From Dehalococcoidia bacterium (GTDB lineage Bacteria; Chloroflexota; Dehalococcoidia; DSTF01; JACRBR01): a stretch of DNA of 64,000 bases. The stretch covers positions 1-64,000 of the forward strand of contig JAKFYB010000025.1 in assembly GCA_021731085.1 (NCBI GenBank), in the 5' to 3' direction. Positions 1 through 64,000 of this stretch are shown here, piece after piece (the first letter of the stretch is position 1; each line of letters starts with the position of its first letter). The notes under the pieces are model-generated. The model saw only the letters and a program-made list of their open reading frames with translations. It did no database searches and was not told the origin of the DNA. The translations under genes were made by a program, and so were the position numbers.

Positions 1-79
1 GATCCAGCCGATCCAGGTTCAGCTTCTCAAGCAGCGAGGACATTGGCGTGGGCTTGGGTTCTGCCGCAGGTGTGGTCAT
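1..79 (-). CDS. N-terminus of a possible acyl-CoA thioesterase (partial, runs off left edge)
   Basis: An ATG at 79-77 on the minus strand opens a frame that stays open for 26 codons to the window edge. After a Pro/Ala-rich start it reads SSLLEKLNLDRLD. That resembles the first helix of TesB-type acyl-CoA thioesterase II proteins, which begin with a similar LLxLLNLEKIE stretch. Only this short similarity supports the call, so the family is a guess. The gene is divergent from the LuxR-type regulator at 227, and the two start regions share about 150 bases. The catalytic hot-dog domains would lie outside the window. Confidence 0.4.
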   Translation of the reverse strand, partial: MTTPAAEPKPTPMSSLLEKLNLDRLD

Positions 80-213
80 GGAGTGGAGTTTATCGAGCGG
101 AAAGCGCTAGGCGTACGGCTGTCAGCGCGGAGGCTACCGCCCAAGCCACTCTGGATTTCGATGGTTGTTGACGGCGACTGGGGATTGCCGTGTCACGTGT
201 TGTGTTTGACGCT

Positions 214-219
214 TAGAAT
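214..219 (+). promoter_or_regulatory. -10 box TAGAAT of a predicted leaderless mRNA
   Basis: TAGAAT ends seven bases before the ATG at 227, so transcription would begin at or next to the start codon. No convincing -35 hexamer is spaced correctly. The same arrangement recurs at 16771 and 19770. Confidence 0.5.
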
Positions 220-226
220 AGCTCCT

Positions 227-1267
227 ATGGAGCGCACAACTCAGTATGCCCGGACATCCGACGGCGTCAGGATCGCCTTCTCCACGAAGGGGCAGGGCAC
301 GCCCTTTATCGAAGTCCCACCGATCCCATTCTGCCACGGTGCCGGGCCTGCCGAGGTTCCCCAGTGGCAGGACTGGGACGACCAGATCTCCCGCCGCGCG
401 ATGCTGGTGGACTACGACTGCCGTGGCGCCGGGATGTCTGAACGCGAAGTCTTCGACTTTTCCCTCGATGCCTGGATGCGCGACATCGATGCGGTGGTCG
501 GCGCGATCGGCGCGGACCGAGTCACCCTCTTCGCCCCGGATAGCTTGGCTGTGCCGACCGCAATCGCCTACGCGGTACAGAATCCCGAGCGCGTTTCTCA
601 TTTGATCCTTTGGCAGGCGCACACAAGCATCAAGCATTTGCTCAGCGACCCCGCCTTCTCTACGGTTCTCGAGCTCATCGACAAGGACTGGTCGCTCTTC
701 TGCGAAGTCTTGACGCAGGTCATGGAGGGTTGGACCGATCCGGAGACCGCCCATCGCGAGGCGGCGATGATGCGCGGGTTGCACACTCCGCATGGCATCA
801 AAGCCGCCATCGACGCCGCACGCGAGATTGACGTCGTCGATCTACTCGCGCACGTGCAGACGCCGACGCTCGTCCTCCACCGGCGCGAAAGTCGCCAGCC
901 TCTCAGCGACAGCATGAAAGTCGCATCAGCGATTCCAAATGCTCGCCTCGTCTTCATTGACGGCACGGCTTACAGTTGGGCGCTGGAGCATCCTGACCAA
1001 GTACTCCAGGCTATCGATGACTTCCTCGGTTGGAGCCAGCCGCCTGAGCCTGCCCCGAAGCCGTCCGCGCATCTGAGCCCACGTGAACTGCAAATCCTCG
1101 GGTTGTTGGCCCAGGGCAAGAGCAGCCGTGAGATTGGCGACCACCTCTCCGTCGCCGTGCGAACGGTCGAGCGCCACATCAGCAATATCTACCACAAGAT
1201 CGATGTGCGAAATCGTGCGCAGGCCACCGCCTACGCACTCGAGCATCACGCTACAAACCGCTCCTAA
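227..1267 (+). CDS. Alpha/beta-hydrolase-like sensor with C-terminal LuxR DNA-binding domain
   Basis: A 346-residue fusion. Residues about 12-268 have the alpha/beta-hydrolase pattern, and residues about 283-340 form a LuxR/FixJ helix-turn-helix (LSPRELQILGLLAQGKSSRE, then TVERHISNIYHKIDV). The nucleophile elbow reads PDSLA instead of GxSxG. The late region that normally supplies the catalytic His reads GTAYSWALEHP, so the hydrolase domain may bind a ligand without turning it over (inference). The frame is open upstream to a GTG at 83. The ATG at 227 was chosen because the hydrolase domain starts right after it and a -10 box lies seven bases upstream. Its targets are unknown; the divergent partial gene is a candidate. 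Confidence 0.8.
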   Translation: MERTTQYARTSDGVRIAFSTKGQGTPFIEVPPIPFCHGAGPAEVPQWQDWDDQISRRAMLVDYDCRGAGMSEREVFDFSLDAWMRDIDAVVGAIGADRVTLFAPDSLAVPTAIAYAVQNPERVSHLILWQAHTSIKHLLSDPAFSTVLELIDKDWSLFCEVLTQVMEGWTDPETAHREAAMMRGLHTPHGIKAAIDAAREIDVVDLLAHVQTPTLVLHRRESRQPLSDSMKVASAIPNARLVFIDGTAYSWALEHPDQVLQAIDDFLGWSQPPEPAPKPSAHLSPRELQILGLLAQGKSSREIGDHLSVAVRTVERHISNIYHKIDVRNRAQATAYALEHHATNRS

Positions 1268-1530
1268 GCATCCGGTCGATACCCGGCCCGCTTTCGAGTC
1301 CGCGATCACGCCGCGTTCTGTGCGTAATCCCCGCCAATACGCAGTGCGTTTGATGAGCAATTTCTAAGTACTTCAACGGAAGTCCGCATCACGTGCCCAC
1401 GCCTATGTTGTCTCACGGCGATGGCCGGACGTTGTGGCTCTGGCCGCACGCCCGGCCGCCGCCTTAACTCGAGGCGGTATCGCCGAAATCACTCCGCACC
1501 TCGAGTCTGCAGTAGCTAAGGAGAAGACAG

Positions 1531-2679
1531 ATGCGTATTCGCTTCATCAGGATCGTCCCACTCGTGGTCGCGATGGCTCTCGGAGCCGTGATCGCAACAG
1601 TAGTCGCCGTCAATGCGCACGGCGGAGATACCAGCCGCGTGCATGGTTGCGTCAGCAAGCTCGGCATCGTGCGAGTCATCTCGGCGACGGGAACCTGCAC
1701 CAGGTACGAGACGCCGCTCGACTGGTCGATCACAGGCCCAGAGGGCGATCCAGGCCAGCCGGGTGCGCCGGGCGCGCCGGGTGACCCCGGTACGCCCGGC
1801 CTAAAGGGCGAGCCAGGTGCGCCGGGTGCGCCGGGCGCGAAGGGTGACCCGGGTACGCCCGGCCTAAAGGGCGAGCCAGGTGCGCCGGGTGCAAAGGGCG
1901 ACCCGGGAGAGCCCGGGCCTCCGGGCCCACCCGGACCTGGCGGCTCCCTCTCCTCGCTCGACGACCTGGCAGGCGTGCCCTGCGGCCCTGCTGATGGCGT
2001 GGTGAGCGTGCAATACGCGCAAGACGGGGCAATCGACCTCGTGTGCGGCGCGCCCGAGTTCAATCTCACGTTGAACTTCAGCGGCGCAGATGCTAACGCC
2101 CGCATCGCCACGGGACCAGCGCCCACCGACGTCCTTTGCTCCGGCCAGTCGGCTCCATGCGCGCTGTCTTACGGCGATGGAGCGTCCGTCTCGCTGTTTC
2201 CGGTAGACCAGGCCAGTCCTGGTTTGATGTTCGACCACTGGGAGGGCGCCTGCACCGGAAGCGCCGTGCCCTGTATCGCCACCATGGATCAGGCACGCTC
2301 GGTGATAGCCGTGTTCGTCCCTGCTTTCGATGTGACCGTGCAGCTCACTGTGCCGCTCCAAGTCAGTTGTGGTGGTATAGGCCCGATCTCCTTCTGCAAC
2401 TACTCCTACTCCTTCGCTGGCGGGGTAAGCGGCGGGGGCTATACATGCGCTGTCCCGCCGCCGATCGTTCCGCCCAACTCCATCTCGCCGCCTGCGCTGA
2501 CATTCTCATGCGCGATCAAGTCAGCGGGCGGTCCTCTCACACTTACCGCCGCGTCTAATGACCCGGATATCGCATTTGGCTCTTGGACGGGACCCTGCAC
2601 CGGATCAAATCCCGAGTGCGTCTTGGCAGATGTGACATCCAATGTGACTGTCGGGGCAACCTTCGGTTTCAGCCCCTAG
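1531..2679 (+). CDS. Secreted collagen-like repeat protein
   Basis: A 382-residue exported protein. A signal peptide spans about residues 1-29 (Arg-rich n-region, then a long hydrophobic core). Residues 31-68 form a small Cys-containing domain. Residues 69-137 are 23 uninterrupted Gly-X-Y triplets rich in GAP, GDP, GEP and GLK, the collagen triple-helix pattern. The remainder is a Cys-rich beta region holding two repeats that end in [10 protein letters not shown] and [10 protein letters not shown], like bacterial surface beta-repeats. SD AAGGAG lies before the ATG. Bacterial collagen-like proteins usually form trimeric surface stalks; the ligand here is unknown. No cell-wall sorting signal is visible, so it may be released. 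A hairpin follows the stop. Confidence 0.85.
1780..1896 (+). repeat. In-frame tandem repeat within the collagen-like region
   Basis: A 63-base unit (1780-1842, encoding 21 residues beginning [16 protein letters not shown]) is followed at once by a near-identical 54-base copy (1843-1896) lacking one GAP triplet. Such repeats change length by slippage or recombination, so triplet number may vary between strains. Confidence 0.8.
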
Positions 2680-2711
2680 ACTCGTCTGTCCCGCGGACAT
2701 CGAAGTCGCGT

Positions 2712-2748
2712 GGGAGAGGGGCCTTCATTAGACGAAGGCCCCTCTCCC
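2712..2748. terminator. Long hairpin after the collagen-like gene
   Basis: A perfect 15-bp stem (2712-2726 with 2734-2748) encloses a 7-base loop. It starts about 30 bases after the stop codon at 2679. No T-run follows on either strand, so termination would be inefficient or factor-assisted; it may also protect the mRNA 3' end. Confidence 0.55.
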
Positions 2749-2822
2749 AACTCCACGTCCTCTGTCGTGGCGCACACTGGCTTTTTCTCGCGCCCGTAAG
2801 CGAACCAGTGCCATCGCGCGCT

Positions 2823-2850
2823 TTGACCTCCGCCGCAGGCGTCCTACAGT
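2823..2850 (+). promoter_or_regulatory. Promoter TTGACC-16-TACAGT before a small ORF
   Basis: The -35 TTGACC (2823-2828) and -10 TACAGT (2845-2850) are separated by 16 bases. The -10 lies nine bases before the ATG at 2860, matching the leaderless layout of better-supported genes here. Confidence 0.45.
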
Positions 2851-2859
2851 AGCGCCGCC

Positions 2860-3045
2860 ATGAACTACACCAACACCACAACCACCCGCCGCGCCCACAC
2901 CGATCGCACCCGCGCCCTCAACCACGAAAACTGCCAAACGAACTCGACCCCGTCCGCCGCCTCTGATCGTTCCACAGCAAAACCATCAAAGACGGTCAAA
3001 CGCCCGAAGCTACGCAGACACGAGCCAGCGAGACCGCGAAGCTAG
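2860..3045 (+). CDS. Possible small basic, low-complexity protein (61 aa)
   Basis: The frame encodes 61 residues rich in Thr, Asn, Arg, Ser and Lys, with a Lys/Arg/Pro-rich C-terminus (KTVKRPKLRRHEPARPRS). It has no recognisable domain and is predicted disordered by composition. The only argument that it is real is the promoter-like sequence ending nine bases before its ATG. It lies in the 475-base stretch between the collagen-like gene and the convergent subtilase gene, where nothing else coding was seen. It could equally be a non-coding transcript or chance. Its function is unknown. Confidence 0.3.
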   Translation: MNYTNTTTTRRAHTDRTRALNHENCQTNSTPSAASDRSTAKPSKTVKRPKLRRHEPARPRS

Positions 3046-3120
3046 TGCGACAAGAAACGCGAAAAATCAACCAGACAATGAAACAGGAGTCCGAGGATCG
3101 GTGCTGCCCAGAAGATACAA

Positions 3121-3150
3121 GCTGACCGCTGACAGGCTGACCGCTGACAG
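3121..3150. repeat. Perfect 15-base tandem duplication
   Basis: The unit GCTGACCGCTGACAG occurs twice in a row, and each copy contains the shorter word CTGAC twice. It lies just past the 3' end of the subtilase gene. Its origin is unknown; it may be a slippage product. Confidence 0.8.
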
Positions 3151-3154
3151 CTCC

Positions 3155-4858
3155 CTAACAGCCGCCCGTGAACGGCTTGCCCGGCGCCCACATGTTCCAG
3201 CGCGCCGCCTGCGCCCAGTTCTGCGACGCGAACGACCACTCGTGGAACGTCGTGTTGTTCGCCCCAATGTCCGCCGCCTTCGCCAGCCCGACGTACACCA
3301 TCAGCACCGCGATGTTGTAGTCCACGCCATCGCTCCCGCGCCACAGCGGCGCCGCCAGCGTCCTGCCTTGCGCGTCCCCGCGCGTCACATCGAACCGCAG
3401 GAACACCGTCCGCCCCGGCGTCAGGAAGATCAAGCGAAGCGCGTCGTGCGCCCACGTCCCGCCGCACTGCCCGAGGTCCGGCGCGTCCATCTGCAGCATC
3501 CGGATGTTGCGCCCGCTCGTGCACTGGAACGACTCCCCGTCGTGCACCGTCGCGATGACGCACGCCTCGCCCGGCGGTCGGTTCTCGCGCACCGCCTGCA
3601 GCGCCGACAGCATGTTGATCCGGCCCGCACCCGCCCAGTTCGGCGTGTTGCCCGGCGCCAGCGGCGTCGCCGAGTTGCGGATGATGTCCGTTACCTGGTT
3701 CGCGTTCAGGTTCGGGTTCAGCGAATAGATGAGCGCCGCCAGCCCTGACACCTGCGGCGTCGAGAAGGATGTGCCGTTGCCCTGCGCGTACGGCGTCCCG
3801 CCGAGGCACGGAATGAACACGTTGCACTTGTTCGCCGCGATTGTCCCGATCACGCCCTCGCCCACGGCCACGACATCAACCTCAGGCCCATAGCTCGAGA
3901 ATCCAGCGCGAGCCTCGGCGCCAGGGTTCGCCGCTCCAACAGCCAGCGACTCCGGGAATGCCGCAGGGAACGCAACCCCCGGCCCGCCGCCATTGCCCGA
4001 CGCAGCGATAACAATCGCCCCGTGCCGGCTCATCGCCTCGATGACGGCATCGCGCATCACCTGCGCCTGCTCCAGCCCTCCGAGACTCAGATTGATCACC
4101 TTCGCCCCGTTGCGGGCCGCGTACAGAATCCCGCGCGCCGCCGCGACCGAGTCGCCAGAGCCGTAGCAGTCAAGCACCTTCACGGGCATGATCTTCACGC
4201 CGCGCGCCACGCCGACCATTCCCTGCCCGTTGTTCACGGCGGCGATGATCCCCGCGACGAACGTCCCGTGCCCGATGTCGTCGTTCACGAAGCCGTTGGT
4301 GATGTTCTGGCAGCCCGGCGCGCCGTCGCTGATGAAGGCGCAGCCGTTGACGTCATCGACGCAGCCGTTGCCGTCGTCGTCGAAGCCGTTGTTCGCGATC
4401 TCCCGCGGGTTGAACCAGATGTTCGGCTGCAGGTCGACGTGACGCACATCCACGCCCGTGTCTACGACCGCCACGATGACCGTCGGCTTGCCCTTCTCGA
4501 TGTCCCAGGCAGCCGGCGCTTGCACCCGCTGCAGATACGACGACTGCGTGCTGTACAGAGGGTCGTTCGGCTGGTCAGCGCTCACCACCCGCGAAACAGC
4601 CTCCGCGTATCGCACGCCGTCGAACGCAGCCAGCGCATCAAGGTCGCCGCTCGTTGCCCGCACGTCGAGCGCGTTGAGGTCGGCGATGACTTCGACGTCG
4701 GCATAGCCGGCGGCGTCAAGTTCTGTGGCAACGGACTCAGCCGGGACGCCCGGCTCGATGCCCAGCACGAATCTGGACGTCGGCTGAACGGAAATCTCTG
4801 TAAGGAATATGGCGGCTGCGGCGAGAACGGCGATGAGGATGAGTGGTCGTAGATGCAT
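3155..4858 (-). CDS. Secreted subtilisin-like protease fused to a staphylococcal-nuclease-like domain
   Basis: A 567-residue protein. Residues 1-20 form a signal peptide or anchor. Residues about 28-95 resemble an inhibitor-type propeptide. Residues about 115-425 are an S8 peptidase with Asp133 (VVDTG), His197 (GHGTF), Asn289 (SGNGG) and Ser364 (GTSFSTP). An insert near 155-185 (NNGFDDDGNGCVDDVNGC) looks like a calcium-binding loop. Residues about 432-555 follow the thermonuclease pattern: VIATVHDGESFQC, IRMLQMDAPD, GRTLAAPLW. They keep the two active-site Arg equivalents (453, 499) and metal-site Asp residues (440, 458), while the usual Glu is Asp461. An exported protease and nuclease in one chain would suit scavenging. 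Both activities are inferred from residues. Confidence 0.85.
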   Translation of the reverse strand: MHLRPLILIAVLAAAAIFLTEISVQPTSRFVLGIEPGVPAESVATELDAAGYADVEVIADLNALDVRATSGDLDALAAFDGVRYAEAVSRVVSADQPNDPLYSTQSSYLQRVQAPAAWDIEKGKPTVIVAVVDTGVDVRHVDLQPNIWFNPREIANNGFDDDGNGCVDDVNGCAFISDGAPGCQNITNGFVNDDIGHGTFVAGIIAAVNNGQGMVGVARGVKIMPVKVLDCYGSGDSVAAARGILYAARNGAKVINLSLGGLEQAQVMRDAVIEAMSRHGAIVIAASGNGGGPGVAFPAAFPESLAVGAANPGAEARAGFSSYGPEVDVVAVGEGVIGTIAANKCNVFIPCLGGTPYAQGNGTSFSTPQVSGLAALIYSLNPNLNANQVTDIIRNSATPLAPGNTPNWAGAGRINMLSALQAVRENRPPGEACVIATVHDGESFQCTSGRNIRMLQMDAPDLGQCGGTWAHDALRLIFLTPGRTVFLRFDVTRGDAQGRTLAAPLWRGSDGVDYNIAVLMVYVGLAKAADIGANNTTFHEWSFASQNWAQAARWNMWAPGKPFTGGC

Positions 4859-4880
4859 GTTAACGTTCGCTCACAGACGC

Positions 4881-4909
4881 TTGAAACCTACCGATGTGGG
4901 GCGTATGAT
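4881..4909 (+). promoter_or_regulatory. Promoter TTGAAA-17-TATGAT
   Basis: TTGAAA (4881-4886) and TATGAT (4904-4909) are exactly 17 bases apart and face the gene starting at 4982. They sit in the short divergent region shared with the subtilase gene. Confidence 0.7.
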
Positions 4910-4981
4910 ACCGCAACTTCGCCGACGGAACGCTGGCGATACGACCATCCACGCGGCTGAGATTCACAGTCTGGAGAAGCC

Positions 4982-5773
4982 ATGGGCATCCTGGGGGCGA
5001 TCCGAAGAATCCGGCCGACGCGCTTGCTGGCGCTGACGATCCTCGCAGCCGTTGGTGTCGCTGCCATGGGCGCGCGCTGCATCGAAAAGCCGTACGTCTA
5101 CGTGGACGGCGACGGCTACACGCACATCACCGGCCGCATGGTCAATGACACGGATATTCAGGGCGCATCAATCATGCTGCGCGGCACCCTGTTCGATGCG
5201 AACAACAACGTCATCGCATCGAAGGACTCACCCATCTGCCCGCCGGACCTCAAGCCTTTCAGCGAGGCAATCTTCGATATTCGCTTCGACAACCCCGGCA
5301 TCCCGCCTCACGCGCGCTTCAGCGTCCAGGCGATATCCGGCACAGCCCTCTCCGCGCCCAAGCCCAACCCCGACGTCGTCCTCTTCTCCGCCGAAGCCAT
5401 ACGCCTCGAGAACATACCCTTCGCGCCGGGCATCCTGCCCTTCGACAGTAACGATGTCCTGTTCGGCTTCGAAGTGCGAAACCGCACGAACAACTCGTAC
5501 CCGATCCAGGGTTGTTCCGCCGTCTTCGACAATCAGGGCAACATCGTCCACGCACAGAGCGTGGAGCTGGTGCAGTTCGACGAAGACTTCGGTATCTCGC
5601 CAGCCGTCATGGGCCCGCAAGCCCACTCATTCGTAACGATGATCGCCGAGGATGTGCCGCGCGGCCCCGTCCAGGTGCGCGCGTGGCTGTGGTTCGGTCG
5701 CCAGGGTGACCCGACGTCCCAATGGCAGTACGTCGAAACAAACTACATAACGATCGTGACCCGCAACTTCTAG
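4982..5773 (+). CDS. Exported FxLYD-like domain protein
   Basis: A 263-residue protein. An N-terminal hydrophobic segment (about 14-32) follows a basic stretch and ends near a Cys (GARC, residue 33), so it is exported or weakly lipoprotein-like. Residues about 45-120 match the FxLYD-type extracellular fold: a residue pattern GRMVNDTDIQGASIMLRGTL followed by FDANNNVIASK. A second similar beta domain follows at about 130-250. SD GGAGAAG precedes the ATG. The gene is expressed from its own promoter, divergently from the secreted protease. No enzyme motif is seen; a cell-surface or carrier role is possible but not shown. Confidence 0.65.
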   Translation: MGILGAIRRIRPTRLLALTILAAVGVAAMGARCIEKPYVYVDGDGYTHITGRMVNDTDIQGASIMLRGTLFDANNNVIASKDSPICPPDLKPFSEAIFDIRFDNPGIPPHARFSVQAISGTALSAPKPNPDVVLFSAEAIRLENIPFAPGILPFDSNDVLFGFEVRNRTNNSYPIQGCSAVFDNQGNIVHAQSVELVQFDEDFGISPAVMGPQAHSFVTMIAEDVPRGPVQVRAWLWFGRQGDPTSQWQYVETNYITIVTRNF

Positions 5774-5800
5774 CCTGCCCGCACTCACGACCAACGAAGA

Positions 5801-5832
5801 GGGGCTCGCCACGCGCGAGCCCCATCTTTTTT
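5801..5832 (+). terminator. Intrinsic terminator (possibly bidirectional)
   Basis: A 9-bp stem GGGGCTCGC/GCGAGCCCC with a CACGC loop is followed by ATCTTTTTT. It lies 28 bases after the stop at 5773. The reverse strand reads TCTTCGTTGG after the stem, so it could also weakly end ppdk transcripts. Confidence 0.9.
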
Positions 5833-5855
5833 CGCTTGACTCGATGCAGTGCTTG

Positions 5856-8810
5856 CTACTTGTCGCGTGCCGCGCCGCCGCCACCGTTCTCAAGTGCAGC
5901 CTGAGCCGCCGCCAGCCGTGCGATAGGCACCCGGAACGGCGAGCACGACACGTAGTCGAGGCCAAGGCCGTGGAAGAACTTCACGCTGTGTGGCTCGCCA
6001 CCGTGCTCGCCGCAGATCCCGAGCTTGATGCCCGGCCGCGTTTGCCGCCCTTGCTCGATGGCGATCCGCATCAGTCCGCCAACACCCACTTGGTCGATCG
6101 ACTCGAACGGATTGCCGATGAGGATCCCCATCCGCAGGTACTTGCCGAGGAACTTTCCCTCGGCGTCATCGCGCGAGCAGCCAAGCGTCGTCTGTGTCAG
6201 GTCGTTTGTTCCGAAGGAGAAGAACTCCGCCGTCTTGGCGATCTCGCCTGCCGTCATTGCCGCGCGCGGCAGCTCGATCATTGTCCCGAACTGGTAGTTC
6301 ACCTTGCGCCCCGCCGCGTCCATTTCGCGCACGGCCGTTGCTTCCAGGAGGTTACGCAAGTACGTAAGCTCCGTCTCGAATCCAACGAGCGGAATCATGA
6401 TCTCCGGCGTGACCTCCACGCCTTCGCCCGCGAGCTTCAGCGCAGCACGGAAGATCGCCTGTACCTGCATCTCGCTGATCTCCGGGAATAGAATCCCCAG
6501 ACGGCAACCCCGCAACCCGAGCATAGGATTTGTCTCACGAAGATTGTTAACGGCTGCTAGCATCGCTTCCTTGTCCGCGAGCGAAGGGTCGTTCGGCGTA
6601 GCCGTGCGCGTGCGCACGACCTCCTCGAGCAGCGCGTCGTGGTCGGGCAAGAACTCGTGCATCGGCGGGTCCATCAGGCGAATCGTCACCGGCTTGCCAG
6701 ACATGACCCGGAAAATCTCTTCGAAGTCCTGCTGGATGATCGGCAAAATGCGCGAGATGGAACCGAGGTAGTGGCCCATCGGCCCTTCCATCCGGCCAAG
6801 CACATCGTTCAAGCGTTCTTCGAGCTGCGCCTTCTTCTCGCCCTCAGCCTTCTCGATCTCGCGGCGCAGTTCGTCCGACTCGGATTCTAGATTCTTCGCG
6901 TCAGTCGCCGCAAGCAGCATCTCACGCACAACAGGCAGGCGCTCTTTCTGAAGGAACATGTGCTCCGCTCGAAGCAAGCCGATGCCCATCGCTCCAAAGC
7001 GGATAGCGTTCGCCGCGTCTGCGGGATTGTCGGCGTTCGTGCGCACCTTCATGCTCGAAGTCTCATCCGCCCACCGCAGAAACTCATCCAACTCGGGGAA
7101 AATCTCTGGCGCGATCGTCGGCACAGCACCGAGCAACACGCGGCCGGTCGAGCCGTCGATCGTCAGCGTCTGACCCTCCGGCACGGTCACGCCGCTGATC
7201 ACGAACGAGCGTGCTTCTTCATCGACATCGATCGCCTCGCAACCAGCCACACACGGCTTGCCGAACCCACGCGCAACGAGCGCCGCGTGCGATGACATGC
7301 CCCCGCGCTCGGTCAAGATGCCGCGAGCAGCCACCATGCCGTGAATGTCGTCAGGCGATGTCTCCTCGCGCACGAGAATCACATCAATGCCCCCGCGCCC
7401 GATTCCGCGTTCAGCGGCCGTGTCCGGATCGAATACCGCAGCTCCCGCCGCAGCGCCCGGCGACGCGGGCAAACCCTTCGCGATATCGAGGAACTTCGCG
7501 CGCCCAAGAATGGCTTCACGCTCCTCATCGGCGAGTGCGTGCCAGCTTTCGGACGAAATTGCCTTCACGTCCGTGCCGTCGGCGTACACCATCAACGGCT
7601 TCAGCGCGATCACCGGCTCCAACTGCTTCGCTACCTCCCCGATCGCAATCGTTTGCACGCGCGGATCGAGCTGTGGGTGCAGCAGGTCGTCGAGGCGCTG
7701 CGGCTCGACGCGTTGCAGCGCTTCCGCCTTCGAAATCAGCTTTTCCTTAGCCATGTCGACAGCGATTTTCACGGCCGAGCGCGTGGCTCGCTTCGCGACA
7801 CGGCACTGCAAGAAGTACAGCCGCCCCTTTTCGAACGTGAACTCAACGTCCATCATCTCGCGGTAGTGCTGCTCAAGCGTGTCGCAAATGTCAGCGAACT
7901 GCTTGTACAACGGCGGATTCTCGACGGCCAACTGCTCAATCGGCGTTGGCGTCCGAATGCCTGCGACCACGTCCTCACCCTGCGCGTTGATCAGATACTC
8001 GCCGCTGATCTTCTTCTCGCCTGTCGAGGCATCGCGTGTGAACGCAACGCCTGTACCGGAGTCCGCGCCCATGTTCCCGAACACCATCGTCTGCACGTTG
8101 ACCGCCGTGCCGAGGTCGTGCGCGATGTGCTCGATCTCGCGGTAGCGGAAAGCGCGCTCGTTGTTCCATGAGTCGAACACGGCGCGAATGGCCAGTTCGA
8201 GCTGCGCCATTGGATCTTCGGGGAAGTCCCTTCCTGTCTCGGTCTTCACCAGAGCTTTGAAACTCTCGACGACTTGCTTGAGGGCCGCCGCCGGAAGTTC
8301 AGAGTCGATCTCGACGCCTGCCTGCTTCTTGGCCTCATTGAAGATGGCATCGAACTTCTTGCGTTCCAGCTCTAGCACGATGTCCGAGAACATCATCACG
8401 AAGCGGCGATAGGCGTCGTACGCGAACCGCTCATCGCCAGTCGCGGCGATCAGCCCCATAAGCGTGCTCGCATTCAGCCCGAGGTTAAGGACCGTATCCA
8501 TCATGCCAGGCATCGAGAACTTTGCGCCCGAACGCACGGACACGAGCAGCGGGTTGTCGCTATCACCCAGCTTCTTGCCGGCCGATGCTTCCACGGTCGC
8601 GAGCGCAGTGCGCACCTGATCCATCAGGCTGCCCGGGAACTGCATTCCGAGCTTCGTGTACTCGTTGCATGTCTCGGTGGTGATTGTGAATCCGGGCGGC
8701 ACCGGCATGTTGAGATTCGTCATCTCTGCCAAGTTGGCGCCCTTGCCGCCGAGCAGGTCCTTCTGGTCCTTGTGCCCCTCGTGGAACAGGTAGACGTACT
8801 TCATGCTCAT
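5856..8810 (-). CDS. ppdK: Pyruvate, phosphate dikinase
   Basis: Interconverts pyruvate + ATP + Pi and PEP + AMP + PPi in the cytoplasm. The domains are in the standard order. The N-terminal ATP-grasp region begins KYVYLFHEGHKDQKDLLGGK, and the swivelling phosphohistidine domain has catalytic His508 in TERGGMSSHAA. The C-terminal PEP/pyruvate TIM barrel ends with CGEHGGEP. At 984 residues it is about 100 longer than the usual 870-900. The extra length lies in an insert at about 384-443, before the GLPASPGAA segment, and a charged, coiled-coil-like insert in the barrel (LESESDELRREIEKAEGEKK). SD GGAG precedes the ATG; a second ATG two codons on is also possible. It may link to the fumarase, MDH and PDH genes in carbon flow. 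Confidence 0.95.
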   Translation of the reverse strand: MSMKYVYLFHEGHKDQKDLLGGKGANLAEMTNLNMPVPPGFTITTETCNEYTKLGMQFPGSLMDQVRTALATVEASAGKKLGDSDNPLLVSVRSGAKFSMPGMMDTVLNLGLNASTLMGLIAATGDERFAYDAYRRFVMMFSDIVLELERKKFDAIFNEAKKQAGVEIDSELPAAALKQVVESFKALVKTETGRDFPEDPMAQLELAIRAVFDSWNNERAFRYREIEHIAHDLGTAVNVQTMVFGNMGADSGTGVAFTRDASTGEKKISGEYLINAQGEDVVAGIRTPTPIEQLAVENPPLYKQFADICDTLEQHYREMMDVEFTFEKGRLYFLQCRVAKRATRSAVKIAVDMAKEKLISKAEALQRVEPQRLDDLLHPQLDPRVQTIAIGEVAKQLEPVIALKPLMVYADGTDVKAISSESWHALADEEREAILGRAKFLDIAKGLPASPGAAAGAAVFDPDTAAERGIGRGGIDVILVREETSPDDIHGMVAARGILTERGGMSSHAALVARGFGKPCVAGCEAIDVDEEARSFVISGVTVPEGQTLTIDGSTGRVLLGAVPTIAPEIFPELDEFLRWADETSSMKVRTNADNPADAANAIRFGAMGIGLLRAEHMFLQKERLPVVREMLLAATDAKNLESESDELRREIEKAEGEKKAQLEERLNDVLGRMEGPMGHYLGSISRILPIIQQDFEEIFRVMSGKPVTIRLMDPPMHEFLPDHDALLEEVVRTRTATPNDPSLADKEAMLAAVNNLRETNPMLGLRGCRLGILFPEISEMQVQAIFRAALKLAGEGVEVTPEIMIPLVGFETELTYLRNLLEATAVREMDAAGRKVNYQFGTMIELPRAAMTAGEIAKTAEFFSFGTNDLTQTTLGCSRDDAEGKFLGKYLRMGILIGNPFESIDQVGVGGLMRIAIEQGRQTRPGIKLGICGEHGGEPHSVKFFHGLGLDYVSCSPFRVPIARLAAAQAALENGGGGAARDK

Positions 8811-8877
8811 CTTGGACTCCGTGTCACGGCGCCGCGCGCCGGGCTCACAAACTGCTCCCGTGAGGGAGGCTGAGTGG

Positions 8878-8902
8878 CAACAAAATGTCCGCCGAAGCGG
8901 AC
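8878..8902 (-). terminator. UUCG-loop hairpin with U-run in the ppdk upstream region
   Basis: Read on the minus strand: GTCCGC, loop TTCG, GCGGAC, then ATTTTGTTG. This is a compact, very stable intrinsic terminator. It lies 68 bases before the ppdk start codon and 7 bases after a small ORF, so it would act as an attenuator or end a separate short transcript. Confidence 0.65.
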
Positions 8903-8909
8903 GTGTCTG

Positions 8910-8993
8910 TCAGGTGCTATGAACGAGCAATACGTCGGCGACTGCTGCGCCGGCGCCTACTGCCTTGGCCGCGAGAATGATCATTGTGCCCAT
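8910..8993 (-). CDS. Possible 27-codon leader or stand-alone peptide upstream of ppdk
   Basis: A short frame from ATG 8993 (or the in-frame ATG at 8984) encodes a small hydrophobic peptide containing ILAAKAVGAGAAVADVLLV. It ends at a TGA only seven bases before the UUCG terminator hairpin. A TATAAT lies about 57 bases upstream on the same strand. Promoter, short ORF, terminator and biosynthetic gene in this order resemble an attenuation leader. However, no codon run for one amino acid is evident and the ribosome site is poor. The rest of the 371-base gap between ppdk and 9182 shows nothing else coding. Confidence 0.3.
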   Translation of the reverse strand: MGTMIILAAKAVGAGAAVADVLLVHST

Positions 8994-9049
8994 AGTTCGC
9001 TCGTTCTTGACGCCGCATGCTGGGATGGAGGCCGTGGCTGGCGCGTCAA

Positions 9050-9055
9050 ATTATA
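9050..9055 (-). promoter_or_regulatory. Consensus -10 box TATAAT upstream of ppdk
   Basis: On the minus strand TATAAT is followed about seven bases later by a likely start near 9043. That would give ppdk a leader of about 230 bases. The -35 region is weak. A 7-base inverted repeat (TTGACGC at 9007 with GCGTCAA at 9043) flanks the start region and could be an operator. Confidence 0.45.
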
Positions 9056-9181
9056 CCCCTCGTGCCGGTTGCGCGAAGGCGCACAAGATCGAACGCGTTC
9101 GCCTCCCGCAGCGTTGCCGAATCTCGTCAAGGTGCCACGCCGACGTTTGGGAGCAGCTTTCCCCGTGGCAAACTGTGCGAC

Positions 9182-9976
9182 ATGGCTCCTGACCAGAATC
9201 CCGCCCCCACCGAGTTTCCTGAGCTGAACGCCGTCCTCGCCGACCTCGCGCAGCGAGCCAGAGACATCCTCGGCGACAACTTCGTCGGCGCCTACCTCCA
9301 GGGCTCGTTCGCAGTCGGCGATGCCGATCTCGAGAGCGACTGCGACTTCCTCATCCCCGTCCATCGACCCATCGATGCAGCGCAGGAAGCCGCACTGCGA
9401 CAGCTCCACCGCGAACTGCCGGCCCGGGATGGATACTGGACGAAACGCCTCGAAGGCTCCTACCCCGAGAAGGACCAGCTGCGCGCGTTGTCCGGCCTCG
9501 GCGAGAAGTGGCTCTACATCGACAACGGCTGGACCGAGATGTCATGGTCCACGCACTGCAACACTGAAGTTGTTCGGTGGTCGCTGCGCGAGTGCGGCAT
9601 CACGATCGTCGGCCCCGATCCGAAGACGCTCGTTGAGGTGGTCAGCGCTGACGTCCTCCGCGCGAAGATGCGAGACGAGGTCGAGAACTTCATCCCGAAT
9701 CTCAACGCATGGACGGGTATCGACCGGAACGATTGGAGCCAGCGCTACGTCGTCACGACGCTCTGCCGGATCATGCATACGATGGACACTGGACGCATCA
9801 CGTCGAAGAAGGCTGCGCTGATCTGGGGCCGCGAGCATCTGCCGCCGGAGTGGTCGAACATCATCCAGCGCGCCATCGACAACCGCGCCGCGCAGTGGGA
9901 TGCCCCCGCGAATGCCGCAGACGTCGCAAAGACGATGGCATTTCTCGAGTTCGCCACTGGACGGGTGCTTGGTTAG
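9182..9976 (+). CDS. Aminoglycoside-adenylyltransferase-like nucleotidyltransferase
   Basis: A 264-residue protein. The N-terminal half is a polymerase-beta-type nucleotidyltransferase domain: AYLQGSFAVGD carries the GS motif (41-42), and SDCDF supplies the metal-binding Asp pair (53, 55). The C-terminal half matches the helical region found after this domain in AadA/ANT-like enzymes (DUF4111 type). Such proteins transfer a nucleotide to a small molecule, classically an aminoglycoside. Sequence alone does not show that this one gives resistance. The ATG at 9182 puts the GS motif at the usual distance, and a -10-like CAAACT (9169-9174) ends seven bases before it. The stop overlaps the convergent gene. 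Confidence 0.7.
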   Translation: MAPDQNPAPTEFPELNAVLADLAQRARDILGDNFVGAYLQGSFAVGDADLESDCDFLIPVHRPIDAAQEAALRQLHRELPARDGYWTKRLEGSYPEKDQLRALSGLGEKWLYIDNGWTEMSWSTHCNTEVVRWSLRECGITIVGPDPKTLVEVVSADVLRAKMRDEVENFIPNLNAWTGIDRNDWSQRYVVTTLCRIMHTMDTGRITSKKAALIWGREHLPPEWSNIIQRAIDNRAAQWDAPANAADVAKTMAFLEFATGRVLG

Positions 9977-10347
9977 TCGTCGTCACTCGCGCTACGCGGG
10001 CCTTGAATTTCCGACTGATTGACTGGCCCGCTCGTCATCCACTTCGTAGCGGGGAATATCGTTACGCAGTGATTCACAACCGCCAACAGAATGTCATCTG
10101 GACACGCGGGATCCTGGACGAAGAACCACCAGTCACCATATTGGCCATTAACGGTGAAGAAGTGGCCTCGGAATGTAAAGTCGATCCACGAGTCTTCTGA
10201 GCTGCCGCCTCGTCCTGGGAGGTAGTCCGCGATCTCCGTTCCATGCAGCGTCAACAGATGCTTCATGAGCGTCTTCGGCCCACTGGTCGCTTCAAGCTCG
10301 CAGAACTGACGCGAACCGTCCTTCATGCGGAAGTCTTTGAATCGCAT
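9973..10347 (-). CDS. Hypothetical protein, 124 aa
   Basis: A compact Trp/Phe-rich soluble protein with segments such as SWIDFTFRGHFFTVNGQYGD and DWWFFVQDPACPDD, and an acidic tail DDD. I do not recognise the family. It starts five bases after the stop of the exonuclease gene, so the two are probably co-transcribed. Its stop codon overlaps that of the convergent nucleotidyltransferase by four bases. No signal peptide or membrane segment is visible. The composition suggests a small beta-sheet protein, as in some immunity-type proteins, but that is only an impression. Confidence 0.65.
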   Translation of the reverse strand: MRFKDFRMKDGSRQFCELEATSGPKTLMKHLLTLHGTEIADYLPGRGGSSEDSWIDFTFRGHFFTVNGQYGDWWFFVQDPACPDDILLAVVNHCVTIFPATKWMTSGPVNQSEIQGPRSASDDD

Positions 10348-10352
10348 GGCTA

Positions 10353-11405
10353 CTATCCGAATGACGCGATGCAGGCGAACAACTGCGCGCGGTCAACCGT
10401 CGTGATTTTCTGCTCATCGAGCCACGCTTCCAGCGCCGCGCGGTCGTACGTTCCCGTCGTCGTGTATGACGGCAGGTCATCCCAGCAGGGCGCGCCCGAC
10501 CGCAGATCCATGAGCGTCCGGTTACGGGCGATCACGTCCGCAGCCGTCCCGTCCGCGAACGCCGCTTCCGCCAGCGCCGACTTCCGCCCCAGTGCGTCGC
10601 GCACCAACCCGCCAGGGTTTCGCACGCTGGGCAGTGCGGTCGTAGCGAGATATGCATCGAGCTTGTCCGCAGCGAGCAGCTTTGCCGCCGAAAGCGAGCC
10701 GATGCCGGGAACCCCGGGTAGATTGTCCGACGGGTCACCAATGAGCGCGCGGTAGTCGAGGAACCGCGCGCGTGGAAATGGCACGATCGCGCCGGACGAA
10801 CTCTTCGGCATCGCCTGTTCGTCGAAGTTGGCCTCGTCGACGACGACTTTCTTCACGGGCGAATAGATCGTCGTCTTCGGCCCGATGAGCTGCAGGAAGT
10901 CACGGTCTGTCGAGACGATGCGCTTGTCGGCCTTCGGATTGTGGTGCACGACCCCGGCGATCAGGTCGTCGGCCTCGGTGTTCTTGCCGCGCAGGACATC
11001 GAACGGCAGCGTCGCCTTGCACATCGCGGAGAACTCATCGATGGCGGCAAGGATCGTCGGCTCGTTCTCGACGAACTTCGGATCTCCCTCGCGCCCCGTC
11101 TGGTATGCAGGAAACAGCGCCCGTCGCCGCAGCGGCCGCCCCTCATCGAACGCAATCGCGACGCCGGTCAGCGTTGCCGTCTTCGCATTCGACGCATCAT
11201 CGAACATCGACTGTTGCGCGCTCGCCGCCGGCGCAGGCATCCCCGTCGGTGGCTCACCCGCGCGCGCAATCACGCCAAGCGTCATCGACGCCAGCCCCAG
11301 CAGCGCGACCCGATGCTTACGTTCGGCCGTCTCTGGCTTCATCGCCCGTTCGAGTCCGTAGTACCCGGCCCACGCAAGGTTGTTGCCGTCGAGAAGTAGC
11401 AGCAT
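10353..11405 (-). CDS. Stand-alone 5'-3' exonuclease (FEN/PolA-N-type)
   Basis: A 350-residue structure-specific nuclease related to the PolA N-terminal domain. The metal-binding acidic motifs appear in order: LLLLDGNNLAW at the N-terminus, FDEGRPLRRR, NTEADDLIAG, VSTDRDFLQLIG, and the H3TH region LIGDPSDNLPGVPGIG. It processes 5' flaps and nicks in replication or repair. A linker of about 30 residues rich in Ala, Pro and Gln (PAPAASAQQS) interrupts the first half. The frame is open upstream, but the family start MLLLLDGNN sits at 11405. It is divergent from the DUF2199 gene and is followed by a small hypothetical gene. Confidence 0.85.
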   Translation of the reverse strand: MLLLLDGNNLAWAGYYGLERAMKPETAERKHRVALLGLASMTLGVIARAGEPPTGMPAPAASAQQSMFDDASNAKTATLTGVAIAFDEGRPLRRRALFPAYQTGREGDPKFVENEPTILAAIDEFSAMCKATLPFDVLRGKNTEADDLIAGVVHHNPKADKRIVSTDRDFLQLIGPKTTIYSPVKKVVVDEANFDEQAMPKSSSGAIVPFPRARFLDYRALIGDPSDNLPGVPGIGSLSAAKLLAADKLDAYLATTALPSVRNPGGLVRDALGRKSALAEAAFADGTAADVIARNRTLMDLRSGAPCWDDLPSYTTTGTYDRAALEAWLDEQKITTVDRAQLFACIASFG

Positions 11406-11461
11406 GGCGACAGTGTGTCGTCTGTAAGGCGTAGTAGGTAGTACCTGTAGCGGAGGGTCTT

Positions 11462-11977
11462 GTGCGCTGGCAATGCCACACGTGCCATGACTGGCATGAC
11501 GGATTTCCTGGCAGCTACAGCACAGGCGCACCTGAGGTATGGGCGCAGCTGGCCAAGGAAAATCTTGAGACGGCCGCATTAGGAGCTTTCAACGCCGAGT
11601 TTGACAATCGCGGATTCGTCCTAGGAAATCTGAACTTGCCGTTGACCGATGGCGAGTTCGAGTTCGCCTGGGGCCTGTGGGTTGAATTGCAGTGGAACGA
11701 CTATCTGCGCATCCTCGATACCTGGGAACTTCCAGGCAGAGAGTCCAGGGTGCCGACGATGCTCGGCCACCTACAGACCGAACTTCGTCATCTTGGCGCC
11801 TTGTATCCGCCGTCGCTCGGGCTGGAGGTCGAGGTTATCACCCAGCCGGTCGGAGTTAAGCCACTTTTGCGCGTCTTCGGATCAGATCATCCACTCGCGA
11901 CTGAGGCGACAGAAGGGATAACTCAAGCGCGACTCGAAGAGATCTCTGCATGCTGCGAGCACTTTCGACCAAAATAG
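11462..11977 (+). CDS. DUF2199-like protein
   Basis: A 171-residue protein beginning with a CxxC pair (WQCHTCHDWH). It continues with the DUF2199 pattern: a DNRGFVLGNLNLPL stretch and then FEFAWGLWVEL. The CxxC may bind a metal. The function of the family is unknown. It starts at GTG, preceded by SD GGAGGG six bases upstream. It is divergent from the exonuclease gene; the shared 56-base region contains the palindrome AGGTAGTACCT at about 11436, a possible operator. It is convergent with the DinB gene at 11984. Confidence 0.7.
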   Translation: MRWQCHTCHDWHDGFPGSYSTGAPEVWAQLAKENLETAALGAFNAEFDNRGFVLGNLNLPLTDGEFEFAWGLWVELQWNDYLRILDTWELPGRESRVPTMLGHLQTELRHLGALYPPSLGLEVEVITQPVGVKPLLRVFGSDHPLATEATEGITQARLEEISACCEHFRPK

Positions 11978-11983
11978 CGAGAA

Positions 11984-12514
11984 CTAAATCGTCGCGCCGC
12001 CCTTGGCGCTGACGAGGCCCTTCGCGAACTCGATCTCGCCGAGGTGGCGGTAGCCGTGCGTCATACAGAGGCCGCTTATCGCCGTCAGGATCGACATCTC
12101 GCCGAGTGGCTTCACCGTGATGAGCCGTGCGGCCTCGTCATCCGTGAGGTTCTTGATGTACTCGTCGGTGCGCTTGAAGACGTCGAGCATGTACGTCCGG
12201 AAGTTGCCGATGCCGTTAATGCGGAAGTTGCGCGCCTCGTCGTCTGTGAATCCCGTGCCCTGCGACTTGCTGTCGAGCCCAAACTTCTCCGGCCAGCCGC
12301 CTTCCATCCAGACCGTCGGCTTGCGCTGGATGACGAACTGAATCGCGTTGTCCTCGGTGCGGATGTAATGCCAAAGGCAGAACGCCAGATTCTGGTGACC
12401 GTTCGCCGGCACGAAGTTCACCTGGTTGTCGGTGAGGTCGGCCGTCACGCCTTCATACAGGCCGTGCATGGCGCGCAGTTCACGTCGCAGATAGTCGTGC
12501 AGTTCGGACGCCAT
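11984..12514 (-). CDS. DinB-superfamily protein
   Basis: A 176-residue four-helix-bundle protein of the DinB/YfiT type. The pattern includes LWHYIRTEDN in the second helix and GYRHLGEIEFAKG near the C-terminus, which place His residues where family members bind a divalent metal. Many members are thiol-dependent S-transferases or have no known substrate. The ATG overlaps the TGA of the upstream fumarase beta gene (TGATG), so it is probably translationally coupled and is the last gene of the mdh-fumarase operon. Its link with the TCA cycle is not obvious. Confidence 0.75.
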   Translation of the reverse strand: MASELHDYLRRELRAMHGLYEGVTADLTDNQVNFVPANGHQNLAFCLWHYIRTEDNAIQFVIQRKPTVWMEGGWPEKFGLDSKSQGTGFTDDEARNFRINGIGNFRTYMLDVFKRTDEYIKNLTDDEAARLITVKPLGEMSILTAISGLCMTHGYRHLGEIEFAKGLVSAKGGATI

Positions 12515-13134
12515 CAGCCCGCCTTCTCCGCCGGCGGCACCGACTGGTACGCGCCGAGCACGTCCTGATTGCGGAACTGCTCTTTCCCCTGCAACAGCAA
12601 GTCGCCGCCGTACATGTCGCAGCAGACGATCGCCGGGAAGCCCTCAACCTCAAGCTTCTTGATCGACTCAGTGCCCAGGTCCTCGTACGCGACGATGTCG
12701 AGCTTCTTGATCGTCTTCGAGAGCACCGCGCCCGCGCCGCCGATCGCGAACAGGTACACGGCTTTGTGATCCTGCAGCGACTTCTTCACGACGCTCCCAC
12801 GCCCGCCCTTGCCGATAATCACTTTCAGCCCCTGGTCCAGCAGCGCCGGCGTAAACGGATCGAGCCGCATCGCCGTGGTTGGGCCAGCGGAACCGACGAC
12901 ACGCCCGGGCCGCGCTGGCGAGGGCCCGACGTAATAGATGATCTGGCCCTTTACATCGATCGGGAGCGGCTTGCCCTCGGACAACGCCGTGATCATACGC
13001 CGGTGCGCCGCGTCGCGCGCTGTGTAGATCGTCCCGTAGAACTTCACATGGTCGCCGACGCGAAGCTGCGCGACATCTTCATCGGTAAACGGTGGTTCGG
13101 CGCGTATTTCGTCGCCGTTTCGCGTGACTGGCAT
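12514..13134 (-). CDS. Fumarate hydratase class I, beta subunit
   Basis: The C-terminal half of the two-subunit Fe-S fumarase, which hydrates fumarate to malate together with the alpha subunit at 14138. At 206 residues it has the usual length. Recognisable segments are DHVKFYGTIYTARDAAHRRM near the start, GRVVGSAGPTTAMRLDPF, IIGKGGRG and the AVYLFAIGGAGAVL swivelling-domain core. SD AGGAG lies before the ATG. Cupin and GNAT genes separate it from the alpha gene, an interrupted arrangement since the subunits are normally adjacent. It could in principle be the related L(+)-tartrate dehydratase, but the malate dehydrogenase neighbour favours fumarase. Confidence 0.88.
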   Translation of the reverse strand: MPVTRNGDEIRAEPPFTDEDVAQLRVGDHVKFYGTIYTARDAAHRRMITALSEGKPLPIDVKGQIIYYVGPSPARPGRVVGSAGPTTAMRLDPFTPALLDQGLKVIIGKGGRGSVVKKSLQDHKAVYLFAIGGAGAVLSKTIKKLDIVAYEDLGTESIKKLEVEGFPAIVCCDMYGGDLLLQGKEQFRNQDVLGAYQSVPPAEKAG

Positions 13135-13203
13135 CTTCGTCTCCTAGGGTTGTCGAATGACGTAATTGTGGCGTATCTCGGGCTTAGAAGCTCGATCGTC
13201 CAG

Positions 13204-13614
13204 CTACGAAGCACCGCCGGTCGCTTCGGGCAGCTCAACGTTTACGACCACGTTCTCCTGTGACGCCCGCGAGAGGATGAATACGAGCCGCTCCGTGGCT
13301 GAAGCATTGATTTCCTGGTGGACCACATGCGGTGGCACGAGGATGTAGTCACCGGCCGAGCCTTCGGCGCTGTGTTCGAGTTGCGCGCCCCATCGAAAGC
13401 GGTACGTCCCGCTGAGGACGTAAATCGCGCTTTCGACCTCGCCGTGATGGTGCGCACCCGACGCGAAGCCAGGCTCTGTCACCACTTCGCCCATCCAGAT
13501 GGACTGCGAGCCCGTGCCGGCGGAGATTGCCGCGACGCGCTGCATGCCTGGCGTCTGCGCCGTGGTCCCATCGCGCTCGTGCGGACGGATGATGCGCACG
13601 TGTTGCTCGCTCAC
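13204..13614 (-). CDS. Small cupin-domain protein
   Basis: A single-domain cupin of 136 residues. The first cupin motif is visible as GFASGAHHHGEVESAIYVLSG, with metal-binding His, His and Glu. The second appears as GDYILVPPHVVHQEIN, with the final His. It starts at a GTG that overlaps the stop of the GNAT gene (GTGA), so the two are coupled. An ATG ten codons upstream is possible but would overlap the GNAT gene by 34 bases. Single cupins range from dioxygenases to sugar isomerases and sensors; nothing here decides the substrate. Confidence 0.8.
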   Translation of the reverse strand: MSEQHVRIIRPHERDGTTAQTPGMQRVAAISAGTGSQSIWMGEVVTEPGFASGAHHHGEVESAIYVLSGTYRFRWGAQLEHSAEGSAGDYILVPPHVVHQEINASATERLVFILSRASQENVVVNVELPEATGGAS

Positions 13615-14126
13615 AGAGCCTTCTCCATGTCGACCATGTGCCACTCAAGCACGGCACCCCAATCGGCGCCGCGGTTCCAATCCTGCCCAATGTGCTCGAC
13701 TGTCGTTCGATATCCGCGACGCTCGTAGTACGGGACGCGTCCACCCTCCTTTACGACCTCGATCTTCATCACAGTGCACCCCGCGTCACTGGCGATCTGC
13801 TCTGCGTGAGCGATCAGCAAAGAACCGAGGCCAGCGCCGTGGCGCGCGACGTCTGCCGCAAGCGGTCCAAAGTGCGCGCTTGGAGGTGTGATTGTTACGT
13901 GGATACACGCTGCGATCTCGCCAGACACCTCGGCGACGATCATCTCGGGAAGGAGCCTGGAGACGTCGTACCGCTCTGTGCGGGTCGTGCCAGGGAAGAC
14001 GTGCCCCTCCCCTTTCCTGTAGGCGATGTTGATCATCTCGACCAGCGAGTCCACATCAGCAGCCGTCGCTGGCCTGAGGGTAATACCCGCAGCGTCATCC
14101 GTGGGCGGCACAGCACGAACTGTCAT
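13611..14126 (-). CDS. GNAT-family N-acetyltransferase
   Basis: A 171-residue acyl-CoA-dependent N-acetyltransferase. The fold begins with ITLRPATAADVDSLVEMINI. The acetyl-CoA-binding motif A reads GPLAADVARHGAGLGSLLIA, followed by a helix and YYERRGYRTT, typical of motif B. The ATG at 14126 lies 11 bases after the stop of the fumarase alpha gene and was preferred to an upstream ATG at 14174 that would overlap it. The substrate is unknown. It is inserted between the two fumarase subunit genes and is translationally coupled to the following cupin. Confidence 0.8.
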   Translation of the reverse strand: MTVRAVPPTDDAAGITLRPATAADVDSLVEMINIAYRKGEGHVFPGTTRTERYDVSRLLPEMIVAEVSGEIAACIHVTITPPSAHFGPLAADVARHGAGLGSLLIAHAEQIASDAGCTVMKIEVVKEGGRVPYYERRGYRTTVEHIGQDWNRGADWGAVLEWHMVDMEKAL

Positions 14127-14137
14127 GTAGGCGTCCG

Positions 14138-14998
14138 CTACAGCTCGACGTGCTTGCTGCGCGCGCTGTGGCATTGGAGGTTCACGGCGACTGGTAGTGA
14201 CGTGATGTGCGTCGGGTACGTCTCGATGTTCACGGCCATCGCCGTGTTCACGCCGCCGACGGCTTGCGGGCCGACACCGAGAGCGTTCACCTTCTCGAGC
14301 AGTTCGCGCTCGAACTCGGCCGTCTCTGGATCGTCGCTGTCTTGGCCAACCGGCCGAACGATCCCCTTCTTCGCGAGATACATCGCGTATTCGGACGAGC
14401 CGCCGACTCCAACGCCAACGACGAGCGGCGGACAGGGGTTGCCGCCCGACTCCTCGATCGTCTGAAGCACGAACTCGGTGATGCCTTCTTTGCCGCGTGA
14501 CGGCAGCATGATCTGGAACTTAGACATGTTCTCGCAGCCGCCGCCCTTCGGCACGACCGTGATGCCGAGCTTGTTGCCCGCCACGATCTCGCTGTGAATA
14601 ACGGCCGGTGTGTTGTCCTTCGTGTTCACGCGGGTTGAGAACGGGTGATCGACCATCGACGCACGCAGAAAGCCCTCTGTGTAGCCCTTCGACACGCCCT
14701 TGTTGATGGCGTCACGCAGACTGCCGCCGACGATGTGGACATCCTGACCGACATCGAGCATGACGACCGTCGTACCGGTGTCCTGGCACAGCGGAATCAT
14801 ATCCCGCTTTGCGACTTCGACGTTCTCGACGATCTCGATCAGCACCTGCCGCGCGAGTGGCGACGTTTCGGTCGATTGCGCCTTCTTCAGTCCGGCGACT
14901 ACATCGTCCGGAAGGACGTGTGTCGCGGCCTCGCACATCTCGGCGACCGCCTTCGTGATGTCGTCGACGTGCACTTCGCGGACAGTTTCGCTGGTCAT
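14138..14998 (-). CDS. Fumarate hydratase class I, alpha subunit
   Basis: The N-terminal, iron-sulfur-binding subunit of two-part class I fumarase, 286 residues. The three cluster Cys ligands are visible: Cys71 in PLCQDTG, Cys155 in KGGGCENMS and Cys189 in GNPCPP. The conserved VVGVGVGGSSEYAM segment follows. The [4Fe-4S] cluster makes this type oxygen-sensitive. It starts 46 bases after malate dehydrogenase in the same direction, giving consecutive TCA steps from one transcript. The beta subunit lies about 1 kb further downstream after two unrelated genes. Confidence 0.93.
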   Translation of the reverse strand: MTSETVREVHVDDITKAVAEMCEAATHVLPDDVVAGLKKAQSTETSPLARQVLIEIVENVEVAKRDMIPLCQDTGTTVVMLDVGQDVHIVGGSLRDAINKGVSKGYTEGFLRASMVDHPFSTRVNTKDNTPAVIHSEIVAGNKLGITVVPKGGGCENMSKFQIMLPSRGKEGITEFVLQTIEESGGNPCPPLVVGVGVGGSSEYAMYLAKKGIVRPVGQDSDDPETAEFERELLEKVNALGVGPQAVGGVNTAMAVNIETYPTHITSLPVAVNLQCHSARSKHVEL

Positions 14999-15044
14999 GT
15001 ATTCCTCGGTCCTCTGAATCTCTGACGCCGGCGCAAAAGCCCAA

Positions 15045-15983
15045 CTACATGAGCGCGATCAGCTCCTTCGTTGCCTCGGCTGCCTTCACGATGCGCGAGC
15101 GCTCGTCATCGCTGACCGGCGCCTCGAACGTCTTCTTGATACCGCCATCACCAAGCTGGCACATGACGCCACAGACGATGTCTTGGATGCCGTATTCGCC
15201 CTTGCATAGTACCGCGCTCGGAATCAGCCGATCCTGATCGAGCAAAATCGCTTCGACCATCTCGACGGTCGCGGCTGACGGCGCGTAGTACGCGCTACTT
15301 ACCTTCATCAGCTCACCGATCTCAGCGCCGCCGCGCATCGACCGCGCGACGATAGCGTCGATCTTCTCCTGCGACAGCAGTGATGTCAGCGGCAGGCCGC
15401 CGATGCGCGCCTGCGAAACAACCGGCACCATCGTCGTGTCTGTGTGGCCACCGAGCACATACGCGTGCACATCGCGCACCGAGACTCCGGTCGCCATCGC
15501 CAAAAAGGCCCGGTAGCGTGCAGTATCGAGAGCTCCACCCTGGCCGATGACGCGCTCTCGCGGGAATCCTGAAGCCTCCAGGGCCACGTGGCACATCGCG
15601 TCCATCGGGTTGCTGAAGATGATAATGACCGCCTTCGGCGAGGCCTTCGATGCCGCTTCAACCTTCGCGCGGACGATGTCCGCGTTGCCCTTGAGCAAGT
15701 CTTCTCGCGTCATTCCAGGCTTTCGAGGGGCACCTGCAGTCACGACGATGACATCGGATCCTGCTGTGTCGTCCCAGCCGTCGCTCCCCGTGATCTTTGC
15801 CTCGAACCCGAGCCACGATGCGGCCTGCGTCTCGTCAAGCGCCTTGCCCTGATGCAGCGTTCCGGCGAACTGCGGATCGTCCTGAATGATGACGTCGGCG
15901 ATGTTTCGCTCGACCAGACGCTGCGCAATAGCGCCGCCCGTCATGCCGCCACCGACGACGGTTACCTTCTTGCGTGCAGACAT
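15045..15983 (-). CDS. mdh: Malate dehydrogenase (LDH-like type)
   Basis: Oxidises malate to oxaloacetate with NAD. It has 312 residues. The Rossmann motif is VTVVGGGMTGG, and an acidic residue after the second strand (IIQDDP) suggests NAD rather than NADP. Substrate-binding Arg residues lie in APRKPGMTREDLL, and the catalytic His is in LGGHTDTTMVP. SD GGAGGT lies three bases before the ATG. It is the first gene of a minus-strand run mdh-fumA-GNAT-cupin-fumB-dinB. A TATACT on the minus strand near 16070 is a possible promoter but lacks a clear -35. Confidence 0.93.
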   Translation of the reverse strand: MSARKKVTVVGGGMTGGAIAQRLVERNIADVIIQDDPQFAGTLHQGKALDETQAASWLGFEAKITGSDGWDDTAGSDVIVVTAGAPRKPGMTREDLLKGNADIVRAKVEAASKASPKAVIIIFSNPMDAMCHVALEASGFPRERVIGQGGALDTARYRAFLAMATGVSVRDVHAYVLGGHTDTTMVPVVSQARIGGLPLTSLLSQEKIDAIVARSMRGGAEIGELMKVSSAYYAPSAATVEMVEAILLDQDRLIPSAVLCKGEYGIQDIVCGVMCQLGDGGIKKTFEAPVSDDERSRIVKAAEATKELIALM

Positions 15984-16114
15984 GAGACCTCCTGATCGTC
16001 GGACATAACGAAAGCCCTTCCGGGCCGTACGTGCGTCTTGGGAGCGCGCTACGTTGAAGTGCCTTCAGTATATGGACGCCATCAGTCAGAAGGAATAGGC
16101 GGTGTGGTGCCTAC

Positions 16115-16642
16115 CTAGAACGGCCACCAGCGGGGCTTTCGCGCGACCCACCGGTACCGCGCGTACGGGTCTGCGGGGTTCACGTCCGTCTCCCCCATGC
16201 CGGCAGGGAGGGCACGCTGTTTTGTTTTGAGCGCACGGGAGAGCGCGTGCGACAACTGGTCGACCTGCCGTTCAAGGTTCGCGATCGTGCGCTGATCCTC
16301 CAGCGTCGGCTCCACGGCCACAGCGGCTCTCGGTGCTTCGCTGCGCTCGCCGCGGACAAGCCAGAGACGCCGCTTTGGCGTGGGCGCGTTTTGGTGATCC
16401 CTCAAGGTCGCGTGGCGTGACCCGCCGATGAACACGAGATACGCGAACCCACCCCGGTGGGGCACCATGCGGTTCAGCAGGCGGCCATCGCGCACCATGC
16501 GCCGCACCGTGCTTGTCGAAACGCCCATCTCGCAGGCGGCTTGTTGCAAGGTCAGCCAATCAGGTGCATCGAGAGGCGGCAGGCTCCCCGGCAGCCCAAG
16601 CGGATCCTCCTCGTTGTGCCGGAAGGTGCGAAGCGCAACCAT
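16115..16642 (-). CDS. MerR/excisionase-type helix-turn-helix protein
   Basis: A 175-residue protein. Residues about 29-70 form a winged helix of the excisionase/MerR type (LTLQQAACEMGVSTSTVRRM, then DGRLLNRMVPHRGGFAYLVF). A central linker and a helical, Gln/Leu-rich stretch (TIANLERQVDQLSHALSRAL) that could form a coiled coil follow. The C-terminus is basic and aromatic (WVARKPRWWPF). SD GGAGG lies six bases before the ATG. No phage genes are nearby, so a transcriptional regulator is likelier than an excisionase. It precedes mdh but is separated from it by 131 bases. Confidence 0.7.
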   Translation of the reverse strand: MVALRTFRHNEEDPLGLPGSLPPLDAPDWLTLQQAACEMGVSTSTVRRMVRDGRLLNRMVPHRGGFAYLVFIGGSRHATLRDHQNAPTPKRRLWLVRGERSEAPRAAVAVEPTLEDQRTIANLERQVDQLSHALSRALKTKQRALPAGMGETDVNPADPYARYRWVARKPRWWPF

Positions 16643-16770
16643 CCAGACCTCCGCACGGCGTCGCGCGCCACGGCATCTTCAAGGCGCGTTTGTGCAATGG
16701 CCCCGCCCATAGCATGAAGCCATCACCATTCCTCCTGATCATCGGCCCCGGCGAATGCCTCTGAACCCGC

Positions 16771-16776
16771 TAGAAT
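16771..16776 (+). promoter_or_regulatory. -10 box TAGAAT of a predicted leaderless mRNA
   Basis: TAGAAT ends six bases before the GTG at 16783. This makes that GTG a better start than the GTG at 16777, which would touch the -10 box. Confidence 0.55.
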
Positions 16777-16782
16777 GTGCTC

Positions 16783-18303
16783 GTGACCACGCTTACCAAA
16801 GACACCCCAACCTGGTTTGCGGGCATCTCAGCCGCTCGCGTTGTCAGCGGAACCCCCTTTGAAGCAACGTCCATCTGCCACGACAGCCGGAAGGTCAAAC
16901 CGGGTGCCGTGTTCGTCGCGGTCCATGGGCTTGCCCTCGACGGAAACACTTTCATCGCCGACGCGATTCAGCGAGGCGCTCGCTACGTAATCGTCCAGGA
17001 GGATCACGAGAGGTCGTGGTCGAAATACGTCTCTGAGGGTGTCTCCTTCGTTGCTGTGGAAGACACGAGAGTCGCTCTTGCGGAGGCGGCGGCCGGCTTC
17101 CACGGACGTCCCGCTCACGCCCTCGGGATGATCGGCGTGACAGGCACGGACGGCAAGACGACCACGACGCACCTCATCGCGCACATCCTCAATGCCAACG
17201 GCCTCCGCGCGGGGTACCTCAGCAGCGTCGAGTTCGGCGTCGGTGGCGCAGTCGAGATGAACGCCACTCACATGACCACGGTTGAGGCGAACGAAATCCA
17301 GCGTTATCTAGCCCAAATTCGCGATGCGTCAGGCAAGCACGCCGTCGTCGAAGCCTCGTCGATCGGCCTCGATATGCACCGCGTCGACCAGTGCGAGTTC
17401 GATGTCGGCGTGTTCACCAACCTGTCGTCGGACCACCTTGACTATCACGGCGGCATGTCGGAGTACCGCGACGCAAAGGCGATCCTCTTTCGTATGCTTA
17501 ACGAAACCGGCGACAAGGGATTCGGCAAGGCCGCCGTCCTCAACGCCGATGACCCGACGGCCGCCTACTTCAAGGCGCTTACCACAGCGCCAGTCATCAC
17601 TTACGCGCTCGACGCGAAGGCTGACATCACAGCGCGAGAGGTCAAGCAAGACGGATTCGGGACGTGGTTCATCGTCCGCATGTTCGGCCAGGACATGCCC
17701 GTACGCGTCGGTCTCCTCGGTGGCTACAACGCTGCAAACTGCATCGCTGCCGTTGCGGCGTCCGTCGCGCAGGGAGCCGAATTCGCCGCGGCCGTGCAGT
17801 CGCTTGAGTCGTTCCCCGGCGTGCCAGGCCGGATGGAGTTGATCGAAGAGGGCCAACCATTTCGCGTTGTCGTCGACATTGCCTCGACCGAACAGGCGAT
17901 GCGCAACCTGCTCAGCATGCTCAAGCCGATTACGCCCGGGCGTCTCATCGTCCTTTTCGGAGCCGCCGGTGAGCGCGACGCCGCCCGTCGCCGGACCATC
18001 GCGCGCGCCGTCGCCGACATTGCCGACCATGCCGTGATTACAACTGAAGACCCGCGCGGCGAAGTGCCGGATGACATCCTCGACGAGATTGAAGGTGCGT
18101 TCAAAAAGCAGAACTTCCGCAAGTACGACCGCGAACTCGATCGCCGGCACGCCATCGATCTGGCCTTCAAACGCGCCGACAAAGGCGACACCGTACTGCT
18201 AGCGGGCAAAGGCACTGAACAATCGATCGTCATCGGCAACACACACTGGCCATGGGACGAACGCCGCATCGCGCGCGAAGTGCTGCAGGATCTCCGAAGG
18301 TAG
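16783..18303 (+). CDS. MurE-like Mur ligase with altered substrate motifs
   Basis: A 506-residue three-domain Mur ligase. The UDP-binding N-domain (ATSICHDSRKVKPGAVFVAV) is followed by a central ATPase with P-loop GVTGTDGKTTTT (118-129), then the C-terminal domain. NLSSDHLDYHG and the Lys normally carbamylated (Lys232 in YRDAKAILF) are present, so ATP-dependent ligation should work. Two MurE hallmarks differ. The segment usually DYAHTPDAL reads VDIASTEQAM (364-373), and the amino-acid selector usually DNPR reads EDPR (within 420-427). The added residue may therefore not be meso-diaminopimelate. No other mur genes are nearby, so peptidoglycan synthesis is assumed rather than shown. Confidence 0.8.
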   Translation: MTTLTKDTPTWFAGISAARVVSGTPFEATSICHDSRKVKPGAVFVAVHGLALDGNTFIADAIQRGARYVIVQEDHERSWSKYVSEGVSFVAVEDTRVALAEAAAGFHGRPAHALGMIGVTGTDGKTTTTHLIAHILNANGLRAGYLSSVEFGVGGAVEMNATHMTTVEANEIQRYLAQIRDASGKHAVVEASSIGLDMHRVDQCEFDVGVFTNLSSDHLDYHGGMSEYRDAKAILFRMLNETGDKGFGKAAVLNADDPTAAYFKALTTAPVITYALDAKADITAREVKQDGFGTWFIVRMFGQDMPVRVGLLGGYNAANCIAAVAASVAQGAEFAAAVQSLESFPGVPGRMELIEEGQPFRVVVDIASTEQAMRNLLSMLKPITPGRLIVLFGAAGERDAARRRTIARAVADIADHAVITTEDPRGEVPDDILDEIEGAFKKQNFRKYDRELDRRHAIDLAFKRADKGDTVLLAGKGTEQSIVIGNTHWPWDERRIAREVLQDLRR

Positions 18304-18316
18304 GTCGCGGCTGACT

Positions 18317-18345
18317 CGATATTGAGCGCGCTGTTAACGTATAAT
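18317..18345 (+). promoter_or_regulatory. Promoter with consensus -10 TATAAT
   Basis: TATAAT occupies 18340-18345. The best -35 with a 17-base spacer is TCGATA (18317-18322), a weak match. It faces the aminotransferase gene. Confidence 0.5.
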
Positions 18346-18383
18346 CGCTTCAGTTTGGACGCCGTGCATATGCGGGTGAACAA

Positions 18384-19748
18384 TTGAACCAGAGCGAGAT
18401 CGAGCGGGTCGAGCAATACGACCGCGACCACATCATCCACCCGAACTACCATCGCGCGGATCACGAAGGCGCCATCGTGTACGCGTCGGGTAAGGGCGCC
18501 GTGCTCACCGACATCCGTGGCAATCAGTACATCGACGGGCTGTCGTCGCTCTGGAACGTCGCGGTCGGACATGGCCGGGCGGAGCTAGGCGCAGCCGCCG
18601 CAGAACAGATGTCGACGCTTGGTGCATCCAATGCGTACACCGGCTACGCGAACATCCCCTCGATCAAGCTGACGGAGAGGCTGCTCTCGCTCGTGTACTC
18701 GAACATGTCCGGCGTGTATTACGCCAACAGTGGCAGCGAGGCGAACGACTTTGCGATGAAGGCGGCGCGCTACTACTGGTACATCAACGGCAATCCGGAC
18801 AAGGTAAAGGTCATCTCGCGCACAGAGGCGTACCACGGTGGCACGATGGCCGCTACCGCAATCACGGGCATGGCGCCGTTCCACAAGGGATTTGGCCCGG
18901 AGCCGCCGGAGTTCATCCAAGTCTCGACCTGTTATCCCTACCGATGCGAGGCGTGCGGTTCGACGGGTTCATGTAAGGCTGATTGCGCAGACGTAATTGC
19001 TGCGGCGATCGAGCGAGAGGGCGCTGACACAGTGGCCGCCGTCATCGCTGAACCTGTGCACGGCGCCGGCGGCGTCATCCCGCCATGCGACGGCTACTGG
19101 CCGCGGCTGCGCGAGATCTGCGACCGCTACGGTGTGTTGTTGATTGCCGACGAAGTGATCACCGGATTTGGACGCACAGGCAAATGGTTCGCGCTCGACC
19201 ACTGGGGTGTGCACCCGGACATCATGACATTCGCGAAGGCCGTGACGAGCGCGTATGTGCCGCTCTCCGGCTTCATCATGTCGAAGGATGTCCACGGAGC
19301 GATCATGGACGGATCCGCCGACGCGAAGTTCATGATCGGCTGCACGAACTCAGCGCATCCGACTGCGTGCGCCGTCGCGCTGCGCAACCTGCAGATTTTC
19401 GACGACGAGGATCTAGTGGCCCGTGCCGACGCGATGGGACGCAAACTCCAGGTCGGCCTTGGCCGGTTGATCGAGATGCCGAACGTCGGTAACGTCCGCG
19501 GCTTAGGCTTGATGGCAGCCGTCGAGGTCGTCGCGGACAAAGCCACGAAGCGCTCGTACGCGCCGGCCGAAGGCATCAGCGGCAAGCTGGTGAAGGCGCT
19601 GCGCGAGCGGGGCGTGGTTACGCGTGCGAAGGGTGAGAGCATCCTCTTCGCCCCGCCACTCGTCATAACGGATGCGCAGCTAGACACGATTGTAAACGCG
19701 ACAGGGGACGCGATTGAAGCTGTCGTAAGGGGTACAAACGCACCATAG
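18384..19748 (+). CDS. Class III (omega) aminotransferase with a Cys-rich insert
   Basis: A PLP-dependent transaminase of 454 residues. Typical features include SGSEANDFAMKAAR, AYHGGT, the PLP-contacting Asp256 in LIADEVITGFGRTG and the Schiff-base Lys285 in MTFAKAVTSAYVP. Family members move amino groups between omega-amino acids or polyamines and pyruvate or 2-oxoglutarate; the substrate is not readable here. Residues 183-201 carry five Cys (183, 188, 191, 197, 201), a spacing that could bind a metal or cluster. The start is a TTG, chosen because the family N-terminus (DRDHIIHPNYH) follows closely. The gene begins 80 bases after the MurE-like gene, with its own -10 box. Confidence 0.87.
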   Translation: MNQSEIERVEQYDRDHIIHPNYHRADHEGAIVYASGKGAVLTDIRGNQYIDGLSSLWNVAVGHGRAELGAAAAEQMSTLGASNAYTGYANIPSIKLTERLLSLVYSNMSGVYYANSGSEANDFAMKAARYYWYINGNPDKVKVISRTEAYHGGTMAATAITGMAPFHKGFGPEPPEFIQVSTCYPYRCEACGSTGSCKADCADVIAAAIEREGADTVAAVIAEPVHGAGGVIPPCDGYWPRLREICDRYGVLLIADEVITGFGRTGKWFALDHWGVHPDIMTFAKAVTSAYVPLSGFIMSKDVHGAIMDGSADAKFMIGCTNSAHPTACAVALRNLQIFDDEDLVARADAMGRKLQVGLGRLIEMPNVGNVRGLGLMAAVEVVADKATKRSYAPAEGISGKLVKALRERGVVTRAKGESILFAPPLVITDAQLDTIVNATGDAIEAVVRGTNAP

Positions 19749-19769
19749 CAGGGGCTTGACGGGACGATC

Positions 19770-19775
19770 TAGAAT
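19770..19775 (+). promoter_or_regulatory. -10 box TAGAAT of a predicted leaderless mRNA
   Basis: TAGAAT ends seven bases before the ATG at 19783. An in-frame ATG at 19774 overlaps the box and is unlikely to be used. Confidence 0.55.
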
Positions 19776-19782
19776 GGAATCT

Positions 19783-20565
19783 ATGCAGCAGGCGGCATCT
19801 CCACAGACCTTTACGCTTCCGCGCACGAACAGCCGCATCCTCAACTGGCTGATCAGCCATTGGCGCATCTTCGCCGAGATTCTGTTCATCGTGCCCGCGT
19901 ACGCTGCCTACCAGTTCGTTCGCAGCGCGGTGGGTGGCCAGGCGGGGACGGCCTTCGACAACGCGACACGCCTCATCCACATCGAAAAGCAGCTTGGCAT
20001 CTTCCATGAAGCCGCATTGCAACAGTACGTGCTGCCGCGCGGGTGGATGGTCGACGCAGCGAACTACATCTACATCTATGGCCATCTGCCCGTCATCATT
20101 GCCGTCGCCTTCTGGCTGTTCACCCGACACCGCGAGAACTACGCGCTGTTCCGCAATGCCTTCATGATCTCGGGCCTGATCGCGCTCATCGGATTCACGA
20201 CGGTGCCGCTCGCACCGCCGCGGTACATGCCGGAGTTCGGGTTCGTCGACACTATCGTGCACGCGCAGTCGTACTACGTGTTCCAGAATCCGAAGATCGT
20301 CAATCAGTACGCCGCCATGCCGAGTCTCCACTTCGGTTGGGATCTGCTCGTTGCCATCGCGATCGCCACCTGCACGACAAAGCGCTGGGTACGATACGCG
20401 GCGCTCGTCATGCCGATCTTTACGCTCAGCGGCATCGTCCTCACGGCGAACCACTACTTCCTCGACGCCGTGGCAGGCGGTCTCGTCGCCGGAGCTGGCC
20501 TCGGAATCGCGCTCATCCTCCGCAGCAGGATCGACCGCCAGTCTCCCTTCTCGTTCCTCACCTAA
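19783..20565 (+). CDS. PAP2/AUR1-like membrane phosphatase or phosphotransferase
   Basis: A 260-residue integral membrane protein with about six hydrophobic segments. The PAP2 catalytic motifs are present: PLAPPRYMPEFG (motif 1 region), AAMPSLHFGW (motif 2, with His) and TANHYFLDAVAGG (motif 3, with His and Asp). The form in which the first motif reads PPR and the second PSLHFGW matches the inositolphosphotransferase/AUR1-like branch. It may therefore transfer a phospho-head group to a lipid rather than just hydrolyse lipid phosphate. The active site should face outward. The gene follows the aminotransferase by 34 bases and has its own -10 box. Confidence 0.82.
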   Translation: MQQAASPQTFTLPRTNSRILNWLISHWRIFAEILFIVPAYAAYQFVRSAVGGQAGTAFDNATRLIHIEKQLGIFHEAALQQYVLPRGWMVDAANYIYIYGHLPVIIAVAFWLFTRHRENYALFRNAFMISGLIALIGFTTVPLAPPRYMPEFGFVDTIVHAQSYYVFQNPKIVNQYAAMPSLHFGWDLLVAIAIATCTTKRWVRYAALVMPIFTLSGIVLTANHYFLDAVAGGLVAGAGLGIALILRSRIDRQSPFSFLT

Positions 20566-20609
20566 CTCCTGGTTCACGCGAAATTAACCGTTGCTTGCTC
20601 GTCCAAATG

Positions 20610-20639
20610 TTGACGGGCTTGTGCGCGTATTGCTATCGT
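20610..20639 (+). promoter_or_regulatory. Strong promoter TTGACG-18-TATCGT with extended -10
   Basis: TTGACG (20610-20615) and TATCGT (20634-20639) are 18 bases apart, and TGC directly before the -10 gives an extended -10. Predicted start near 20646, about 20 bases before a 22-codon ORF. Confidence 0.65.
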
Positions 20640-20665
20640 GTGCAACAGGAAAGGAGGTGATGCGC

Positions 20666-20734
20666 ATGGATTATCGTAGTTGCAGGGCCTGTGGCCCCAA
20701 CAACCGTCGCAACACCTCGGGGGATTCCTGCTAG
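20666..20734 (+). CDS. 22-codon Cys/Arg-rich small protein or leader peptide
   Basis: A short ORF starting MDYRSCRACGPNNRRN and ending GDSC, with three Cys and four Arg in 22 residues. A full consensus SD AGGAGG (20652-20657) lies eight bases before the ATG; an in-frame ATG at 20660 is too close to the SD. It has a near-consensus promoter upstream and an intrinsic terminator about 50 bases downstream, forming a transcript of about 170 bases. Between stop and terminator, GCCAGGC (20734-20740) pairs with GCCTGGC (20767-20773). No gene follows on this strand, so it is not a classical leader for a downstream gene. I do not recognise the peptide; the RNA itself may be the product. Confidence 0.5.
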   Translation: MDYRSCRACGPNNRRNTSGDSC

Positions 20735-20784
20735 CCAGGCTCCCGAGAGCGGCGGCCGGGCTGCAGGCCTGGCAACAGACACGA

Positions 20785-20820
20785 AACAGGGCCGGTCACA
20801 TGACCGGCCCTGTTCATTTT
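20785..20820. terminator. Strong bidirectional intrinsic terminator
   Basis: A perfect 14-bp stem (20785-20798 with 20801-20814) around a very short CA apex is followed by CATTTTC on the plus strand. The minus strand reads TTTCGTGTC after the stem. It therefore ends both the small-ORF transcript and the convergent gltD-type gene. Confidence 0.9.
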
Positions 20821-20835
20821 CAACTGAGTTCGTTG

Positions 20836-22293
20836 TTACTTCGGGCGCTTCTTCGGCGGCAGCGTGGCGATGTATTCGTCGATAGCCAGCGCAGCACGCC
20901 GACCGTCCGCCAGCGCCGTCACCACAAGATCGGCGCCATTTACGTTGTCGCCACCTGCGAACACTCCCGGCCGCGTCGTCATTCCCGTCTCGCGGTCAAC
21001 CTCGACTAGGTTCCAGCGGTTCGTTTGCACGCCCGGCGCTGCGTCATTGATGTTTGGGTCCGCGTTGTAGCCGATCGCGATCGCGACGCTGTCGGCCGGG
21101 ATGATGAACTCTGAATGTGGAATAGGCACCGGAGCGCGCCGCCCGGACTCGTCTGGCTCTCCGAGCGCGCTCTGCTGGCACTCCACGCCGGTCACCTGGC
21201 CCGCCTCATTGCCGATGAACCGCAACGGGATCGTCAGGAACTGGAAGTCCACGCCTTCCTCGCGCGCGTGGTGACGCTCCTCCGTCCTGCCCTGCATCTC
21301 GGCCTCAGTTCGGCGATACACACAACTCACGTTCTGCGCACCAAGCCGCACGGCCGTCCGCACGCAGTCCATCGACGTATCGCCGCCACCGATAACGACG
21401 ACGTCGTTGCCGACATTCAGCCCGTCGCGCATATTCTCGGGAAGTTGTTCGGGGCGCAGATTTCCGCGTACGAGGAACTCCGTGGCGGCATAGATGCCCG
21501 TCAGCGTCTCGCCCGGCACAGAAAGCTTGCCGCCGAGGCTCGCGCCCGTCCCAACGAACACCGCGTCGAATCCCTGCGTGAACAGGTCGTCGATCGTCAC
21601 GTCCTTGCCCACCCACGTGTTGCCGACGAACTTCACACCCAGGTGGTCGAGGTACTTAAGCTTGTCCTGCAGCACGTTCTTGCTGAGCTTGAAGTTCGGG
21701 ATTCCGTACAGCAGCACGCCACCGGGCTCAGGCCACGCATCGAACATCGTGCACGAGTGCCCGCGCTTGCCGAGCTCCTCCGCAACCGCCAGGCCCGCCG
21801 GCCCAGCGCCGATGATCGCGATAGAAAACCCCGTCTGTTCCGGAACGATCGGTAGGGGCACGCCATAGTGCTCGCGCTGATAGTCGGTGACGAACGCTTC
21901 GAGCTTGCCGATCGTAACGGGCGGCTCCTGGTGTGAGTCCGGCCGGATCGCGAACGCGACGACGCACTCGCCCTCGCAAAGACGTTCCTGAGGACAGAGA
22001 CGCCCACACAGTTCAGGCAGGTTGCTGGTTTCCCGAAACACCTCCGCAGCGCCAAACACATCCCCGACCTCGAGGAGCTTGAAGGCGCCCGGGATGTCGT
22101 TGCCCACGGGGCAGGCCTGCTGGCATGGTGCCGTCGGGCACTGTAAACAGCGCATCGCTTCGGTCTGAGCTGCCTCAAGGTCGAACCCGAGGAAGACCTC
22201 GTCCCAGTTTTTGGTGCGCTCAGCGGGAACCTGCTTGTTGATAGGCACCCGAGAAATGGCGAGGCGGCGCTGAATCTCGACGTCTTTTCCCAT
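20836..22293 (-). CDS. GltD-type NAD(P)H-dependent oxidoreductase (copy 1)
   Basis: A 485-residue protein of the glutamate synthase small-subunit family. The N-terminal Fe-S domain has MRCLQCPTAPCQQACPVGND and CGRLCPQERLCEG, ligands for two [4Fe-4S] clusters. An FAD-binding motif AIIGAGPAGLAVAEELGKRG and an NAD(P)H motif VVVIGGGDTSMDCVRTAVR follow. GltD normally passes electrons to GltB, but no gltB is in the window and a paralogue lies at 40292. Stand-alone members serve other electron-transfer partners, so the gene symbol is withheld. SD AAGGA precedes the ATG. The leader contains the palindrome CCTGATTCAGG near 22321, a possible operator. Confidence 0.85.
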   Translation of the reverse strand: MGKDVEIQRRLAISRVPINKQVPAERTKNWDEVFLGFDLEAAQTEAMRCLQCPTAPCQQACPVGNDIPGAFKLLEVGDVFGAAEVFRETSNLPELCGRLCPQERLCEGECVVAFAIRPDSHQEPPVTIGKLEAFVTDYQREHYGVPLPIVPEQTGFSIAIIGAGPAGLAVAEELGKRGHSCTMFDAWPEPGGVLLYGIPNFKLSKNVLQDKLKYLDHLGVKFVGNTWVGKDVTIDDLFTQGFDAVFVGTGASLGGKLSVPGETLTGIYAATEFLVRGNLRPEQLPENMRDGLNVGNDVVVIGGGDTSMDCVRTAVRLGAQNVSCVYRRTEAEMQGRTEERHHAREEGVDFQFLTIPLRFIGNEAGQVTGVECQQSALGEPDESGRRAPVPIPHSEFIIPADSVAIAIGYNADPNINDAAPGVQTNRWNLVEVDRETGMTTRPGVFAGGDNVNGADLVVTALADGRRAALAIDEYIATLPPKKRPK

Positions 22294-22464
22294 GGCCGAA
22301 TCCTTCGTCGCTGACCTGAACCTGATTCAGGGTAACCCAAGTCTAGGGACGAGTGGCCGCGTTGTAAATGGCTAGCAAGGGTTCCGGAGTGCGGGTTGTC
22401 AGTTCGCGTCGCCCCCTGCAAGGGGCGCATGAGCCGCTCACTCGCATAGCGTCGGCGATTGCCG

Positions 22465-24882
22465 CTACTCCTCAGCGACATCCTGAAACGTGCGTAGGTA
22501 GTTGATGATGTTCCAGATGTCGTCGTCTGTAAAGCCTCCGCCGAAGTCCGTGCCCCAGGCGGGCATGGCCGTCCCTGCGACGCCCTCGGAAATGAAGGTG
22601 AAGAACTGCGGATCGGTGTGGTACGGCAGGTGCTGACGGATGTCTGCTGGAGCCGGGTTGAGGGACTCTGCTTGCGGCCCGTCCCCGCGGCCTTCCGGCC
22701 CGTGACACACGATGCAGTTCTGTTCGAAGAGCATCTTGCCGCGTGCAATGGACTCCTCGGTCGCCTCGATGGGGTTGCCGGCAGAAGGGTCGGGCTTCGT
22801 TTCTTCCGTATGCACGCCGAACCAGAGTGTCGCACCGACGAGGATGAACGCCGTCCCGGCGGTGACGGCAATGCGATAGCTGTACTTGCCAGATCCGCGC
22901 CGGAACTGCTCGCGGTAAATCAGTGCGGCCAGCCCGGCCAGTGCTATGAGCGCACCCGCGACTTGATTCCATTGGAGCGAGTCGAATGGGAGGGCGAACG
23001 CGCCACCTTCGTCTTCCTTTGTTCGATCGCTTGGCGCGACCGGAACGGAAAAGGTGCGCGAGACATCGTCAGCGTCACTTCGGCGGATCGTTGCTTCCAC
23101 CAGCCAACTCCCTGGCTGTGTGAAGTATGATCCCTGCCCAACGAATTCGCCCGGCGCAGTGCCCTCTCGCAGCACGAGTTCGGCGGCTGGTGGGCGAACG
23201 TCGGGCTGTGCCGGGTCGGTGTATGAGAAGCGCAGGCGCGCGAGCGTAACCGTGGTCGCTGGTGAGCCATCCTCATTGCGCGCAGTGATCGTGTAGCGAT
23301 TGATCCCCACCGTGTTCGGCTGGATCTCAAAGGTTAGCTCCAGATCGCCAGCCGTACGCACATCCGTAAACTCTGTCTGCGCGCGCTCTTCGGCCTCGCG
23401 TTGTGCGATCTCGCCCTTTGCCGTGGAGGTCTGCGTCAGAACGCCAACCGAAGCAAAGACGGCAACAACCACGACGATCTCCGCGACGATCGTGCGAGGC
23501 AACCAGACTTGCAGCCACGCCAAGCTCCGCGTCCAACTCGAGCGCTGATCTGCCTTTGCGGTTCCGCCCTCCTGATACAGGCCGTCGATCGCCTCGACCA
23601 GGCGCGGCTTCAGGAAGAATGCGTTGAGTCCTGCGATCGGCAGCAGCAGTCCGACGATGATCAGTTTCGCCAGCAGCACCTTGCCGTACGTCGTGTCGGT
23701 AAATGCGCTCCACGTGGGAATCTCAACGAGGCCGTTGAACACACCCGTGACCATCACGGCGAAGACGCTCGCTCCCGCCAGCACAGAGAAGCGGTCGAAT
23801 GCGTTTGCGACGTATAGGAACCCCGCCGCCTCTGTCGCGAGGCGCTGGCGCTGGCGCATGACAGGCACGAGCAGCACGAGCGCGCCGACCCAGAGCGAAG
23901 ACGTCGCCAGGTGCACAAAGTCTGAACTAACCGACCAGAACTTGCCCGCGCCCGTCGCACCGTGACTCGTCAGCGAGTACGTCATCATCGCGGCGAACCC
24001 GGCGCCGATCAGTACCGCAAACCCGAGTCGCTTGTAGGCGGGCTTTCCGCTGAGGTACACGACGTCAGCGCCCACGAGAGCCACGGCGACGAGGATCAGG
24101 TTCGCGAGCTGGTAGCGACCCGTCCGCACTTCGGTGAGGTAATCGAACAGGGAGGTATCCGTTTGAAAGCGACCAACGGAGATTACGACGAGCATCGCGG
24201 CGGCGATGAACGAAACTGGCAGGAGAATGTGCGCGACGGTGACCGCCCACGACTCGCCAGCGCGGTCGATCACGCTCCGATCTTCTTCGGAGAGGAATCG
24301 CCCCGCTGGCTTTGCGACGGCGATGACGAACACCGCCGCCCCGATGGCGGTCGCCAGTGATAGCAGCGCCGCCCACTTGAGCGCGATATCTATGTTTTGG
24401 GGCAGCAGGCCGGTGCCGCCGGATGTCTGCGCGTCGGGATCGAAAACGGCATCTTCCGGAATGGTTCCGTCCGGATTCTTGATGATGAACTGGAAGATGC
24501 CACTCCAGGGGTGGCCGTCGACTGAGGAAACGTTGCTGAACTCAACCGTGTAGAGGCCCGGGTCGAGCGTTGGTACGCCAACAGAAGCGATCGAGCGATC
24601 TCGCTCATCGACCGCTACATCTTGCTCGTCGACCTGGTTGCGGTCATTGTCGAAGACCTCGATGTTCGTCAGCTTCGGCTCGACAGGCTCGCTGAAGTAG
24701 ACGATCACGCGCGCGGGTGGACGCTGCTCTTCCGAGCCGTTCTGCGGGCTGCTCCGGATGAGCGTTGCATGCGCCTCGACCGGCGGCGTGCTTTCCGCGA
24801 GGAGCGAACCAAACACGGCAAGCAATATGGCGGCCGCCGCCACGCAACCCCATCGCGTCCGCAGTGCCGCAAGCATCCTCAT
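22465..24882 (-). CDS. CopC-CopD-cytochrome c fusion protein
   Basis: An 805-residue membrane protein joining several modules. The signal peptide ends near residue 37, and mature CopC begins with copper-binding His38 (HATLIRSSP) and includes DGHPWSG (His124). Residues about 165-485 are a CopD-type bundle of eight or so transmembrane helices. Residues about 510-615 form a beta-sandwich like YtkA/FixH. Two further membrane helices follow near 637-655 and 672-690. The C-terminus is a cytochrome c with heme motif CIVCH (723-727) and a likely axial Met773 (TAMPAW). This suggests copper import or handling linked to electron transfer outside the membrane. It is last in a five-gene copper operon. Confidence 0.87.
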   Translation of the reverse strand: MRMLAALRTRWGCVAAAAILLAVFGSLLAESTPPVEAHATLIRSSPQNGSEEQRPPARVIVYFSEPVEPKLTNIEVFDNDRNQVDEQDVAVDERDRSIASVGVPTLDPGLYTVEFSNVSSVDGHPWSGIFQFIIKNPDGTIPEDAVFDPDAQTSGGTGLLPQNIDIALKWAALLSLATAIGAAVFVIAVAKPAGRFLSEEDRSVIDRAGESWAVTVAHILLPVSFIAAAMLVVISVGRFQTDTSLFDYLTEVRTGRYQLANLILVAVALVGADVVYLSGKPAYKRLGFAVLIGAGFAAMMTYSLTSHGATGAGKFWSVSSDFVHLATSSLWVGALVLLVPVMRQRQRLATEAAGFLYVANAFDRFSVLAGASVFAVMVTGVFNGLVEIPTWSAFTDTTYGKVLLAKLIIVGLLLPIAGLNAFFLKPRLVEAIDGLYQEGGTAKADQRSSWTRSLAWLQVWLPRTIVAEIVVVVAVFASVGVLTQTSTAKGEIAQREAEERAQTEFTDVRTAGDLELTFEIQPNTVGINRYTITARNEDGSPATTVTLARLRFSYTDPAQPDVRPPAAELVLREGTAPGEFVGQGSYFTQPGSWLVEATIRRSDADDVSRTFSVPVAPSDRTKEDEGGAFALPFDSLQWNQVAGALIALAGLAALIYREQFRRGSGKYSYRIAVTAGTAFILVGATLWFGVHTEETKPDPSAGNPIEATEESIARGKMLFEQNCIVCHGPEGRGDGPQAESLNPAPADIRQHLPYHTDPQFFTFISEGVAGTAMPAWGTDFGGGFTDDDIWNIINYLRTFQDVAEE

Positions 24883-25003
24883 CGCGCCCTGCTCGTGCCC
24901 GTGAGCGCGACATCGCGAAGTACCCGCGGAGCTTTAGCTCCGCCGCGCACTTCGATTGCTGGCGTGTGCCGGACCCTGCGACGACGACGCACGGCAGTGT
25001 TGC

Positions 25004-25678
25004 TCACGAGGAGCGACTCCGCACGAACACGTATGCGCCAACGGCGATTGCGACGATGACGGCCACACCAATCACGACAAAGACAGTGGCGCTCGGAACG
25101 ATCTCCTCATCTGCGTCGCCTGGCGTTGCGCTGGGCGTAGGATCAGTCGTCTGCGTACCCGCAGCCTGTGAAGGCTCGACGGTCGCGGCGGCGGGTACCG
25201 TCGCCGCGGGCGTCTCGCCGGTTGGCGGCGTCTCCTCCGGCCCGATCTGTTCAAGTGCGGCATCGTTCGCGAGGTCGACTGCAGTCGGAACGTGGTTCAG
25301 GTAGAACGAGAACGCACCCACGTTTCGATCGCCGTCTGCATCCGAGAGGTTCATCCAGTTCACTACGTAGCGGCCATCCGCCAGGTCCGGCTGTAGCGGC
25401 ACCGACATCTTTGTTCGGTCAGTGTCACTCACGACGGCCGGCCCGCTGGTAACCGTTAAGCCTCGATCCTTATTGACGACTATGTCGTAGGATCCCGCGA
25501 TCTTCTGCAGTTCCTGCGTGAACGTGATCTCGACCTGTGTTGGCGCGACCGCGAGCTGTTCGCCGCGCCCGGGCGACGAGCTGTCGTAGTCTGCGTGCGC
25601 GGCGACGGGTGATGCGCCGCGCGCGAGCGTCAATCCCAGTGTTAGCGCGACTGCGAATAGGGCGAGGAGATTTCTCAT
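25004..25678 (-). CDS. Membrane-anchored CopC-domain copper-binding protein
   Basis: A 224-residue protein. A signal peptide ends at VAAHA, so the mature CopC domain begins HADYDSSSPGRGEQL with an N-terminal His that can ligate Cu(II). The beta-sandwich runs to about residue 125 (WMNLSDADGDRNVGAFSFYL). A Pro/Thr/Ala-rich linker and a single C-terminal membrane helix followed by RSRSS anchor it outside the cell. Its DGD replaces the DGH of classical CopC, so the second copper ligand differs. The ATG at 25678 has SD GGAG six bases upstream. It sits between two other CopC proteins in the operon. Confidence 0.82.
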   Translation of the reverse strand: MRNLLALFAVALTLGLTLARGASPVAAHADYDSSSPGRGEQLAVAPTQVEITFTQELQKIAGSYDIVVNKDRGLTVTSGPAVVSDTDRTKMSVPLQPDLADGRYVVNWMNLSDADGDRNVGAFSFYLNHVPTAVDLANDAALEQIGPEETPPTGETPAATVPAAATVEPSQAAGTQTTDPTPSATPGDADEEIVPSATVFVVIGVAVIVAIAVGAYVFVRSRSS

Positions 25679-25732
25679 GGCGTCTCCAGATGCGGGGCTG
25701 CGTGCCAAACACCGGCACGCAGCCCCGCAGGA

Positions 25733-26797
25733 TTAGGACTTCACGGCTGCGCTTGCGTAGCGCCGCACAGCGACGGCGCCGAAGATGAAGGCAACTCCGA
25801 CGAGGGCCAACATTGGCACAGCGGAGGGCAGAACCGTCGTCGAGGCGGCTCCAGTGCCTGCCGACGGGAGGGAAACCCCCTGCTCGTAGTCGTCGCCGTG
25901 CTCGTCGCCGGCAGGCTGTGCCGGGATAGCCCCACAGACGATCGGCGTCTTGTCGCCTGATGGATCTGCCCCGACGTGCGCGAAGATCGAGTGCGTGCCA
26001 TTGGCGACGACTGAGAACGGCACATCGACGATGTTCTCCGACCGACCCGTTGTCGTATCGCCCGCTGTCACATTCGTCAGCTCGGCGGCGTGGTCGCCGG
26101 GCTCTGGTGCACAATTCGTGTTGACGTGAATGTGCGCCATGTGTGAACTGTTCGGTTTGACCCCATTCAGAAAGACATTCACTTGTGTGCGCGCGCCGCC
26201 ATCGACAGGAAGAATCTCCGCGCGGCCGCTGATGTTGGAGTCATTCAGCTCGCTAAGCGCGATCACGATGAGGCCCGTCGTCGGCGGAGCAAAGGCGGCC
26301 TCGTCACCGTGGTGATCGCCTTCTGGCTCATCGCCGTGGCTGTGGTCGTCCTCAGTTCCGCCGTGGTCGGCCTCGTCGTCAGGCATCGTGGGGGTGTCTC
26401 CGCTGGACGTGCCGACGGAGAACTCGAATTCACCGGACTCCCTGTCGCCGTCCTCGGCCGACGTGTTCGACCATGCGACGTGATACTCGCCCGCAGGGAG
26501 GTTGGGCCCGAGGCCGACTGATACGTGAGTACCATCGGTGCTCACGGTGGCAGCGCCTGCCGTCACGGACGCGCTATCGTGGTCCGTGACTTCGAGGCCG
26601 AATGAGCCGGCAGTCTTTTGGATCTCACCGTCAAACGTGACCACCACTGTCGCCGGTGATGTGGCCAGAGTGGAGCCGGCTGCGGGCGACGAGCTGACGA
26701 TGTCGACGTGGGCTGACGCGGTGCCGATCAGCGCAAATGTGGCGACCAGTCCCGCCACAGGTAGCGCTGCGAACCTAAGGAATCGTTGGGCTTTCAC
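25733..26797 (-). CDS. CopC domain fused to a CHRD/Cu-Zn-SOD-like domain with LPxTG-like tail
   Basis: A 354-residue exported protein. After a signal peptide (cut near ASAH) comes a CopC domain (HVDIVSSSPAAGSTL). A His/Asp/Glu-rich linker at about 138-166 (DDHSHGDEPEGDHHGDE) probably binds metal. Residues about 170-290 resemble a CHRD or SOD-like beta-barrel (HMAHIHVNTNCAPEPGDHAA, then THSIFAHVGA). The C-terminus has LPSAG (310-314), a hydrophobic helix and RR, resembling a sortase signal though Ala replaces Thr. This suggests a surface copper protein or copper-dependent antioxidant, but superoxide dismutase activity is not demonstrated. Confidence 0.78.
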   Translation of the reverse strand: MKAQRFLRFAALPVAGLVATFALIGTASAHVDIVSSSPAAGSTLATSPATVVVTFDGEIQKTAGSFGLEVTDHDSASVTAGAATVSTDGTHVSVGLGPNLPAGEYHVAWSNTSAEDGDRESGEFEFSVGTSSGDTPTMPDDEADHGGTEDDHSHGDEPEGDHHGDEAAFAPPTTGLIVIALSELNDSNISGRAEILPVDGGARTQVNVFLNGVKPNSSHMAHIHVNTNCAPEPGDHAAELTNVTAGDTTTGRSENIVDVPFSVVANGTHSIFAHVGADPSGDKTPIVCGAIPAQPAGDEHGDDYEQGVSLPSAGTGAASTTVLPSAVPMLALVGVAFIFGAVAVRRYASAAVKS

Positions 26798-26832
26798 TGT
26801 GTTGCCTTTCGTTGCTGCTCAAGGGGCAGGCA

Positions 26833-27429
26833 TTACTCGCTGTGGTCATCGCCTTCGGTGGCAGTGCCATCGGCGGCTGGTGTCGTTCCGGCTGCGGGAG
26901 TCGTGTCGGCCGCGGGCGTTTCGCTACCGCCGCCATGGTCGTCTCCTTCCACGCCTGCTTGCGGCGGAACATCAGACCCTTCCGCCGTGTATGCGACGGC
27001 CTCGTGCTCAAAGTCGTGCCACGCGTCGTGCAGATCTGTCGCGGGCTGCTTCGCCGCTTCCGCGTCGCCAGCGTCCAGCGCATCGACAAGCGCGACGGCG
27101 GCATCCTGCACACTCATCGCGCCTGCTTCGAGTTCGGCCGGCCAGTCTGTGAGACTGGTAATCAAGACGACGTCGCGCGAATTCGGAAGGTAGTCGTCGC
27201 CGACTTCGCCGGCATTGATCGACTCGTCCATGTCGTGCAACGGCAGATCGCCAATGACCTTGAGTGCGAACATGACTTCGTTGCGCTGTACGCGTGAATT
27301 CGTCGCCTCGATGTCGCTCTGTTGAGCGTTCGAATTGCCCTCCGTGCTGTCGTCAGAACATGCAGCAGCGCCCAACGCAAGAAACGCGCCGAGTACACCA
27401 AGAACCAGTACACGCTTGAGCGTGACCAT
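26833..27429 (-). CDS. Probable lipoprotein in the copper operon
   Basis: A 198-residue protein with a lipoprotein signal (hydrophobic stretch ending LGAAACSDD, Cys24). The mature part is helical and acidic, with His-containing segments (DLPLHDMDESIN, DLHDAWHDFEHEAVAY). A long Thr/Pro/Ala-rich tail follows. The His and Asp spacing in the helices could bind copper, but I recognise no named family. SD GGAGG lies nine bases before the ATG at 27429; an upstream ATG at 27459 lacks a ribosome site. It lies between a His-rich membrane protein and the CopC-CHRD protein and is probably co-transcribed with them. Confidence 0.7.
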   Translation of the reverse strand: MVTLKRVLVLGVLGAFLALGAAACSDDSTEGNSNAQQSDIEATNSRVQRNEVMFALKVIGDLPLHDMDESINAGEVGDDYLPNSRDVVLITSLTDWPAELEAGAMSVQDAAVALVDALDAGDAEAAKQPATDLHDAWHDFEHEAVAYTAEGSDVPPQAGVEGDDHGGGSETPAADTTPAAGTTPAADGTATEGDDHSE

Positions 27430-27466
27430 ATGAAAATGCCTCCGTGTCGTGATCTTCAATGGTTGC

Positions 27467-27919
27467 CTAGATCATCACGAGGGAGGCAGTTGGTGGGCGA
27501 AGGGTGGGCCGGAATGATATTCCGACAAGGCCGACGGCTACAACAACCATAAGTAGCGCGGTGAGCGCCGGCTGCGCCAAAAGCGGGTCCGCAGTCAAGA
27601 ACTGTCCCGTACCCGAAGATACGGGTGCATCCGAGCAGGAGCCAGGCGAGCCATGACAGTGATCCTGGTGCACCTGTCCGCCATCAACATGTGCGGGTTC
27701 TGGCATGAAAAGGTGGTCGTATGGCAAGACTGTCGGGAGTAGCGCAAGACCCACCGTCACGGCCACCGCGATGGAACACAACCGCCGTGCAGTTCGTCTG
27801 CGGGCGGCCCGCGGAATCCAGATGGCCAGAGCTGCCGGCACGAACAGGAGCGCCGCGAGGACTCCCACCCACGGGTCGAACGTTCGTTGTACCAGCGTGT
27901 CGCCGACGTGAAGCAGCAT
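27467..27919 (-). CDS. Membrane protein with His/Cys-rich external loop (copper operon first gene)
   Basis: A 150-residue protein with hydrophobic segments at about 17-35, 46-66 and 118-138. Between the second and third lies a loop rich in His, Cys and Asp (HVDGGQVHQDHCHGSPGSCS), which could bind copper or another soft metal. It is not a family I can name. It is the first gene of the minus-strand copper operon and seems to be translated from a leaderless message. Gaps to the following genes are 37, 35, 54 and 121 bases. Confidence 0.65.
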   Translation of the reverse strand: MLLHVGDTLVQRTFDPWVGVLAALLFVPAALAIWIPRAARRRTARRLCSIAVAVTVGLALLPTVLPYDHLFMPEPAHVDGGQVHQDHCHGSPGSCSDAPVSSGTGQFLTADPLLAQPALTALLMVVVAVGLVGISFRPTLRPPTASLVMI

Positions 27920-27927
27920 GCCTAGTG

Positions 27928-27933
27928 AGTATA
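27928..27933 (-). promoter_or_regulatory. -10 box TATACT of the copper operon, predicted leaderless
   Basis: TATACT on the minus strand ends eight bases before the ATG at 27919. No good -35 is present, which would fit an activator-dependent promoter, but no copper-sensor gene is in the window. Confidence 0.5.
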
Positions 27934-27983
27934 TCGACCCATCGCGGTGCCGTTATGGCCAAACGGCTCGTGCGGTGGTGCCA

Positions 27984-28012
27984 TTGCCGATGGCGATCCC
28001 CCTGCTTACAAT
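27984..28012 (+). promoter_or_regulatory. Promoter TTGCCG-17-TACAAT
   Basis: TTGCCG (27984-27989) and TACAAT (28007-28012) are 17 bases apart. The start would be near 28019, giving a 40-base leader with a ribosome site before the cNMP-binding protein. Confidence 0.65.
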
Positions 28013-28059
28013 ACGCCCAACCCCGCCTGAGGGTTCAAGTCCCGCATCAGGAGGACGAG

Positions 28060-28491
28060 ATGGCGCACGAAGAAGCACTGGCGGCCGTACCCCTTTTCTC
28101 ACAGCTGCCCCGCAAAGACCTGACGAGGCTCAGTCGGGCGGTTGTCCAGCGCACCTATAAGAAGGGCGAGACCATCGTGAAAGAAGGCGAGCAAGCCGTC
28201 GCCTTCTTCATCGTCACGAAGGGCCGCGTCGACATCACGACCGGCGGCGCCAAGAAGCAGAAGATCGCTGAGATCGGTCCCGGCGGCGTGTTTGGTGAAA
28301 TGGCGTTGCTCGACGGCGGACCGCGCGCGGCAACCGTGCTCGCGAAGGAAGACAGCGAGTGCCTTGTGTTGTCGCGGTGGGACTTCGTTGCGGAACTTCG
28401 CACGAACCCGCAGATGGCCGTAGCGATGCTGCCGATCATTAGCCGCCGCCTGCGCGAAGTCGAGGCGAAGCTCGCGGCAGCGACACACTAG
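28060..28491 (+). CDS. Single-domain cyclic-nucleotide-binding (Crp-like) protein
   Basis: A 143-residue protein consisting of a cNMP-binding beta-barrel and its C-helix. Visible segments are LSRAVVQRTYKKGETIVKEG, FFIVTKGRVDIT and the phosphate-binding cassette PGGVFGEMALLDGGPRAATV, whose GE and RAA are what a functional site needs. There is no C-terminal helix-turn-helix, so it is not a complete Crp regulator and may control a partner. SD AGGAGG precedes the ATG. It is divergent from the copper operon and convergent with a small winged-helix-like gene, one base apart. Confidence 0.85.
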   Translation: MAHEEALAAVPLFSQLPRKDLTRLSRAVVQRTYKKGETIVKEGEQAVAFFIVTKGRVDITTGGAKKQKIAEIGPGGVFGEMALLDGGPRAATVLAKEDSECLVLSRWDFVAELRTNPQMAVAMLPIISRRLREVEAKLAAATH

Positions 28492-28492
28492 A

Positions 28493-28744
28493 TCAGGTGG
28501 CCGTAACTCGATTGGCGTATGCTTGGCGCTCCGCGCCCAGGAACGCCGCGCCGTGCGATGAAAGCGCGACCATCGAACCATTCGTGAAATCACGTGTCCG
28601 AACGATGAGGTTCGCGTCGATTGCATCTTCCCAGATCGTGAGCCGCGGGCACGACGTCCGCCATGCATCCATCGCGTCCGCGTATGTCCGTGGCGCCTCC
28701 GCGATCCACTCAAGGAAATCCAACACGAGCGACTTGTTCTCCAT
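28493..28744 (-). CDS. Small winged-helix-like protein coupled to an HxlR regulator
   Basis: An 83-residue protein (VLDFLEWIAEAPRTYADAMD, then WRTSCPRLTIWEDAIDANLI, ending VALSSHGAAFLGA). The helix pattern and final strand resemble a compact winged helix, but this is inference from pattern only. Its ATG overlaps the stop of the HxlR gene (TGATG), so production is probably tied to that regulator. An upstream start at 28855 would run deep into the HxlR gene and is rejected. Confidence 0.65.
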   Translation of the reverse strand: MENKSLVLDFLEWIAEAPRTYADAMDAWRTSCPRLTIWEDAIDANLIVRTRDFTNGSMVALSSHGAAFLGAERQAYANRVTAT

Positions 28745-29145
28745 CAAGCACCAGGTGTGTCTGAGGCGAGCGATCGGTTCTGCGGTCGCATAGCTTCGAT
28801 CTTCGCGAAGAGCGCCGGTGCGTCCTTCGGGTCGACGAGGTTCTGCCCACCCCACATGCCGATGGCGTTCAGAACTGGTTCAAGAGACATGCCTCGATCC
28901 GTCAGGTGGTACTCGGCCCGCAGCGGATGCGCGCTGTAGACCTGGCGCTCGACGAGACCGTGCGCTTCAAGCGTCTTGAGTCGCTCAGAGAGAATCTTGG
29001 TCGACATCCCCGGCGATGAAGCCAGCAGGTCGTTGAACCGCGCGCGACCGAAGTAGAGGTCGCGGATGATGAGCATCGTCCACCGCTCACCGATGACATC
29101 GAGCGTCATCGCGATCGGGCAGTGCTGGTCGTACGGTTTTGTCAC
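28744..29145 (-). CDS. HxlR-family transcriptional regulator
   Basis: A 133-residue winged-helix regulator. The HxlR pattern is clear: CPIAMTLDVIGERWTMLIIR, then FNDLLASSPGMSTKILSERL and LEAHGLVERQVYS, ending in LTDRG. The Cys near the N-terminus is common in members that sense electrophiles or oxidants. It starts at GTG 29145 with SD GAAGGGA; a longer frame to 29352 would read into the divergent DinB gene and lacks family similarity. It probably represses the divergent DinB/VOC genes or itself (inference). Confidence 0.85.
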   Translation of the reverse strand: MTKPYDQHCPIAMTLDVIGERWTMLIIRDLYFGRARFNDLLASSPGMSTKILSERLKTLEAHGLVERQVYSAHPLRAEYHLTDRGMSLEPVLNAIGMWGGQNLVDPKDAPALFAKIEAMRPQNRSLASDTPGA

Positions 29146-29176
29146 GGAAGTCCCTTCGAACGTATCTTCGCACAGC

Positions 29177-29205
29177 TTGACCAGTTCGTACAGCGGCTTT
29201 ATTAT
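29177..29205 (+). promoter_or_regulatory. Promoter TTGACC-17-TATTAT
   Basis: TTGACC (29177-29182) and TATTAT (29200-29205) are 17 bases apart and face the DinB gene at 29229. The region lies between it and the divergent HxlR gene, so an HxlR operator is plausible here. Confidence 0.7.
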
Positions 29206-29228
29206 CGAAACCCACCGCCCTCGCTCGC

Positions 29229-29750
29229 ATGGAAAACCGGAGCACCGCCGCCGTGACAGATGCCCCCGTCCTCGATCTCGCAACGGCTCTCGCCGCGCGT
29301 GCATCTGAAATCGAAGTTGCCTGCATGGGACTGGACGGAGAGATCGCGGCAAACCGGCCGTCCCCGCAAGTCTGGTCAGTCCGCGAGCACTTATCCCACC
29401 TGCAAGGTGAAGACCGCTACGGTTACATCGACGGGATCCGCGAGATCCTGTTCGAGGACGTACGCGAACTCGATGTTGAACCCGGCATCACGCACTACAC
29501 CATTGACCGGCGGCAGGTTGCATTCCCCGTGCTCGTCTCGGCCGTCGCCGGCCAGTACCGCGCGATCGCCAATCTGGCATCGCACATGGAAGAGCGTGAG
29601 ATGGATACGCGCGTCTCGATCGCCCTGATGAAGGACACGCCCTTCGGTCCGACGCCAACCGTCCGCGATTGGCTTACAGCGATCGCGGAGATGCATCTGC
29701 CAGACCACATCGCCCAAGTCCAGGAAACCCGCGCCGCGCTTGGCGCGTAG
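29229..29750 (+). CDS. DinB-family protein
   Basis: A 173-residue four-helix protein of the DinB/DinB_2 type, with VWSVREHLSHLQGEDRYGYI supplying the His-containing helix and DWLTAIAEMHLPDHIAQVQE near the C-terminus holding further His residues. Members usually bind a metal; many are uncharacterised and some transfer thiol adducts. The ATG at 29229 is assumed; a GTG eight codons later is possible, and neither has a strong ribosome site. It is followed by a VOC protein 40 bases on, likely in the same transcript, and is divergent from an HxlR regulator. Confidence 0.75.
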   Translation: MENRSTAAVTDAPVLDLATALAARASEIEVACMGLDGEIAANRPSPQVWSVREHLSHLQGEDRYGYIDGIREILFEDVRELDVEPGITHYTIDRRQVAFPVLVSAVAGQYRAIANLASHMEEREMDTRVSIALMKDTPFGPTPTVRDWLTAIAEMHLPDHIAQVQETRAALGA

Positions 29751-29789
29751 TTCTCACGCAAGGCAGGCTTTCAGAGAAGGAGTCGAATC

Positions 29790-30149
29790 ATGGCAAAGGG
29801 AAACCCGATCGGTTGGTTCGAAATCACGGGCTTGGACGCGGCTAAGACGCAGAAGTTCTACGCGGATCTCTTCGGCTGGTCCATCGAGGCAAACAACCCG
29901 CAGAACTACGGCATGGTGCAGTCGGGGAATGACGGCATCGGTGGCGGACTGGCTGGCAGCATGGACGGCAAGCCCCAGGTCACGGTATATGCCGATGTCG
30001 ACGACGTGCAGGCGTCGCTCGACAAGGCAGTGAGCCTTGGCGGGAAAGTTGTCATGCCGCCGATGGATGTTGAAGGCCAGAACCTCAAGATCGCGCTGTT
30101 CGCGGATCCGGATGGCAACGTGATCGGCCTCATGAAGGGCCAGGGCTAA
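29790..30149 (+). CDS. VOC-family (glyoxalase/bleomycin-resistance fold) protein 1
   Basis: A 119-residue vicinal-oxygen-chelate protein with two beta-alpha-beta modules. The start GWFEITGLDAAKTQKFYADL and the C-terminal ALFADPDGNVIGL are typical, and a Glu in the first strand matches a metal ligand position. Such short proteins act as dimers and may be antibiotic-binding or glyoxalase-like; the substrate is unknown. SD AAGGAG precedes the ATG. A strong terminator follows. It is paralogous to the protein at 30269. Confidence 0.85.
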   Translation: MAKGNPIGWFEITGLDAAKTQKFYADLFGWSIEANNPQNYGMVQSGNDGIGGGLAGSMDGKPQVTVYADVDDVQASLDKAVSLGGKVVMPPMDVEGQNLKIALFADPDGNVIGLMKGQG

Positions 30150-30175
30150 GTCTGCGCGAGAGCGCCTCAACACTG

Positions 30176-30217
30176 GAGGGCGGCGTTCACACGAACGCCG
30201 CCCTCGTCTATCATTTT
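30176..30217 (+). terminator. Intrinsic terminator after the DinB-VOC pair
   Basis: A perfect 13-bp stem (30176-30188 with 30193-30205) with loop ACAC is followed by GTCTATCATTTT. Confidence 0.88.
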
Positions 30218-30268
30218 AGAGCTAAGGTAGGGGCGGCGCGTGCTGCGCTCGCCAAACGGAGGATCACC

Positions 30269-30625
30269 ATGGCTGAAGATTGGGCCCGGCCCGTCGTCCA
30301 CTGGGAGCTATATGCGAAGGACGTCGACAAGATCCGCGACTTCTATCGCCAGATGTTCAACTGGGAGATGGCCGACGGCCCGTTCGCGCTTGTCCCCGCC
30401 GGAATCGGCGCGCCCGACCCGGAGCAGTTCACCGGCCACATCCTGCCAGGCGACACTTCGCGCTTCGTGCTCGATATCCAGGTGCTCGACCTGAAGACAT
30501 CAATGGCGAAGGCGGAGCAGCTAGGCGGCGCGATCATCGCGCAACCCGTCGACGTACCAAACGGCCCGACCGTCGCCCGCATCGCCGACCCCGAGGGCAA
30601 TCACATCACGTTGGTGCAGCAGTAG
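30269..30625 (+). CDS. VOC-family protein 2
   Basis: A 118-residue VOC protein (VVHWELYAKDVDKIRDFYRQ at the start and ARIADPEGNHITLVQQ at the end) with metal-ligand-like His and Glu in strand one. SD GGAGG lies a few bases before the ATG. A terminator separates it from the first VOC gene, so it is transcribed alone, perhaps from TATCAT-like sequence near 30209. It is convergent with the E2 gene. Its function is unknown beyond the fold. Confidence 0.83.
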   Translation: MAEDWARPVVHWELYAKDVDKIRDFYRQMFNWEMADGPFALVPAGIGAPDPEQFTGHILPGDTSRFVLDIQVLDLKTSMAKAEQLGGAIIAQPVDVPNGPTVARIADPEGNHITLVQQ

Positions 30626-30637
30626 GGTTCGTGCACG

Positions 30638-32002
30638 CTAGACAACAAGCAGCAGTGGACTCTCCAACAGTCGCTTGAGCTCCGAAAGAAACTGCGCGCC
30701 CTGCGCGCCGTCCGTCGCCCGATGATCCGCCGACAACGCCACCTTCATCATTTGCCGCACGACCACCTGACCTTCGCGCACTACGGCTTGCGGCATCACC
30801 GTCCCCGCACCGAGAACCGCCGTCTGTGGCGGCTGGATGATCCCGATCAGCGTCTCCACGCCGTACGCGCCCAGGTTCGTGATCGTGAACGTGCCGCCGT
30901 TGATCTCCGGCGCTCGCAGCCTTCCGCCCTTTGCGCGCGCGACAAGATCGGCCGACTCGACGGCGATCTCTGCGAGCGACTTCGCACTAACGTCCAGAAC
31001 CGCAGGCGCGATGAGGCCATCGTCCAGTGCAATCGCGATGCAGACGTTTTCTTGTGGATGCTCCGTTACTGTGCCATCGCCATCTATCGTCGCGTTGAAC
31101 TCCGGTTGCTTCCTTAGTGCGAGCGCGACTGCACGAACCAGCATGTCGTTGATCGAGACCTTCGTTTCAGGTGGTGCGGCGATATCTCCCGATGCAAGCG
31201 CGGCGTTGTACTGGGCGCGCGTCTCGCGTGCGGCTGTCATGTCGATGTCGAGCAGCAGATAGTAGTGGGGCGCTTCGCGCTTGGACTGCGACATGCGGCG
31301 CGCGATCGCCTGACGCATCTTGGACGGTGCGGTGGTCGTCGTCGCCGATCGTTGCTGTCCTCTCGCCGGAGCTTGCGACTGCCCGCCACTCTTGAGTGCG
31401 TTCTCGATGTCTCGCTTGATGACCCTTCCGTCAGGCCCAGTTCCCTCGATCGTGCGGACGTCGATGCCCGCCTCCTCCGCGATGCGCCGAGCGACCGGCG
31501 ACACGCGCTGTCGTGCTCCACCTGCGCCAGAGCGGCCGCTGGGAGTCGCCGTCGGCAGACTGACTGCTTTGTCCGGTTGCGGGGCAGGCGAGGTGTTGGA
31601 GGCGGCTTCCGCTCCTGCGCCCGTCTCCATCCGCGCTTCCGCCTTCGTCGGCGCATCGCCGGTGGGATCACTGCTGGTCTGTGGAAGCTCGGCAGTCTTG
31701 GCATCGGCCTCGCGCGACACAATGGACGGCGCTGAGCCGTTTTCGTACTTCGAGATATCTTCCTCAGCTCCTGCGATGATGCCGATGAGGCCGCCGACTT
31801 CGATCACAGCGCCCTCTTCAGCGAGCGCCTTGCGAAATACACCCGACTCGAACGCCTCGATCTCGACGTTCGCTTTGTCCGTCTCGATTTCCGCGATGAT
31901 CTCTCCGCGCTCGACGGCGTCACCCTCAGACTTGAGCCACTTCACGAGTGTGCCCTCCGTCATGTCGGCGCCCATCTGTGGCATGACGACTTCGCTGATC
32001 AT
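30638..32002 (-). CDS. Pyruvate dehydrogenase complex E2 (dihydrolipoyl acyltransferase)
   Basis: A 454-residue core subunit that carries acyl groups on lipoate and transfers them to CoA. The N-terminal lipoyl domain has Lys43 in ETDKANVEIEA as the lipoylation site. Long Ala/Pro/Ser-rich linkers surround a peripheral E1/E3-binding domain (VSPVARRIAEEAGIDV, then GTGPDGRVIKRDIE). The C-terminal catalytic domain ends with SADHRATDGAQGAQFL, holding the active His and Asp. It is last in the operon, two bases after E1 beta. Branched-chain or acetoin complexes share this architecture; the pyruvate assignment rests on E1 type and context. Confidence 0.9.
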   Translation of the reverse strand: MISEVVMPQMGADMTEGTLVKWLKSEGDAVERGEIIAEIETDKANVEIEAFESGVFRKALAEEGAVIEVGGLIGIIAGAEEDISKYENGSAPSIVSREADAKTAELPQTSSDPTGDAPTKAEARMETGAGAEAASNTSPAPQPDKAVSLPTATPSGRSGAGGARQRVSPVARRIAEEAGIDVRTIEGTGPDGRVIKRDIENALKSGGQSQAPARGQQRSATTTTAPSKMRQAIARRMSQSKREAPHYYLLLDIDMTAARETRAQYNAALASGDIAAPPETKVSINDMLVRAVALALRKQPEFNATIDGDGTVTEHPQENVCIAIALDDGLIAPAVLDVSAKSLAEIAVESADLVARAKGGRLRAPEINGGTFTITNLGAYGVETLIGIIQPPQTAVLGAGTVMPQAVVREGQVVVRQMMKVALSADHRATDGAQGAQFLSELKRLLESPLLLVV

Positions 32003-32004
32003 CG

Positions 32005-32976
32005 CTACACCATCTCTTTCACAGCGCGAACGATCTCGGCTTCTTGTGGAAGCGCCGCCTGTTCGAGCCGTCCGTTGTACGGCATCGGTATGTCCGCTCC
32101 CGCGATACGCAACACGGGCGCGTCCAGATCGTCGAACGCGTGTTCCTGGATCAGCGCCGCGATCTCCCCACCGAACCCACCGAACTCCCAGTCGTCCTCA
32201 ACGACGATCGCGCGGTTCGTCTTGCGCACCGACGCGAGGATGCCGTCCGTATCGAGCGGGTTGAGTGTCCGAAGGTTGAGCACCTCCGCGCTCACGCCCT
32301 CCGTCTCGAGCGTCTTCGCGGCGCGAAAGCACTGCCACACGCTGCCGCCATAGCCGATGATCGTGACGTCCGTGCCCTCGCGCATCACGTCCACCTTCCC
32401 GAACGCCACACGATACGGCTCGTCAGGCACCTCACCCTTCAGGGTGTACAGCGCCGTGTGCTCGATGAAGATCACCGGATTCTCATCATCGAACGCCGTC
32501 ATCAACAGGCCCTTCGCGTCGTAGGGCGTCGCCGGACATGCGACCTTCAGGCCGGGTACATGCGCGTACCATGATTCGAGCGAGTGTGAGTGCTGCGCGC
32601 CGAGCTGACTTCCCGCGCCGCCAGCCATCCGTATCACAAGCGGCACGTTGATCTGCCCGTTCGACATGTAGTGCAGCTTGGATGCGTTGTTCACGATCTG
32701 ATCGATGGCAAGCAGGCTAAAGTTGATCGTCATCAATTCGACCATGGGCTTTAGCCCAGCCATCGCCGCGCCGATGCCCGCGCCCGCAATCACCGACTCA
32801 GCGATTGGTGTGTCCTTCACCCGTTTTGGCCCGAATTCCTCGAGGAACCCCTTCGTAACGGCGTACGAACCGCCGTACGCACCGATGTCCTCGCCCATCA
32901 AGAACACGCGCTCGTCGTTCTGCAGCTGATACCGCAGCGCCTGCCGGATAGCCTCCCGGTATGTGATCTCAGGCAT
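32005..32976 (-). CDS. pdhB: Pyruvate dehydrogenase E1 beta subunit
   Basis: A 323-residue subunit of the heterotetrameric thiamine-dependent E1. Visible segments include ITYREAIRQAL, FLMGEDIGAYGGSYAVTKGF, DTPIAESVIAGAGIGAAMAG and the C-terminal VVEDDWEFGGFG. The start ATG at 32976 overlaps the end of the alpha gene by eight bases, with SD AAGGA eight bases before it; the longer frame to 33057 lacks similarity. Together with the alpha subunit it decarboxylates pyruvate and reductively acylates E2 lipoate. Confidence 0.92.
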   Translation of the reverse strand: MPEITYREAIRQALRYQLQNDERVFLMGEDIGAYGGSYAVTKGFLEEFGPKRVKDTPIAESVIAGAGIGAAMAGLKPMVELMTINFSLLAIDQIVNNASKLHYMSNGQINVPLVIRMAGGAGSQLGAQHSHSLESWYAHVPGLKVACPATPYDAKGLLMTAFDDENPVIFIEHTALYTLKGEVPDEPYRVAFGKVDVMREGTDVTIIGYGGSVWQCFRAAKTLETEGVSAEVLNLRTLNPLDTDGILASVRKTNRAIVVEDDWEFGGFGGEIAALIQEHAFDDLDAPVLRIAGADIPMPYNGRLEQAALPQEAEIVRAVKEMV

Positions 32977-33976
32977 CGGCCGCGTCCTTGTACACGTGCA
33001 ATCGGAGCGATTCGAGAGGCGGCTCGGGACTCTCATCAGCGAATCTCGCCGCATCATTCACGACACCTTCCACGTCCGAAGTAAGGCTGTCGAGTTGCGC
33101 ATCCTGGAGGCCGCCATCCGCACGAAGCTTTTCCGTCAGTTGCTTGATCGGGTCAAGGTTACGCCAGACGGAGATCTCGTCCTTATCGCGATAGTGCTCC
33201 GCATCAGCCATCGAGTGCCCCCGGAAGCGATAGCAGATCATCTCCAGGAACACTGGCCCATCCCCCCGCCGAATGCGTTCAGCGGCCTCGCTGACGGCGT
33301 CATGCACAGCCAGCACGTCCATCCCATCGACCTGCGTCGCCTGCATCGCGTACGCCTCCGGGACGCGCTTGTAGATCTCGATCACAGCAGACACACGCCG
33401 CACATCTGTACCCATGCCGTACAGATTGTTCTCGCAGATGAACAGCACAGGCAGCTTCCAGACGGACGCGAGGTTCAGCGCTTCGTGGAACTCGCCTTCA
33501 TTCACCGCGCCATCGCCGAAGAAGCACACCGCGATCCGATCGGTGCCCTTGTACTGCTCGGCGAGGGCGAGGCCGCAGGCCAGCGGCATATGTCCTGCGA
33601 CGATTGCATAGCCGCCCATGAACGCCTTCGATGAATCAATGAGGTGCATCGAACCACCGCGACCGCCCGTGACACCTGTCTCCCGACCGAACAGTTCCGC
33701 CATCACGCGGCCAGGCTCCAGCCCGCGTGCAAGCGCATGACCATGCTCTCGGTACGACGTCACCAGATAGTCGTCGTCGCGCAGCGCCGCGATTGCGCCT
33801 GCAGCGATCGCCTCTTGCCCGATGTACAGATGGAGGAAGCCTTTGATTTTGCCGCGCGCGTACATCTCCGCGGCCTTCTCCTCGAACCGCCGGATCAGCA
33901 TCATCATCCGCAGCAACTCGATCGGATCGGGCGCTGTTTCTGCCGCGTGGCCAGGTTTGTTGGCGAGTTGACTCAT
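32969..33976 (-). CDS. pdhA: Pyruvate dehydrogenase E1 alpha subunit
   Basis: A 335-residue thiamine-diphosphate-binding subunit. The ThDP/Mg motif begins FFGDGAVNEGEFHEALNLAS and ends ICENN. Other conserved parts are LIRRFEEKAAEMYARGKIKG, TSYREHGHALARG and YRFRGHSMADAEHYR, the last corresponding to the phosphorylation-loop region of eukaryotic enzymes. SD GGAG lies six bases before the ATG, which follows the E3 stop by three bases. The length and the HSMAD loop fit pyruvate rather than branched-chain E1. Confidence 0.92.
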   Translation of the reverse strand: MSQLANKPGHAAETAPDPIELLRMMMLIRRFEEKAAEMYARGKIKGFLHLYIGQEAIAAGAIAALRDDDYLVTSYREHGHALARGLEPGRVMAELFGRETGVTGGRGGSMHLIDSSKAFMGGYAIVAGHMPLACGLALAEQYKGTDRIAVCFFGDGAVNEGEFHEALNLASVWKLPVLFICENNLYGMGTDVRRVSAVIEIYKRVPEAYAMQATQVDGMDVLAVHDAVSEAAERIRRGDGPVFLEMICYRFRGHSMADAEHYRDKDEISVWRNLDPIKQLTEKLRADGGLQDAQLDSLTSDVEGVVNDAARFADESPEPPLESLRLHVYKDAADA

Positions 33977-33979
33977 CGC

Positions 33980-35383
33980 CTACTCCGAAATGAAGTGGAT
34001 TGCTTCGCCGTCCACCGCGAGCGCGGCTTCTTTCACGCATTCGCTGAGGGTCGGGTGCGCTGCCACCGTCCACCCCAACTCACGAGGCGTCGTCTCCAGC
34101 GTCATTCCGAGCGACGCCTCGCCCAGCAGTTCCGTCACCATCGGCCCCACCATATGAATGCCGAGCGTCTCGCCAGTCTTCGCGTCGGCGACGATCTTGA
34201 CGACGCCGTCCAACATGTTCATCGCCTTCGCTCGCCCGTTCGCACGGACTGGAAATTTCCCGACCTTCACATCGAGCCCTTTGTCGCGCGCCTGCTTCTC
34301 CGATAGCCCAATCGCTGCGACCTCCGGATGGCAGTATGTCGCCCGTGGCATGTGGTTGTAGTTCAGCGCTGTAGGCTCACGGCCTGCAATCCGCTCGACG
34401 ACCATCACGCCCATCGCCGACGCAACGTGCGCCATGTTCATGATGCCCGTCGCATCGCCGATTGCGTACACGCCTTCGGCCGCGGTCTGCAGACTCTCAT
34501 CGACTTTCACGTATCCGCGTTCGAGCTCAACGCCGATCTTGTCCAAACCGAGACCTTCGACATTCGCCTCGAACCCGATGCCGACGAGGACTCTGTCGGC
34601 CTCGATCGTCTGCTCCTTGCTCTTGACGGTGCAAGTGACGACAGCGCGCCCATCCGAAGCCTTCGCCGTGCACCCCTGTGCTCCGAGGAGGAACTTGATG
34701 CCGCGCTTCTTGAACGCACGTTCGAGCTGCGTGCTGATCTCGTCGTCCTCGAGCGGCAGCAGATGTTCCATCATCTCGACGATGGTCACCTCAACGCCGT
34801 ACGCACGCCAGAAAGTCGCGAATTCGACCCCGATCGGCCCACCACCGACGATCACGACGCTCGCCGGCTGGTCGCGCAGCGCGAGTGCTCCCGTGCTGTT
34901 GATGATGGCTTGTCCATCCGTCTCCAGACCGGCAAGAACCCGTGGCCGCGCACCCGTGGCGATGAGCACATGCTTGGCCTCGATGACCTCGTCGCTGCCT
35001 GTCACACGCAGATGCTGCGGCGTCTCGAACGAAGCAGCGCCGTTGATCACCGTCACCTTGTTCTTGTTGAGCAGAAACTCGACGCCCTTCACCATCTGGT
35101 CGACAATCTGGCGGCTTCGATCTATCGCCGCGCCCATGTCGACGCGGAGGTTGTCGAATGCGATCCCGTAGGTCCCTGCGTCCCGCACGAGTTCGACCAC
35201 CTCGGCGTTCCAGAGCAGCGCCTTGCTCGGGATGCAGCCCCAGTTCAAGCACAACCCCCCGACACGTTCCTTCTCGATCAGTACAACGCGCTGCCCCAAC
35301 TGTGCAGCGCGAATCGCCGCGACGTACCCTCCGGGGCCGCCGCCGATGATCGCGATGTCGTACGAATTGCCGGCTTCAGCCAC
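33980..35383 (-). CDS. lpdA: Dihydrolipoamide dehydrogenase (E3)
   Basis: A 467-residue flavoprotein disulfide reductase that reoxidises lipoate with NAD. The FAD motif is DIAIIGGGPGGYVAAIRAA. The redox disulfide is GLCLNWGCIPSKA (Cys45 and Cys50), the NAD motif is VVIVGGGPIGVEFA, and the C-terminal His-Glu pair lies in AHPTLSECVKEA. A GTG at 35383 overlaps the lipA stop by eight bases with GAGG six bases upstream. An ATG at 35395 is the alternative. It lies between lipoate synthesis and E1 genes, so it serves this PDH complex and perhaps other complexes outside the window. Confidence 0.93.
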   Translation of the reverse strand: MAEAGNSYDIAIIGGGPGGYVAAIRAAQLGQRVVLIEKERVGGLCLNWGCIPSKALLWNAEVVELVRDAGTYGIAFDNLRVDMGAAIDRSRQIVDQMVKGVEFLLNKNKVTVINGAASFETPQHLRVTGSDEVIEAKHVLIATGARPRVLAGLETDGQAIINSTGALALRDQPASVVIVGGGPIGVEFATFWRAYGVEVTIVEMMEHLLPLEDDEISTQLERAFKKRGIKFLLGAQGCTAKASDGRAVVTCTVKSKEQTIEADRVLVGIGFEANVEGLGLDKIGVELERGYVKVDESLQTAAEGVYAIGDATGIMNMAHVASAMGVMVVERIAGREPTALNYNHMPRATYCHPEVAAIGLSEKQARDKGLDVKVGKFPVRANGRAKAMNMLDGVVKIVADAKTGETLGIHMVGPMVTELLGEASLGMTLETTPRELGWTVAAHPTLSECVKEAALAVDGEAIHFISE

Positions 35384-36323
35384 GCCGCGCCTCATCGAGC
35401 ATGATTACCTCATCGAGCGAGTTCGGATGCGCAGCGCTAGGTGCGGACGCGTGTGCCACGGACGATTGCTGCTCGGCGTGATACGACGACCGCACAAGCG
35501 GCCCCGCCTCGACGCGCGTGAAACCTAATTCGCCGCCGTAGTCACGTAACGCCTGGAACTCGTCCGGATGCCAGAAGCGCTGGACGGGCAGGTGCACCTT
35601 CGTCGGCTGCAAGTACTGCCCGACCGTCACGATGTCGCAGCCGTGTGCGCGAAGATCCCGCATGATGGCCAGCGTCTCGTCGAGCGTCTCACCAAGCCCG
35701 ACCATGAAGCCGGACTTCGTCAGCATGTCCGGTGCCATCGCCTTCACTCGTCGAATCAGCTCAAGTGAGCGCTCGTACACCGCCTGCGGGCGCACCTGCC
35801 TATAGAGGCGCGGCACCGTCTCGATGTTGTGATTCAGCACGAACGGCCGAGCATCCACAACACTCCTGACCGCATCCCAATTCCCCTTGAAGTCGGGGAT
35901 CAACACCTCAACGCGGATCGTGGGATCGTGCTGACGAATGAGCTTGATGCATGATGCAAAGACTTCAGCGCCTCCCGATTCGACATCGTCGCGGTTCACC
36001 GACGTAATCACCACGTACTCAAGCCCGAGCGCAGCCACGGCCTTCGCCAGCCGAAAGGGTTCCAGTGCGTCGATCGCGGCCGGCCGTCCCGTCTTCACGT
36101 TGCAGAACCCGCACGATCGCGTGCACACGTCGCCCAGGATCATGAAGGTCGCCGTTCCCGCGTTCCAGCACTCACCGATGTTCGGACAGCGCGCCTCCTC
36201 ACAAACGGTGTGAAGACCCTCATCGCGCATCAGGCGCTGCAGCCGCTGATAACGGTCGCCGGCAGGGAATCGCACCTTGATCCAGTCAGGCTTTCGTACG
36301 AGAGGCGCAGGCGTCGCTGTCAT
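35376..36323 (-). CDS. lipA: Lipoyl synthase
   Basis: A radical-SAM enzyme of 315 residues that inserts two sulfurs into protein-bound octanoyl groups. The auxiliary cluster motif is VCEEARCPNIGEC (Cys41, 46, 52) and the radical-SAM cluster motif is CTRSCGFC (Cys67, 71, 74). The C-terminal RSSYHA provides the conserved Ser that ligates the auxiliary cluster. A tail of about 30 residues follows. The start overlaps the lipB stop (ATGA), so the two lipoate enzymes are coupled. Confidence 0.96.
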   Translation of the reverse strand: MTATPAPLVRKPDWIKVRFPAGDRYQRLQRLMRDEGLHTVCEEARCPNIGECWNAGTATFMILGDVCTRSCGFCNVKTGRPAAIDALEPFRLAKAVAALGLEYVVITSVNRDDVESGGAEVFASCIKLIRQHDPTIRVEVLIPDFKGNWDAVRSVVDARPFVLNHNIETVPRLYRQVRPQAVYERSLELIRRVKAMAPDMLTKSGFMVGLGETLDETLAIMRDLRAHGCDIVTVGQYLQPTKVHLPVQRFWHPDEFQALRDYGGELGFTRVEAGPLVRSSYHAEQQSSVAHASAPSAAHPNSLDEVIMLDEARRG

Positions 36324-36985
36324 GCGAGCACCGCCTCGAACTCAGGTGTCTCCATCTGGAAGTGCGAACAGAAAGCCGCGACGATGGCGTCATAGACTGC
36401 ATTCAGCTCAAAACTTCGCCCGCCCGCCACGGCCATCGAGGTCGTCCGTACATCGCTGAGTCCGCACGGCACGATGTGGTCGAACCACGACAAATCCGTG
36501 TCCACATTCAGCGCGAAGCCATGCGTTGTCACGCCACGAGAGACCCGCACCCCGAGCGCCGCGACCTTCGCGCCACCGACCCACACGCCACGGCCCTGTC
36601 TGGATCGCTCTCCAGCCATGCCGAAGCGTTCGAGCACATCAATCAGGACTTGCTCCAGACCGCAAACGTAGTCAGACACGCCGATACCCAGGCGTCGTAA
36701 GTCGACAATCGCGTAGCCCACGATCTGTCCCGGCCCGTGGAACGTCACGTCGCCACCGCGATCGCTGCGCACTACCTCGGCACCCAACTGCACCAGACGT
36801 TGGCTGCTCGCGAGCAAGTGGCGTTCATCACCACGAGCACCAAGCGTGTACGTCGGCGGATGTTCGAGCAGGATGAGTGTCGGTTCGCCGCCAGCGCGGA
36901 CAGCGTCGGCCGTGCGCTGTTGCAATCCGTAGGCCTCGCCGTACGGCACAGTTCCGGGGCAGAGGACGCTCAGGTGGGTTCCCAA
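36320..36985 (-). CDS. lipB: Octanoyl-ACP:protein octanoyltransferase
   Basis: Transfers octanoyl groups from acyl-carrier protein to lipoyl-domain lysines. It has 221 residues from a TTG at 36985, close to the family norm. Motifs present are EHPPTYTLGARG, RGGDVTFHGPGQIVGY, the catalytic Lys in GGAKVAALGVR and the catalytic Cys in HIVPCGL. Longer starts up to 37054 are open, but the -10 box TATCCT at 37021-37026 would place transcription downstream of them. It is the first gene of the lipB-lipA-E3-E1alpha-E1beta-E2 operon. Confidence 0.9.
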   Translation of the reverse strand: MGTHLSVLCPGTVPYGEAYGLQQRTADAVRAGGEPTLILLEHPPTYTLGARGDERHLLASSQRLVQLGAEVVRSDRGGDVTFHGPGQIVGYAIVDLRRLGIGVSDYVCGLEQVLIDVLERFGMAGERSRQGRGVWVGGAKVAALGVRVSRGVTTHGFALNVDTDLSWFDHIVPCGLSDVRTTSMAVAGGRSFELNAVYDAIVAAFCSHFQMETPEFEAVLA

Positions 36986-37020
36986 CGTGCGCTCTTTCGC
37001 GGCCAAGGCCGTTTGGCCGC

Positions 37021-37026
37021 AGGATA
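37021..37026 (-). promoter_or_regulatory. -10 box TATCCT of the lipoate/PDH operon
   Basis: TATCCT on the minus strand would start transcription near 37014, about 30 bases before the TTG start of lipB. The -35 is weak. Confidence 0.4.
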
Positions 37027-37092
37027 CCACGAGCCTCAACGACACTTGCCACAAAGCTCTTCATGCCTGAAGGCAAGCCTACGCATGAAGAA

Positions 37093-37117
37093 GGGGCGAG
37101 GGATGATCCCTCGCCCC
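37093..37117 (-). terminator. Hairpin terminator between the DUF4397 gene and lipB
   Basis: A near-perfect palindrome with a 12-bp stem (GGGGCGAGGGAT pairing with ATCCCTCGCCCC) is followed on the minus strand by TTCTTC. It ends transcription of the DUF4397 gene and insulates the PDH operon. Confidence 0.75.
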
Positions 37118-37142
37118 AATTAGTACGGGTTTGCAGCCAGCC

Positions 37143-38048
37143 CTACTTCGTGCGGCGGAACGCCAGGCCAAGGCCCGTCGTGCCGGCGGCAACGAAGGCG
37201 ACAGCGATAGCAGCCACAAGCAGCCACGAAGACGAGCCGCTAGCAGCGTCGCCCGTGCCGGTGTGCGGCAGTTCCCCTGACGGGGGTGCAGGAGACGGCG
37301 CAGGCGCAGGCGCGCCAGGCGTTGGTGCGGGAGCGCCTGGTGTCGGCGCAGCGCCAGCAGCGCGCGGGTCGTCGACCACCGTCACGGCTTCGAGCGCAGG
37401 GTCGCCTTCGAGCAGACCCACCGCAATCACGGTGTAGATCTTTCCGGCGGAAAGCGCGACGCCGTCAAGGGCAAGCGCGACGGTCTCCGTGCCGGCGGCG
37501 CGAACTTCCAGGTCGTACGTCCCGGCGTCGACTGGCGTCGGGCCATCCGCGTTCGGGAAAGCGACATTGTCGAACACGACTGGACCATCTGCGACAGCAA
37601 CGTCGACGTTCGGCGCATCCGGTGCAGCGTGAATCACACGCACGTGGGTCTTGCCTGCCGCAGGCGCGGCGTTGTTGTCCTCATACACCGCCGGAGCGAT
37701 GTCAGCAACGAGACCGACCGCTGCAACGCTGTAGTCCTTGCCGGCCGCAAGGGTCGCGTCAGCGTCAATGACCGGGTCGTCCGTCGCCGGGTCTGCACCT
37801 GCCGCGTATACCTTGAAGTTATATGAACCAGCCGGAACCGTGAGATAATCCGACACCGTCTTGTACGGAACATCCGTCAGTGTTTCGGTGTCGTCAACGT
37901 AGACGTCGACATTCGGCGCATCCGGCGAAGCGTGGATAACCCGCACACGTGCGTCCGAAGGCGTCTGCGCGGACGCTCCGCTGATTAGCGCAATTCCGCC
38001 AGATGCCAGGGCGAGCAGCGCGGCACTCGCAAGTAGCATTCGTTTCAT
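37143..38048 (-). CDS. Exported DUF4397 protein with LPxTG-type anchor
   Basis: A 301-residue surface protein. After a signal peptide (cut near GASAQ) come two DUF4397 repeats, each starting with the hallmark VRVIHASPDAPNVDVYVDD or VRVIHAAPDAPNVDV. A Pro/Ala-rich spacer follows. The tail holds LPHTG (260-264), a hydrophobic helix and FRRTK, the pattern recognised by sortases. SD GGAGG lies before the ATG at 38048; the longer frame lacks one. It is divergent from an ECF sigma/anti-sigma pair that may control it. No sortase gene is in the window. The DUF4397 function is unknown. Confidence 0.87.
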   Translation of the reverse strand: MKRMLLASAALLALASGGIALISGASAQTPSDARVRVIHASPDAPNVDVYVDDTETLTDVPYKTVSDYLTVPAGSYNFKVYAAGADPATDDPVIDADATLAAGKDYSVAAVGLVADIAPAVYEDNNAAPAAGKTHVRVIHAAPDAPNVDVAVADGPVVFDNVAFPNADGPTPVDAGTYDLEVRAAGTETVALALDGVALSAGKIYTVIAVGLLEGDPALEAVTVVDDPRAAGAAPTPGAPAPTPGAPAPAPSPAPPSGELPHTGTGDAASGSSSWLLVAAIAVAFVAAGTTGLGLAFRRTK

Positions 38049-38198
38049 TCTATTCCTCCATCGAAATCGTCCCCGCCGGGAAGCAACGGGGCCTTGCTGG
38101 GTACACTCAGGTGGCCAACCCGTGGCAATCACTACGGGGCAACCCCGTGGGGCGGATCACTCGTGATCTATCCCTTTCGGGCATGCGTAGGAGAGTCA

Positions 38199-38783
38199 GT
38201 GAACGTGGGCGGACTGATCAACGTCGACGTGCAAATTCTGGAAACGAATGAGGATCTGCTCGTCCGTATGCGGAGCCATGAGTTAGACGCGCTCGAAGCT
38301 CTCTACGACCGCTACAAATCGTTTGCGTTCGCGCTGGCGTACAAGATCGTAGGAGGCCGCGAGACGGCCGAGGAAGTGGTACAGGACGCCTTCATGTCCG
38401 TTTGGAAGCAAGCGCAGACGTACGAACCAGGGGTAGGTCGCGTTCGCCCTTGGCTTCTGTCCATCGTGCGCAATCGCGCCATCGACTCGCTGCGACGCGT
38501 CCGCGGGAAACAGACCGCATCGCTCGACGAAGCCTGGATGGTGCCATCCGACGATGACATTTTCCGCGATGTATATGGCGGGCTCCAGCGGGACCAAATT
38601 CTGAAGGCGCTAGATGCTCTGCCGAATGAGCAACGACAGGCGATCGAGATGGCGTACTTTCAAGGCCGTTCGTTCACAGAGATGGCAGAAGACACGAACA
38701 CGCCTGCCGGTACTTGGAAAAGTCGCGTTAGGCTCGCCGTCGGCAAGTTGCGGCAGCTCCTCGATGAGGAGGCGGTCTCATGA
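38199..38783 (+). CDS. ECF-type RNA polymerase sigma factor
   Basis: A 194-residue sigma factor with region 2 (LEALYDRYKSFAFALAYKIV, then AEEVVQDAFMSVWKQAQTY and GRVRPWLLSIVRNRAIDSLR) and region 4 (ALPNEQRQAIEMAYFQGRSF, then GTWKSRVRLAVGKLR). The pattern is closest to the SigK branch. The GTG at 38199 has SD TAGGAGAG just upstream and was preferred to an upstream ATG at 38094. Its stop overlaps the start of the anti-sigma gene (ATGA). The 150-base divergent region before it contains the small hairpin CGGGGcaaCCCCG near 38138. Confidence 0.9.
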   Translation: MNVGGLINVDVQILETNEDLLVRMRSHELDALEALYDRYKSFAFALAYKIVGGRETAEEVVQDAFMSVWKQAQTYEPGVGRVRPWLLSIVRNRAIDSLRRVRGKQTASLDEAWMVPSDDDIFRDVYGGLQRDQILKALDALPNEQRQAIEMAYFQGRSFTEMAEDTNTPAGTWKSRVRLAVGKLRQLLDEEAVS

Positions 38784-39532
38784 CATCCCCTCACGTCACG
38801 GAACATCTCGAAGGACATTTGCTCGGCGCGCTCGACTCGGCAGACGCTGCCCGCGTCGCGTCGCACCTCGATGCGTGCATGGACTGTGCTGCACTGCTCG
38901 CAGATGCGCGCGAAGTGCTCGCAGTACTACCGGCCTCGCTTGAGCCCATGGAACCACGTGCGTCGTTGAAGTCGCAAATCATGACAGCGGCGATGCAAGC
39001 TCAGCGCGACGAGAACGGTCCAGCGCCTTTGCCGTTGCCGCAGTCGACGCAAGGGCGCCAGCGACCACCGCCGTGGCTTGCGATTGCCGCAGGCGTGTTC
39101 GCCGCCGCTGCCGCCGCCGCAGTCGTATGGGCGCTTGTCCTGCAAGCGCGATTAGACGATCGCGACAAGCAGTTGGCCGATGCTCGGCTCGCGGCCGGCG
39201 CGTTTGCGAACAGCTCGGAAACCCTGCGGATGGAGAGCGAGTTCAGCGGCAACGCTGTGGAAGCCGCCATCGCCATGCCTTCGGAAGGCACGATTATCAC
39301 CGTTGTCGTCACTGGACTACCCGGCTTGCAGTCGGGAGATGGATATCGGCTCTGGCTTTTCGCCGACGGTCAGCCACAGACCGGTGTACCACTCACGCCC
39401 GATGGTCAGGGAAACGTGGTGGCACAGCTCGATGTTGATCTCGCACAGTTCGACGCGATGGAATTGGACGCGCAGCCCCTTGAAGCGACAGCGCCGGGCG
39501 GCGAACTCGTCATCGGTGGCCCTCTGCGCTAG
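38780..39532 (+). CDS. Zinc-finger anti-sigma factor (RskA type)
   Basis: A 250-residue membrane protein. The N-terminal domain has the ZAS motif HLDACMDC (His29, Cys33, Cys36), which holds the sigma factor. One membrane helix spans about residues 94-116. The extracytoplasmic C-domain (AIAMPSEGTIITVVVTGLPG, then YRLWLFADGQPQTG) matches the RskA/anti-sigma-K fold. Regulated proteolysis from outside would release the sigma factor; the signal is unknown. It is co-transcribed with the sigma gene by ATGA overlap and is convergent with the DUF3090 gene. Confidence 0.9.
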   Translation: MTSPHVTEHLEGHLLGALDSADAARVASHLDACMDCAALLADAREVLAVLPASLEPMEPRASLKSQIMTAAMQAQRDENGPAPLPLPQSTQGRQRPPPWLAIAAGVFAAAAAAAVVWALVLQARLDDRDKQLADARLAAGAFANSSETLRMESEFSGNAVEAAIAMPSEGTIITVVVTGLPGLQSGDGYRLWLFADGQPQTGVPLTPDGQGNVVAQLDVDLAQFDAMELDAQPLEATAPGGELVIGGPLR

Positions 39533-39539
39533 TAGGCTC

Positions 39540-40073
39540 TCACGTTTCGTCGTCCGCACCGTCCTGTTCCGGGATCGGCTGCTTCGAGTGTCCATTGCTG
39601 CGGATGCACGCGTGTCCGCTTGCATCCATGGGCACGCCACAAAGGGGGCATGTCGGCCTGCCTCCCGCAATGATGTCGTCCACGTTCACCGCTAGGGACG
39701 CGCATTGCTCTTGCGTGAATCGCACGCGCAGCGTCGGATGCTCGTCGTCTTCCGCAGCGCCGATCTCGTAGGTGAACAACAGGATCGTGCGGTCGAGCGC
39801 ATTGAAGCCCATGCCCAGTCGTCCGGCACGAAAGTCGTGCTCCGCACTTGCCGGAAAGTCGCCCAGATGGGCCGATGGCGGCTCCTGATCGTACTCAAGC
39901 TGCCCCAGCATCTGACGAATCGCCATGCTCAGCGCCTGAAGCTGCTCCTTCTCTAGCCAGATTGACGCCGTTTGTGCTTGCTCGCCGACGATGCGAAGAC
40001 GGAACGTCCTCTGCCCGGGCTGCCCGAACGTCTGTACATCGGCGCCCTGTGACAGCCCGAATTCCTCGGTCAT
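39540..40073 (-). CDS. DUF3090-family protein
   Basis: A 177-residue protein of the family found mainly in Actinobacteria and Chloroflexota. Diagnostic segments are TFRLRIVGEQAQTASIWLEK, EQLQALSMAIRQML and DFRAGRLGMGFNALDRTILL. The C-terminus carries a zinc-finger-like cluster, CPLCGVPMDASGHACIRSNG. The molecular role is unknown. The ATG at 40073 was chosen because the frame upstream, open to 40487, is Arg/Pro/Ser-rich and lacks family similarity. The 218-base divergent region before the second GltD gene shows no other gene. Confidence 0.88.
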   Translation of the reverse strand: MTEEFGLSQGADVQTFGQPGQRTFRLRIVGEQAQTASIWLEKEQLQALSMAIRQMLGQLEYDQEPPSAHLGDFPASAEHDFRAGRLGMGFNALDRTILLFTYEIGAAEDDEHPTLRVRFTQEQCASLAVNVDDIIAGGRPTCPLCGVPMDASGHACIRSNGHSKQPIPEQDGADDET

Positions 40074-40291
40074 CTGCGTACTACTCCGGCTTGTTCCATG
40101 CGGCGTGCGTCTGACGCCACGCGCAAGCGATTGTGGTCGAGTCTCTGGGGCAGGATCGTGGGTGCTAGCACCGGGGTCAAGCACATTCGGGACGACGCGC
40201 AGTTCACATCTGGCAACTGTCCGGTCGAAGAGCGATCGACCTTTGGTACGCTGGATGTGCAAGCCTGACGACAATCTCACAGGGATATGAC

Positions 40292-41749
40292 ATGGCGCAG
40301 TCCAAGGAACGTCCGGTCGTAGACCGCAAGTCGCGGCTGCAAATACCGGCGCAACACATCGAAAAACAGGCACCGAACGCCCGTATCCACAACTGGAGCG
40401 AGGTGTATTTGCCGATCTCGCTTGAGACGGCGAAGGTAGAAGCCGAGCGCTGCATTCAGTGCCCCGCCGCCCCGTGCCAGGCTGCATGCCCGGTCAGCAA
40501 TGACATCCCCGGCGCCCTCTGGCAGCTCGAACACGGCGACGTCATCGGCGCCGCGAACATCTTCCACGAGACCAACAACATGTCCGACATGTGCGGCCGC
40601 CTGTGCCCGCAAGAGCGGCTCTGTGAAGGTCACTGCGTCGTCGGAAAGAAAGCCAAGCCCGTAGCCATCGGCCGCCTCGAGGCCTTTGTCGCTGATGCAT
40701 GGCGCATCGAAGTCCGCACGCTGAAAGCAGCACCCGACACCGGCCGCCACATTGCCATCATCGGCGCTGGACCGGCCGGCCTCACCGTCGCCGAAGAACT
40801 CGGCCGCCGCGGACACAACTGCACGATCTTCGATGCCTGGCCTTCGCCCGGCGGCGTACTGCGCTATGGCATCCCGGATTTCAAGCTCCAGAAGGAAGTC
40901 GTCGACGACTGGCTCGAACGTCTCTCCGAACTTCCCGTCGAGTTCAAGATGAACACGCGCGTCGGCGCAGGCGAGCCGATCACCGTCGACGGGCTGATCG
41001 CAGATGGCTACGATGCAGTCTTCCTCGGTCATGGCGCATCCGATGGCAACGACCTCGAAGTCGAAGGCGCGGAACTAACTGGTGTCATGCAGGCGACTGA
41101 GTTCCTTTCGCGTGGCAATCTCCCTCCGGACCAACTGCCTGAAATTATGCGCGACACTCTGTTCGTCGGTCGTCGCGTCGTCGTCATCGGCGGCGGCGAC
41201 ACATCGATGGATTGCGCTCGCACCGCCGTCCGCCTCGGCGCCAGCGATGTCACCCTCGTCTACCGCCGCACCGAAACCGAAATGGTTGGCCGGGAGGAAG
41301 AGCGTCAGCACGCCCGCGAAGAAGGCGTGCGCTTCGAGTTCCTCTGTGCTCCCGTGAAGTTCCTTGGCACCAGCGCCGGTCGCGTCCGTGCCGTCGACCT
41401 GCAGCGCATGGAACTGGGTCCCCCGGACGAGAGTGGCCGCCGTCGCCCGCAGCCTGTCACCGGCTCCGACTTCACGCTCGAGGCCGACAGCGTCGTACTC
41501 GCCATCGGGTACAGCGCTGACACCGAAGTCCCGGCCTCGGCTGCTGGTGTCCAATACGACAAGTGGGGCGTCATCTCGGTCGACCGCGAGACCGGCGAGA
41601 CCAACCGGCCCGGCGTGTTCGCCGGTGGCGACGACATCAACGGCGCCGACCTCGTCGTGACCGCCGTCCGCGACGCGAAGATCTCATCCCGCTCCATGCT
41701 GGCATACCTGGCGGCGCTCGATGCAAAGCCGCAAACCGTCGCCAGCTAG
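40292..41749 (+). CDS. GltD-type NAD(P)H-dependent oxidoreductase (copy 2)
   Basis: A 485-residue paralogue of the protein at 20836. Same architecture: Fe-S ligands in ERCIQCPAAPCQAACPVSND and CGRLCPQERLCEGHC, FAD motif IAIIGAGPAGLTVAEELGRR, second dinucleotide motif VVVIGGGDTSMDCARTAVRL, and the ending GVFAGGDDINGADLVVTAVR. No glutamate synthase large subunit is adjacent, so it may work with a distant gltB or as part of another electron-transfer complex. The equal length and conserved motifs suggest an old duplication with both copies kept active. Confidence 0.85.
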   Translation: MAQSKERPVVDRKSRLQIPAQHIEKQAPNARIHNWSEVYLPISLETAKVEAERCIQCPAAPCQAACPVSNDIPGALWQLEHGDVIGAANIFHETNNMSDMCGRLCPQERLCEGHCVVGKKAKPVAIGRLEAFVADAWRIEVRTLKAAPDTGRHIAIIGAGPAGLTVAEELGRRGHNCTIFDAWPSPGGVLRYGIPDFKLQKEVVDDWLERLSELPVEFKMNTRVGAGEPITVDGLIADGYDAVFLGHGASDGNDLEVEGAELTGVMQATEFLSRGNLPPDQLPEIMRDTLFVGRRVVVIGGGDTSMDCARTAVRLGASDVTLVYRRTETEMVGREEERQHAREEGVRFEFLCAPVKFLGTSAGRVRAVDLQRMELGPPDESGRRRPQPVTGSDFTLEADSVVLAIGYSADTEVPASAAGVQYDKWGVISVDRETGETNRPGVFAGGDDINGADLVVTAVRDAKISSRSMLAYLAALDAKPQTVAS

Positions 41750-41851
41750 GCCGTCTGTCTAGTCCTACTGCCACCTCGACCGCTTCGCTACGATGATAGT
41801 GACACCACGAACGCCTTCGCCGCGGCGACGAGATCACAAGGAGCACCAGAA

Positions 41852-42298
41852 ATGGCCAACGTAGAAGTCGGTCAGGAAGCGCCTGACTTTACGCTCAAGA
41901 ACGAAAACAACGAGGATGTGACGCTGTCGAGCCTCCGTGGCAAGCCCGTCGTCATCTTCTTCTACCCACTCGACTTTTCACCAGGTTGCACGATGGAGGC
42001 CTGTGCCTACCGCGACGACACATCACTGTTTGAGAACAAAGGCGCACAAATCTATGGCATCAGCCGCGATAGCACCTGGACGCACAAGGCCTTCAAAGAC
42101 AAGGAGAACCTCCCCTACAGCCTGCTCGCTGACATGAAGGGCACTGTTGCGCAGCTCTACGGATGCTGGAATGAGGCGGCAGGAATTGCCGACCGCCTGA
42201 CCGTCGTGATCGATGCGGACGGAAAGATCACCTACGTCGAGCACAATGGCCCCGCGCAATTGCGCGACCAGAAGAAGGCACTCGCCGCTCTCGGTTAG
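41852..42298 (+). CDS. bcp: Peroxiredoxin, BCP/PrxQ type
   Basis: A 148-residue thiol peroxidase that reduces peroxides with electrons from thioredoxin. The catalytic site is YPLDFSPGCTMEACAYRDD, with peroxidatic Cys46 and resolving Cys51 in the PrxQ spacing. The thioredoxin fold ends GKITYVEHNGPAQ. SD GGAG lies before the ATG. A -10-like TACGAT near 41789 may drive it. It is a stand-alone gene between copy 2 of the GltD-type oxidoreductase and an HxlR regulator. Confidence 0.92.
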   Translation: MANVEVGQEAPDFTLKNENNEDVTLSSLRGKPVVIFFYPLDFSPGCTMEACAYRDDTSLFENKGAQIYGISRDSTWTHKAFKDKENLPYSLLADMKGTVAQLYGCWNEAAGIADRLTVVIDADGKITYVEHNGPAQLRDQKKALAALG

Positions 42299-42317
42299 CG
42301 TGAGGCCATGTGTGTCC

Positions 42318-42347
42318 TTTACACGAACCGTAGCTATGCGCTACAAA
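42318..42347 (+). promoter_or_regulatory. Promoter TTTACA-18-TACAAA, predicted leaderless
   Basis: TTTACA (42318-42323) and TACAAA (42342-42347) are 18 bases apart. The -10 ends nine bases before the HxlR start codon. Confidence 0.5.
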
Positions 42348-42356
42348 TAAATTGCT

Positions 42357-42704
42357 ATGGTGCTTGAGCGAAAGCTGGTTATAGACGCCAACGACACCTA
42401 CTGTCCCGTCCGCGCGACACTCGCGCTATTGGGGCAGAAGTGGGTGCCGCATATCGTCCATGAGCTGATGGGCGGCAAGCGCCGCTTCAACGAACTCGCG
42501 ACCGGCGTTGGTGGCTGCAACTCGCGTACGCTTCGTGACCGCTTGAAGAACCTCGAAGAACTCGAAGTCGTCTCGCGCACGATCGTCGCCATAATGCCTC
42601 CGTGGGTGGAGTACGAACTGACACCCAAAGGCCGACAGCTGGGTGATGCGCTCGTCCAGCTTGAGGATTGGGGCGAGTCCTACATGAAGAAGCCCTGCAT
42701 CTAG
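42357..42704 (+). CDS. HxlR-family transcriptional regulator
   Basis: A 115-residue winged-helix protein with the HxlR pattern (CPVRATLALLGQKWVPHIVH, then RFNELATGVGGCNSRTLRDR and a LEELEVVSRTI wing), ending YELTPKGRQLGDALVQLEDW. Three Cys (16, 54 and near the C-terminus) could sense oxidants. It precedes the MaoC/thioesterase operon by 52 bases in the same direction and may regulate that operon or the neighbouring peroxiredoxin; neither is shown. Confidence 0.87.
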   Translation: MVLERKLVIDANDTYCPVRATLALLGQKWVPHIVHELMGGKRRFNELATGVGGCNSRTLRDRLKNLEELEVVSRTIVAIMPPWVEYELTPKGRQLGDALVQLEDWGESYMKKPCI

Positions 42705-42720
42705 CCAGTCCCGATTTGAA

Positions 42721-42750
42721 TTGACACAGCATGACCACCCTGCGTAGCCT
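42721..42750 (+). promoter_or_regulatory. Promoter TTGACA-18-TAGCCT, predicted leaderless
   Basis: A consensus TTGACA (42721-42726) and TAGCCT (42745-42750) are 18 bases apart. The -10 ends six bases before the ATG at 42757. It is the best-formed leaderless promoter in the window. Confidence 0.65.
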
Positions 42751-42756
42751 CACGCC

Positions 42757-43164
42757 ATGACCGCTCCCGCGCGCACGAGCATCACCGCATTCCCGCGCGG
42801 ACACGAATTCTCGCCCGCAACCTTTACGCTCAGCCCGGATCAGGTGCGCGCGTACCTCGACGCCGTTGGCGACACGAACGACTACGGCAACACCATCCCG
42901 CCCCTCGCGGCTGTTGCCCTTGGCCTCGACGCACTCCAGAGCGAGATCGCGTTGCCGGAAGGGTCCCTTCATACCGGCCAGGAGATCGAGCACGCGGCCA
43001 TCCTTTGCGCCGGAGACGCGCTCAAGCTCAGTGGACGCATCGCCCAACGCTCCGAACGCCAGGGCTACGTGATCAGCGTCATCGAGTTCGAGATCGCCGA
43101 TATCGACGGAACGTCGATTCGTGCACGCACGACGATCATGGCGCCGGCCGGCGGTGACGCATGA
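42757..43164 (+). CDS. MaoC-like dehydratase, N-terminal hot-dog half
   Basis: A 135-residue hot-dog protein resembling the FAS1-like or MaoC N-terminal domain (ATFTLSPDQVRAYLDAVGDT, then EGSLHTGQEIEHAAILCAGD). It lacks the catalytic Asp-His pair of hydratases, which the next gene has, so the two probably form a heteromeric R-specific enoyl-CoA hydratase, as in two-part archaeal and actinobacterial systems. Its stop overlaps the next start (ATGA). It is first in the four-gene operon ending at 44838. Confidence 0.78.
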   Translation: MTAPARTSITAFPRGHEFSPATFTLSPDQVRAYLDAVGDTNDYGNTIPPLAAVALGLDALQSEIALPEGSLHTGQEIEHAAILCAGDALKLSGRIAQRSERQGYVISVIEFEIADIDGTSIRARTTIMAPAGGDA

Positions 43165-43544
43165 GCACTGAAGTCGCCTCCGTCATCCGCCAGCTTCCCC
43201 AGTCGCGCATCAACGCCTACGCCGACGCTTCCGGCGACCACAACCCCATCCACATTGACCCTGTTTTCGCTGCGACGACCCCGTTCGGTGGCACCATCGT
43301 CCACGGCATGCTCGTCCTCGCCCTCATTGGCGAGATGATGCGCGCGTCGTTCGGCGAAGCATGGAGCACGACCGGCAAGCTCAAGGCGCGCTTCAAGGCA
43401 CCGACCCGTCCCGGGGACACCGTGACTGCTTCCGCGAGCCTCTCGAGAGAGAAGGATGGCGCTGCCGAGTATGCAGTTCAGTGCGCCACTCAAACCGGCG
43501 AAGTCGTCATCGAAGGTCGCGCGACTGTAGTGGTGTCAGCATGA
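43161..43544 (+). CDS. MaoC-like (R)-specific enoyl-CoA hydratase
   Basis: A 127-residue single hot-dog with the catalytic hydratase-2 motif ASGDHNPIHIDPVFAATTPF, followed by GGTIVHGMLVLALIGE. The Asp and His of DHNPIH would add water to a trans-2-enoyl-CoA. It is coupled to both neighbours by ATGA overlaps. With the preceding subunit and the following thioesterase it suggests processing of an acyl-CoA, but the chain type is unknown. Confidence 0.88.
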   Translation: MSTEVASVIRQLPQSRINAYADASGDHNPIHIDPVFAATTPFGGTIVHGMLVLALIGEMMRASFGEAWSTTGKLKARFKAPTRPGDTVTASASLSREKDGAAEYAVQCATQTGEVVIEGRATVVVSA

Positions 43545-44011
43545 GCGAACCGCTTGAGGCACCGCCGCGCCTTTGCTTCGCCTGCGGCACCGCGAACGAG
43601 CACGGCCTCCACATGGAGTTCCGCCGCGAGGGCGATCGCACCATCTGCGAGTACGACCCCAAGCCCTTCACGCAGGGCTACCCCGGGCGCGTGCACGGGG
43701 GCGTCGTATCGTCTCTGCTCGACGAAGCCATGGGTTGGGCCGTCTACTTTGAGAAAGAGTGGGGCGCCACGGCGCGACTCAACATTCGCTACCGAAAACC
43801 CGTACCGCTCGGCGAACATCTGCGCATCGAAGCCTGGGTCACGAAGAACCGCGGCCGCTTGATGGAACTGCGTGCCGAGATTTACGGTGGTGGAGAACTG
43901 CTGGCCGAAGCCGAAGGCACGTTCATGAAGCTCGACCAGCCATTTGCAAACGAGATGTCCAGCATGGCGAAGCGCGTCGGCTTCGACGACGCGCCAGAGG
44001 TCGTCACATGA
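43541..44011 (+). CDS. PaaI-type hot-dog thioesterase
   Basis: A 156-residue acyl-CoA thioesterase of the 4HBT/PaaI group. An N-terminal CxxC-containing stretch (RLCFACGTANEHGLHMEF) precedes the hot-dog core GYPGRVHGGVVSSLLDEAMG. The HGG with downstream Asp is the catalytic signature, and ARLNIRYRKPVPLGEHL follows. It overlaps the MaoC gene before it and the sulfurtransferase after it, both by four bases (ATGA). The start at 43541 is supported by that overlap. Confidence 0.88.
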   Translation: MSEPLEAPPRLCFACGTANEHGLHMEFRREGDRTICEYDPKPFTQGYPGRVHGGVVSSLLDEAMGWAVYFEKEWGATARLNIRYRKPVPLGEHLRIEAWVTKNRGRLMELRAEIYGGGELLAEAEGTFMKLDQPFANEMSSMAKRVGFDDAPEVVT

Positions 44012-44838
44012 CGCGCGCTGTCTCCGCCTTTGTCGATGCTGACTGGCTGCAAGCTCGCCTGCATAACCCCAACCTGCGCATCATCGAAGCCAGCATCAAC
44101 AAGTCGTCGTCATACGACGGCGCCCATATCCCTGGCGCCGTCTGGGTCGACCACTTCGGCGACCTTCTGAAGAACGGCGACGACACCGACGGCGAAGTGA
44201 TCTCGCCCGCGCAATTCGCGGCGCTGATGTCGCGCCTCGGCATCGCGGGCGACACCACCGTCGTCGCCTATGGCGATCGCCACAACTCCTACCCGATGCG
44301 CCTCTTCTGGACCCTCGACTACTACCAGCACCGTGGCGAGTTCTACATCTTGGAGGGCGGCCGTGAACGCTGGCTCGCCGACGGACGGCCCGTGACCTCC
44401 GACGTGATCTCACCGCCAACCACCCAGTACCCCTTGCCGCCGACTTTCACAATCGAAAGTCGCGCCACTTGGCAAGAAGTGCAGGCGGCCATCAATAACC
44501 CGGAGCGCGTAGTGCTCGACGTGCGTTCACCCGGCGAGCACGACGGCTCGATCGTTCGCGCCAAGCATGGCGGCCACATCCCCGGGGCCATCAACATCGA
44601 GTGGACCGAGGCGACCGCCGGCGACAACATCCTCAAGCCAGAGGATGAACTGCGCGCGCTCTTCGAGGCGCAGGGGATCACGCTTGACAAGGAAATCATC
44701 GCCCACTGCCAGCTAGGCGTGCGTGCCGCACACACATGGTTCGTCCTCAAGCACGTCCTCGGCTACCCGAACGTGAAGAACTACGACAGCTCGTGGGCCG
44801 AGTGGGGGAACCGCGACGATCTCCCGATCGAGAAGTAG
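44008..44838 (+). CDS. Two-domain rhodanese-type sulfurtransferase
   Basis: A 276-residue enzyme with two rhodanese domains. The N-terminal inactive one contains SSYDGAHIPGAVWVDHFGD, and the C-terminal one contains VVLDVRSPGEHDG. The catalytic Cys234 lies in IIAHCQLGVRAAHTW. It resembles thiosulfate:cyanide or 3-mercaptopyruvate sulfurtransferases; the active loop CQLGVR fits the thiosulfate type better than the CGTGVT of mercaptopyruvate enzymes. Last gene of the operon, ATGA overlap with the thioesterase. How it ties in with acyl-CoA chemistry is unclear. Confidence 0.9.
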   Translation: MTRAVSAFVDADWLQARLHNPNLRIIEASINKSSSYDGAHIPGAVWVDHFGDLLKNGDDTDGEVISPAQFAALMSRLGIAGDTTVVAYGDRHNSYPMRLFWTLDYYQHRGEFYILEGGRERWLADGRPVTSDVISPPTTQYPLPPTFTIESRATWQEVQAAINNPERVVLDVRSPGEHDGSIVRAKHGGHIPGAINIEWTEATAGDNILKPEDELRALFEAQGITLDKEIIAHCQLGVRAAHTWFVLKHVLGYPNVKNYDSSWAEWGNRDDLPIEK

Positions 44839-44860
44839 TGGCGCTGCTTGCCGTGCCCGC

Positions 44861-45238
44861 TCAGTACGCGCCGATCTCGTGCAGTCTGTCGTCACTAATT
44901 CCGAAGTAGTGCGCGATCTCGTGCCGCACCACCCGCCCGACGCGATCCGCAAGATCTGCCTCATCACGCGCCATTTGCTGCAGCGGCCCGCGAAAGATCA
45001 CGATCCTGTCCGGCAAAGCCATGTTGTACCCACGCCCGCGCGCCGTTAGCGGCACACCACGGTAAACGCCGAGAAGCGTCGCATTTCGCGGCAGGTGCAT
45101 GCGCCCGAAGTCATCCGGCCGCGCCCAATCCTCCACCGCGAACTCGACATTGGCGATCCGCTCGCGAAACTGCTCGGGAAGCCCATGCACCGCGTCCGAC
45201 ACCAACTGTTCGAACTCTTCGACTTCGATCTCAATCAT
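44861..45238 (-). CDS. Zinicin-like metallopeptidase
   Basis: A 125-residue protein with the zinc-peptidase motif RHEIAHYFGISDDRLHE (HEIAH at 106-110, further ligand candidates downstream). The N-terminal part (FEQLVSDAVHGLPEQFRERI, then NVEFAVEDW) and ARGRGYNMALPDRIVIFRGP are typical of the DUF1025/zinicin-like family. Substrates of the family are unknown. The ATG overlaps the stop of the DNA glycosylase gene (TGATG), so this is the last gene of a three-gene minus-strand operon; an upstream start at 45304 would overlap that gene. Confidence 0.85.
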   Translation of the reverse strand: MIEIEVEEFEQLVSDAVHGLPEQFRERIANVEFAVEDWARPDDFGRMHLPRNATLLGVYRGVPLTARGRGYNMALPDRIVIFRGPLQQMARDEADLADRVGRVVRHEIAHYFGISDDRLHEIGAY

Positions 45239-45909
45239 CAGAGCGTCACGATTTCGCCGCGGCGCCACATGTACCAGGTGCCGACGCTTCGAAACGGCCG
45301 CCACGGCTCGGCGATCGCCTCCATCTCCGGCGGCTTCGGAAGATCATCGAGGCCGTAGGCCAACTTCATCCCCACCCGAACCCCAAGATCGCCGACGGGC
45401 AGCACATCCGGCCGCCCCAGGCAGAACAACAGCACCATGTCCGCCGTCCACCGCCCAACGCCCTTTACGCGCGTCACCATCTCGATCATGCCCTCGTCAT
45501 CAGCCCGCCTGATCGCAGCATCGTTCAGCCGACCTGACGCGTATTCATCACCGAGCGACCGCATGTAGCCCATCTTCTGCCGCGAAACGCCCGCCCCACG
45601 AAACTGCTCGTCTGGCAACTCAGCGAGTTGCTGCGGCGTCGGTATGCGGTCGCCAAAAAGTGCAAGCAGACGCCGCTCGATCGCCCCCGCAGCTGCCCCG
45701 GCCAACTGCTGGTACAGGATCGAACGCAGCAGCGCCTCGTAGGGCTGTCCGCGAATCTCCAGCTCGTATGGCCCGCACGCCTTCACGATCCCGCGCATGA
45801 CTGGATCGCGGCGACCAATGTGTTTGCGCGCTGCCATACCGTCGTACGGCAACGCGCGCTTTCGCATCAGCGTGAGTGCATTCTTCGCGGGCGCCTGTTG
45901 ACCGGCCAT
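45238..45909 (-). CDS. DNA-3-methyladenine glycosylase (AlkA-like)
   Basis: A 223-residue HhH-GPD DNA repair glycosylase that excises alkylated bases. The helix-hairpin-helix is VKGVGRWTADMVLLFCLG, followed by the catalytic Asp174 in DVLPVGDLGV. LRSILYQQLAGAAAGAIERR is the conserved first helix pair, and WRPFRSVGTWYMWR is near the C-terminus. It lacks the N-terminal extra domain of E. coli AlkA. Two bases separate it from the nitrilase gene upstream, and its stop overlaps the metallopeptidase start. Confidence 0.92.
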   Translation of the reverse strand: MAGQQAPAKNALTLMRKRALPYDGMAARKHIGRRDPVMRGIVKACGPYELEIRGQPYEALLRSILYQQLAGAAAGAIERRLLALFGDRIPTPQQLAELPDEQFRGAGVSRQKMGYMRSLGDEYASGRLNDAAIRRADDEGMIEMVTRVKGVGRWTADMVLLFCLGRPDVLPVGDLGVRVGMKLAYGLDDLPKPPEMEAIAEPWRPFRSVGTWYMWRRGEIVTL

Positions 45910-45911
45910 TG

Positions 45912-47042
45912 TCAGCCCCGCCGCCCGGTGCCGCTCGATGCCCGCTCTATCGACTCCATAGCCTCGGCGATTGCCGCATCAACCTCGTAGTCGCCGTCTG
46001 CCTCGATGCGGTCGATCAGGCTGCCAAGGTAGTCGCGCACAGTCTGTAACCGATCCACCACTTCCCCGACTGTGGCCGCCTCGAGCGTTTCAGGCTGTAA
46101 TTCCTCGGAAGTACCGCCCTGCCTTTGCATCCGCATCATTGGCTTCGGAGCCGCATTCACCGTGAACTGAAACACATCCGGTCGCGCATAGTGACCGGCG
46201 ACATCACGAGAATGCTTCTCGCGGATCGCACGCTCAAGGTCAATCTCGGCGAAGATCGTCTCTTCGACATCAAAGATCGGGCCCGCGAGGTATTGTCCAT
46301 TCGGCCCGATAATCGCGCTGCCGCCGTTCGCCTCAACATCCCGGTCCCGCATGTCCTTCGGCAGCGACCCCGGCGTAGCAACCCCGCAGGCCACGACGAC
46401 GAAACACGCCCCCTCGAACGCGTACTGCCGCGTTCCAAACGCGATGTGATCGTTCTGAGACGTATAGGCTGGCCAAACAGAACAGTGAACCTGCTCTCCC
46501 TGCGCGTACAGCGCGTACTTGGCAAGCGTCATCTCGTGTTCCCAGCAGATCAGCCCGCCCAAACGTCCCAGCGGCGTTTCGATAACGTCGAGATCGCTCC
46601 CGTCGCCGAAGCCCCAGATCGTGCGCTCGGTAAACGTCGGCATCAACTTGCGATGCTTGTGCAGGATCTCCCCGTCAGGCGCGAAGTACAGCAGCGTGTT
46701 GTACAGCGTCCCGCGCGAAACGAGGTCGCGCTCGTTGACCCCGATGACGACGTGCGCGTTGGCCTTGCGGGCCGCCTCACCCAGCCGATGCGTCGACGTC
46801 GACGGAATCTCGACGGCGTTCTTCCACAGTTCAGCGTAGGTCTCGCCAGAGAACACACCCGCCGTCGTATGCCAGAACGGATACCCCGGCACCCACGTCT
46901 CCGGGAACACGATCAACGAAGCCCCCGCTTTGCCTGCATCCGCGATCAGCCCGCAGGCTTTGTCGATGGTCGCTTCCCGGTCCAGGAAGACCGGCGCTGC
47001 CTGCACGGCAGCAGCAATGAATTTAGGGAGCGTGTCGCCCAT
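45912..47042 (-). CDS. Nitrilase-family carbon-nitrogen hydrolase
   Basis: A 376-residue enzyme with the catalytic triad Glu48 (VFPETW), Lys132 (HRKLMPTF) and Cys166 (LICWEH). The CWEH signature and the VPGYPFWHT segment are those of true nitrilases or cyanide-type enzymes rather than amidases. The C-terminal extension of about 60 residues beyond the core is helical and acidic. SD GGAGG lies before the ATG, and a TATAGT on the minus strand at 47069-47074 may be the -10 box. Substrate nitrile unknown. It is first in the nitrilase-AlkA-metallopeptidase operon. Confidence 0.9.
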   Translation of the reverse strand: MGDTLPKFIAAAVQAAPVFLDREATIDKACGLIADAGKAGASLIVFPETWVPGYPFWHTTAGVFSGETYAELWKNAVEIPSTSTHRLGEAARKANAHVVIGVNERDLVSRGTLYNTLLYFAPDGEILHKHRKLMPTFTERTIWGFGDGSDLDVIETPLGRLGGLICWEHEMTLAKYALYAQGEQVHCSVWPAYTSQNDHIAFGTRQYAFEGACFVVVACGVATPGSLPKDMRDRDVEANGGSAIIGPNGQYLAGPIFDVEETIFAEIDLERAIREKHSRDVAGHYARPDVFQFTVNAAPKPMMRMQRQGGTSEELQPETLEAATVGEVVDRLQTVRDYLGSLIDRIEADGDYEVDAAIAEAMESIERASSGTGRRG

Positions 47043-47142
47043 TTGAACCTCCGTTGATGGTGAAATTGACTATAACAGCCCCAGAGCCGTCGTTTGGCAT
47101 CATCCTGAAACAAGCTCCGAACGCGGTTGTCCTTGATCCCTG

Positions 47143-47151
47143 TGGTAGGAT
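47143..47151 (+). promoter_or_regulatory. Extended -10 promoter (TGG-TAGGAT) of the SRP RNA
   Basis: TG plus one base directly precedes TAGGAT (47146-47151). The predicted start near 47158 coincides with the 5' strand of the RNA's closing helix. Confidence 0.6.
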
Positions 47152-47157
47152 CATCCC

Positions 47158-47424
47158 GGTCGTGCTAGGCGGGGAGCCAGCGGTGCCCTGTACCCGCAAG
47201 CCGCTATAGCGGGGCTGAATTCCTGCTCGAGGTTACGGTACCTGGACACGAGCGGCGCCGAGCGGTGTTGAGGGCTTGGTCCTACGCGGCGGAGCGCTGT
47301 GAACCCCGTCAGGTCCGGAAGGAAGCAGCGGTAAGCAGTTAGTTCCGGGTGCCGTAGGGTTACCGAGCCGGAGCTAGTTAGCGTCGCCACGCCTAAGGGC
47401 CTAATCGACAGCAGGTGCACGACC
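47158..47424 (+). ncRNA. ffs: Signal recognition particle RNA, large (Alu-containing) type
   Basis: The SRP54-binding core is plain: GTCAGGTCCGGAAGGAAGCA at 47309-47328, with the GGAA tetraloop at 47317-47320. The 5' Alu-like start reads GTGCTAGGCGGGGAGCCAGC. The ends are set by an eight-base-pair closing helix: GGTCGTGC (47158-47165) pairs perfectly with GCACGACC (47417-47424). The total of about 267 bases fits the long form seen in Gram-positive-type bacteria rather than 4.5S RNA. A T-rich stretch (TATTTCTCTCC) follows. It works with Ffh and with FtsY, whose gene lies at 62841. Confidence 0.93.
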
Positions 47425-47442
47425 TATTTCTCTCCTCCACGC

Positions 47443-48993
47443 GTGTCCGCCGGTGGCGGCGGCACGCGACGACGTGAACGGACAAGTCCCAGGGGTGGGA
47501 GTAGCCAGGGAGGCCGTTTGCCGCACTGGCCCGCGCACGACCGGCTTGAGGCGGTCAAGCGCTCGTTACATGCAGCAGGGCAGCACCGATTTTTCGCTGA
47601 CAAGCGACGGCGCCGCCACCTTGCCGTACTCGCCGCCCTTGCCGCCGTGACCGCCTTCGTCTTTGTCGCCCTTCAGCCACGCGATGTCCGCGTCCTCGCC
47701 GACGGTGAGGAAGTCGTCATCGAAACCCATCAGTCCAACGACACCGCCGTCCTCAGCGCCGCCGGCGTCGTGCTCGAGCCAGGTGATCGCGTCACCGAGG
47801 TTGAAGACGACCGCGGCGATCTCCTCCGCGTCGAACGCGCGATCGACGTTCGCCTCACCGTCGACGGCGAGATCTACGCGCTTCGGACGCATGCCGAAAC
47901 GATTGATCAGGTGCTCGAAGAAGCAAACGTCGTACTCGAACAGCGCGATAGCGTCGTGCAGAACGGCGCGCTCGCCTCCGCTAATGCATCTATCGAACCT
48001 CCCACCCTCCTCGCGTCGAGCGAGGCCATACAGGTATCACCGACCCTGACGCCTGCGACCGCGATCGATATCGAAGTGCGGCGCGCTGTTCGATTCGTCA
48101 TCACCGACGAAGGACGTGAGATCGAGTCAATCAGCAGCCGCCCGACGATCGCGGAAGCGCTGCGCGAGGCCGCCCTCGTCGTCGGCCCAGGAGACGTCGT
48201 CCTCCCCGATCCACTGGCAGCGCTCGAAGTGGACACGAACATCAACATCCTCCGCGCGCACGCAGTGACGATAGCCCTACCGGAAGGTCATCGCGTCGTC
48301 TACACGCTCGCGCCAACAGTCCGTGAAGTGCTGGATGCGGAAGGAATCGTCCTGCCGGAAGGCGCCTTCGTCGACCCATCGTTCGACACCGCCATCACAG
48401 ACGACATGCGCGTGCGCGTCATACAACTCGGCTCGTCGGCGGACATCGAGATCGAATACATCGAGAGCAGCACTGTCTACGAAGTCGACAATAGCCTCGA
48501 GCCAGGTGAAACGCTGACCGTTGAAGGTCAGGACGGCATCCGCACACGACGTTACGCCATCACCTACGTTGACGGTGTAGAAGTCGGCCGAGAGCTAATC
48601 GAAGACATCCTCGATCCAGAACCCATCGACACCGTCATCTACTACACCGAACGCACCGAAGAACCTCCGCCGCGACCGTCCGCCGATGTGCTCGTCGCCG
48701 GTACCCCGCTCCGCGTCTACGCCGTTGCCTACAACGCCGCCAGCGCCGGCCGCAGCCCGGACGACCCGAACTACGGCATCACGGCAACCGGCGTTCGTGT
48801 GACGTGGGGCGTAATCGCGGTCGATCCAACCGTCATCCCGCTCGGCACCAAAATGTATATCCCCGGTTATGGGTATGGTGTCGCTGCCGATACGGGCGGC
48901 GGTGTCAAGGGGTACATGATCGACCTTGGCTACCCGGACGGAGTGCCGATTGACTGGACCTCGCAGTGGCTTGAAATCTACATCGTCGAGTGA
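47443..48993 (+). CDS. YabE/RpfB-like protein with DUF348, G5 and 3D domains
   Basis: A cell-wall-associated protein of up to 516 residues. After a basic N-terminus and one membrane segment (about 58-77) come three DUF348 ubiquitin-like modules and a G5 domain (about 370-425, DGIRTRRYAITYVDGVEVG). The C-terminal 3D domain contains GITATGVRVTWGVIAVDPTV, PLGTKMYIPGYG and the final Asp in YMIDLGYP. The 3D domain belongs to the MltA-like lytic transglycosylase fold, so it may cut peptidoglycan. The start is uncertain: GTG 47443 has no ribosome site and begins 18 bases after the SRP RNA, while TTG 47518 has GGGAGG four bases upstream. The position before ksgA-ispE is conserved in Gram-positive bacteria. 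Confidence 0.88.
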   Translation: MSAGGGGTRRRERTSPRGGSSQGGRLPHWPAHDRLEAVKRSLHAAGQHRFFADKRRRRHLAVLAALAAVTAFVFVALQPRDVRVLADGEEVVIETHQSNDTAVLSAAGVVLEPGDRVTEVEDDRGDLLRVERAIDVRLTVDGEIYALRTHAETIDQVLEEANVVLEQRDSVVQNGALASANASIEPPTLLASSEAIQVSPTLTPATAIDIEVRRAVRFVITDEGREIESISSRPTIAEALREAALVVGPGDVVLPDPLAALEVDTNINILRAHAVTIALPEGHRVVYTLAPTVREVLDAEGIVLPEGAFVDPSFDTAITDDMRVRVIQLGSSADIEIEYIESSTVYEVDNSLEPGETLTVEGQDGIRTRRYAITYVDGVEVGRELIEDILDPEPIDTVIYYTERTEEPPPRPSADVLVAGTPLRVYAVAYNAASAGRSPDDPNYGITATGVRVTWGVIAVDPTVIPLGTKMYIPGYGYGVAADTGGGVKGYMIDLGYPDGVPIDWTSQWLEIYIVE

Positions 48994-49006
48994 CGGCCTC
49001 TTCCGT

Positions 49007-49810
49007 GTGCGTGCCAAGAAGCGCTTCGGCCAACACTTCCTCTCCGACACCAACATCCTCAACCGCATCGCCGACGCCGCCGAGATCGCACGCAACGAAA
49101 CCGCCCTCGAGGTCGGCCCCGGCCTCGGCGCTCTCACGGCCGTCCTCGCTGAACGTGCCGCCCGCGTCGTCGCCGTAGAAGTCGACCGTGACCTCATCAG
49201 CGACCTTCGCGAAAAATTCGCGGCTAGCCCACACGTGACCATTGTCGAGCGCGACGTGCTCGACTCACTGCCCTCCGAACTGTTGGCTGCAGGCGCGGCG
49301 ACGAAACCGTACGTCGTCGTCGCTAACCTCCCATACAACATCGCGGCCCCCACCCTCCGCATGTTTCTCGAAGGCGACGTTCGGCCCCGTCGCCTCGTCG
49401 TCATGGTCCAGCTCGAAGTCGCCGAAGCGATCTGCGCGCACCCGCCAAAGATGGGGCTCCTCACCGTCGCGACGCAGGTCTACGGCGAAACTAGCATGGT
49501 GATGAAGGTGGCGCCGGGCGCATTCAACCCGCCACCGAAGGTTCACTCCGCCGTCGTCCGCATCGACGTCGCTCCCGAACCCCGCGTCGACGTGCCTCTC
49601 GACGCGTTCTTTCGCGTCGTACGCGGCGGCTTCGGCAACCCGCGCAAGATGCTCCGCAACAGCCTCTCGTACGGTCTTCACGTTAAGCAAGATGTCGTCG
49701 ACGATGTCATGACGGCGGCTGGAGTGGATGCCAACCTCCGACCGCACGTTCTCACGCTCGACCAGTGGGCGGACGTCACGCGCGCCTGGATCGGAAGGCC
49801 GAACCAATGA
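49007..49810 (+). CDS. ksgA: 16S rRNA (adenine(1518/1519)-N6)-dimethyltransferase
   Basis: Dimethylates two adjacent adenines near the 3' end of 16S rRNA during 30S assembly. About 267 residues. Motifs: KKRFGQHFLSDTNILNRI, the SAM-binding LEVGPGLGALTAVLAE, the catalytic VVANLPYNIAAPTLRMFLE and FNPPPKVHSAVVRI. No ATG is near the family start. GTG 49007, 13 bases after the preceding gene, gives the usual N-terminus; TTG 48971 inside that gene is the alternative. The stop overlaps ispE (ATGA). Confidence 0.93.
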   Translation: MRAKKRFGQHFLSDTNILNRIADAAEIARNETALEVGPGLGALTAVLAERAARVVAVEVDRDLISDLREKFAASPHVTIVERDVLDSLPSELLAAGAATKPYVVVANLPYNIAAPTLRMFLEGDVRPRRLVVMVQLEVAEAICAHPPKMGLLTVATQVYGETSMVMKVAPGAFNPPPKVHSAVVRIDVAPEPRVDVPLDAFFRVVRGGFGNPRKMLRNSLSYGLHVKQDVVDDVMTAAGVDANLRPHVLTLDQWADVTRAWIGRPNQ

Positions 49811-50709
49811 CCCGCACCCTCAAGCTCATCGCCCCCGCGAAGATCAACTGGTCGTTGGAAGTCCTGCGCGTGCGTTCTGACGGCTATCACGAGTTGCGCA
49901 GCGTCTTGCAAACCATCAGCCTGCATGACACGGTCGCGCTCACCGAGTCGGACGCCCTTGAACTTGAGATACTGGGCGAAGCCGACATGCTGGAGGACAA
50001 CCCGGTCGAGTCCAACCTCGCATACCGCGCTGCCGTCGCCCTCCGCGAACGCACAGGCATACGGCGAGGGGCGCGCATCACCCTCGACAAACACATTCCG
50101 ATAGCAGCAGGCCTCGGCGGCGGCAGCAGCGACGCGGCTAACGTAATCCGCGGCCTCAACATGCTCTGGGGCCTAGACCAGCCGCAGGCTAATCTCATCG
50201 AGATCGCCGGTGAAGTCGGCTCCGACCCGCCGTTCTTCGTCGTCGGCGGCACGGCATCGATCACCGGCCGCGGCGAATCCGTCGAGGCGCTAGCGGACGC
50301 GCTCGCCCCGAGCATCATGCTCGCAATTCCACCGCCCGGAGAGCGAGGCGAGAAGACCGCGCAGATGTTCGGCGCCATCACCCCCGACCACTACACCGAA
50401 GGCGACGCGACGCTCGGCGTGCGCGAAACAATCACCGCCGGCCGTACCCTCCACGACGCCCTGCTCTCGAACGTCTTCGAGCGCGTCACGACGAAAATGC
50501 AGCCTGATGCCGAACGCGCGATGGATGCGCTGCGAGCAGAAGGCTTCGCGCCCCACCTCTGTGGCGCTGGCCCCTCATTCTTCCTCCTCTACGGCGGCGG
50601 CGCTGACTACGCCGACGTCCTCGCCCGCAGAATCCGCGAGACCGGCTTCGAGCCGCGCGCCGTGCACGCAATCCGCCGCGATGAAGCGCTCCGCATCGAG
50701 GAGCTGTAG
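49807..50709 (+). CDS. ispE: 4-diphosphocytidyl-2-C-methyl-D-erythritol kinase
   Basis: A GHMP kinase of 300 residues in the MEP pathway of isoprenoid precursor synthesis. The N-terminal APAKINWSLEVLRVRSDGYH and the phosphate-binding loop PIAAGLGGGSSDAANV are diagnostic. The late Gly-rich motif reads HLCGAGPSFFLLYGG, where the family usually has SGSGP. The ATG overlaps the ksgA stop by four bases. The next gene starts directly after its stop, so the operon probably runs at least from ksgA to the membrane protein at 50710. Confidence 0.92.
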   Translation: MTRTLKLIAPAKINWSLEVLRVRSDGYHELRSVLQTISLHDTVALTESDALELEILGEADMLEDNPVESNLAYRAAVALRERTGIRRGARITLDKHIPIAAGLGGGSSDAANVIRGLNMLWGLDQPQANLIEIAGEVGSDPPFFVVGGTASITGRGESVEALADALAPSIMLAIPPPGERGEKTAQMFGAITPDHYTEGDATLGVRETITAGRTLHDALLSNVFERVTTKMQPDAERAMDALRAEGFAPHLCGAGPSFFLLYGGGADYADVLARRIRETGFEPRAVHAIRRDEALRIEEL

Positions 50710-51126
50710 GTGGAGGAAGTCTTCGCCGGGTTCGTCGTCGGGTTCGCGATTTCCATTGTTGTCGCGCCAGCCGCAGCCATCATGCTCATTCGATCAAACA
50801 GCGAAACGGGCGCAGCACAACGCATCGCACCACCCGGTACGAACATCATCGCCCTCTCGATGTTCCTCCACTTTCTCGCCTTCCTCCTCCTCACCGCTCT
50901 CGGCATGATCATGGGCATGGCATTGGCCGGAATCGAAGACCGCAGGCCAGCGAGCGGCCTCGGTAGCCCCAACCTGGCTTACACGCTCCTCGTGATATCC
51001 CTGACGGCCGTCGTCCTCATCCCGCTGCTCATCGTCCCCTGGCGCCGCTACGCCATTGCGCTGACCGTGCTCTTTCTCATCGGCTTCGGCTGGGTGACGC
51101 CGTGGCTCGCACAGGCCGCGAGCTAG
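50710..51126 (+). CDS. Small membrane protein of unknown function
   Basis: A 138-residue protein with about four hydrophobic segments (roughly 8-26, 47-69, 88-106, 112-132). It starts at a GTG immediately after the ispE stop codon, with TAGGTGGAGG spanning the junction. No family is recognised. Polar stretches such as RSNSETGAAQRIAPPG and GIEDRRPASGLGSPN lie between helices. The tight linkage to ispE suggests co-translation, perhaps a role near the membrane in isoprenoid or wall metabolism, but this is speculative. Confidence 0.7.
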   Translation: MEEVFAGFVVGFAISIVVAPAAAIMLIRSNSETGAAQRIAPPGTNIIALSMFLHFLAFLLLTALGMIMGMALAGIEDRRPASGLGSPNLAYTLLVISLTAVVLIPLLIVPWRRYAIALTVLFLIGFGWVTPWLAQAAS

Positions 51127-51170
51127 ACACAGATCAGCGTCTAACCCGGTCGCTCGCTACCATGTCCGCA

Positions 51171-51893
51171 ATGGGCACAATCATCGACATGCACATCCAC
51201 ACGACGGCGGGCGCTTCAGACAGTGGACTCGATCCCGAGGATCTCGCAGCCGAGGCGAAGGAACGCGGCCTCACCGGCATCAACATCACCGAGCATGACC
51301 GCCTCTGGGACACCTTCAAGCTCAATGACTACCGTGAACGCCACGCCCCACTCTTCGTGAACAACGGCATGGAGGTCTCCACGGACATGGGCCACATGAT
51401 CGTCGTCGGCCTCAAGCAGTACGTCGGTGGCATCCGTCGCGCTGAGGAATTGCGCCGTGTGCTCGACGACCTCGGCGGCTTTATGACCGTCGCCCACCCG
51501 TTCCGGCACTGGTTCGATCCCGTGTACTTCCGCAAGCAGGGCAAAGAGCCTTTCACGATGACACCCGAGCAGGCAGCTGAACGCATGCCCGTGTTTCAGC
51601 TTGTCGACGCAATCGAAGCTCTGAACGGCGCCAACACACCGAAGGAGAACCTCTTCGCCCTCCGCGTCGCCAAGGTCCTCGGAAAGCCCGTCACCGGCGG
51701 CAGCGATGCGCACTCCAAATCAGGCATCGGCTTCTACTGCACCGTCCTCGAAAAGGACGTCACCAAGCCCGACGAGTTTCTCGCAGAACTCAAGGCCGGC
51801 CGCTTCCACGCCCACCACGGCCTGCTCCAGAACAACCTCACCTACTTCACCGAGGACAGCCTCGAAGAAGCAGCGCCAGGGCTTGCCACATAG
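51171..51893 (+). CDS. PHP-domain phosphoesterase
   Basis: A 240-residue protein with the polymerase/histidinol-phosphatase (PHP) metal motifs: IIDMHIHTTAGASDSGLDPE, NITEHDRLWD, TVAHPFRHWF and VTGGSDAHSKSG. These His and Asp residues build a trinuclear metal centre that cleaves phosphoesters; the substrate is unknown. Two ATGs are possible, 51162 and 51171. The second was chosen because TACCAT (51158-51163) ends seven bases before it and its N-terminus fits the family. A small hairpin (GCGACA/TGTCGC, 51921-51937) follows the stop without a T-run. Confidence 0.87.
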   Translation: MGTIIDMHIHTTAGASDSGLDPEDLAAEAKERGLTGINITEHDRLWDTFKLNDYRERHAPLFVNNGMEVSTDMGHMIVVGLKQYVGGIRRAEELRRVLDDLGGFMTVAHPFRHWFDPVYFRKQGKEPFTMTPEQAAERMPVFQLVDAIEALNGANTPKENLFALRVAKVLGKPVTGGSDAHSKSGIGFYCTVLEKDVTKPDEFLAELKAGRFHAHHGLLQNNLTYFTEDSLEEAAPGLAT

Positions 51894-51945
51894 CCGATCA
51901 CTGGACTCCACAAGCCATAAGCGACACTCCCTGTCGCCTGCCCCG

Positions 51946-51954
51946 TGCTAGCAT
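51946..51954 (+). promoter_or_regulatory. Extended -10 (TGC-TAGCAT) upstream of the DinG-type gene
   Basis: TGC precedes TAGCAT (51949-51954), giving an extended -10 and a leader of about 45 bases. A second candidate, TAGAAA (51992-51997), ends nine bases before the ATG and would make the mRNA leaderless. Confidence 0.4.
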
Positions 51955-52006
51955 CTGGGAAGGCCGCAATCCAACGCTTACCGCGCGCCTCTAGAAACCG
52001 TCCCGG

Positions 52007-54835
52007 ATGCAATACGTCTCCCTCGACCTCGAGACCACCGGCCTCGATCCCGACACCGACGAGATTATCGAAGTCGCCGCCATTCGCTTCGGCGTGGACG
52101 GCGTCATCGATCGCTATCACTCGCTCGTAAACCCCGAACGTAAGCTCGACTACCGCGTCGCCCTCCTCACCCACATCGACCAGGAGCAGCTCGCCGCCGC
52201 CCCACACTTCGGCAGCATCGCTCTCGAAGTTGAATCGTTCGTCGGCATGGATCCGATCGTTGGCCAGAACCCCACCTTCGACACGACGTTCCTCGCCCGA
52301 AAGGGCGTGCAGCTCTTCGGTCCCACGTACGATACCTTTGACCTCGCGAACCTCCTCCTCGGCGGCCTCCAGCAACACTCGCTCGGCGCCATCGCCGATC
52401 ATCTCGGCATCGAGTTCACCAGTCGCCACCGTGCGATGGCCGACGCCGAAGCAGCCATGCGCGTGTTCCTCGCACTACGCGAGCGCTTGGCCAACAGCCC
52501 GCCCGACCTTCTCGCCGAGGCAGAACGCGTTAGCGCGATGAGCGACTGGACGCTCCGCCACCTCCTCCGCGAGGTCGCCCAGCTGCACCCGCGCCACGCC
52601 GGGGATGGCGAGCGCGAGGGCTTCGTCCACGGATTTGTCCGCGCCCCAACGCCATCGCCTGACCCCGAGCCGCCGAACACGACGAAGATCACCGTCCGCG
52701 GTGAAGAGGCGGCCCTCCTCTTGAAGTCGACCGCCGCCCGCGATGCGTTGGAGGAGTACGAAGAGCGCCGCGAGCAGACGGTGATGGCCCGCGCGATCGG
52801 CGAGACCATCACCGAACAGGGCCAGCTCATCGTCGAGGCGGGTACAGGTGTTGGCAAGTCGCTCGCGTATCTCGTGCCGTCTGCCCTCCATGCAGTCCGT
52901 AACAACGCCCGCACCGTCATCTCGACGAACACCATCAACCTGCAGGAACAGCTCGTCGGTCAGGACATCCCGATCGCCCGCAAGCTGCTTGCGTCTGCAG
53001 GCATCGACGAGAGCGCCCTCCGTGTCACGCAGCTAAAGGGCCGCGCGAACTACCTTTGCCTCCTCCGCTGGGCCGCGATGGCACGCGTGAGCTCCCTCAC
53101 GTCTGACGAAGCGCGCGTTCTCGTCCGCATGCTCTTCTGGCTCGGCGAAACGCAGACCGGAGACCGGGCCGAACTCAACATTCGTCGCGAGGAAGGCCCC
53201 GCGTGGCGCCGCATCAGCGCACAAGAGGGCGGCTGCTTAACGATGCAGTGCGCCTACGTCCGCGATGGCTCCTGCTTCGTCCTCCGCGCCCGCCGCCGCG
53301 CCGAAGCATCCCACCTGCTCGTCGTCAACCACGCTCTCCTGCTCTCCGATCTCGCCACCGGCGGCAACGTCCTCCCGGAGTACAAACACCTCGTCGTCGA
53401 TGAAGCGCACCACCTCGAAGACGAAGCCACGCGCCAGCTCGGATTCACCGCAAGTGAGTCCGACCTCCTCGACTGGCTCGATGAGGTCTATGCCCGCGCC
53501 GGCCGCGATCGCGAAGGCGGCCTCGTCTCGACGCTCTACACCACCGCGCGCGCATCACAGGGTGCCATCAGCATCGCGCCCCAGCTCACACCGCTCGCCC
53601 AATCGCTCTCGCAGGCAGTCACCCGCGCCCGAGACGCCGTGCCCGCGTTTTGGCGCGCGATCCAGGACTTCGGCCAGAACCACGGCAGCGGCCGCAACGA
53701 CTACGACGAGCGCATCTCCCTCACGCGCGGCATCCGCGTCCAACCTGACTGGGCCGACATCGAAGCGTCGTGGTTCTCGACGGAAGAGCGCCTCGCGCTC
53801 GTATGCGGCACGCTCGAAGAGATCGGCGCCTTCCTGGGCCAGGCGAACCCGTCCGACGTCGTCGATAAGGATGCGGTCAGCACCGAAGTCCTCGATCTCC
53901 TCGAAGACGGACAGAAGCTGCGCGCTGGCCTCTCTCGCATCATCGCAAAGGACGAGCGCGACACCGTCTGCTGGCTGACGATGGGTCGCCGCGACGCCTC
54001 GGCGTCGCTCGCCAGTGCACCGCTTTCCGTCGCCGAGACGCTGAAGAACACCCTCTTCGGCCCCAAGGACAGCGTCGTCCTTACGAGCGCCACGCTCAGC
54101 ACTGAAGACAACTTCGACTACGTGAAGGGCCGTCTCGGTTTCGAGGATGCGCGCGAACTTCTACTCGGCTCACCATTCGACTACCAGTCCTCAACCCTTA
54201 TCCTCGCGCCCAGCGATATGCCAGAGCCGGATCAGCACGGCTATCTCGCGTCAGTCCAGTCCGCACTCATCGACATGGTGCGCGCCAGTGAAGGCCGCGC
54301 CCTTGCGCTCTTCACATCGCACAGCGGTCTCCGCGCCGCCTACAACGGCATTAAGCAGCAACTTGAAGAGCAAGAGATTCTCGTCCTCGGTCAGGGCATC
54401 GACGGATCACCGAAGCAGCTCATCAACTGGCTCAAGGAAAACGATCGCACACTCCTCATGGGCGCCGCGAGCTTCTGGGAAGGCGTCGATGTCACCGGCG
54501 AAGCGCTATCGCTGCTCGTCATCGCACGCTTACCGTTCGCCGTGCCGTCAGATCCCGTCTACCAGGCGCGTTCAGAACTCTTCGACCAGCCCTTCGAGCA
54601 GTACGCCCTCCCGCAGGCGATCCTGCGCTTCAAGCAGGGCTTTGGCAGGCTCATCCGCCGCAAGACCGACCGCGGCGTCCTCGTCGTTCTTGACAAACGC
54701 CTCCGCAGTCGCCAGTACGGCGATGCCATCGTTCGCTCGCTCCCCAACTGCGAACTCCGCGACGTGCCCCTCCGCGATCTCGCCGCCGAAGTCAACGGCT
54801 GGATCGGAACAGCCGCACCTCGAGTCGCGCCGTGA
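52007..54835 (+). CDS. dinG: DinG-type helicase with N-terminal DEDDh exonuclease
   Basis: A 942-residue fusion. Residues 1-160 form a DnaQ-like 3'-5' exonuclease (VSLDLETTG with Asp7 and Glu9; NPTFDTTF with Asp92; HRAMADAEA with His141 and Asp146). From about 245 an XPD/DinG superfamily 2 helicase follows: Walker A AGTGVGKS (279-286), motif II VVDEAHH (464-470), and late motifs GAASFWEGVDV and QGFGRLIRR. Four Cys (351, 410, 415, 423) have spacing suited to the [4Fe-4S] cluster of XPD-like helicases. It probably unwinds and trims DNA in repair. The GNAT gene after it overlaps by four bases. Confidence 0.9.
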   Translation: MQYVSLDLETTGLDPDTDEIIEVAAIRFGVDGVIDRYHSLVNPERKLDYRVALLTHIDQEQLAAAPHFGSIALEVESFVGMDPIVGQNPTFDTTFLARKGVQLFGPTYDTFDLANLLLGGLQQHSLGAIADHLGIEFTSRHRAMADAEAAMRVFLALRERLANSPPDLLAEAERVSAMSDWTLRHLLREVAQLHPRHAGDGEREGFVHGFVRAPTPSPDPEPPNTTKITVRGEEAALLLKSTAARDALEEYEERREQTVMARAIGETITEQGQLIVEAGTGVGKSLAYLVPSALHAVRNNARTVISTNTINLQEQLVGQDIPIARKLLASAGIDESALRVTQLKGRANYLCLLRWAAMARVSSLTSDEARVLVRMLFWLGETQTGDRAELNIRREEGPAWRRISAQEGGCLTMQCAYVRDGSCFVLRARRRAEASHLLVVNHALLLSDLATGGNVLPEYKHLVVDEAHHLEDEATRQLGFTASESDLLDWLDEVYARAGRDREGGLVSTLYTTARASQGAISIAPQLTPLAQSLSQAVTRARDAVPAFWRAIQDFGQNHGSGRNDYDERISLTRGIRVQPDWADIEASWFSTEERLALVCGTLEEIGAFLGQANPSDVVDKDAVSTEVLDLLEDGQKLRAGLSRIIAKDERDTVCWLTMGRRDASASLASAPLSVAETLKNTLFGPKDSVVLTSATLSTEDNFDYVKGRLGFEDARELLLGSPFDYQSSTLILAPSDMPEPDQHGYLASVQSALIDMVRASEGRALALFTSHSGLRAAYNGIKQQLEEQEILVLGQGIDGSPKQLINWLKENDRTLLMGAASFWEGVDVTGEALSLLVIARLPFAVPSDPVYQARSELFDQPFEQYALPQAILRFKQGFGRLIRRKTDRGVLVVLDKRLRSRQYGDAIVRSLPNCELRDVPLRDLAAEVNGWIGTAAPRVAP

Positions 54836-55293
54836 CCGCCTCACTCCGAGACCTAGAGGCAAGTGACGCCGAGTGGCTGGATACGTGGCTGCCGCGTGTA
54901 GCTGGCTTGGGCGGCTACAAGAGCGCCGATGCTGCCGCGTTTCTCGGCCGTGCGAAGAAAGAGCTGCGCTTCAAAGCGCGCGTCATCATCCGTGACAGTG
55001 TTGATGTCGGGCTCTCCACCTACAGCGTGCGAATCGACGCGACCGCGATGATCGAACTCATCGCAACACCCGCCGAACACGCGCGAAAGGGCGTAGGCAT
55101 GGCCGCCGCAGCGCTGATCGAAGACGAACTCTGCGCCGCGGGCGCGACGACGATCTTCGCACCGGCTCCCGCCGCGAATGGCATCTCAATGTACTTCTGG
55201 ATCCGCCTCGGCTATGCACCGATCCTTCGCGCCGACTGGCCGTGCGAGCGCGACGGCGTTGCGTGGCTGCGCCGCTCGCCCTCCGAGCCCTAA
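54832..55293 (+). CDS. GNAT-family acetyltransferase
   Basis: A 153-residue N-acetyltransferase-like protein. IELIATPAEHARKGVGMAAA provides the acetyl-CoA motif A in the form RKGVGMA, and SMYFWIRLGYAPILRA matches motif B. The start is a GTG overlapping the DinG stop (GTGA), so it is coupled to the helicase. Its stop overlaps the convergent VTT gene by four bases. The substrate is unknown; a functional link with DNA repair is not evident. Confidence 0.78.
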   Translation: MTASLRDLEASDAEWLDTWLPRVAGLGGYKSADAAAFLGRAKKELRFKARVIIRDSVDVGLSTYSVRIDATAMIELIATPAEHARKGVGMAAAALIEDELCAAGATTIFAPAPAANGISMYFWIRLGYAPILRADWPCERDGVAWLRRSPSEP

Positions 55294-56006
55294 ACGAACG
55301 GAAGTTGCGTTCCGAGGTAGGCGAGCAACACACCGCGCACAATCTTGCCGGCCGTGACTGACACGAAGAACTGGCGAAACGGCATACGCACCGAACCAGC
55401 CGTGACTCCCGCAAATTCGAACAAGGGATTGGGCACGGCCGAGAGCACGAACAAGGTTGGCATCCCCCAATGCTTCATCAGCCAGTCGATCCAACCGGCG
55501 ACACGCTGGATCGTGCCGTGGAACCGCTTTGGCCCCGGCAGTTCCCGGCCACGCATCATCTCAGCCCCGAGATACCCGCCGTAGTACGCGGTTATCTCGC
55601 CTATCGCCATACCCAGTCCGCCAGCCACACCGACCAGCCATGGCAGTCGTGCATCAGCGGCTTCTTTGATGATCAGCGCCTGTGCTGCCGCCGTAAGACC
55701 TGGAACCGGAATGAAGAACGTCGCCGTGCTCGCGAGGTTCGTGATGAAGACACCGAAGTACCCAAAGCCCTCGACGCCGTCGCTCACCTCCGGAAAAAAT
55801 AGCAGCACGATGCCCGGCGCCAGCGCCAGCGCCATCCCGACGACAATTGCCACGATCCGGATCGTCGTATGGCGCCCGAACCAGTCCGTCGCGCGAAGCA
55901 CCATGCGGTCAAACCGCGTCGGTGCGCGCGCCGCCACCCGCTCAATCGCAGCTTGATAGACGCCATCCGGATCGTTCAGTGGGTGCGCGGGGTCCTGAGC
56001 GGACAT
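55290..56006 (-). CDS. DedA/VTT-domain membrane protein
   Basis: A 238-residue protein with about five hydrophobic segments. The VTT signature is visible as FGVFITNLASTATFFIPVPG early and GMAIGEITAYYGGYLGAEMM in the middle, followed by a reentrant region with HWGMPTLFVLSAVPNPLFEF and a final helix. VTT/DedA proteins act in lipid scrambling or carrier-lipid recycling at the membrane. An N-terminal cytoplasmic stretch of about 45 residues precedes the first helix. It is convergent with the GNAT gene and 44 bases upstream of the cca-operon 3' end. Confidence 0.85.
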   Translation of the reverse strand: MSAQDPAHPLNDPDGVYQAAIERVAARAPTRFDRMVLRATDWFGRHTTIRIVAIVVGMALALAPGIVLLFFPEVSDGVEGFGYFGVFITNLASTATFFIPVPGLTAAAQALIIKEAADARLPWLVGVAGGLGMAIGEITAYYGGYLGAEMMRGRELPGPKRFHGTIQRVAGWIDWLMKHWGMPTLFVLSAVPNPLFEFAGVTAGSVRMPFRQFFVSVTAGKIVRGVLLAYLGTQLPFV

Positions 56007-56050
56007 ATCAAACAGTGTAGGCGATGCTGTGACGCGCTCAGATGGCGACT

Positions 56051-56413
56051 CTACGCGTCGTCCTCGAAGACCAGCTCATCGGCGTACTTCGCGGAGTCTG
56101 CATAGGGCTCTTCGTCGATGCGCGGCGCCATTCCGCTTGCGGCCATCCGTCGTGGAATGATCACGTACCCCACGAACATATGCGCCATGCAACCCGCCGC
56201 CGCGACCAGCAGCAAGATGCGTACGCCAACAGCGAAGTCCGTGTTCGGCTGATCGAGAAAGCTCGCGACCAACGCCCCGAAGACAAACGCCGCGACGACT
56301 GGAAACGTTCGCCACTTCCAGCGCGGCCCGTACGAGCGTCGTCGCGCATCCCCATCGACCGCCGTGACCGCGGGTGAAGGCGCGGGGCGCGTGCCCTTCT
56401 TGGCTGGGCTCAC
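56051..56413 (-). CDS. Small membrane protein, last gene of the cca operon
   Basis: A 120-residue protein: a basic, Pro-rich cytoplasmic head (GTRPAPSPAVTAVDGDARRR), two hydrophobic segments (about 37-54 and 60-85), and an acidic tail (DEEPYADSAKYADELVFEDD). The family is not recognised. A GTG at 56413 overlaps the stop of the zinc-protein gene (GTGA). An ATG at 56512 is in frame but would overlap that gene by about 100 bases. Confidence 0.65.
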   Translation of the reverse strand: MSPAKKGTRPAPSPAVTAVDGDARRRSYGPRWKWRTFPVVAAFVFGALVASFLDQPNTDFAVGVRILLLVAAAGCMAHMFVGYVIIPRRMAASGMAPRIDEEPYADSAKYADELVFEDDA

Positions 56414-56694
56414 GATCGCCTCGTGTAGCGCCGTTGCCGCTCCTGCGGAGTTCCGCTCGCGCTCGCGGCCGGCGGGCTGTTCGGCGATGTAGCTTTCCCG
56501 CCGGACAGGCATGTATTACATGCGAACTGCAGCGCAAGGTACTGCTCGTCGATCCACACCTCGCCGCAGTCCTTCCCCTCGACATCATTCCGCTGATTCA
56601 AGTGAAACCGCTGATCGCACCAGTTGCACTCCGACGTGGCCGCCGCGGCAGCCTGTTCACCACACACATGACACACATCGGTGTCGATAACCAT
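56410..56694 (-). CDS. PHD/RING-like Cys-rich zinc protein
   Basis: A 94-residue protein with eight spaced ligands: Cys8, Cys11, Cys23, Cys26, His31, Cys43, Cys59, Cys62 (DVCHVC, SECNWC, RFH, KDC, FACNTC). This C4-H-C3 order is that of a cross-brace PHD finger, although the His-Cys spacing of 11 is longer than usual. The core NQRNDVEGKDCGEVWIDEQY looks well conserved by character. The C-terminal third is Ser/Pro/Arg-rich and disordered. The ATG at 56694 follows the cca stop by one base; an ATG at 56706 would overlap cca. Function unknown; a protein-protein or RNA-binding role is possible. Confidence 0.75.
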   Translation of the reverse strand: MVIDTDVCHVCGEQAAAAATSECNWCDQRFHLNQRNDVEGKDCGEVWIDEQYLALQFACNTCLSGGKATSPNSPPAASASGTPQERQRRYTRRS

Positions 56695-56695
56695 C

Positions 56696-57979
56696 TCAGT
56701 GTCCATTCACGTGCAGTTCCACGTCGGAATGCACGATACTCGAATCGCGGATGCTCTTCGCGAAGCGCAGCGCCAAAGCGCGCTCGTCGCCCTCATCCTC
56801 CGCCCAACCGTCCAGACGCGCCGCTCGAATCAACCGCAATCCTCGTTGGATCTGCGGCCCTTCCGGCACACCAAGCGCCATCAGGGCGTCGCCTCGCAGC
56901 AACGGTCGCACGAACCGCCATTCGGCAAGGTAACGACCCGCAACCTGCCCGGCAATCGTATCGGTCGTCGTCGCCGCGAACGCAGCGACCGATTCGGCGG
57001 GGTACCGGTCGAGCAGCACCGTGACACCTGACGGCTTCGCTCCTGGTCGGCGCAGCGTCGCAGCCGTCGCCTGCATCGACGCGAGTCCAACGACCGCAGC
57101 AGCTTCGTCCAAGCGCAGCCGCAACCGCTTAGCTATCGCCTGCGCGTCCTTTACCGTCGCACCCACGGTCAGCAGCGCAAACCCAAACGGAAGCAGGGGC
57201 ACATCCTTTGGCGCACCCAGCGCGGCCGTCCTGTGCTCATCCCACGTGAGGCCGTCGTGAATCGCCCGCAAGGCTCCAGCGTCGTGGGCCATCGCGAGTG
57301 CGACGCCACCTGTCGCTTCTCCAATCGTGAGCCCCAACTCGCGCCGAACACGCGATCCCGACACGTCTGCGATGAATCGCACGCCGTCGCGTAGGGGTGC
57401 GAGCGTGTGCAGTTCGATCTCGAATCCCAGCCGCGCCGCGTACCGAAACCCGCGAAACACGCGCGTCGGGTCATCCCGAAACGAACCATCATGAAGCACG
57501 CGGACGCGACGATCCTGCGTGTCGACGATCCCGTCACAGGGATCCAGCAGCGCCGGTTCTCCGGTGAGCCGGAGCGCCATCGCGTTGATGGAGAAATCGC
57601 GTCGCGCCAGGTCCTCGCTGATGTTCGCCGGCTCCACCGTAGGCAATGCACCCGGTCGTTCGTATACCTCTCGCCGTGCCGTCGCAACGTCGATGCGTAC
57701 GCCTTCCACGGTGACGCTCGCCGTCCGAAACCGCGAGTGCGCCGTGATGCGCTCGCCGGGCAGCGCAGCCTGCATCCGGTCGATCGCTTCGTCTTCGCAC
57801 ACAAGATCGATGTCCGTGATCAACCGATCGAGCAGCAGGTCACGCACAACGCCACCCACGACATAGACGTCGCTCGCGCCTGCTTCGACGATCCGGCTCA
57901 GTGCGTCGCGAACACCTGGATCGAGTTGTCCGTAAAATCGATCCCGCAATGCGCCAGCGTCGATGCGATCGTTTTCCAT
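56696..57979 (-). CDS. cca: CCA-adding tRNA nucleotidyltransferase / poly(A) polymerase family
   Basis: A 427-residue class II nucleotidyltransferase. The head domain has VYVVGGVVRDLLLDRLITDI, with the metal-binding Asp residues in DIDLV. The base-recognition region has RRDFSINAMALRL, and DDPTRVFRGFRYAARLGFEI follows. It most likely adds or repairs the tRNA 3' CCA end. The ATG at 57979 was chosen because TATACT at 57986-57991 lies six bases upstream, predicting a leaderless message. A frame open to 58156 lacks family similarity. First of a three-gene operon. Confidence 0.9.
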   Translation of the reverse strand: MENDRIDAGALRDRFYGQLDPGVRDALSRIVEAGASDVYVVGGVVRDLLLDRLITDIDLVCEDEAIDRMQAALPGERITAHSRFRTASVTVEGVRIDVATARREVYERPGALPTVEPANISEDLARRDFSINAMALRLTGEPALLDPCDGIVDTQDRRVRVLHDGSFRDDPTRVFRGFRYAARLGFEIELHTLAPLRDGVRFIADVSGSRVRRELGLTIGEATGGVALAMAHDAGALRAIHDGLTWDEHRTAALGAPKDVPLLPFGFALLTVGATVKDAQAIAKRLRLRLDEAAAVVGLASMQATAATLRRPGAKPSGVTVLLDRYPAESVAAFAATTTDTIAGQVAGRYLAEWRFVRPLLRGDALMALGVPEGPQIQRGLRLIRAARLDGWAEDEGDERALALRFAKSIRDSSIVHSDVELHVNGH

Positions 57980-57985
57980 TCGATC

Positions 57986-57991
57986 AGTATA
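57986..57991 (-). promoter_or_regulatory. -10 box TATACT of cca, predicted leaderless
   Basis: TATACT on the minus strand ends six bases before the ATG at 57979. It lies just beside the divergent rnc promoter (58007-58036). Confidence 0.55.
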
Positions 57992-58006
57992 GGCCTGCTC
58001 CATAGC

Positions 58007-58036
58007 TTGACACTCCGACTCGCCGCTACCTATGAT
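58007..58036 (+). promoter_or_regulatory. Near-consensus promoter TTGACA-18-TATGAT for rnc-smc
   Basis: TTGACA (58007-58012) and TATGAT (58031-58036) are 18 bases apart. Transcription would start near 58043, 59 bases before the ATG of rnc. Confidence 0.78.
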
Positions 58037-58101
58037 GGCTCGGGTTCGGCGGCAATTCGGGTTCATTCGGTAAGGGCGGACGAGCAGGGGGAAGGAACCC
58101 C

Positions 58102-58974
58102 ATGGCCGCAACCGGAGGGAACGGAGGCGCGCACGGCGCCCGGATCGTGCTTGCACATCCGGTGCCCGGCCTGATCGTCACCCCGTCTGATTGCAGCGTT
58201 GCGCGACCGCCTCAGGCGGTCGTCTCTGTGTTGGAGCGCGCGCCACGCATTCGGAGAGGTAAGCAGTTGCCCGACTGGCGAGACCTGGCGACGCGCCTGC
58301 AACTCAATTTCAAAGACCCCACCCTTCTGCGTCAGGCGCTCGTCCATACCTCATACCTCAACGAAAACCCCGGCATCGACGTCGGCTCCAACGAGCGTCT
58401 CGAGTTCCTTGGCGACGCAGCACTGGGCGTCGTCGTCGCGCAAGAGCTCTACAAGGAATACCCCGACGTCGACGAGGGCGTACTCACAGAACTTCGCGCA
58501 CATCTTGTCCGCCGCGACACACTTGCCCGCGCCGCAGCACGTTTCGATCTCGGCGACTACCTACAGCTCGGGCGCGGCGAAGACGCAGCCGGCGGGAGCA
58601 AGCGCCCAACGAACCTCGCCCGTGGCTACGAAGCGCTCATCGGTGCAATCTTTCTCGACGGCGGCCTCGCGAAGGTCCGCTCGTTCGTGAAGAAGACCCT
58701 CAAACTAGAACTCGCAGGCCTCCGTACCGGTGGCATGCCGCCCGATCCGAAGTCCCGCCTGCAGGAAGTGATACAGTCGCGTTGGCAAACAACGCCGACA
58801 TACAAACTGATGAAGACGGAAGGGCCAGACCACGCTCGGCGCTTCACCGTGCAGGTGATGGTCAACAGCAAGTCATTCGGCACAGGCGAAGGCCGCAGCA
58901 AGCAGATGGCCGAAAAAGAAGCCGCACAACACGCATTGGACGCGATCGAGGGAGAAGAGCTGGGTGTATCTTAA
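58102..58974 (+). CDS. rnc: Ribonuclease III
   Basis: A double-strand-specific endoribonuclease that matures rRNA and cuts structured mRNAs. The catalytic signature is NERLEFLGDAALGVVVAQEL, with the second acidic residues in YEALIGAIFLDGG. A C-terminal dsRNA-binding domain (PKSRLQEVIQSRWQTTPTYK, then SKQMAEKEAAQHALDAIE) follows. From the ATG (SD GGAAGGA) it has 290 residues, with an N-terminal extension of about 55. A TTG at 58267 with GAGAGG upstream would give the usual length of 235. A hairpin lies between the two starts. The smc start overlaps its end by 11 bases. Confidence 0.92.
   Translation: MAATGGNGGAHGARIVLAHPVPGLIVTPSDCSVARPPQAVVSVLERAPRIRRGKQLPDWRDLATRLQLNFKDPTLLRQALVHTSYLNENPGIDVGSNERLEFLGDAALGVVVAQELYKEYPDVDEGVLTELRAHLVRRDTLARAAARFDLGDYLQLGRGEDAAGGSKRPTNLARGYEALIGAIFLDGGLAKVRSFVKKTLKLELAGLRTGGMPPDPKSRLQEVIQSRWQTTPTYKLMKTEGPDHARRFTVQVMVNSKSFGTGEGRSKQMAEKEAAQHALDAIEGEELGVS
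58202..58220 (+). other. Perfect hairpin in the 5' part of rnc
   Basis: CGACCGCC pairs with GGCGGTCG around a TCA loop, followed by TCTCTGTGTTGG. It lies between the two possible rnc starts. It could be an RNase III self-cleavage target, an attenuator, or just coding sequence. Confidence 0.4.
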
Positions 58975-61900
58975 GCGGCTCGACGTACACGGCTTCAAGA
59001 GTTTCGCGAACAAAACGCAGATGCAGTTCACGCCTGGTGTGACCTGCATCATCGGCCCCAACGGCTGTGGCAAGACCAACGTCGCCGACTCCATTCGCTG
59101 GGTCCTCGGCGAACACTCCAGCCGCAACCTCCGCGCCCGTAAGACTGAAGATGTCATCTTCGCCGGCAGCGACAAGCGGGCTCCACTAGGCGTCGCCGAA
59201 GTCAGCATCGCCCTCGACAACAGCAAGCACTGGCTCCCCATCGAGTTTGACGAGGTCGTCGTTAGCCGCCGCGCCTACCGCAGCGGGGACAACGAATACC
59301 TGATCAACGGCAGCAAGGTCCGCCTCAAGGACGTCGTCGAGCTCTTCATGCGCGCCCAGGTCGGACAGAACAGCTACGCCTTCATGGGCCAGGGCATGGT
59401 CGAGCAGGTTCTCTCCCTCCGCCCCGAAGACCGCCGAGCCCTCATCGAAGAAGCGGCAGACGTGCGCATCTACCGCCAGAAGCTCGATGACGCGCAGAAG
59501 AAGCTCAAGGAGACGCGCGAGAACGTTGACCGCGTCCGCATGCTCGTCCGCGAGATCGAGCCGCGCATCAACCAGCTCGAACGCCAGGCCGGACGCGCAG
59601 TCAAGTACCGCGAACTGACGCAAGAGCTCGCGGCAGCACTCCACGTCTACTACGAGCACCAGTGGCGCGAAGTCAACGACCAGGTGCTCGCCGCCATCAC
59701 GACCCACGACCAGCGCTCCGAGCAGTTCACGCAGATGCAGGCCGGCGCCCAGACGCTCACCGACGGCCTCACCCAGCTCCGTGAAGCCATAGACGAACGC
59801 AAGGAGGAAATCGCTGAGCGCGAAGGCAAGCTCCGCAACTTCGAAGACTACGTCCGTGACCTCGAACGCCGCGTCGCCCTCGACACGGAACGCAGCACCA
59901 CGCTCGCCGCGCGCACGCAAGAATTGGCTGGAGAAATCGCAACCCTCGAAACCGATCTCGCCGCGCAACAAGCACAGGCCACCGTCACTGACACGAGCCA
60001 GCGTGAATCTGAACTCGCCGCCCTCCGCGAAGACCTCGCCGCGAAGCGGGCGCAACTCGAATCCGTCGAGCAGCAGGTCGCCGAACTCCAACGGTCAGCG
60101 ATGACGCACGAACAGGAAGCCGCCCGCGCACTCGTCGCCGCCGAGGACCTGACCCGCCGGATCGCCGAAGTCGACGAGACAATCGCGCGGCTCCGCACCG
60201 AGCGTGACGACGCCGTCGAGCAACGGCAACGAACCGAGAACACCGCCGCCGACCAGCGTGCGTCGCTAGCCGAACTGCAACAGGAAGTCACCGCAGCCTC
60301 GACGCAACTCGAGCGCCTCCAGTCTGAACGCCAGCGCGAGTCCGACCTTATCACCATGCAGCGCGAGCAGCAGCGGTCAGCCGAAACGCAAGTCCGCGAA
60401 CTGCGAGGCGCGGTCGAAAAGGCGGCTGCTCGCCTCGAAGTCATGGAAGAACTCGAACTTCAACCGCAAGCGCCCGACGCCGGCATCCGCGCCGTCCTCG
60501 AGGCTGGTGGTCTCGAACCGCGAGAGCTAACGTCCCCCGACATCGAGCTGAACGGCGTCATCGGTCGTGTCGGCCAGATCATGCGTGTCCCCTCCGGCCT
60601 CGAACGCGCCATCGAAGCCGCCCTCGCCGAGAACCTTCACGCCATCGTCTTCTCGCGCGAAAGCGATATGCAACAAGCGGTCAACATGCTCGTCGCAAAC
60701 GATTACGGCCGCGCCATGATGTACGCGCTCGACGCATTCCACGAGCAGCGTCCACTGCACCTCATTAAGGAGCGCGGCATCATCGGCGTCGCATCAGGCA
60801 TGGTTCGCTGCGAAGGCCGCTACCGGAAACTCGTCGACACCCTCCTCGGCCGCACCGTCGTGGTCGAGAACATCGACGTCGCGCGCCGCTACGTCCGCCG
60901 CGGTCTCGCCGGTGCGGTCGCGACCCTCGACGGCATCCTCGTCCGCCCGATCGGATCCGTCGCCGCCGGTGCATCGTCCACCATCCGCACCGCAATGGCC
61001 TACCAGCGAGACACTGGGGACCTGCCCGAAGAGCTCGCCCGCCTGCGCCCCGAGCTCGAACGCCAGGAAGCCTTGATCGCAGAGTCCACGCAGCGCATCA
61101 GCGAGTCCGAGACCTACGTCCAGGAACTCACGGCCGAGGTCGAACGAGCACGCGACCACAAGTCGGCCCTCGATACGCGGTTGGCCTCCGCGACTGCGCA
61201 AGCCGAAGCATCCGCTGCCCGAACGACGGCGTTCAGCACGAACATCGAGAAACTCGAGCGAGAGATCACAGCGCTCCAAACGAACCGCGAAACGCACGAG
61301 ATGCAGGTCGCCGCCCGCACCCAGTCGGCGACAGACGCCTCCGCGAAGGAACAGCAAGAGCGGACGCAACTTGCATCGGTCGAGCAACAGCGTTCTCCGC
61401 TCCTCGCCGAAGTTGGAGAGTTGGCGGCGCAGGTCGCCCACCTCGACGGCGAGCTTCGCGCCGAACGCAGCGCCACCGAAGGCGAACGTCTTGCGCTCGA
61501 GCGCCTGCAGCGCACGCTCGCCCAGAAGCAGGAGCAGCGCGACGCGACGGACACAGACGCGCAGTCAATCACATCGCGCCTCGCCGCCGACCAGCGCGAG
61601 CTCGACGCCAAGAACGTCGAACTCGTCGCCATCCGCGCCGACCTTGAACCTGCACGCCAGGAGATGGCCCAGCTCGAGTCCCGCGAGCGCAGCATGTCCG
61701 CCCAGCTCGCTGAGTCGAACGAAAAGCTGCGCAGTGCAGAGCGCGCCCTCATCGACGCCGAGGCCGATGTCCGCATCCGCCGCGACGAGCTCGAGACGCT
61801 GAAGACCACGCTCCAAGCAGAAGGCTTCGTGGCGACGCCAGAAGGCGAAGTGCAACGCCTGCCCGAGCCTGTGAACGAAGACGCCGGCGCCCCTGCGCCC

Positions 61901-62695
61901 GAGGACGTGCCTGCGGCCGTAGCCGTCGATGCCTACGTCCCAAATAACGGTGAGCCACCAGCATGGCTGCGCTCCGACGATGAAGAGGCCGGCGACCTAC
62001 CGCCCGTGCGCGGAGGATCAGCAGTCGATGTCGCCGACCTGCGTGACCGCATCTCCGAACTGCGCGGCCAGATCCGCGGCCTCGGCCCCATCAACGAAGA
62101 AGCCGCCTCCGAGTATGGCGAGAGCCGCGAGCGCTTCGACTACCTCTCTGCCCAACTCGTGGATCTCGGTGAAGCGGAAGGCCAGCTGCAGGACGCGATC
62201 GTTGAACTCGACAAGGAGATCAACGATAAGTTCAAGGTCACCTTCAAGCTCGTGAACAGCGAGTTCGAGCGCTACTTCAGCGCCTTCTTCCGCGGCGGCA
62301 CCGCCCGCCTCGAACTCACGGAAGCCGACGAGGACGGCCTGCCCGGCATCGATATCGTGGCTCAACCGCCGGGCAAGAAGCTCGGCTCCCTCGCCCTTCT
62401 CTCCGGTGGCGAGCGTTCGCTGACAGCCGTAGCGCTGCTCTTCGCGCTGCTGCAGGCGAACCCGTCGCCCATCTGTGTGCTTGATGAGGTCGACGCCGCT
62501 CTCGACGAAGCCAACGTCGGACGCTTCGTCGAAGAACTGCGCGCCCTCTCGGTGAAGACGCAGTTCATCATCATCACCCATAACCGCCGCACCATTGAGA
62601 ACGCCGACACCATCTACGGCGTCAGCATGGGCGCCGACAGCGTCTCCCGCATCCTCGGCCTCCAACTCGACCAGGTCCACATCGACGAAACGTAA
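58964..62695 (+). CDS. smc: Chromosome segregation protein SMC
   Basis: A 1243-residue SMC ATPase that organises the chromosome as a dimer with Scp proteins. The N-terminal ATPase part has VHGFKSFANKTQMQF and Walker A IIGPNGCGKTN. Two long coiled coils of Glu/Gln/Ala/Arg-rich sequence flank a hinge (about 515-670, GVIGRVGQIMRVPSGLERAI). The C-terminal head has signature LLSGGERSLTAVALLFALLQ and Walker B VLDEVDAALDEANV. An acidic, Pro-rich insert (VNEDAGAPAPEDVPAAVAVD) interrupts the second coil. It starts at a GTG inside the rnc 3' end with GGGAGAAG before it, so it is coupled to rnc. Confidence 0.97.
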   Translation: MYLKRLDVHGFKSFANKTQMQFTPGVTCIIGPNGCGKTNVADSIRWVLGEHSSRNLRARKTEDVIFAGSDKRAPLGVAEVSIALDNSKHWLPIEFDEVVVSRRAYRSGDNEYLINGSKVRLKDVVELFMRAQVGQNSYAFMGQGMVEQVLSLRPEDRRALIEEAADVRIYRQKLDDAQKKLKETRENVDRVRMLVREIEPRINQLERQAGRAVKYRELTQELAAALHVYYEHQWREVNDQVLAAITTHDQRSEQFTQMQAGAQTLTDGLTQLREAIDERKEEIAEREGKLRNFEDYVRDLERRVALDTERSTTLAARTQELAGEIATLETDLAAQQAQATVTDTSQRESELAALREDLAAKRAQLESVEQQVAELQRSAMTHEQEAARALVAAEDLTRRIAEVDETIARLRTERDDAVEQRQRTENTAADQRASLAELQQEVTAASTQLERLQSERQRESDLITMQREQQRSAETQVRELRGAVEKAAARLEVMEELELQPQAPDAGIRAVLEAGGLEPRELTSPDIELNGVIGRVGQIMRVPSGLERAIEAALAENLHAIVFSRESDMQQAVNMLVANDYGRAMMYALDAFHEQRPLHLIKERGIIGVASGMVRCEGRYRKLVDTLLGRTVVVENIDVARRYVRRGLAGAVATLDGILVRPIGSVAAGASSTIRTAMAYQRDTGDLPEELARLRPELERQEALIAESTQRISESETYVQELTAEVERARDHKSALDTRLASATAQAEASAARTTAFSTNIEKLEREITALQTNRETHEMQVAARTQSATDASAKEQQERTQLASVEQQRSPLLAEVGELAAQVAHLDGELRAERSATEGERLALERLQRTLAQKQEQRDATDTDAQSITSRLAADQRELDAKNVELVAIRADLEPARQEMAQLESRERSMSAQLAESNEKLRSAERALIDAEADVRIRRDELETLKTTLQAEGFVATPEGEVQRLPEPVNEDAGAPAPEDVPAAVAVDAYVPNNGEPPAWLRSDDEEAGDLPPVRGGSAVDVADLRDRISELRGQIRGLGPINEEAASEYGESRERFDYLSAQLVDLGEAEGQLQDAIVELDKEINDKFKVTFKLVNSEFERYFSAFFRGGTARLELTEADEDGLPGIDIVAQPPGKKLGSLALLSGGERSLTAVALLFALLQANPSPICVLDEVDAALDEANVGRFVEELRALSVKTQFIIITHNRRTIENADTIYGVSMGADSVSRILGLQLDQVHIDET

Positions 62696-62785
62696 GAGGT
62701 GGCTCAAACGGCCGTGGCTATGGAGTGACGATGGATTACAGCCACCCTCCGTCGGCGCACCCGATCCCGCCGCCCTTACCAAACC

Positions 62786-62814
62786 TTCAACCTGCGCCCG
62801 CGAGCCGCTAGAAT
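62786..62814 (+). promoter_or_regulatory. Promoter TTCAAC-17-TAGAAT for ftsY
   Basis: TTCAAC (62786-62791) and TAGAAT (62809-62814) are 17 bases apart. The start near 62821 is followed by SD AAGGAGG (62827-62833), giving ftsY its own promoter after smc. Confidence 0.55.
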
Positions 62815-62840
62815 ACCGCCGACGACAAGGAGGTCCCCCG

Positions 62841-63794
62841 CTGCTCCGCATCTTCAAACGCACCAAGGAAACTGACGAGAAGACCGAGCAGGCGCTCGAA
62901 CGCACCCGTAAGGGATGGTTCAGCAACATCTCCGGCCTTTTCGACCGCGGCAAGATCGACGACGAGATCTGGGAGGAGCTCGAAGAGCTCCTCATTGGCG
63001 CCGACACCGGGGTCAACACCACGCAGAAGATCCTCACCGACATCCAGCTCCGCGTTGAGAAGGAAAAGATCAAGGAATCGATCGCCGTCCGCGATCTCCT
63101 CAAGGAAGAGCTCGTTGCCATCCTCCAGACCGGCACGGAGAAAGGCCGCATTTGGGGCGACCAGGGTCCAACGCCCGAGTCGCGCCCTGATGTCATCCTC
63201 ATCGTCGGCGTAAACGGCACTGGCAAGACGACCAGTGTCGCCAAACTTGCGCAGGCCTACCGCGAAGAAGGCGATAGCGTCGTTGTCGCCGCTGCAGACA
63301 CGTTCCGCGCCGCTGCCATCGAGCAACTCAAGTCGTGGGGCGAGGTCGTCGGCGCCGACGTCATCGCCCACAAGCAGGGCGCCGACCCCGGCGCCGTCGT
63401 CTTTGATGCACTCACCGCGGCCGAAAGCCGCAACGCCGACGTGCTCCTCATCGACACCGCCGGACGGCTCCACACGAAGTTCAACCTCATGGAGGAACTC
63501 GGCAAGATCAACCGCGTCATCGAACGCAAGGTCCCCGAAGGCCCTGACGAAGTCATGCTCGTCCTCGACTCCACCACCGGCCAGAACGCTATGGTCCAGG
63601 CGAAAGCCTTCGCCGAGGTCGTCCCCATTACAGCCCTCTGTCTCACGAAGCTCGATGGCACGTCCAAGGGCGGCATCGTCTTCGCCGTCGCCGACCAGCT
63701 CGAGATTCCCGTTCGCTTCATCGGCACTGGCGAAAAGCCCGAAGACCTCACGCCGTTCGACGCTGTGGAGTTCGTCGATGCGCTCTTCGCCTGA
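62841..63794 (+). CDS. ftsY: Signal recognition particle receptor FtsY (CTG start)
   Basis: The membrane-associated SRP GTPase that receives SRP-ribosome complexes. 317 residues, short type without the long acidic A-domain. The N-domain four-helix bundle (GWFSNISGLFDRGKIDDEIW) precedes the G domain: G1 VGVNGTGKTTSVAKLAQAYR, DTFRAAAIEQL, G3 DTAGRLHTKFNLMEEL and G4 CLTKLDGTSKGG. No in-frame ATG, GTG or TTG lies between the smc stop and the conserved LRIFKRTKE. The strong SD AAGGAGG (62827-62833) sits seven bases before a CTG at 62841, which is therefore the likely start. The SRP RNA is at 47158. Confidence 0.93.
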   Translation: MLRIFKRTKETDEKTEQALERTRKGWFSNISGLFDRGKIDDEIWEELEELLIGADTGVNTTQKILTDIQLRVEKEKIKESIAVRDLLKEELVAILQTGTEKGRIWGDQGPTPESRPDVILIVGVNGTGKTTSVAKLAQAYREEGDSVVVAAADTFRAAAIEQLKSWGEVVGADVIAHKQGADPGAVVFDALTAAESRNADVLLIDTAGRLHTKFNLMEELGKINRVIERKVPEGPDEVMLVLDSTTGQNAMVQAKAFAEVVPITALCLTKLDGTSKGGIVFAVADQLEIPVRFIGTGEKPEDLTPFDAVEFVDALFA

Positions 63795-63842
63795 ACCCCG
63801 GAACGCCCGACAGACGAATCTGACGGCACCCCGCGTCGCATC

Positions 63843-63863
63843 GATTCGAATCCCGTTCGAATC
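63843..63863. repeat. Perfect inverted repeat GATTCGAA-TCCCG-TTCGAATC
   Basis: An 8-bp stem with a 5-base loop lies between ftsY and its terminator. TTCGAATC also occurs in tRNA T-arms, but no tRNA can be built around it. Confidence 0.5.
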
Positions 63864-63884
63864 TGGAATCGTACTGTTGATAGG

Positions 63885-63912
63885 CGCGCCCTCATCGGCG
63901 CGTTTGTGTTGT
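63885..63912 (+). terminator. Intrinsic terminator after ftsY
   Basis: CGCGCC (63885-63890), loop CTCATC, GGCGCG (63897-63902), then TTTGTGTTGT. Short but G+C-rich, with a T-rich tail. Confidence 0.65.
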
Positions 63913-63920
63913 AGGACAAT

Positions 63921-64000
63921 ATGAGCGAGACACTCCGCTGGTGGTTCACCCTTACAGCGATCGGCATCCTTATGCTGCCGCTCTGCCTCGCCATGCTCCG
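63921..64000 (+). CDS. N-terminus of a membrane protein, possibly DUF2298 (partial)
   Basis: An ATG at 63921 opens a frame that runs off the right edge after 26 codons: MSETLRWWFTLTAIGI, then LMLPLCLAML. A Trp-Trp pair followed by a hydrophobic helix with LPLC resembles the first helix of DUF2298 multi-pass membrane proteins, which are common in Chloroflexota. The similarity is short, so the family is tentative. A weak SD (TAGGA) lies just upstream and a terminator separates it from ftsY. Confidence 0.45.
   Translation, partial: MSETLRWWFTLTAIGILMLPLCLAML

Follow-up and report, generated by a model that had tools for sequence, protein, structure and literature searches.

Positions 20610 to 20822 of the window, the 64,000-nucleotide stretch of a Chloroflexota MAG analyzed here, carry a compact unit made up of a promoter, a 13-nt match to the 16S rRNA tail, a 22-codon ORF, a long-range helix, and a hairpin terminator. 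The element that this unit represents is real, conserved, and uncatalogued in Rfam, Pfam, and NCBIfam, and it very probably represents a family of RNAs whose mini-ORF is translated. It is present in a single copy in the source genome.

The promoter was located by motif scan on the plus strand (20610 to 20639) and consists of a −35 sequence, TTGACG (20610 to 20615), an 18-nt spacer, and an extended −10 sequence, TATCGT (20634 to 20639), with TG before it. It was the sole promoter-like site in the 2.5 kb around the unit, where 0.4 sites were expected. The predicted transcript of ∼177 nt would extend from 20646, placed by its spacing from the −10 sequence, to 20822 on the same strand, as indicated by promoter and terminator, fold, and homologues; its computed folding energy was −95.8 kcal/mol compared with −66.7 kcal/mol in shuffles (z, −6.5). 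Close to the 5′ end lies GAAAGGAGGTGAT (20649 to 20661), a 13-nt complement of the 16S rRNA 3′ tail from the same genome (locus L155), and within it AGGAGG (20652 to 20657) stands 8 nt 5′ of the ATG at 20666. A pattern search, from which the genome-wide Shine-Dalgarno count was taken, identified three occurrences of AAGGAGGTGAT in the 3.58-Mb genome: in the 16S gene, apparently within a coding region, and in this unit. The ORF (20666 to 20734, plus strand; stop codon TAG at 20732 to 20734) encodes MDYRSCRACGPNNRRNTSGDSC, with three Cys and four Arg.

Two helices involve the ORF. In the first, here called the mask, GAGGTG (20654 to 20659) and TGCG (20661 to 20664) form a 5′ strand at 20654 to 20664 that faces CGCA (20708 to 20711) and CACCTC (20713 to 20718), a partner (20708 to 20718) that lies within ORF codons 15 to 18 and covaries in other families. 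In the second, P1, GTTGC-a-GGGCCTG (20679 to 20691; ORF codons 5 to 9) faces CAGGCCT-g-GCAAC (20764 to 20776), which ends 7 nt 5′ of the terminator; the 12 pairs are 100% paired in f1, the family of the window genome, and all of these strands are read on the plus strand. The terminator, a stem-loop with a 14-bp stem (20784 to 20815), is usable on both strands and common to the unit and the convergent gltD; the scan that detected it assigned it to gltD, on the minus strand, and its T-run on the plus strand (20813 to 20821) is weak. An earlier note on this DNA, made from the sequence alone, had correctly placed the promoter, the Shine-Dalgarno sequence, the ORF with its Cys and Arg content, and the terminator, and the Shine-Dalgarno sequence proved better than it had claimed. 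Its 7-bp pairing after the stop codon (GCCAGGC/GCCTGGC) is present in the window and in a genus-mate, but the remaining f1 members do not conserve its 5′ partner. The conserved partner of the 3′ half is ORF codons 5 to 9.

Upstream of the unit, on the same strand, are murE (16777), a class-III aminotransferase gene (18384), and a gene for a PAP2-family protein (19756). Downstream, no plus-strand gene was found 3′ of the unit, as the earlier note had stated; the neighbor is instead a convergent gene for a glutamate synthase small-subunit type protein (gltD; 20836 to 22293). The birA gene of this genome is located away from the element (G000:C15:26775). A weak second BPL_LplA_LipB match in the window (36494 to 36796, minus strand; 22.4 bits) presumably represents a lipoate-type ligase and not birA.

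Homologues were identified in all seven f1 relatives (E values, 1e−12 to 5e−65), so that the element is carried by eight genomes from five genera of this family. A search with the pattern of the 5′ end found it in many families of the class, mostly as one copy per genome, and the matches read in detail had the same anatomy in all but a handful. The pattern hits L089 to L092, L136, L138, L072, L158 to L160, and L164 were set aside, being either the starts of ordinary genes or ORFs unrelated to the element. In total, the element is known from ∼15 Chloroflexota families, two of them outside the class of the window: f83 (six genomes, with the peptide MDVSCKSRAASVRSR in five) and f95 (one genome). 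Named carriers bear the annotation Dehalococcoidia or Chloroflexi; Tepidiforma flava and other Tepidiforma (class Tepidiformia in the NCBI taxonomy), cultured ones among them, also have the element. The distance from the end of the −10-like hexamer to AAGGAGG was 10 to 14 nt in 53 of 54 distinct homologues. Cross-family alignment of the element was unreliable outside the 5′ segment. Sequence comparison shows conservation of promoter position, ribosome binding site, ORF length, helices, and terminator, in keeping with the self-contained transcript proposed earlier; of the peptide and the pairings, whose conservation in relatives had been named beforehand as the check, the pairings are conserved and the peptide sequence is not. 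One genome (G432) had two element copies on contig C1 (L107 and L108), 1.3 Mb apart, with identical ORF and mask and each with birA and murE; this may reflect either a genuine duplication or an artifact of assembly.

The earlier note knew of no matching family, and searches of the libraries agreed. Rfam searches of the window and 20 homologous loci at the gathering threshold returned nothing but SRP RNA and RNase P, at sites away from the element, and relaxed thresholds gave only weak chance matches for the element. No match to the element was found in Pfam or NCBIfam or, by distant BLASTN, in phages and plasmids, and no description of it was found in the open-access literature. The window itself harbors a bacterial large SRP RNA at 47160 to 47422 (plus strand; score, 204).

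Across families, ORF codons ∼12 to 18 supply the 3′ strand of the mask; opposite them stand the Shine-Dalgarno sequence, the spacer, and, in many cases, the start codon. Compared with dinucleotide shuffles it had a mean z of −3.1 (54 distinct sequences from 13 families), and for 53 of the 54 the native spacer outpaired those taken from other families. The spacer and its ORF partner read GCGG/CCGC in f1 and f4, GTGA/TCAC in f126, GCGC/GCGC in f36, and GCCC/GGGC in f83; in two f36 members with the spacer GTGC, a synonymous Ala change from GCG to GCA restores the pairing (GTGC/GCAC). In f83 and f95, which differ again in spacer, the mask reached z values between about −3.6 and −3.9, and the covariation score for f126/f134 was reached by none of 500 shuffles. 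Families f4, f3, and f25 had weak masks (z, −1.0 to −2.4), and the mask of the window is short of one pair because its spacer reads CGC where other f1 members have CGG. By these comparisons, the mask is supported by covariation, with the support coming from families other than f1.

P1 joins ORF codons ∼4 to 11 to the segment that immediately precedes the terminator, and its own strands outpaired foreign strands in 49 of 54 sequences; it was not seen in f26 and was weak in f134. The whole structure is 98.4% paired in f1, with a covariation score of 0.189 compared with 0.069 ± 0.016 when shuffled (reached by 0 of 500). This f1 covariation derives mainly from the terminator, in which 7 of 11 stem pairs changed on both sides, since the mask and P1 hardly vary within f1. 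For f36, mask and P1 together were modestly above shuffles (30/500 for covariation score and 3/500 for percentage paired), and their percentage paired was far above slid controls. P1 is likewise supported by covariation in the sequences compared, again from families other than f1. The mask and P1 cross and must therefore be alternatives or form a pseudoknot. When the terminator arms were paired against the upstream region, no conserved antiterminator was identified, z being near 0 or at shuffle level in most members.

In the class members read outside f1, birA lies directly 3′ of the element on the same strand, with a median gap of 30 nt between terminator and birA start, and the genes upstream vary; murE is often found immediately upstream. 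The assignment as a biotin protein ligase gene follows from a TIGR00121 match above the cut-off for the L048 example. In f1, birA is found at other places without an element beside it, and no same-strand target gene was found next to the f1 elements, the genes between element and gltD in G004 and G005 appearing to be on the opposite strand. The element is likewise, and independently, separate from birA in f83, where the end of a murE-like gene lies ∼1.2 to 1.4 kb upstream in two genomes; at three f83 loci (L172, L175, and L176), the convergent gene that follows looks Fic/Doc-like by eye. Family f2 belongs to the same order as f1. In both f2 genomes examined (L142 in G010 and L143 in G008), birA comes directly after murE, and the element motif was absent from the fetched murE-birA stretch, unlike in neighboring families of the order. 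Since the window unit stands alone, an action of its own, beyond that of a birA control region, is probable.

Of the 47 linked loci, 20 had a TAnnnT hexamer 12 to 17 nt ahead of the birA start, compared with a single locus for each of two control windows. In many cases birA may therefore be served by a nearly leaderless promoter of its own. All eight f126 loci had the hexamer, most f36 members had no promoter in the gap between terminator and birA, and most Tepidiforma-type members had no hexamer. At the f126/f134 loci (L098 to L109), TATCCT-like hexamers were noted 12 to 17 nt before the birA ATG; their position suggests that birA could be transcribed there as a leaderless mRNA from its own promoter. 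Pairing in trans between the f1 RNA and the 5′ regions of f1 birA genes was also considered and was at chance level (z, −1.0 to +1.3).

Several explanations other than a translated, ribosome-responsive RNA have to be weighed against the behavior of the ORF. In representatives of all 13 families, the first in-frame stop fell at codon 15 to 25 or just beyond (product of shuffle P values, 2e−10), length differences in the alignments were whole codons, and the start codon spacing was fixed at 8 nt. A functional Cys/Arg-rich micropeptide binding metal or nucleic acid, one of the two products that the earlier note had envisaged, would suit the strong expression signals, the conserved ORF length, and the likeness of the f1 peptides (C.AC.PS..RSTS), but it is very unlikely: in f1 it is not the third codon position that varies most, in neither f1 nor f126/f134 did the true frame have a higher fraction of synonymous changes than both of the others, and Cys is missing in many other families, for example, the Tepidiforma-type MDHHSRSYDRTFALEVTSS, besides the lack of a Pfam or NCBIfam match. 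A slight excess of synonymous changes was seen in f36. The proposed comparison of synonymous with compensatory change thus gave covarying helices (mask and P1) and no clear excess of synonymous changes. The other product envisaged was a regulatory RNA with a decoy ORF. Of the two possibilities the regulatory RNA is the better one. The conserved start, frame, and length show that the ORF is more than a decoy. For the same reason, a non-coding small RNA, with an incidental, untranslated ORF and a 5′ end that binds the 16S tail or a target, appears unlikely, even though it would accommodate RNA helices that are conserved over a peptide that is not; the fixed start spacing, the narrow distribution of ORF length, and the whole-codon changes all argue for translation. 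That the unit is nothing but a bidirectional terminator beside gltD accompanied by chance signals deserves hardly any credence: the hairpin can serve both strands, but promoter, ribosome binding site, ORF, and helices are conserved where gltD is not adjacent, which refutes this explanation. With the ORF length conserved and the peptide not, the likely function is therefore the act of translation and not its product.

The linkage to birA raises a further explanation, a cis-acting attenuator leader in which translation of the upstream ORF decides readthrough of the terminator into birA, the window copy being a relic of a move of birA. The same-strand birA directly behind the element in class members outside f1, the variable genes upstream, the short gap to birA, and the gap without promoter in most f36 members would fit such a leader. 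Against it stand the f1 orphan, which retains promoter, mask, P1, and terminator over eight genomes and five genera, the second orphan in f83, and the −10-like hexamer of its own before birA in 20 of 47 loci, and no runs of a regulatory codon were found in the codon listings of 64 loci. This explanation is doubtful, if less so than those above, and classical attenuation is unlikely because there is no conserved antiterminator and no codon run and because orphan copies were kept. These observations, with the chance-level pairing to birA in trans, favor an autonomous ribosome-responsive RNA to which the birA linkage adds, or once added, control in cis; as the f1 RNA was retained after birA moved, it must also act without a downstream gene.

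How such an RNA might respond to ribosomes was modeled with partition functions for growing 5′ fragments, calculated without pseudoknots. Median accessibility of the Shine-Dalgarno sequence was 0.58 with codon 8 out, 0.18 with the stop codon out, and 0.50 at full length, and that of the start codon was 0.71, 0.32, and 0.69, respectively. Masking once the stop codon is out was predicted for 43 of 55 sequences; the predicted re-exposure at full length was partial and was clear in 27 of 55, and a pseudoknot containing both helices would keep the site masked. In this model, the ribosome site would be open early in transcription, leaving a window for loading, the mask would form as codons ∼12 to 18 emerge, and the site would be partly re-exposed once the 3′ strand of P1 and the segment after the stop codon appear. 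A ribosome that loads early would block the mask and open P1, so that ribosome occupancy could set the fold of the RNA and translation itself would be the function. Where birA is directly 3′, translation of the ORF could tune readthrough into it; the f1 form without birA would most simply be a trans-acting, ribosome-responsive RNA. The promoter, ribosome site, ORF, helices, and terminator are drawn from comparison, the timing is a prediction, and the consequence is what we infer. That the element is an autonomous small RNA gene around a translated mini-ORF, with this mechanism complete, is an evenly balanced proposition. Tentatively, it can be extended to an autonomous regulator with ribosome loading as its input, in which translation would refold the RNA and expose a 3′ half that acts in trans, the birA leaders being one arrangement and f1 the freed form. 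It is similarly speculative that, as part of that extension, the strongest Shine-Dalgarno sequence of the genome would belong to the very ORF by which it is masked.

The element resembles two known systems in part and has the defining features of neither. The LEU element, found upstream of leuA in Actinobacteria, has a short leader ORF whose codons pair with a Shine-Dalgarno sequence, forms a pseudoknot or an alternative hairpin, and has no unpaired ligand pocket, and its authors doubt classical attenuation (PMC1262725). All of these structural traits recur here. However, the Shine-Dalgarno sequence masked in the LEU element is that of leuA and its leader has a leucine run, whereas here the ORF masks its own site, the terminator is 3′ of the ORF, the unit exists without a downstream gene, and leuA was not seen nearby. 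In the type I toxin mRNA aapA3, an anti-Shine-Dalgarno sequence within the ORF masks the site on the nascent RNA, and synonymous changes matter (PMC6733600). The element is likewise a stand-alone short-ORF transcript with such a sequence inside the ORF, its masking being predicted. A type I toxin is a small, hydrophobic, toxic peptide with a cis-encoded antisense RNA and an inert full-length mRNA; here the peptides are hydrophilic by inspection and not conserved, only the convergent gltD and the shared terminator are evident, and folding predicts a full-length RNA that is partly open.

Amino acid attenuator leaders of the trp, his, and leu type share with the element a promoter, a short ORF, long-range helices, and a terminator before a metabolic gene. 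They differ in the regulatory codon run and antiterminator that are not found here and in the conservation of orphan copies, and the structural gene directly 3′ is absent in the window, f1, and f83 and is birA elsewhere in the class. Dual-function small RNAs of the SgrS type also encode a small protein. They are similarly compact, terminated RNAs with a short ORF, but here the peptide is not conserved and no target pairing was identified. Riboswitches have a strongly conserved unpaired ligand pocket, whereas cross-family conservation of the element is confined to the 5′ ribosome binding segment and the pairing partners.

The element adds to Chloroflexota a covariation-supported RNA family absent from the libraries searched, and it may bear on the expression of birA in this phylum. 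A self-masking ORF that is retained after loss of the downstream gene separates the act of translation from the role of a gene leader, and the two natural orphan lineages, f1 and f83, make the question of action in cis or in trans directly testable.

A further feature of the ORF was noted in many families (for example, at L048, L107, and L043). A second Shine-Dalgarno-like sequence, GGAGGT (encoding Glu-Val), is present ∼10 nt before the ORF stop at a near-constant distance and is often followed by its own complement. A termination pause or competition for the anti-Shine-Dalgarno sequence are possible roles for this second motif.
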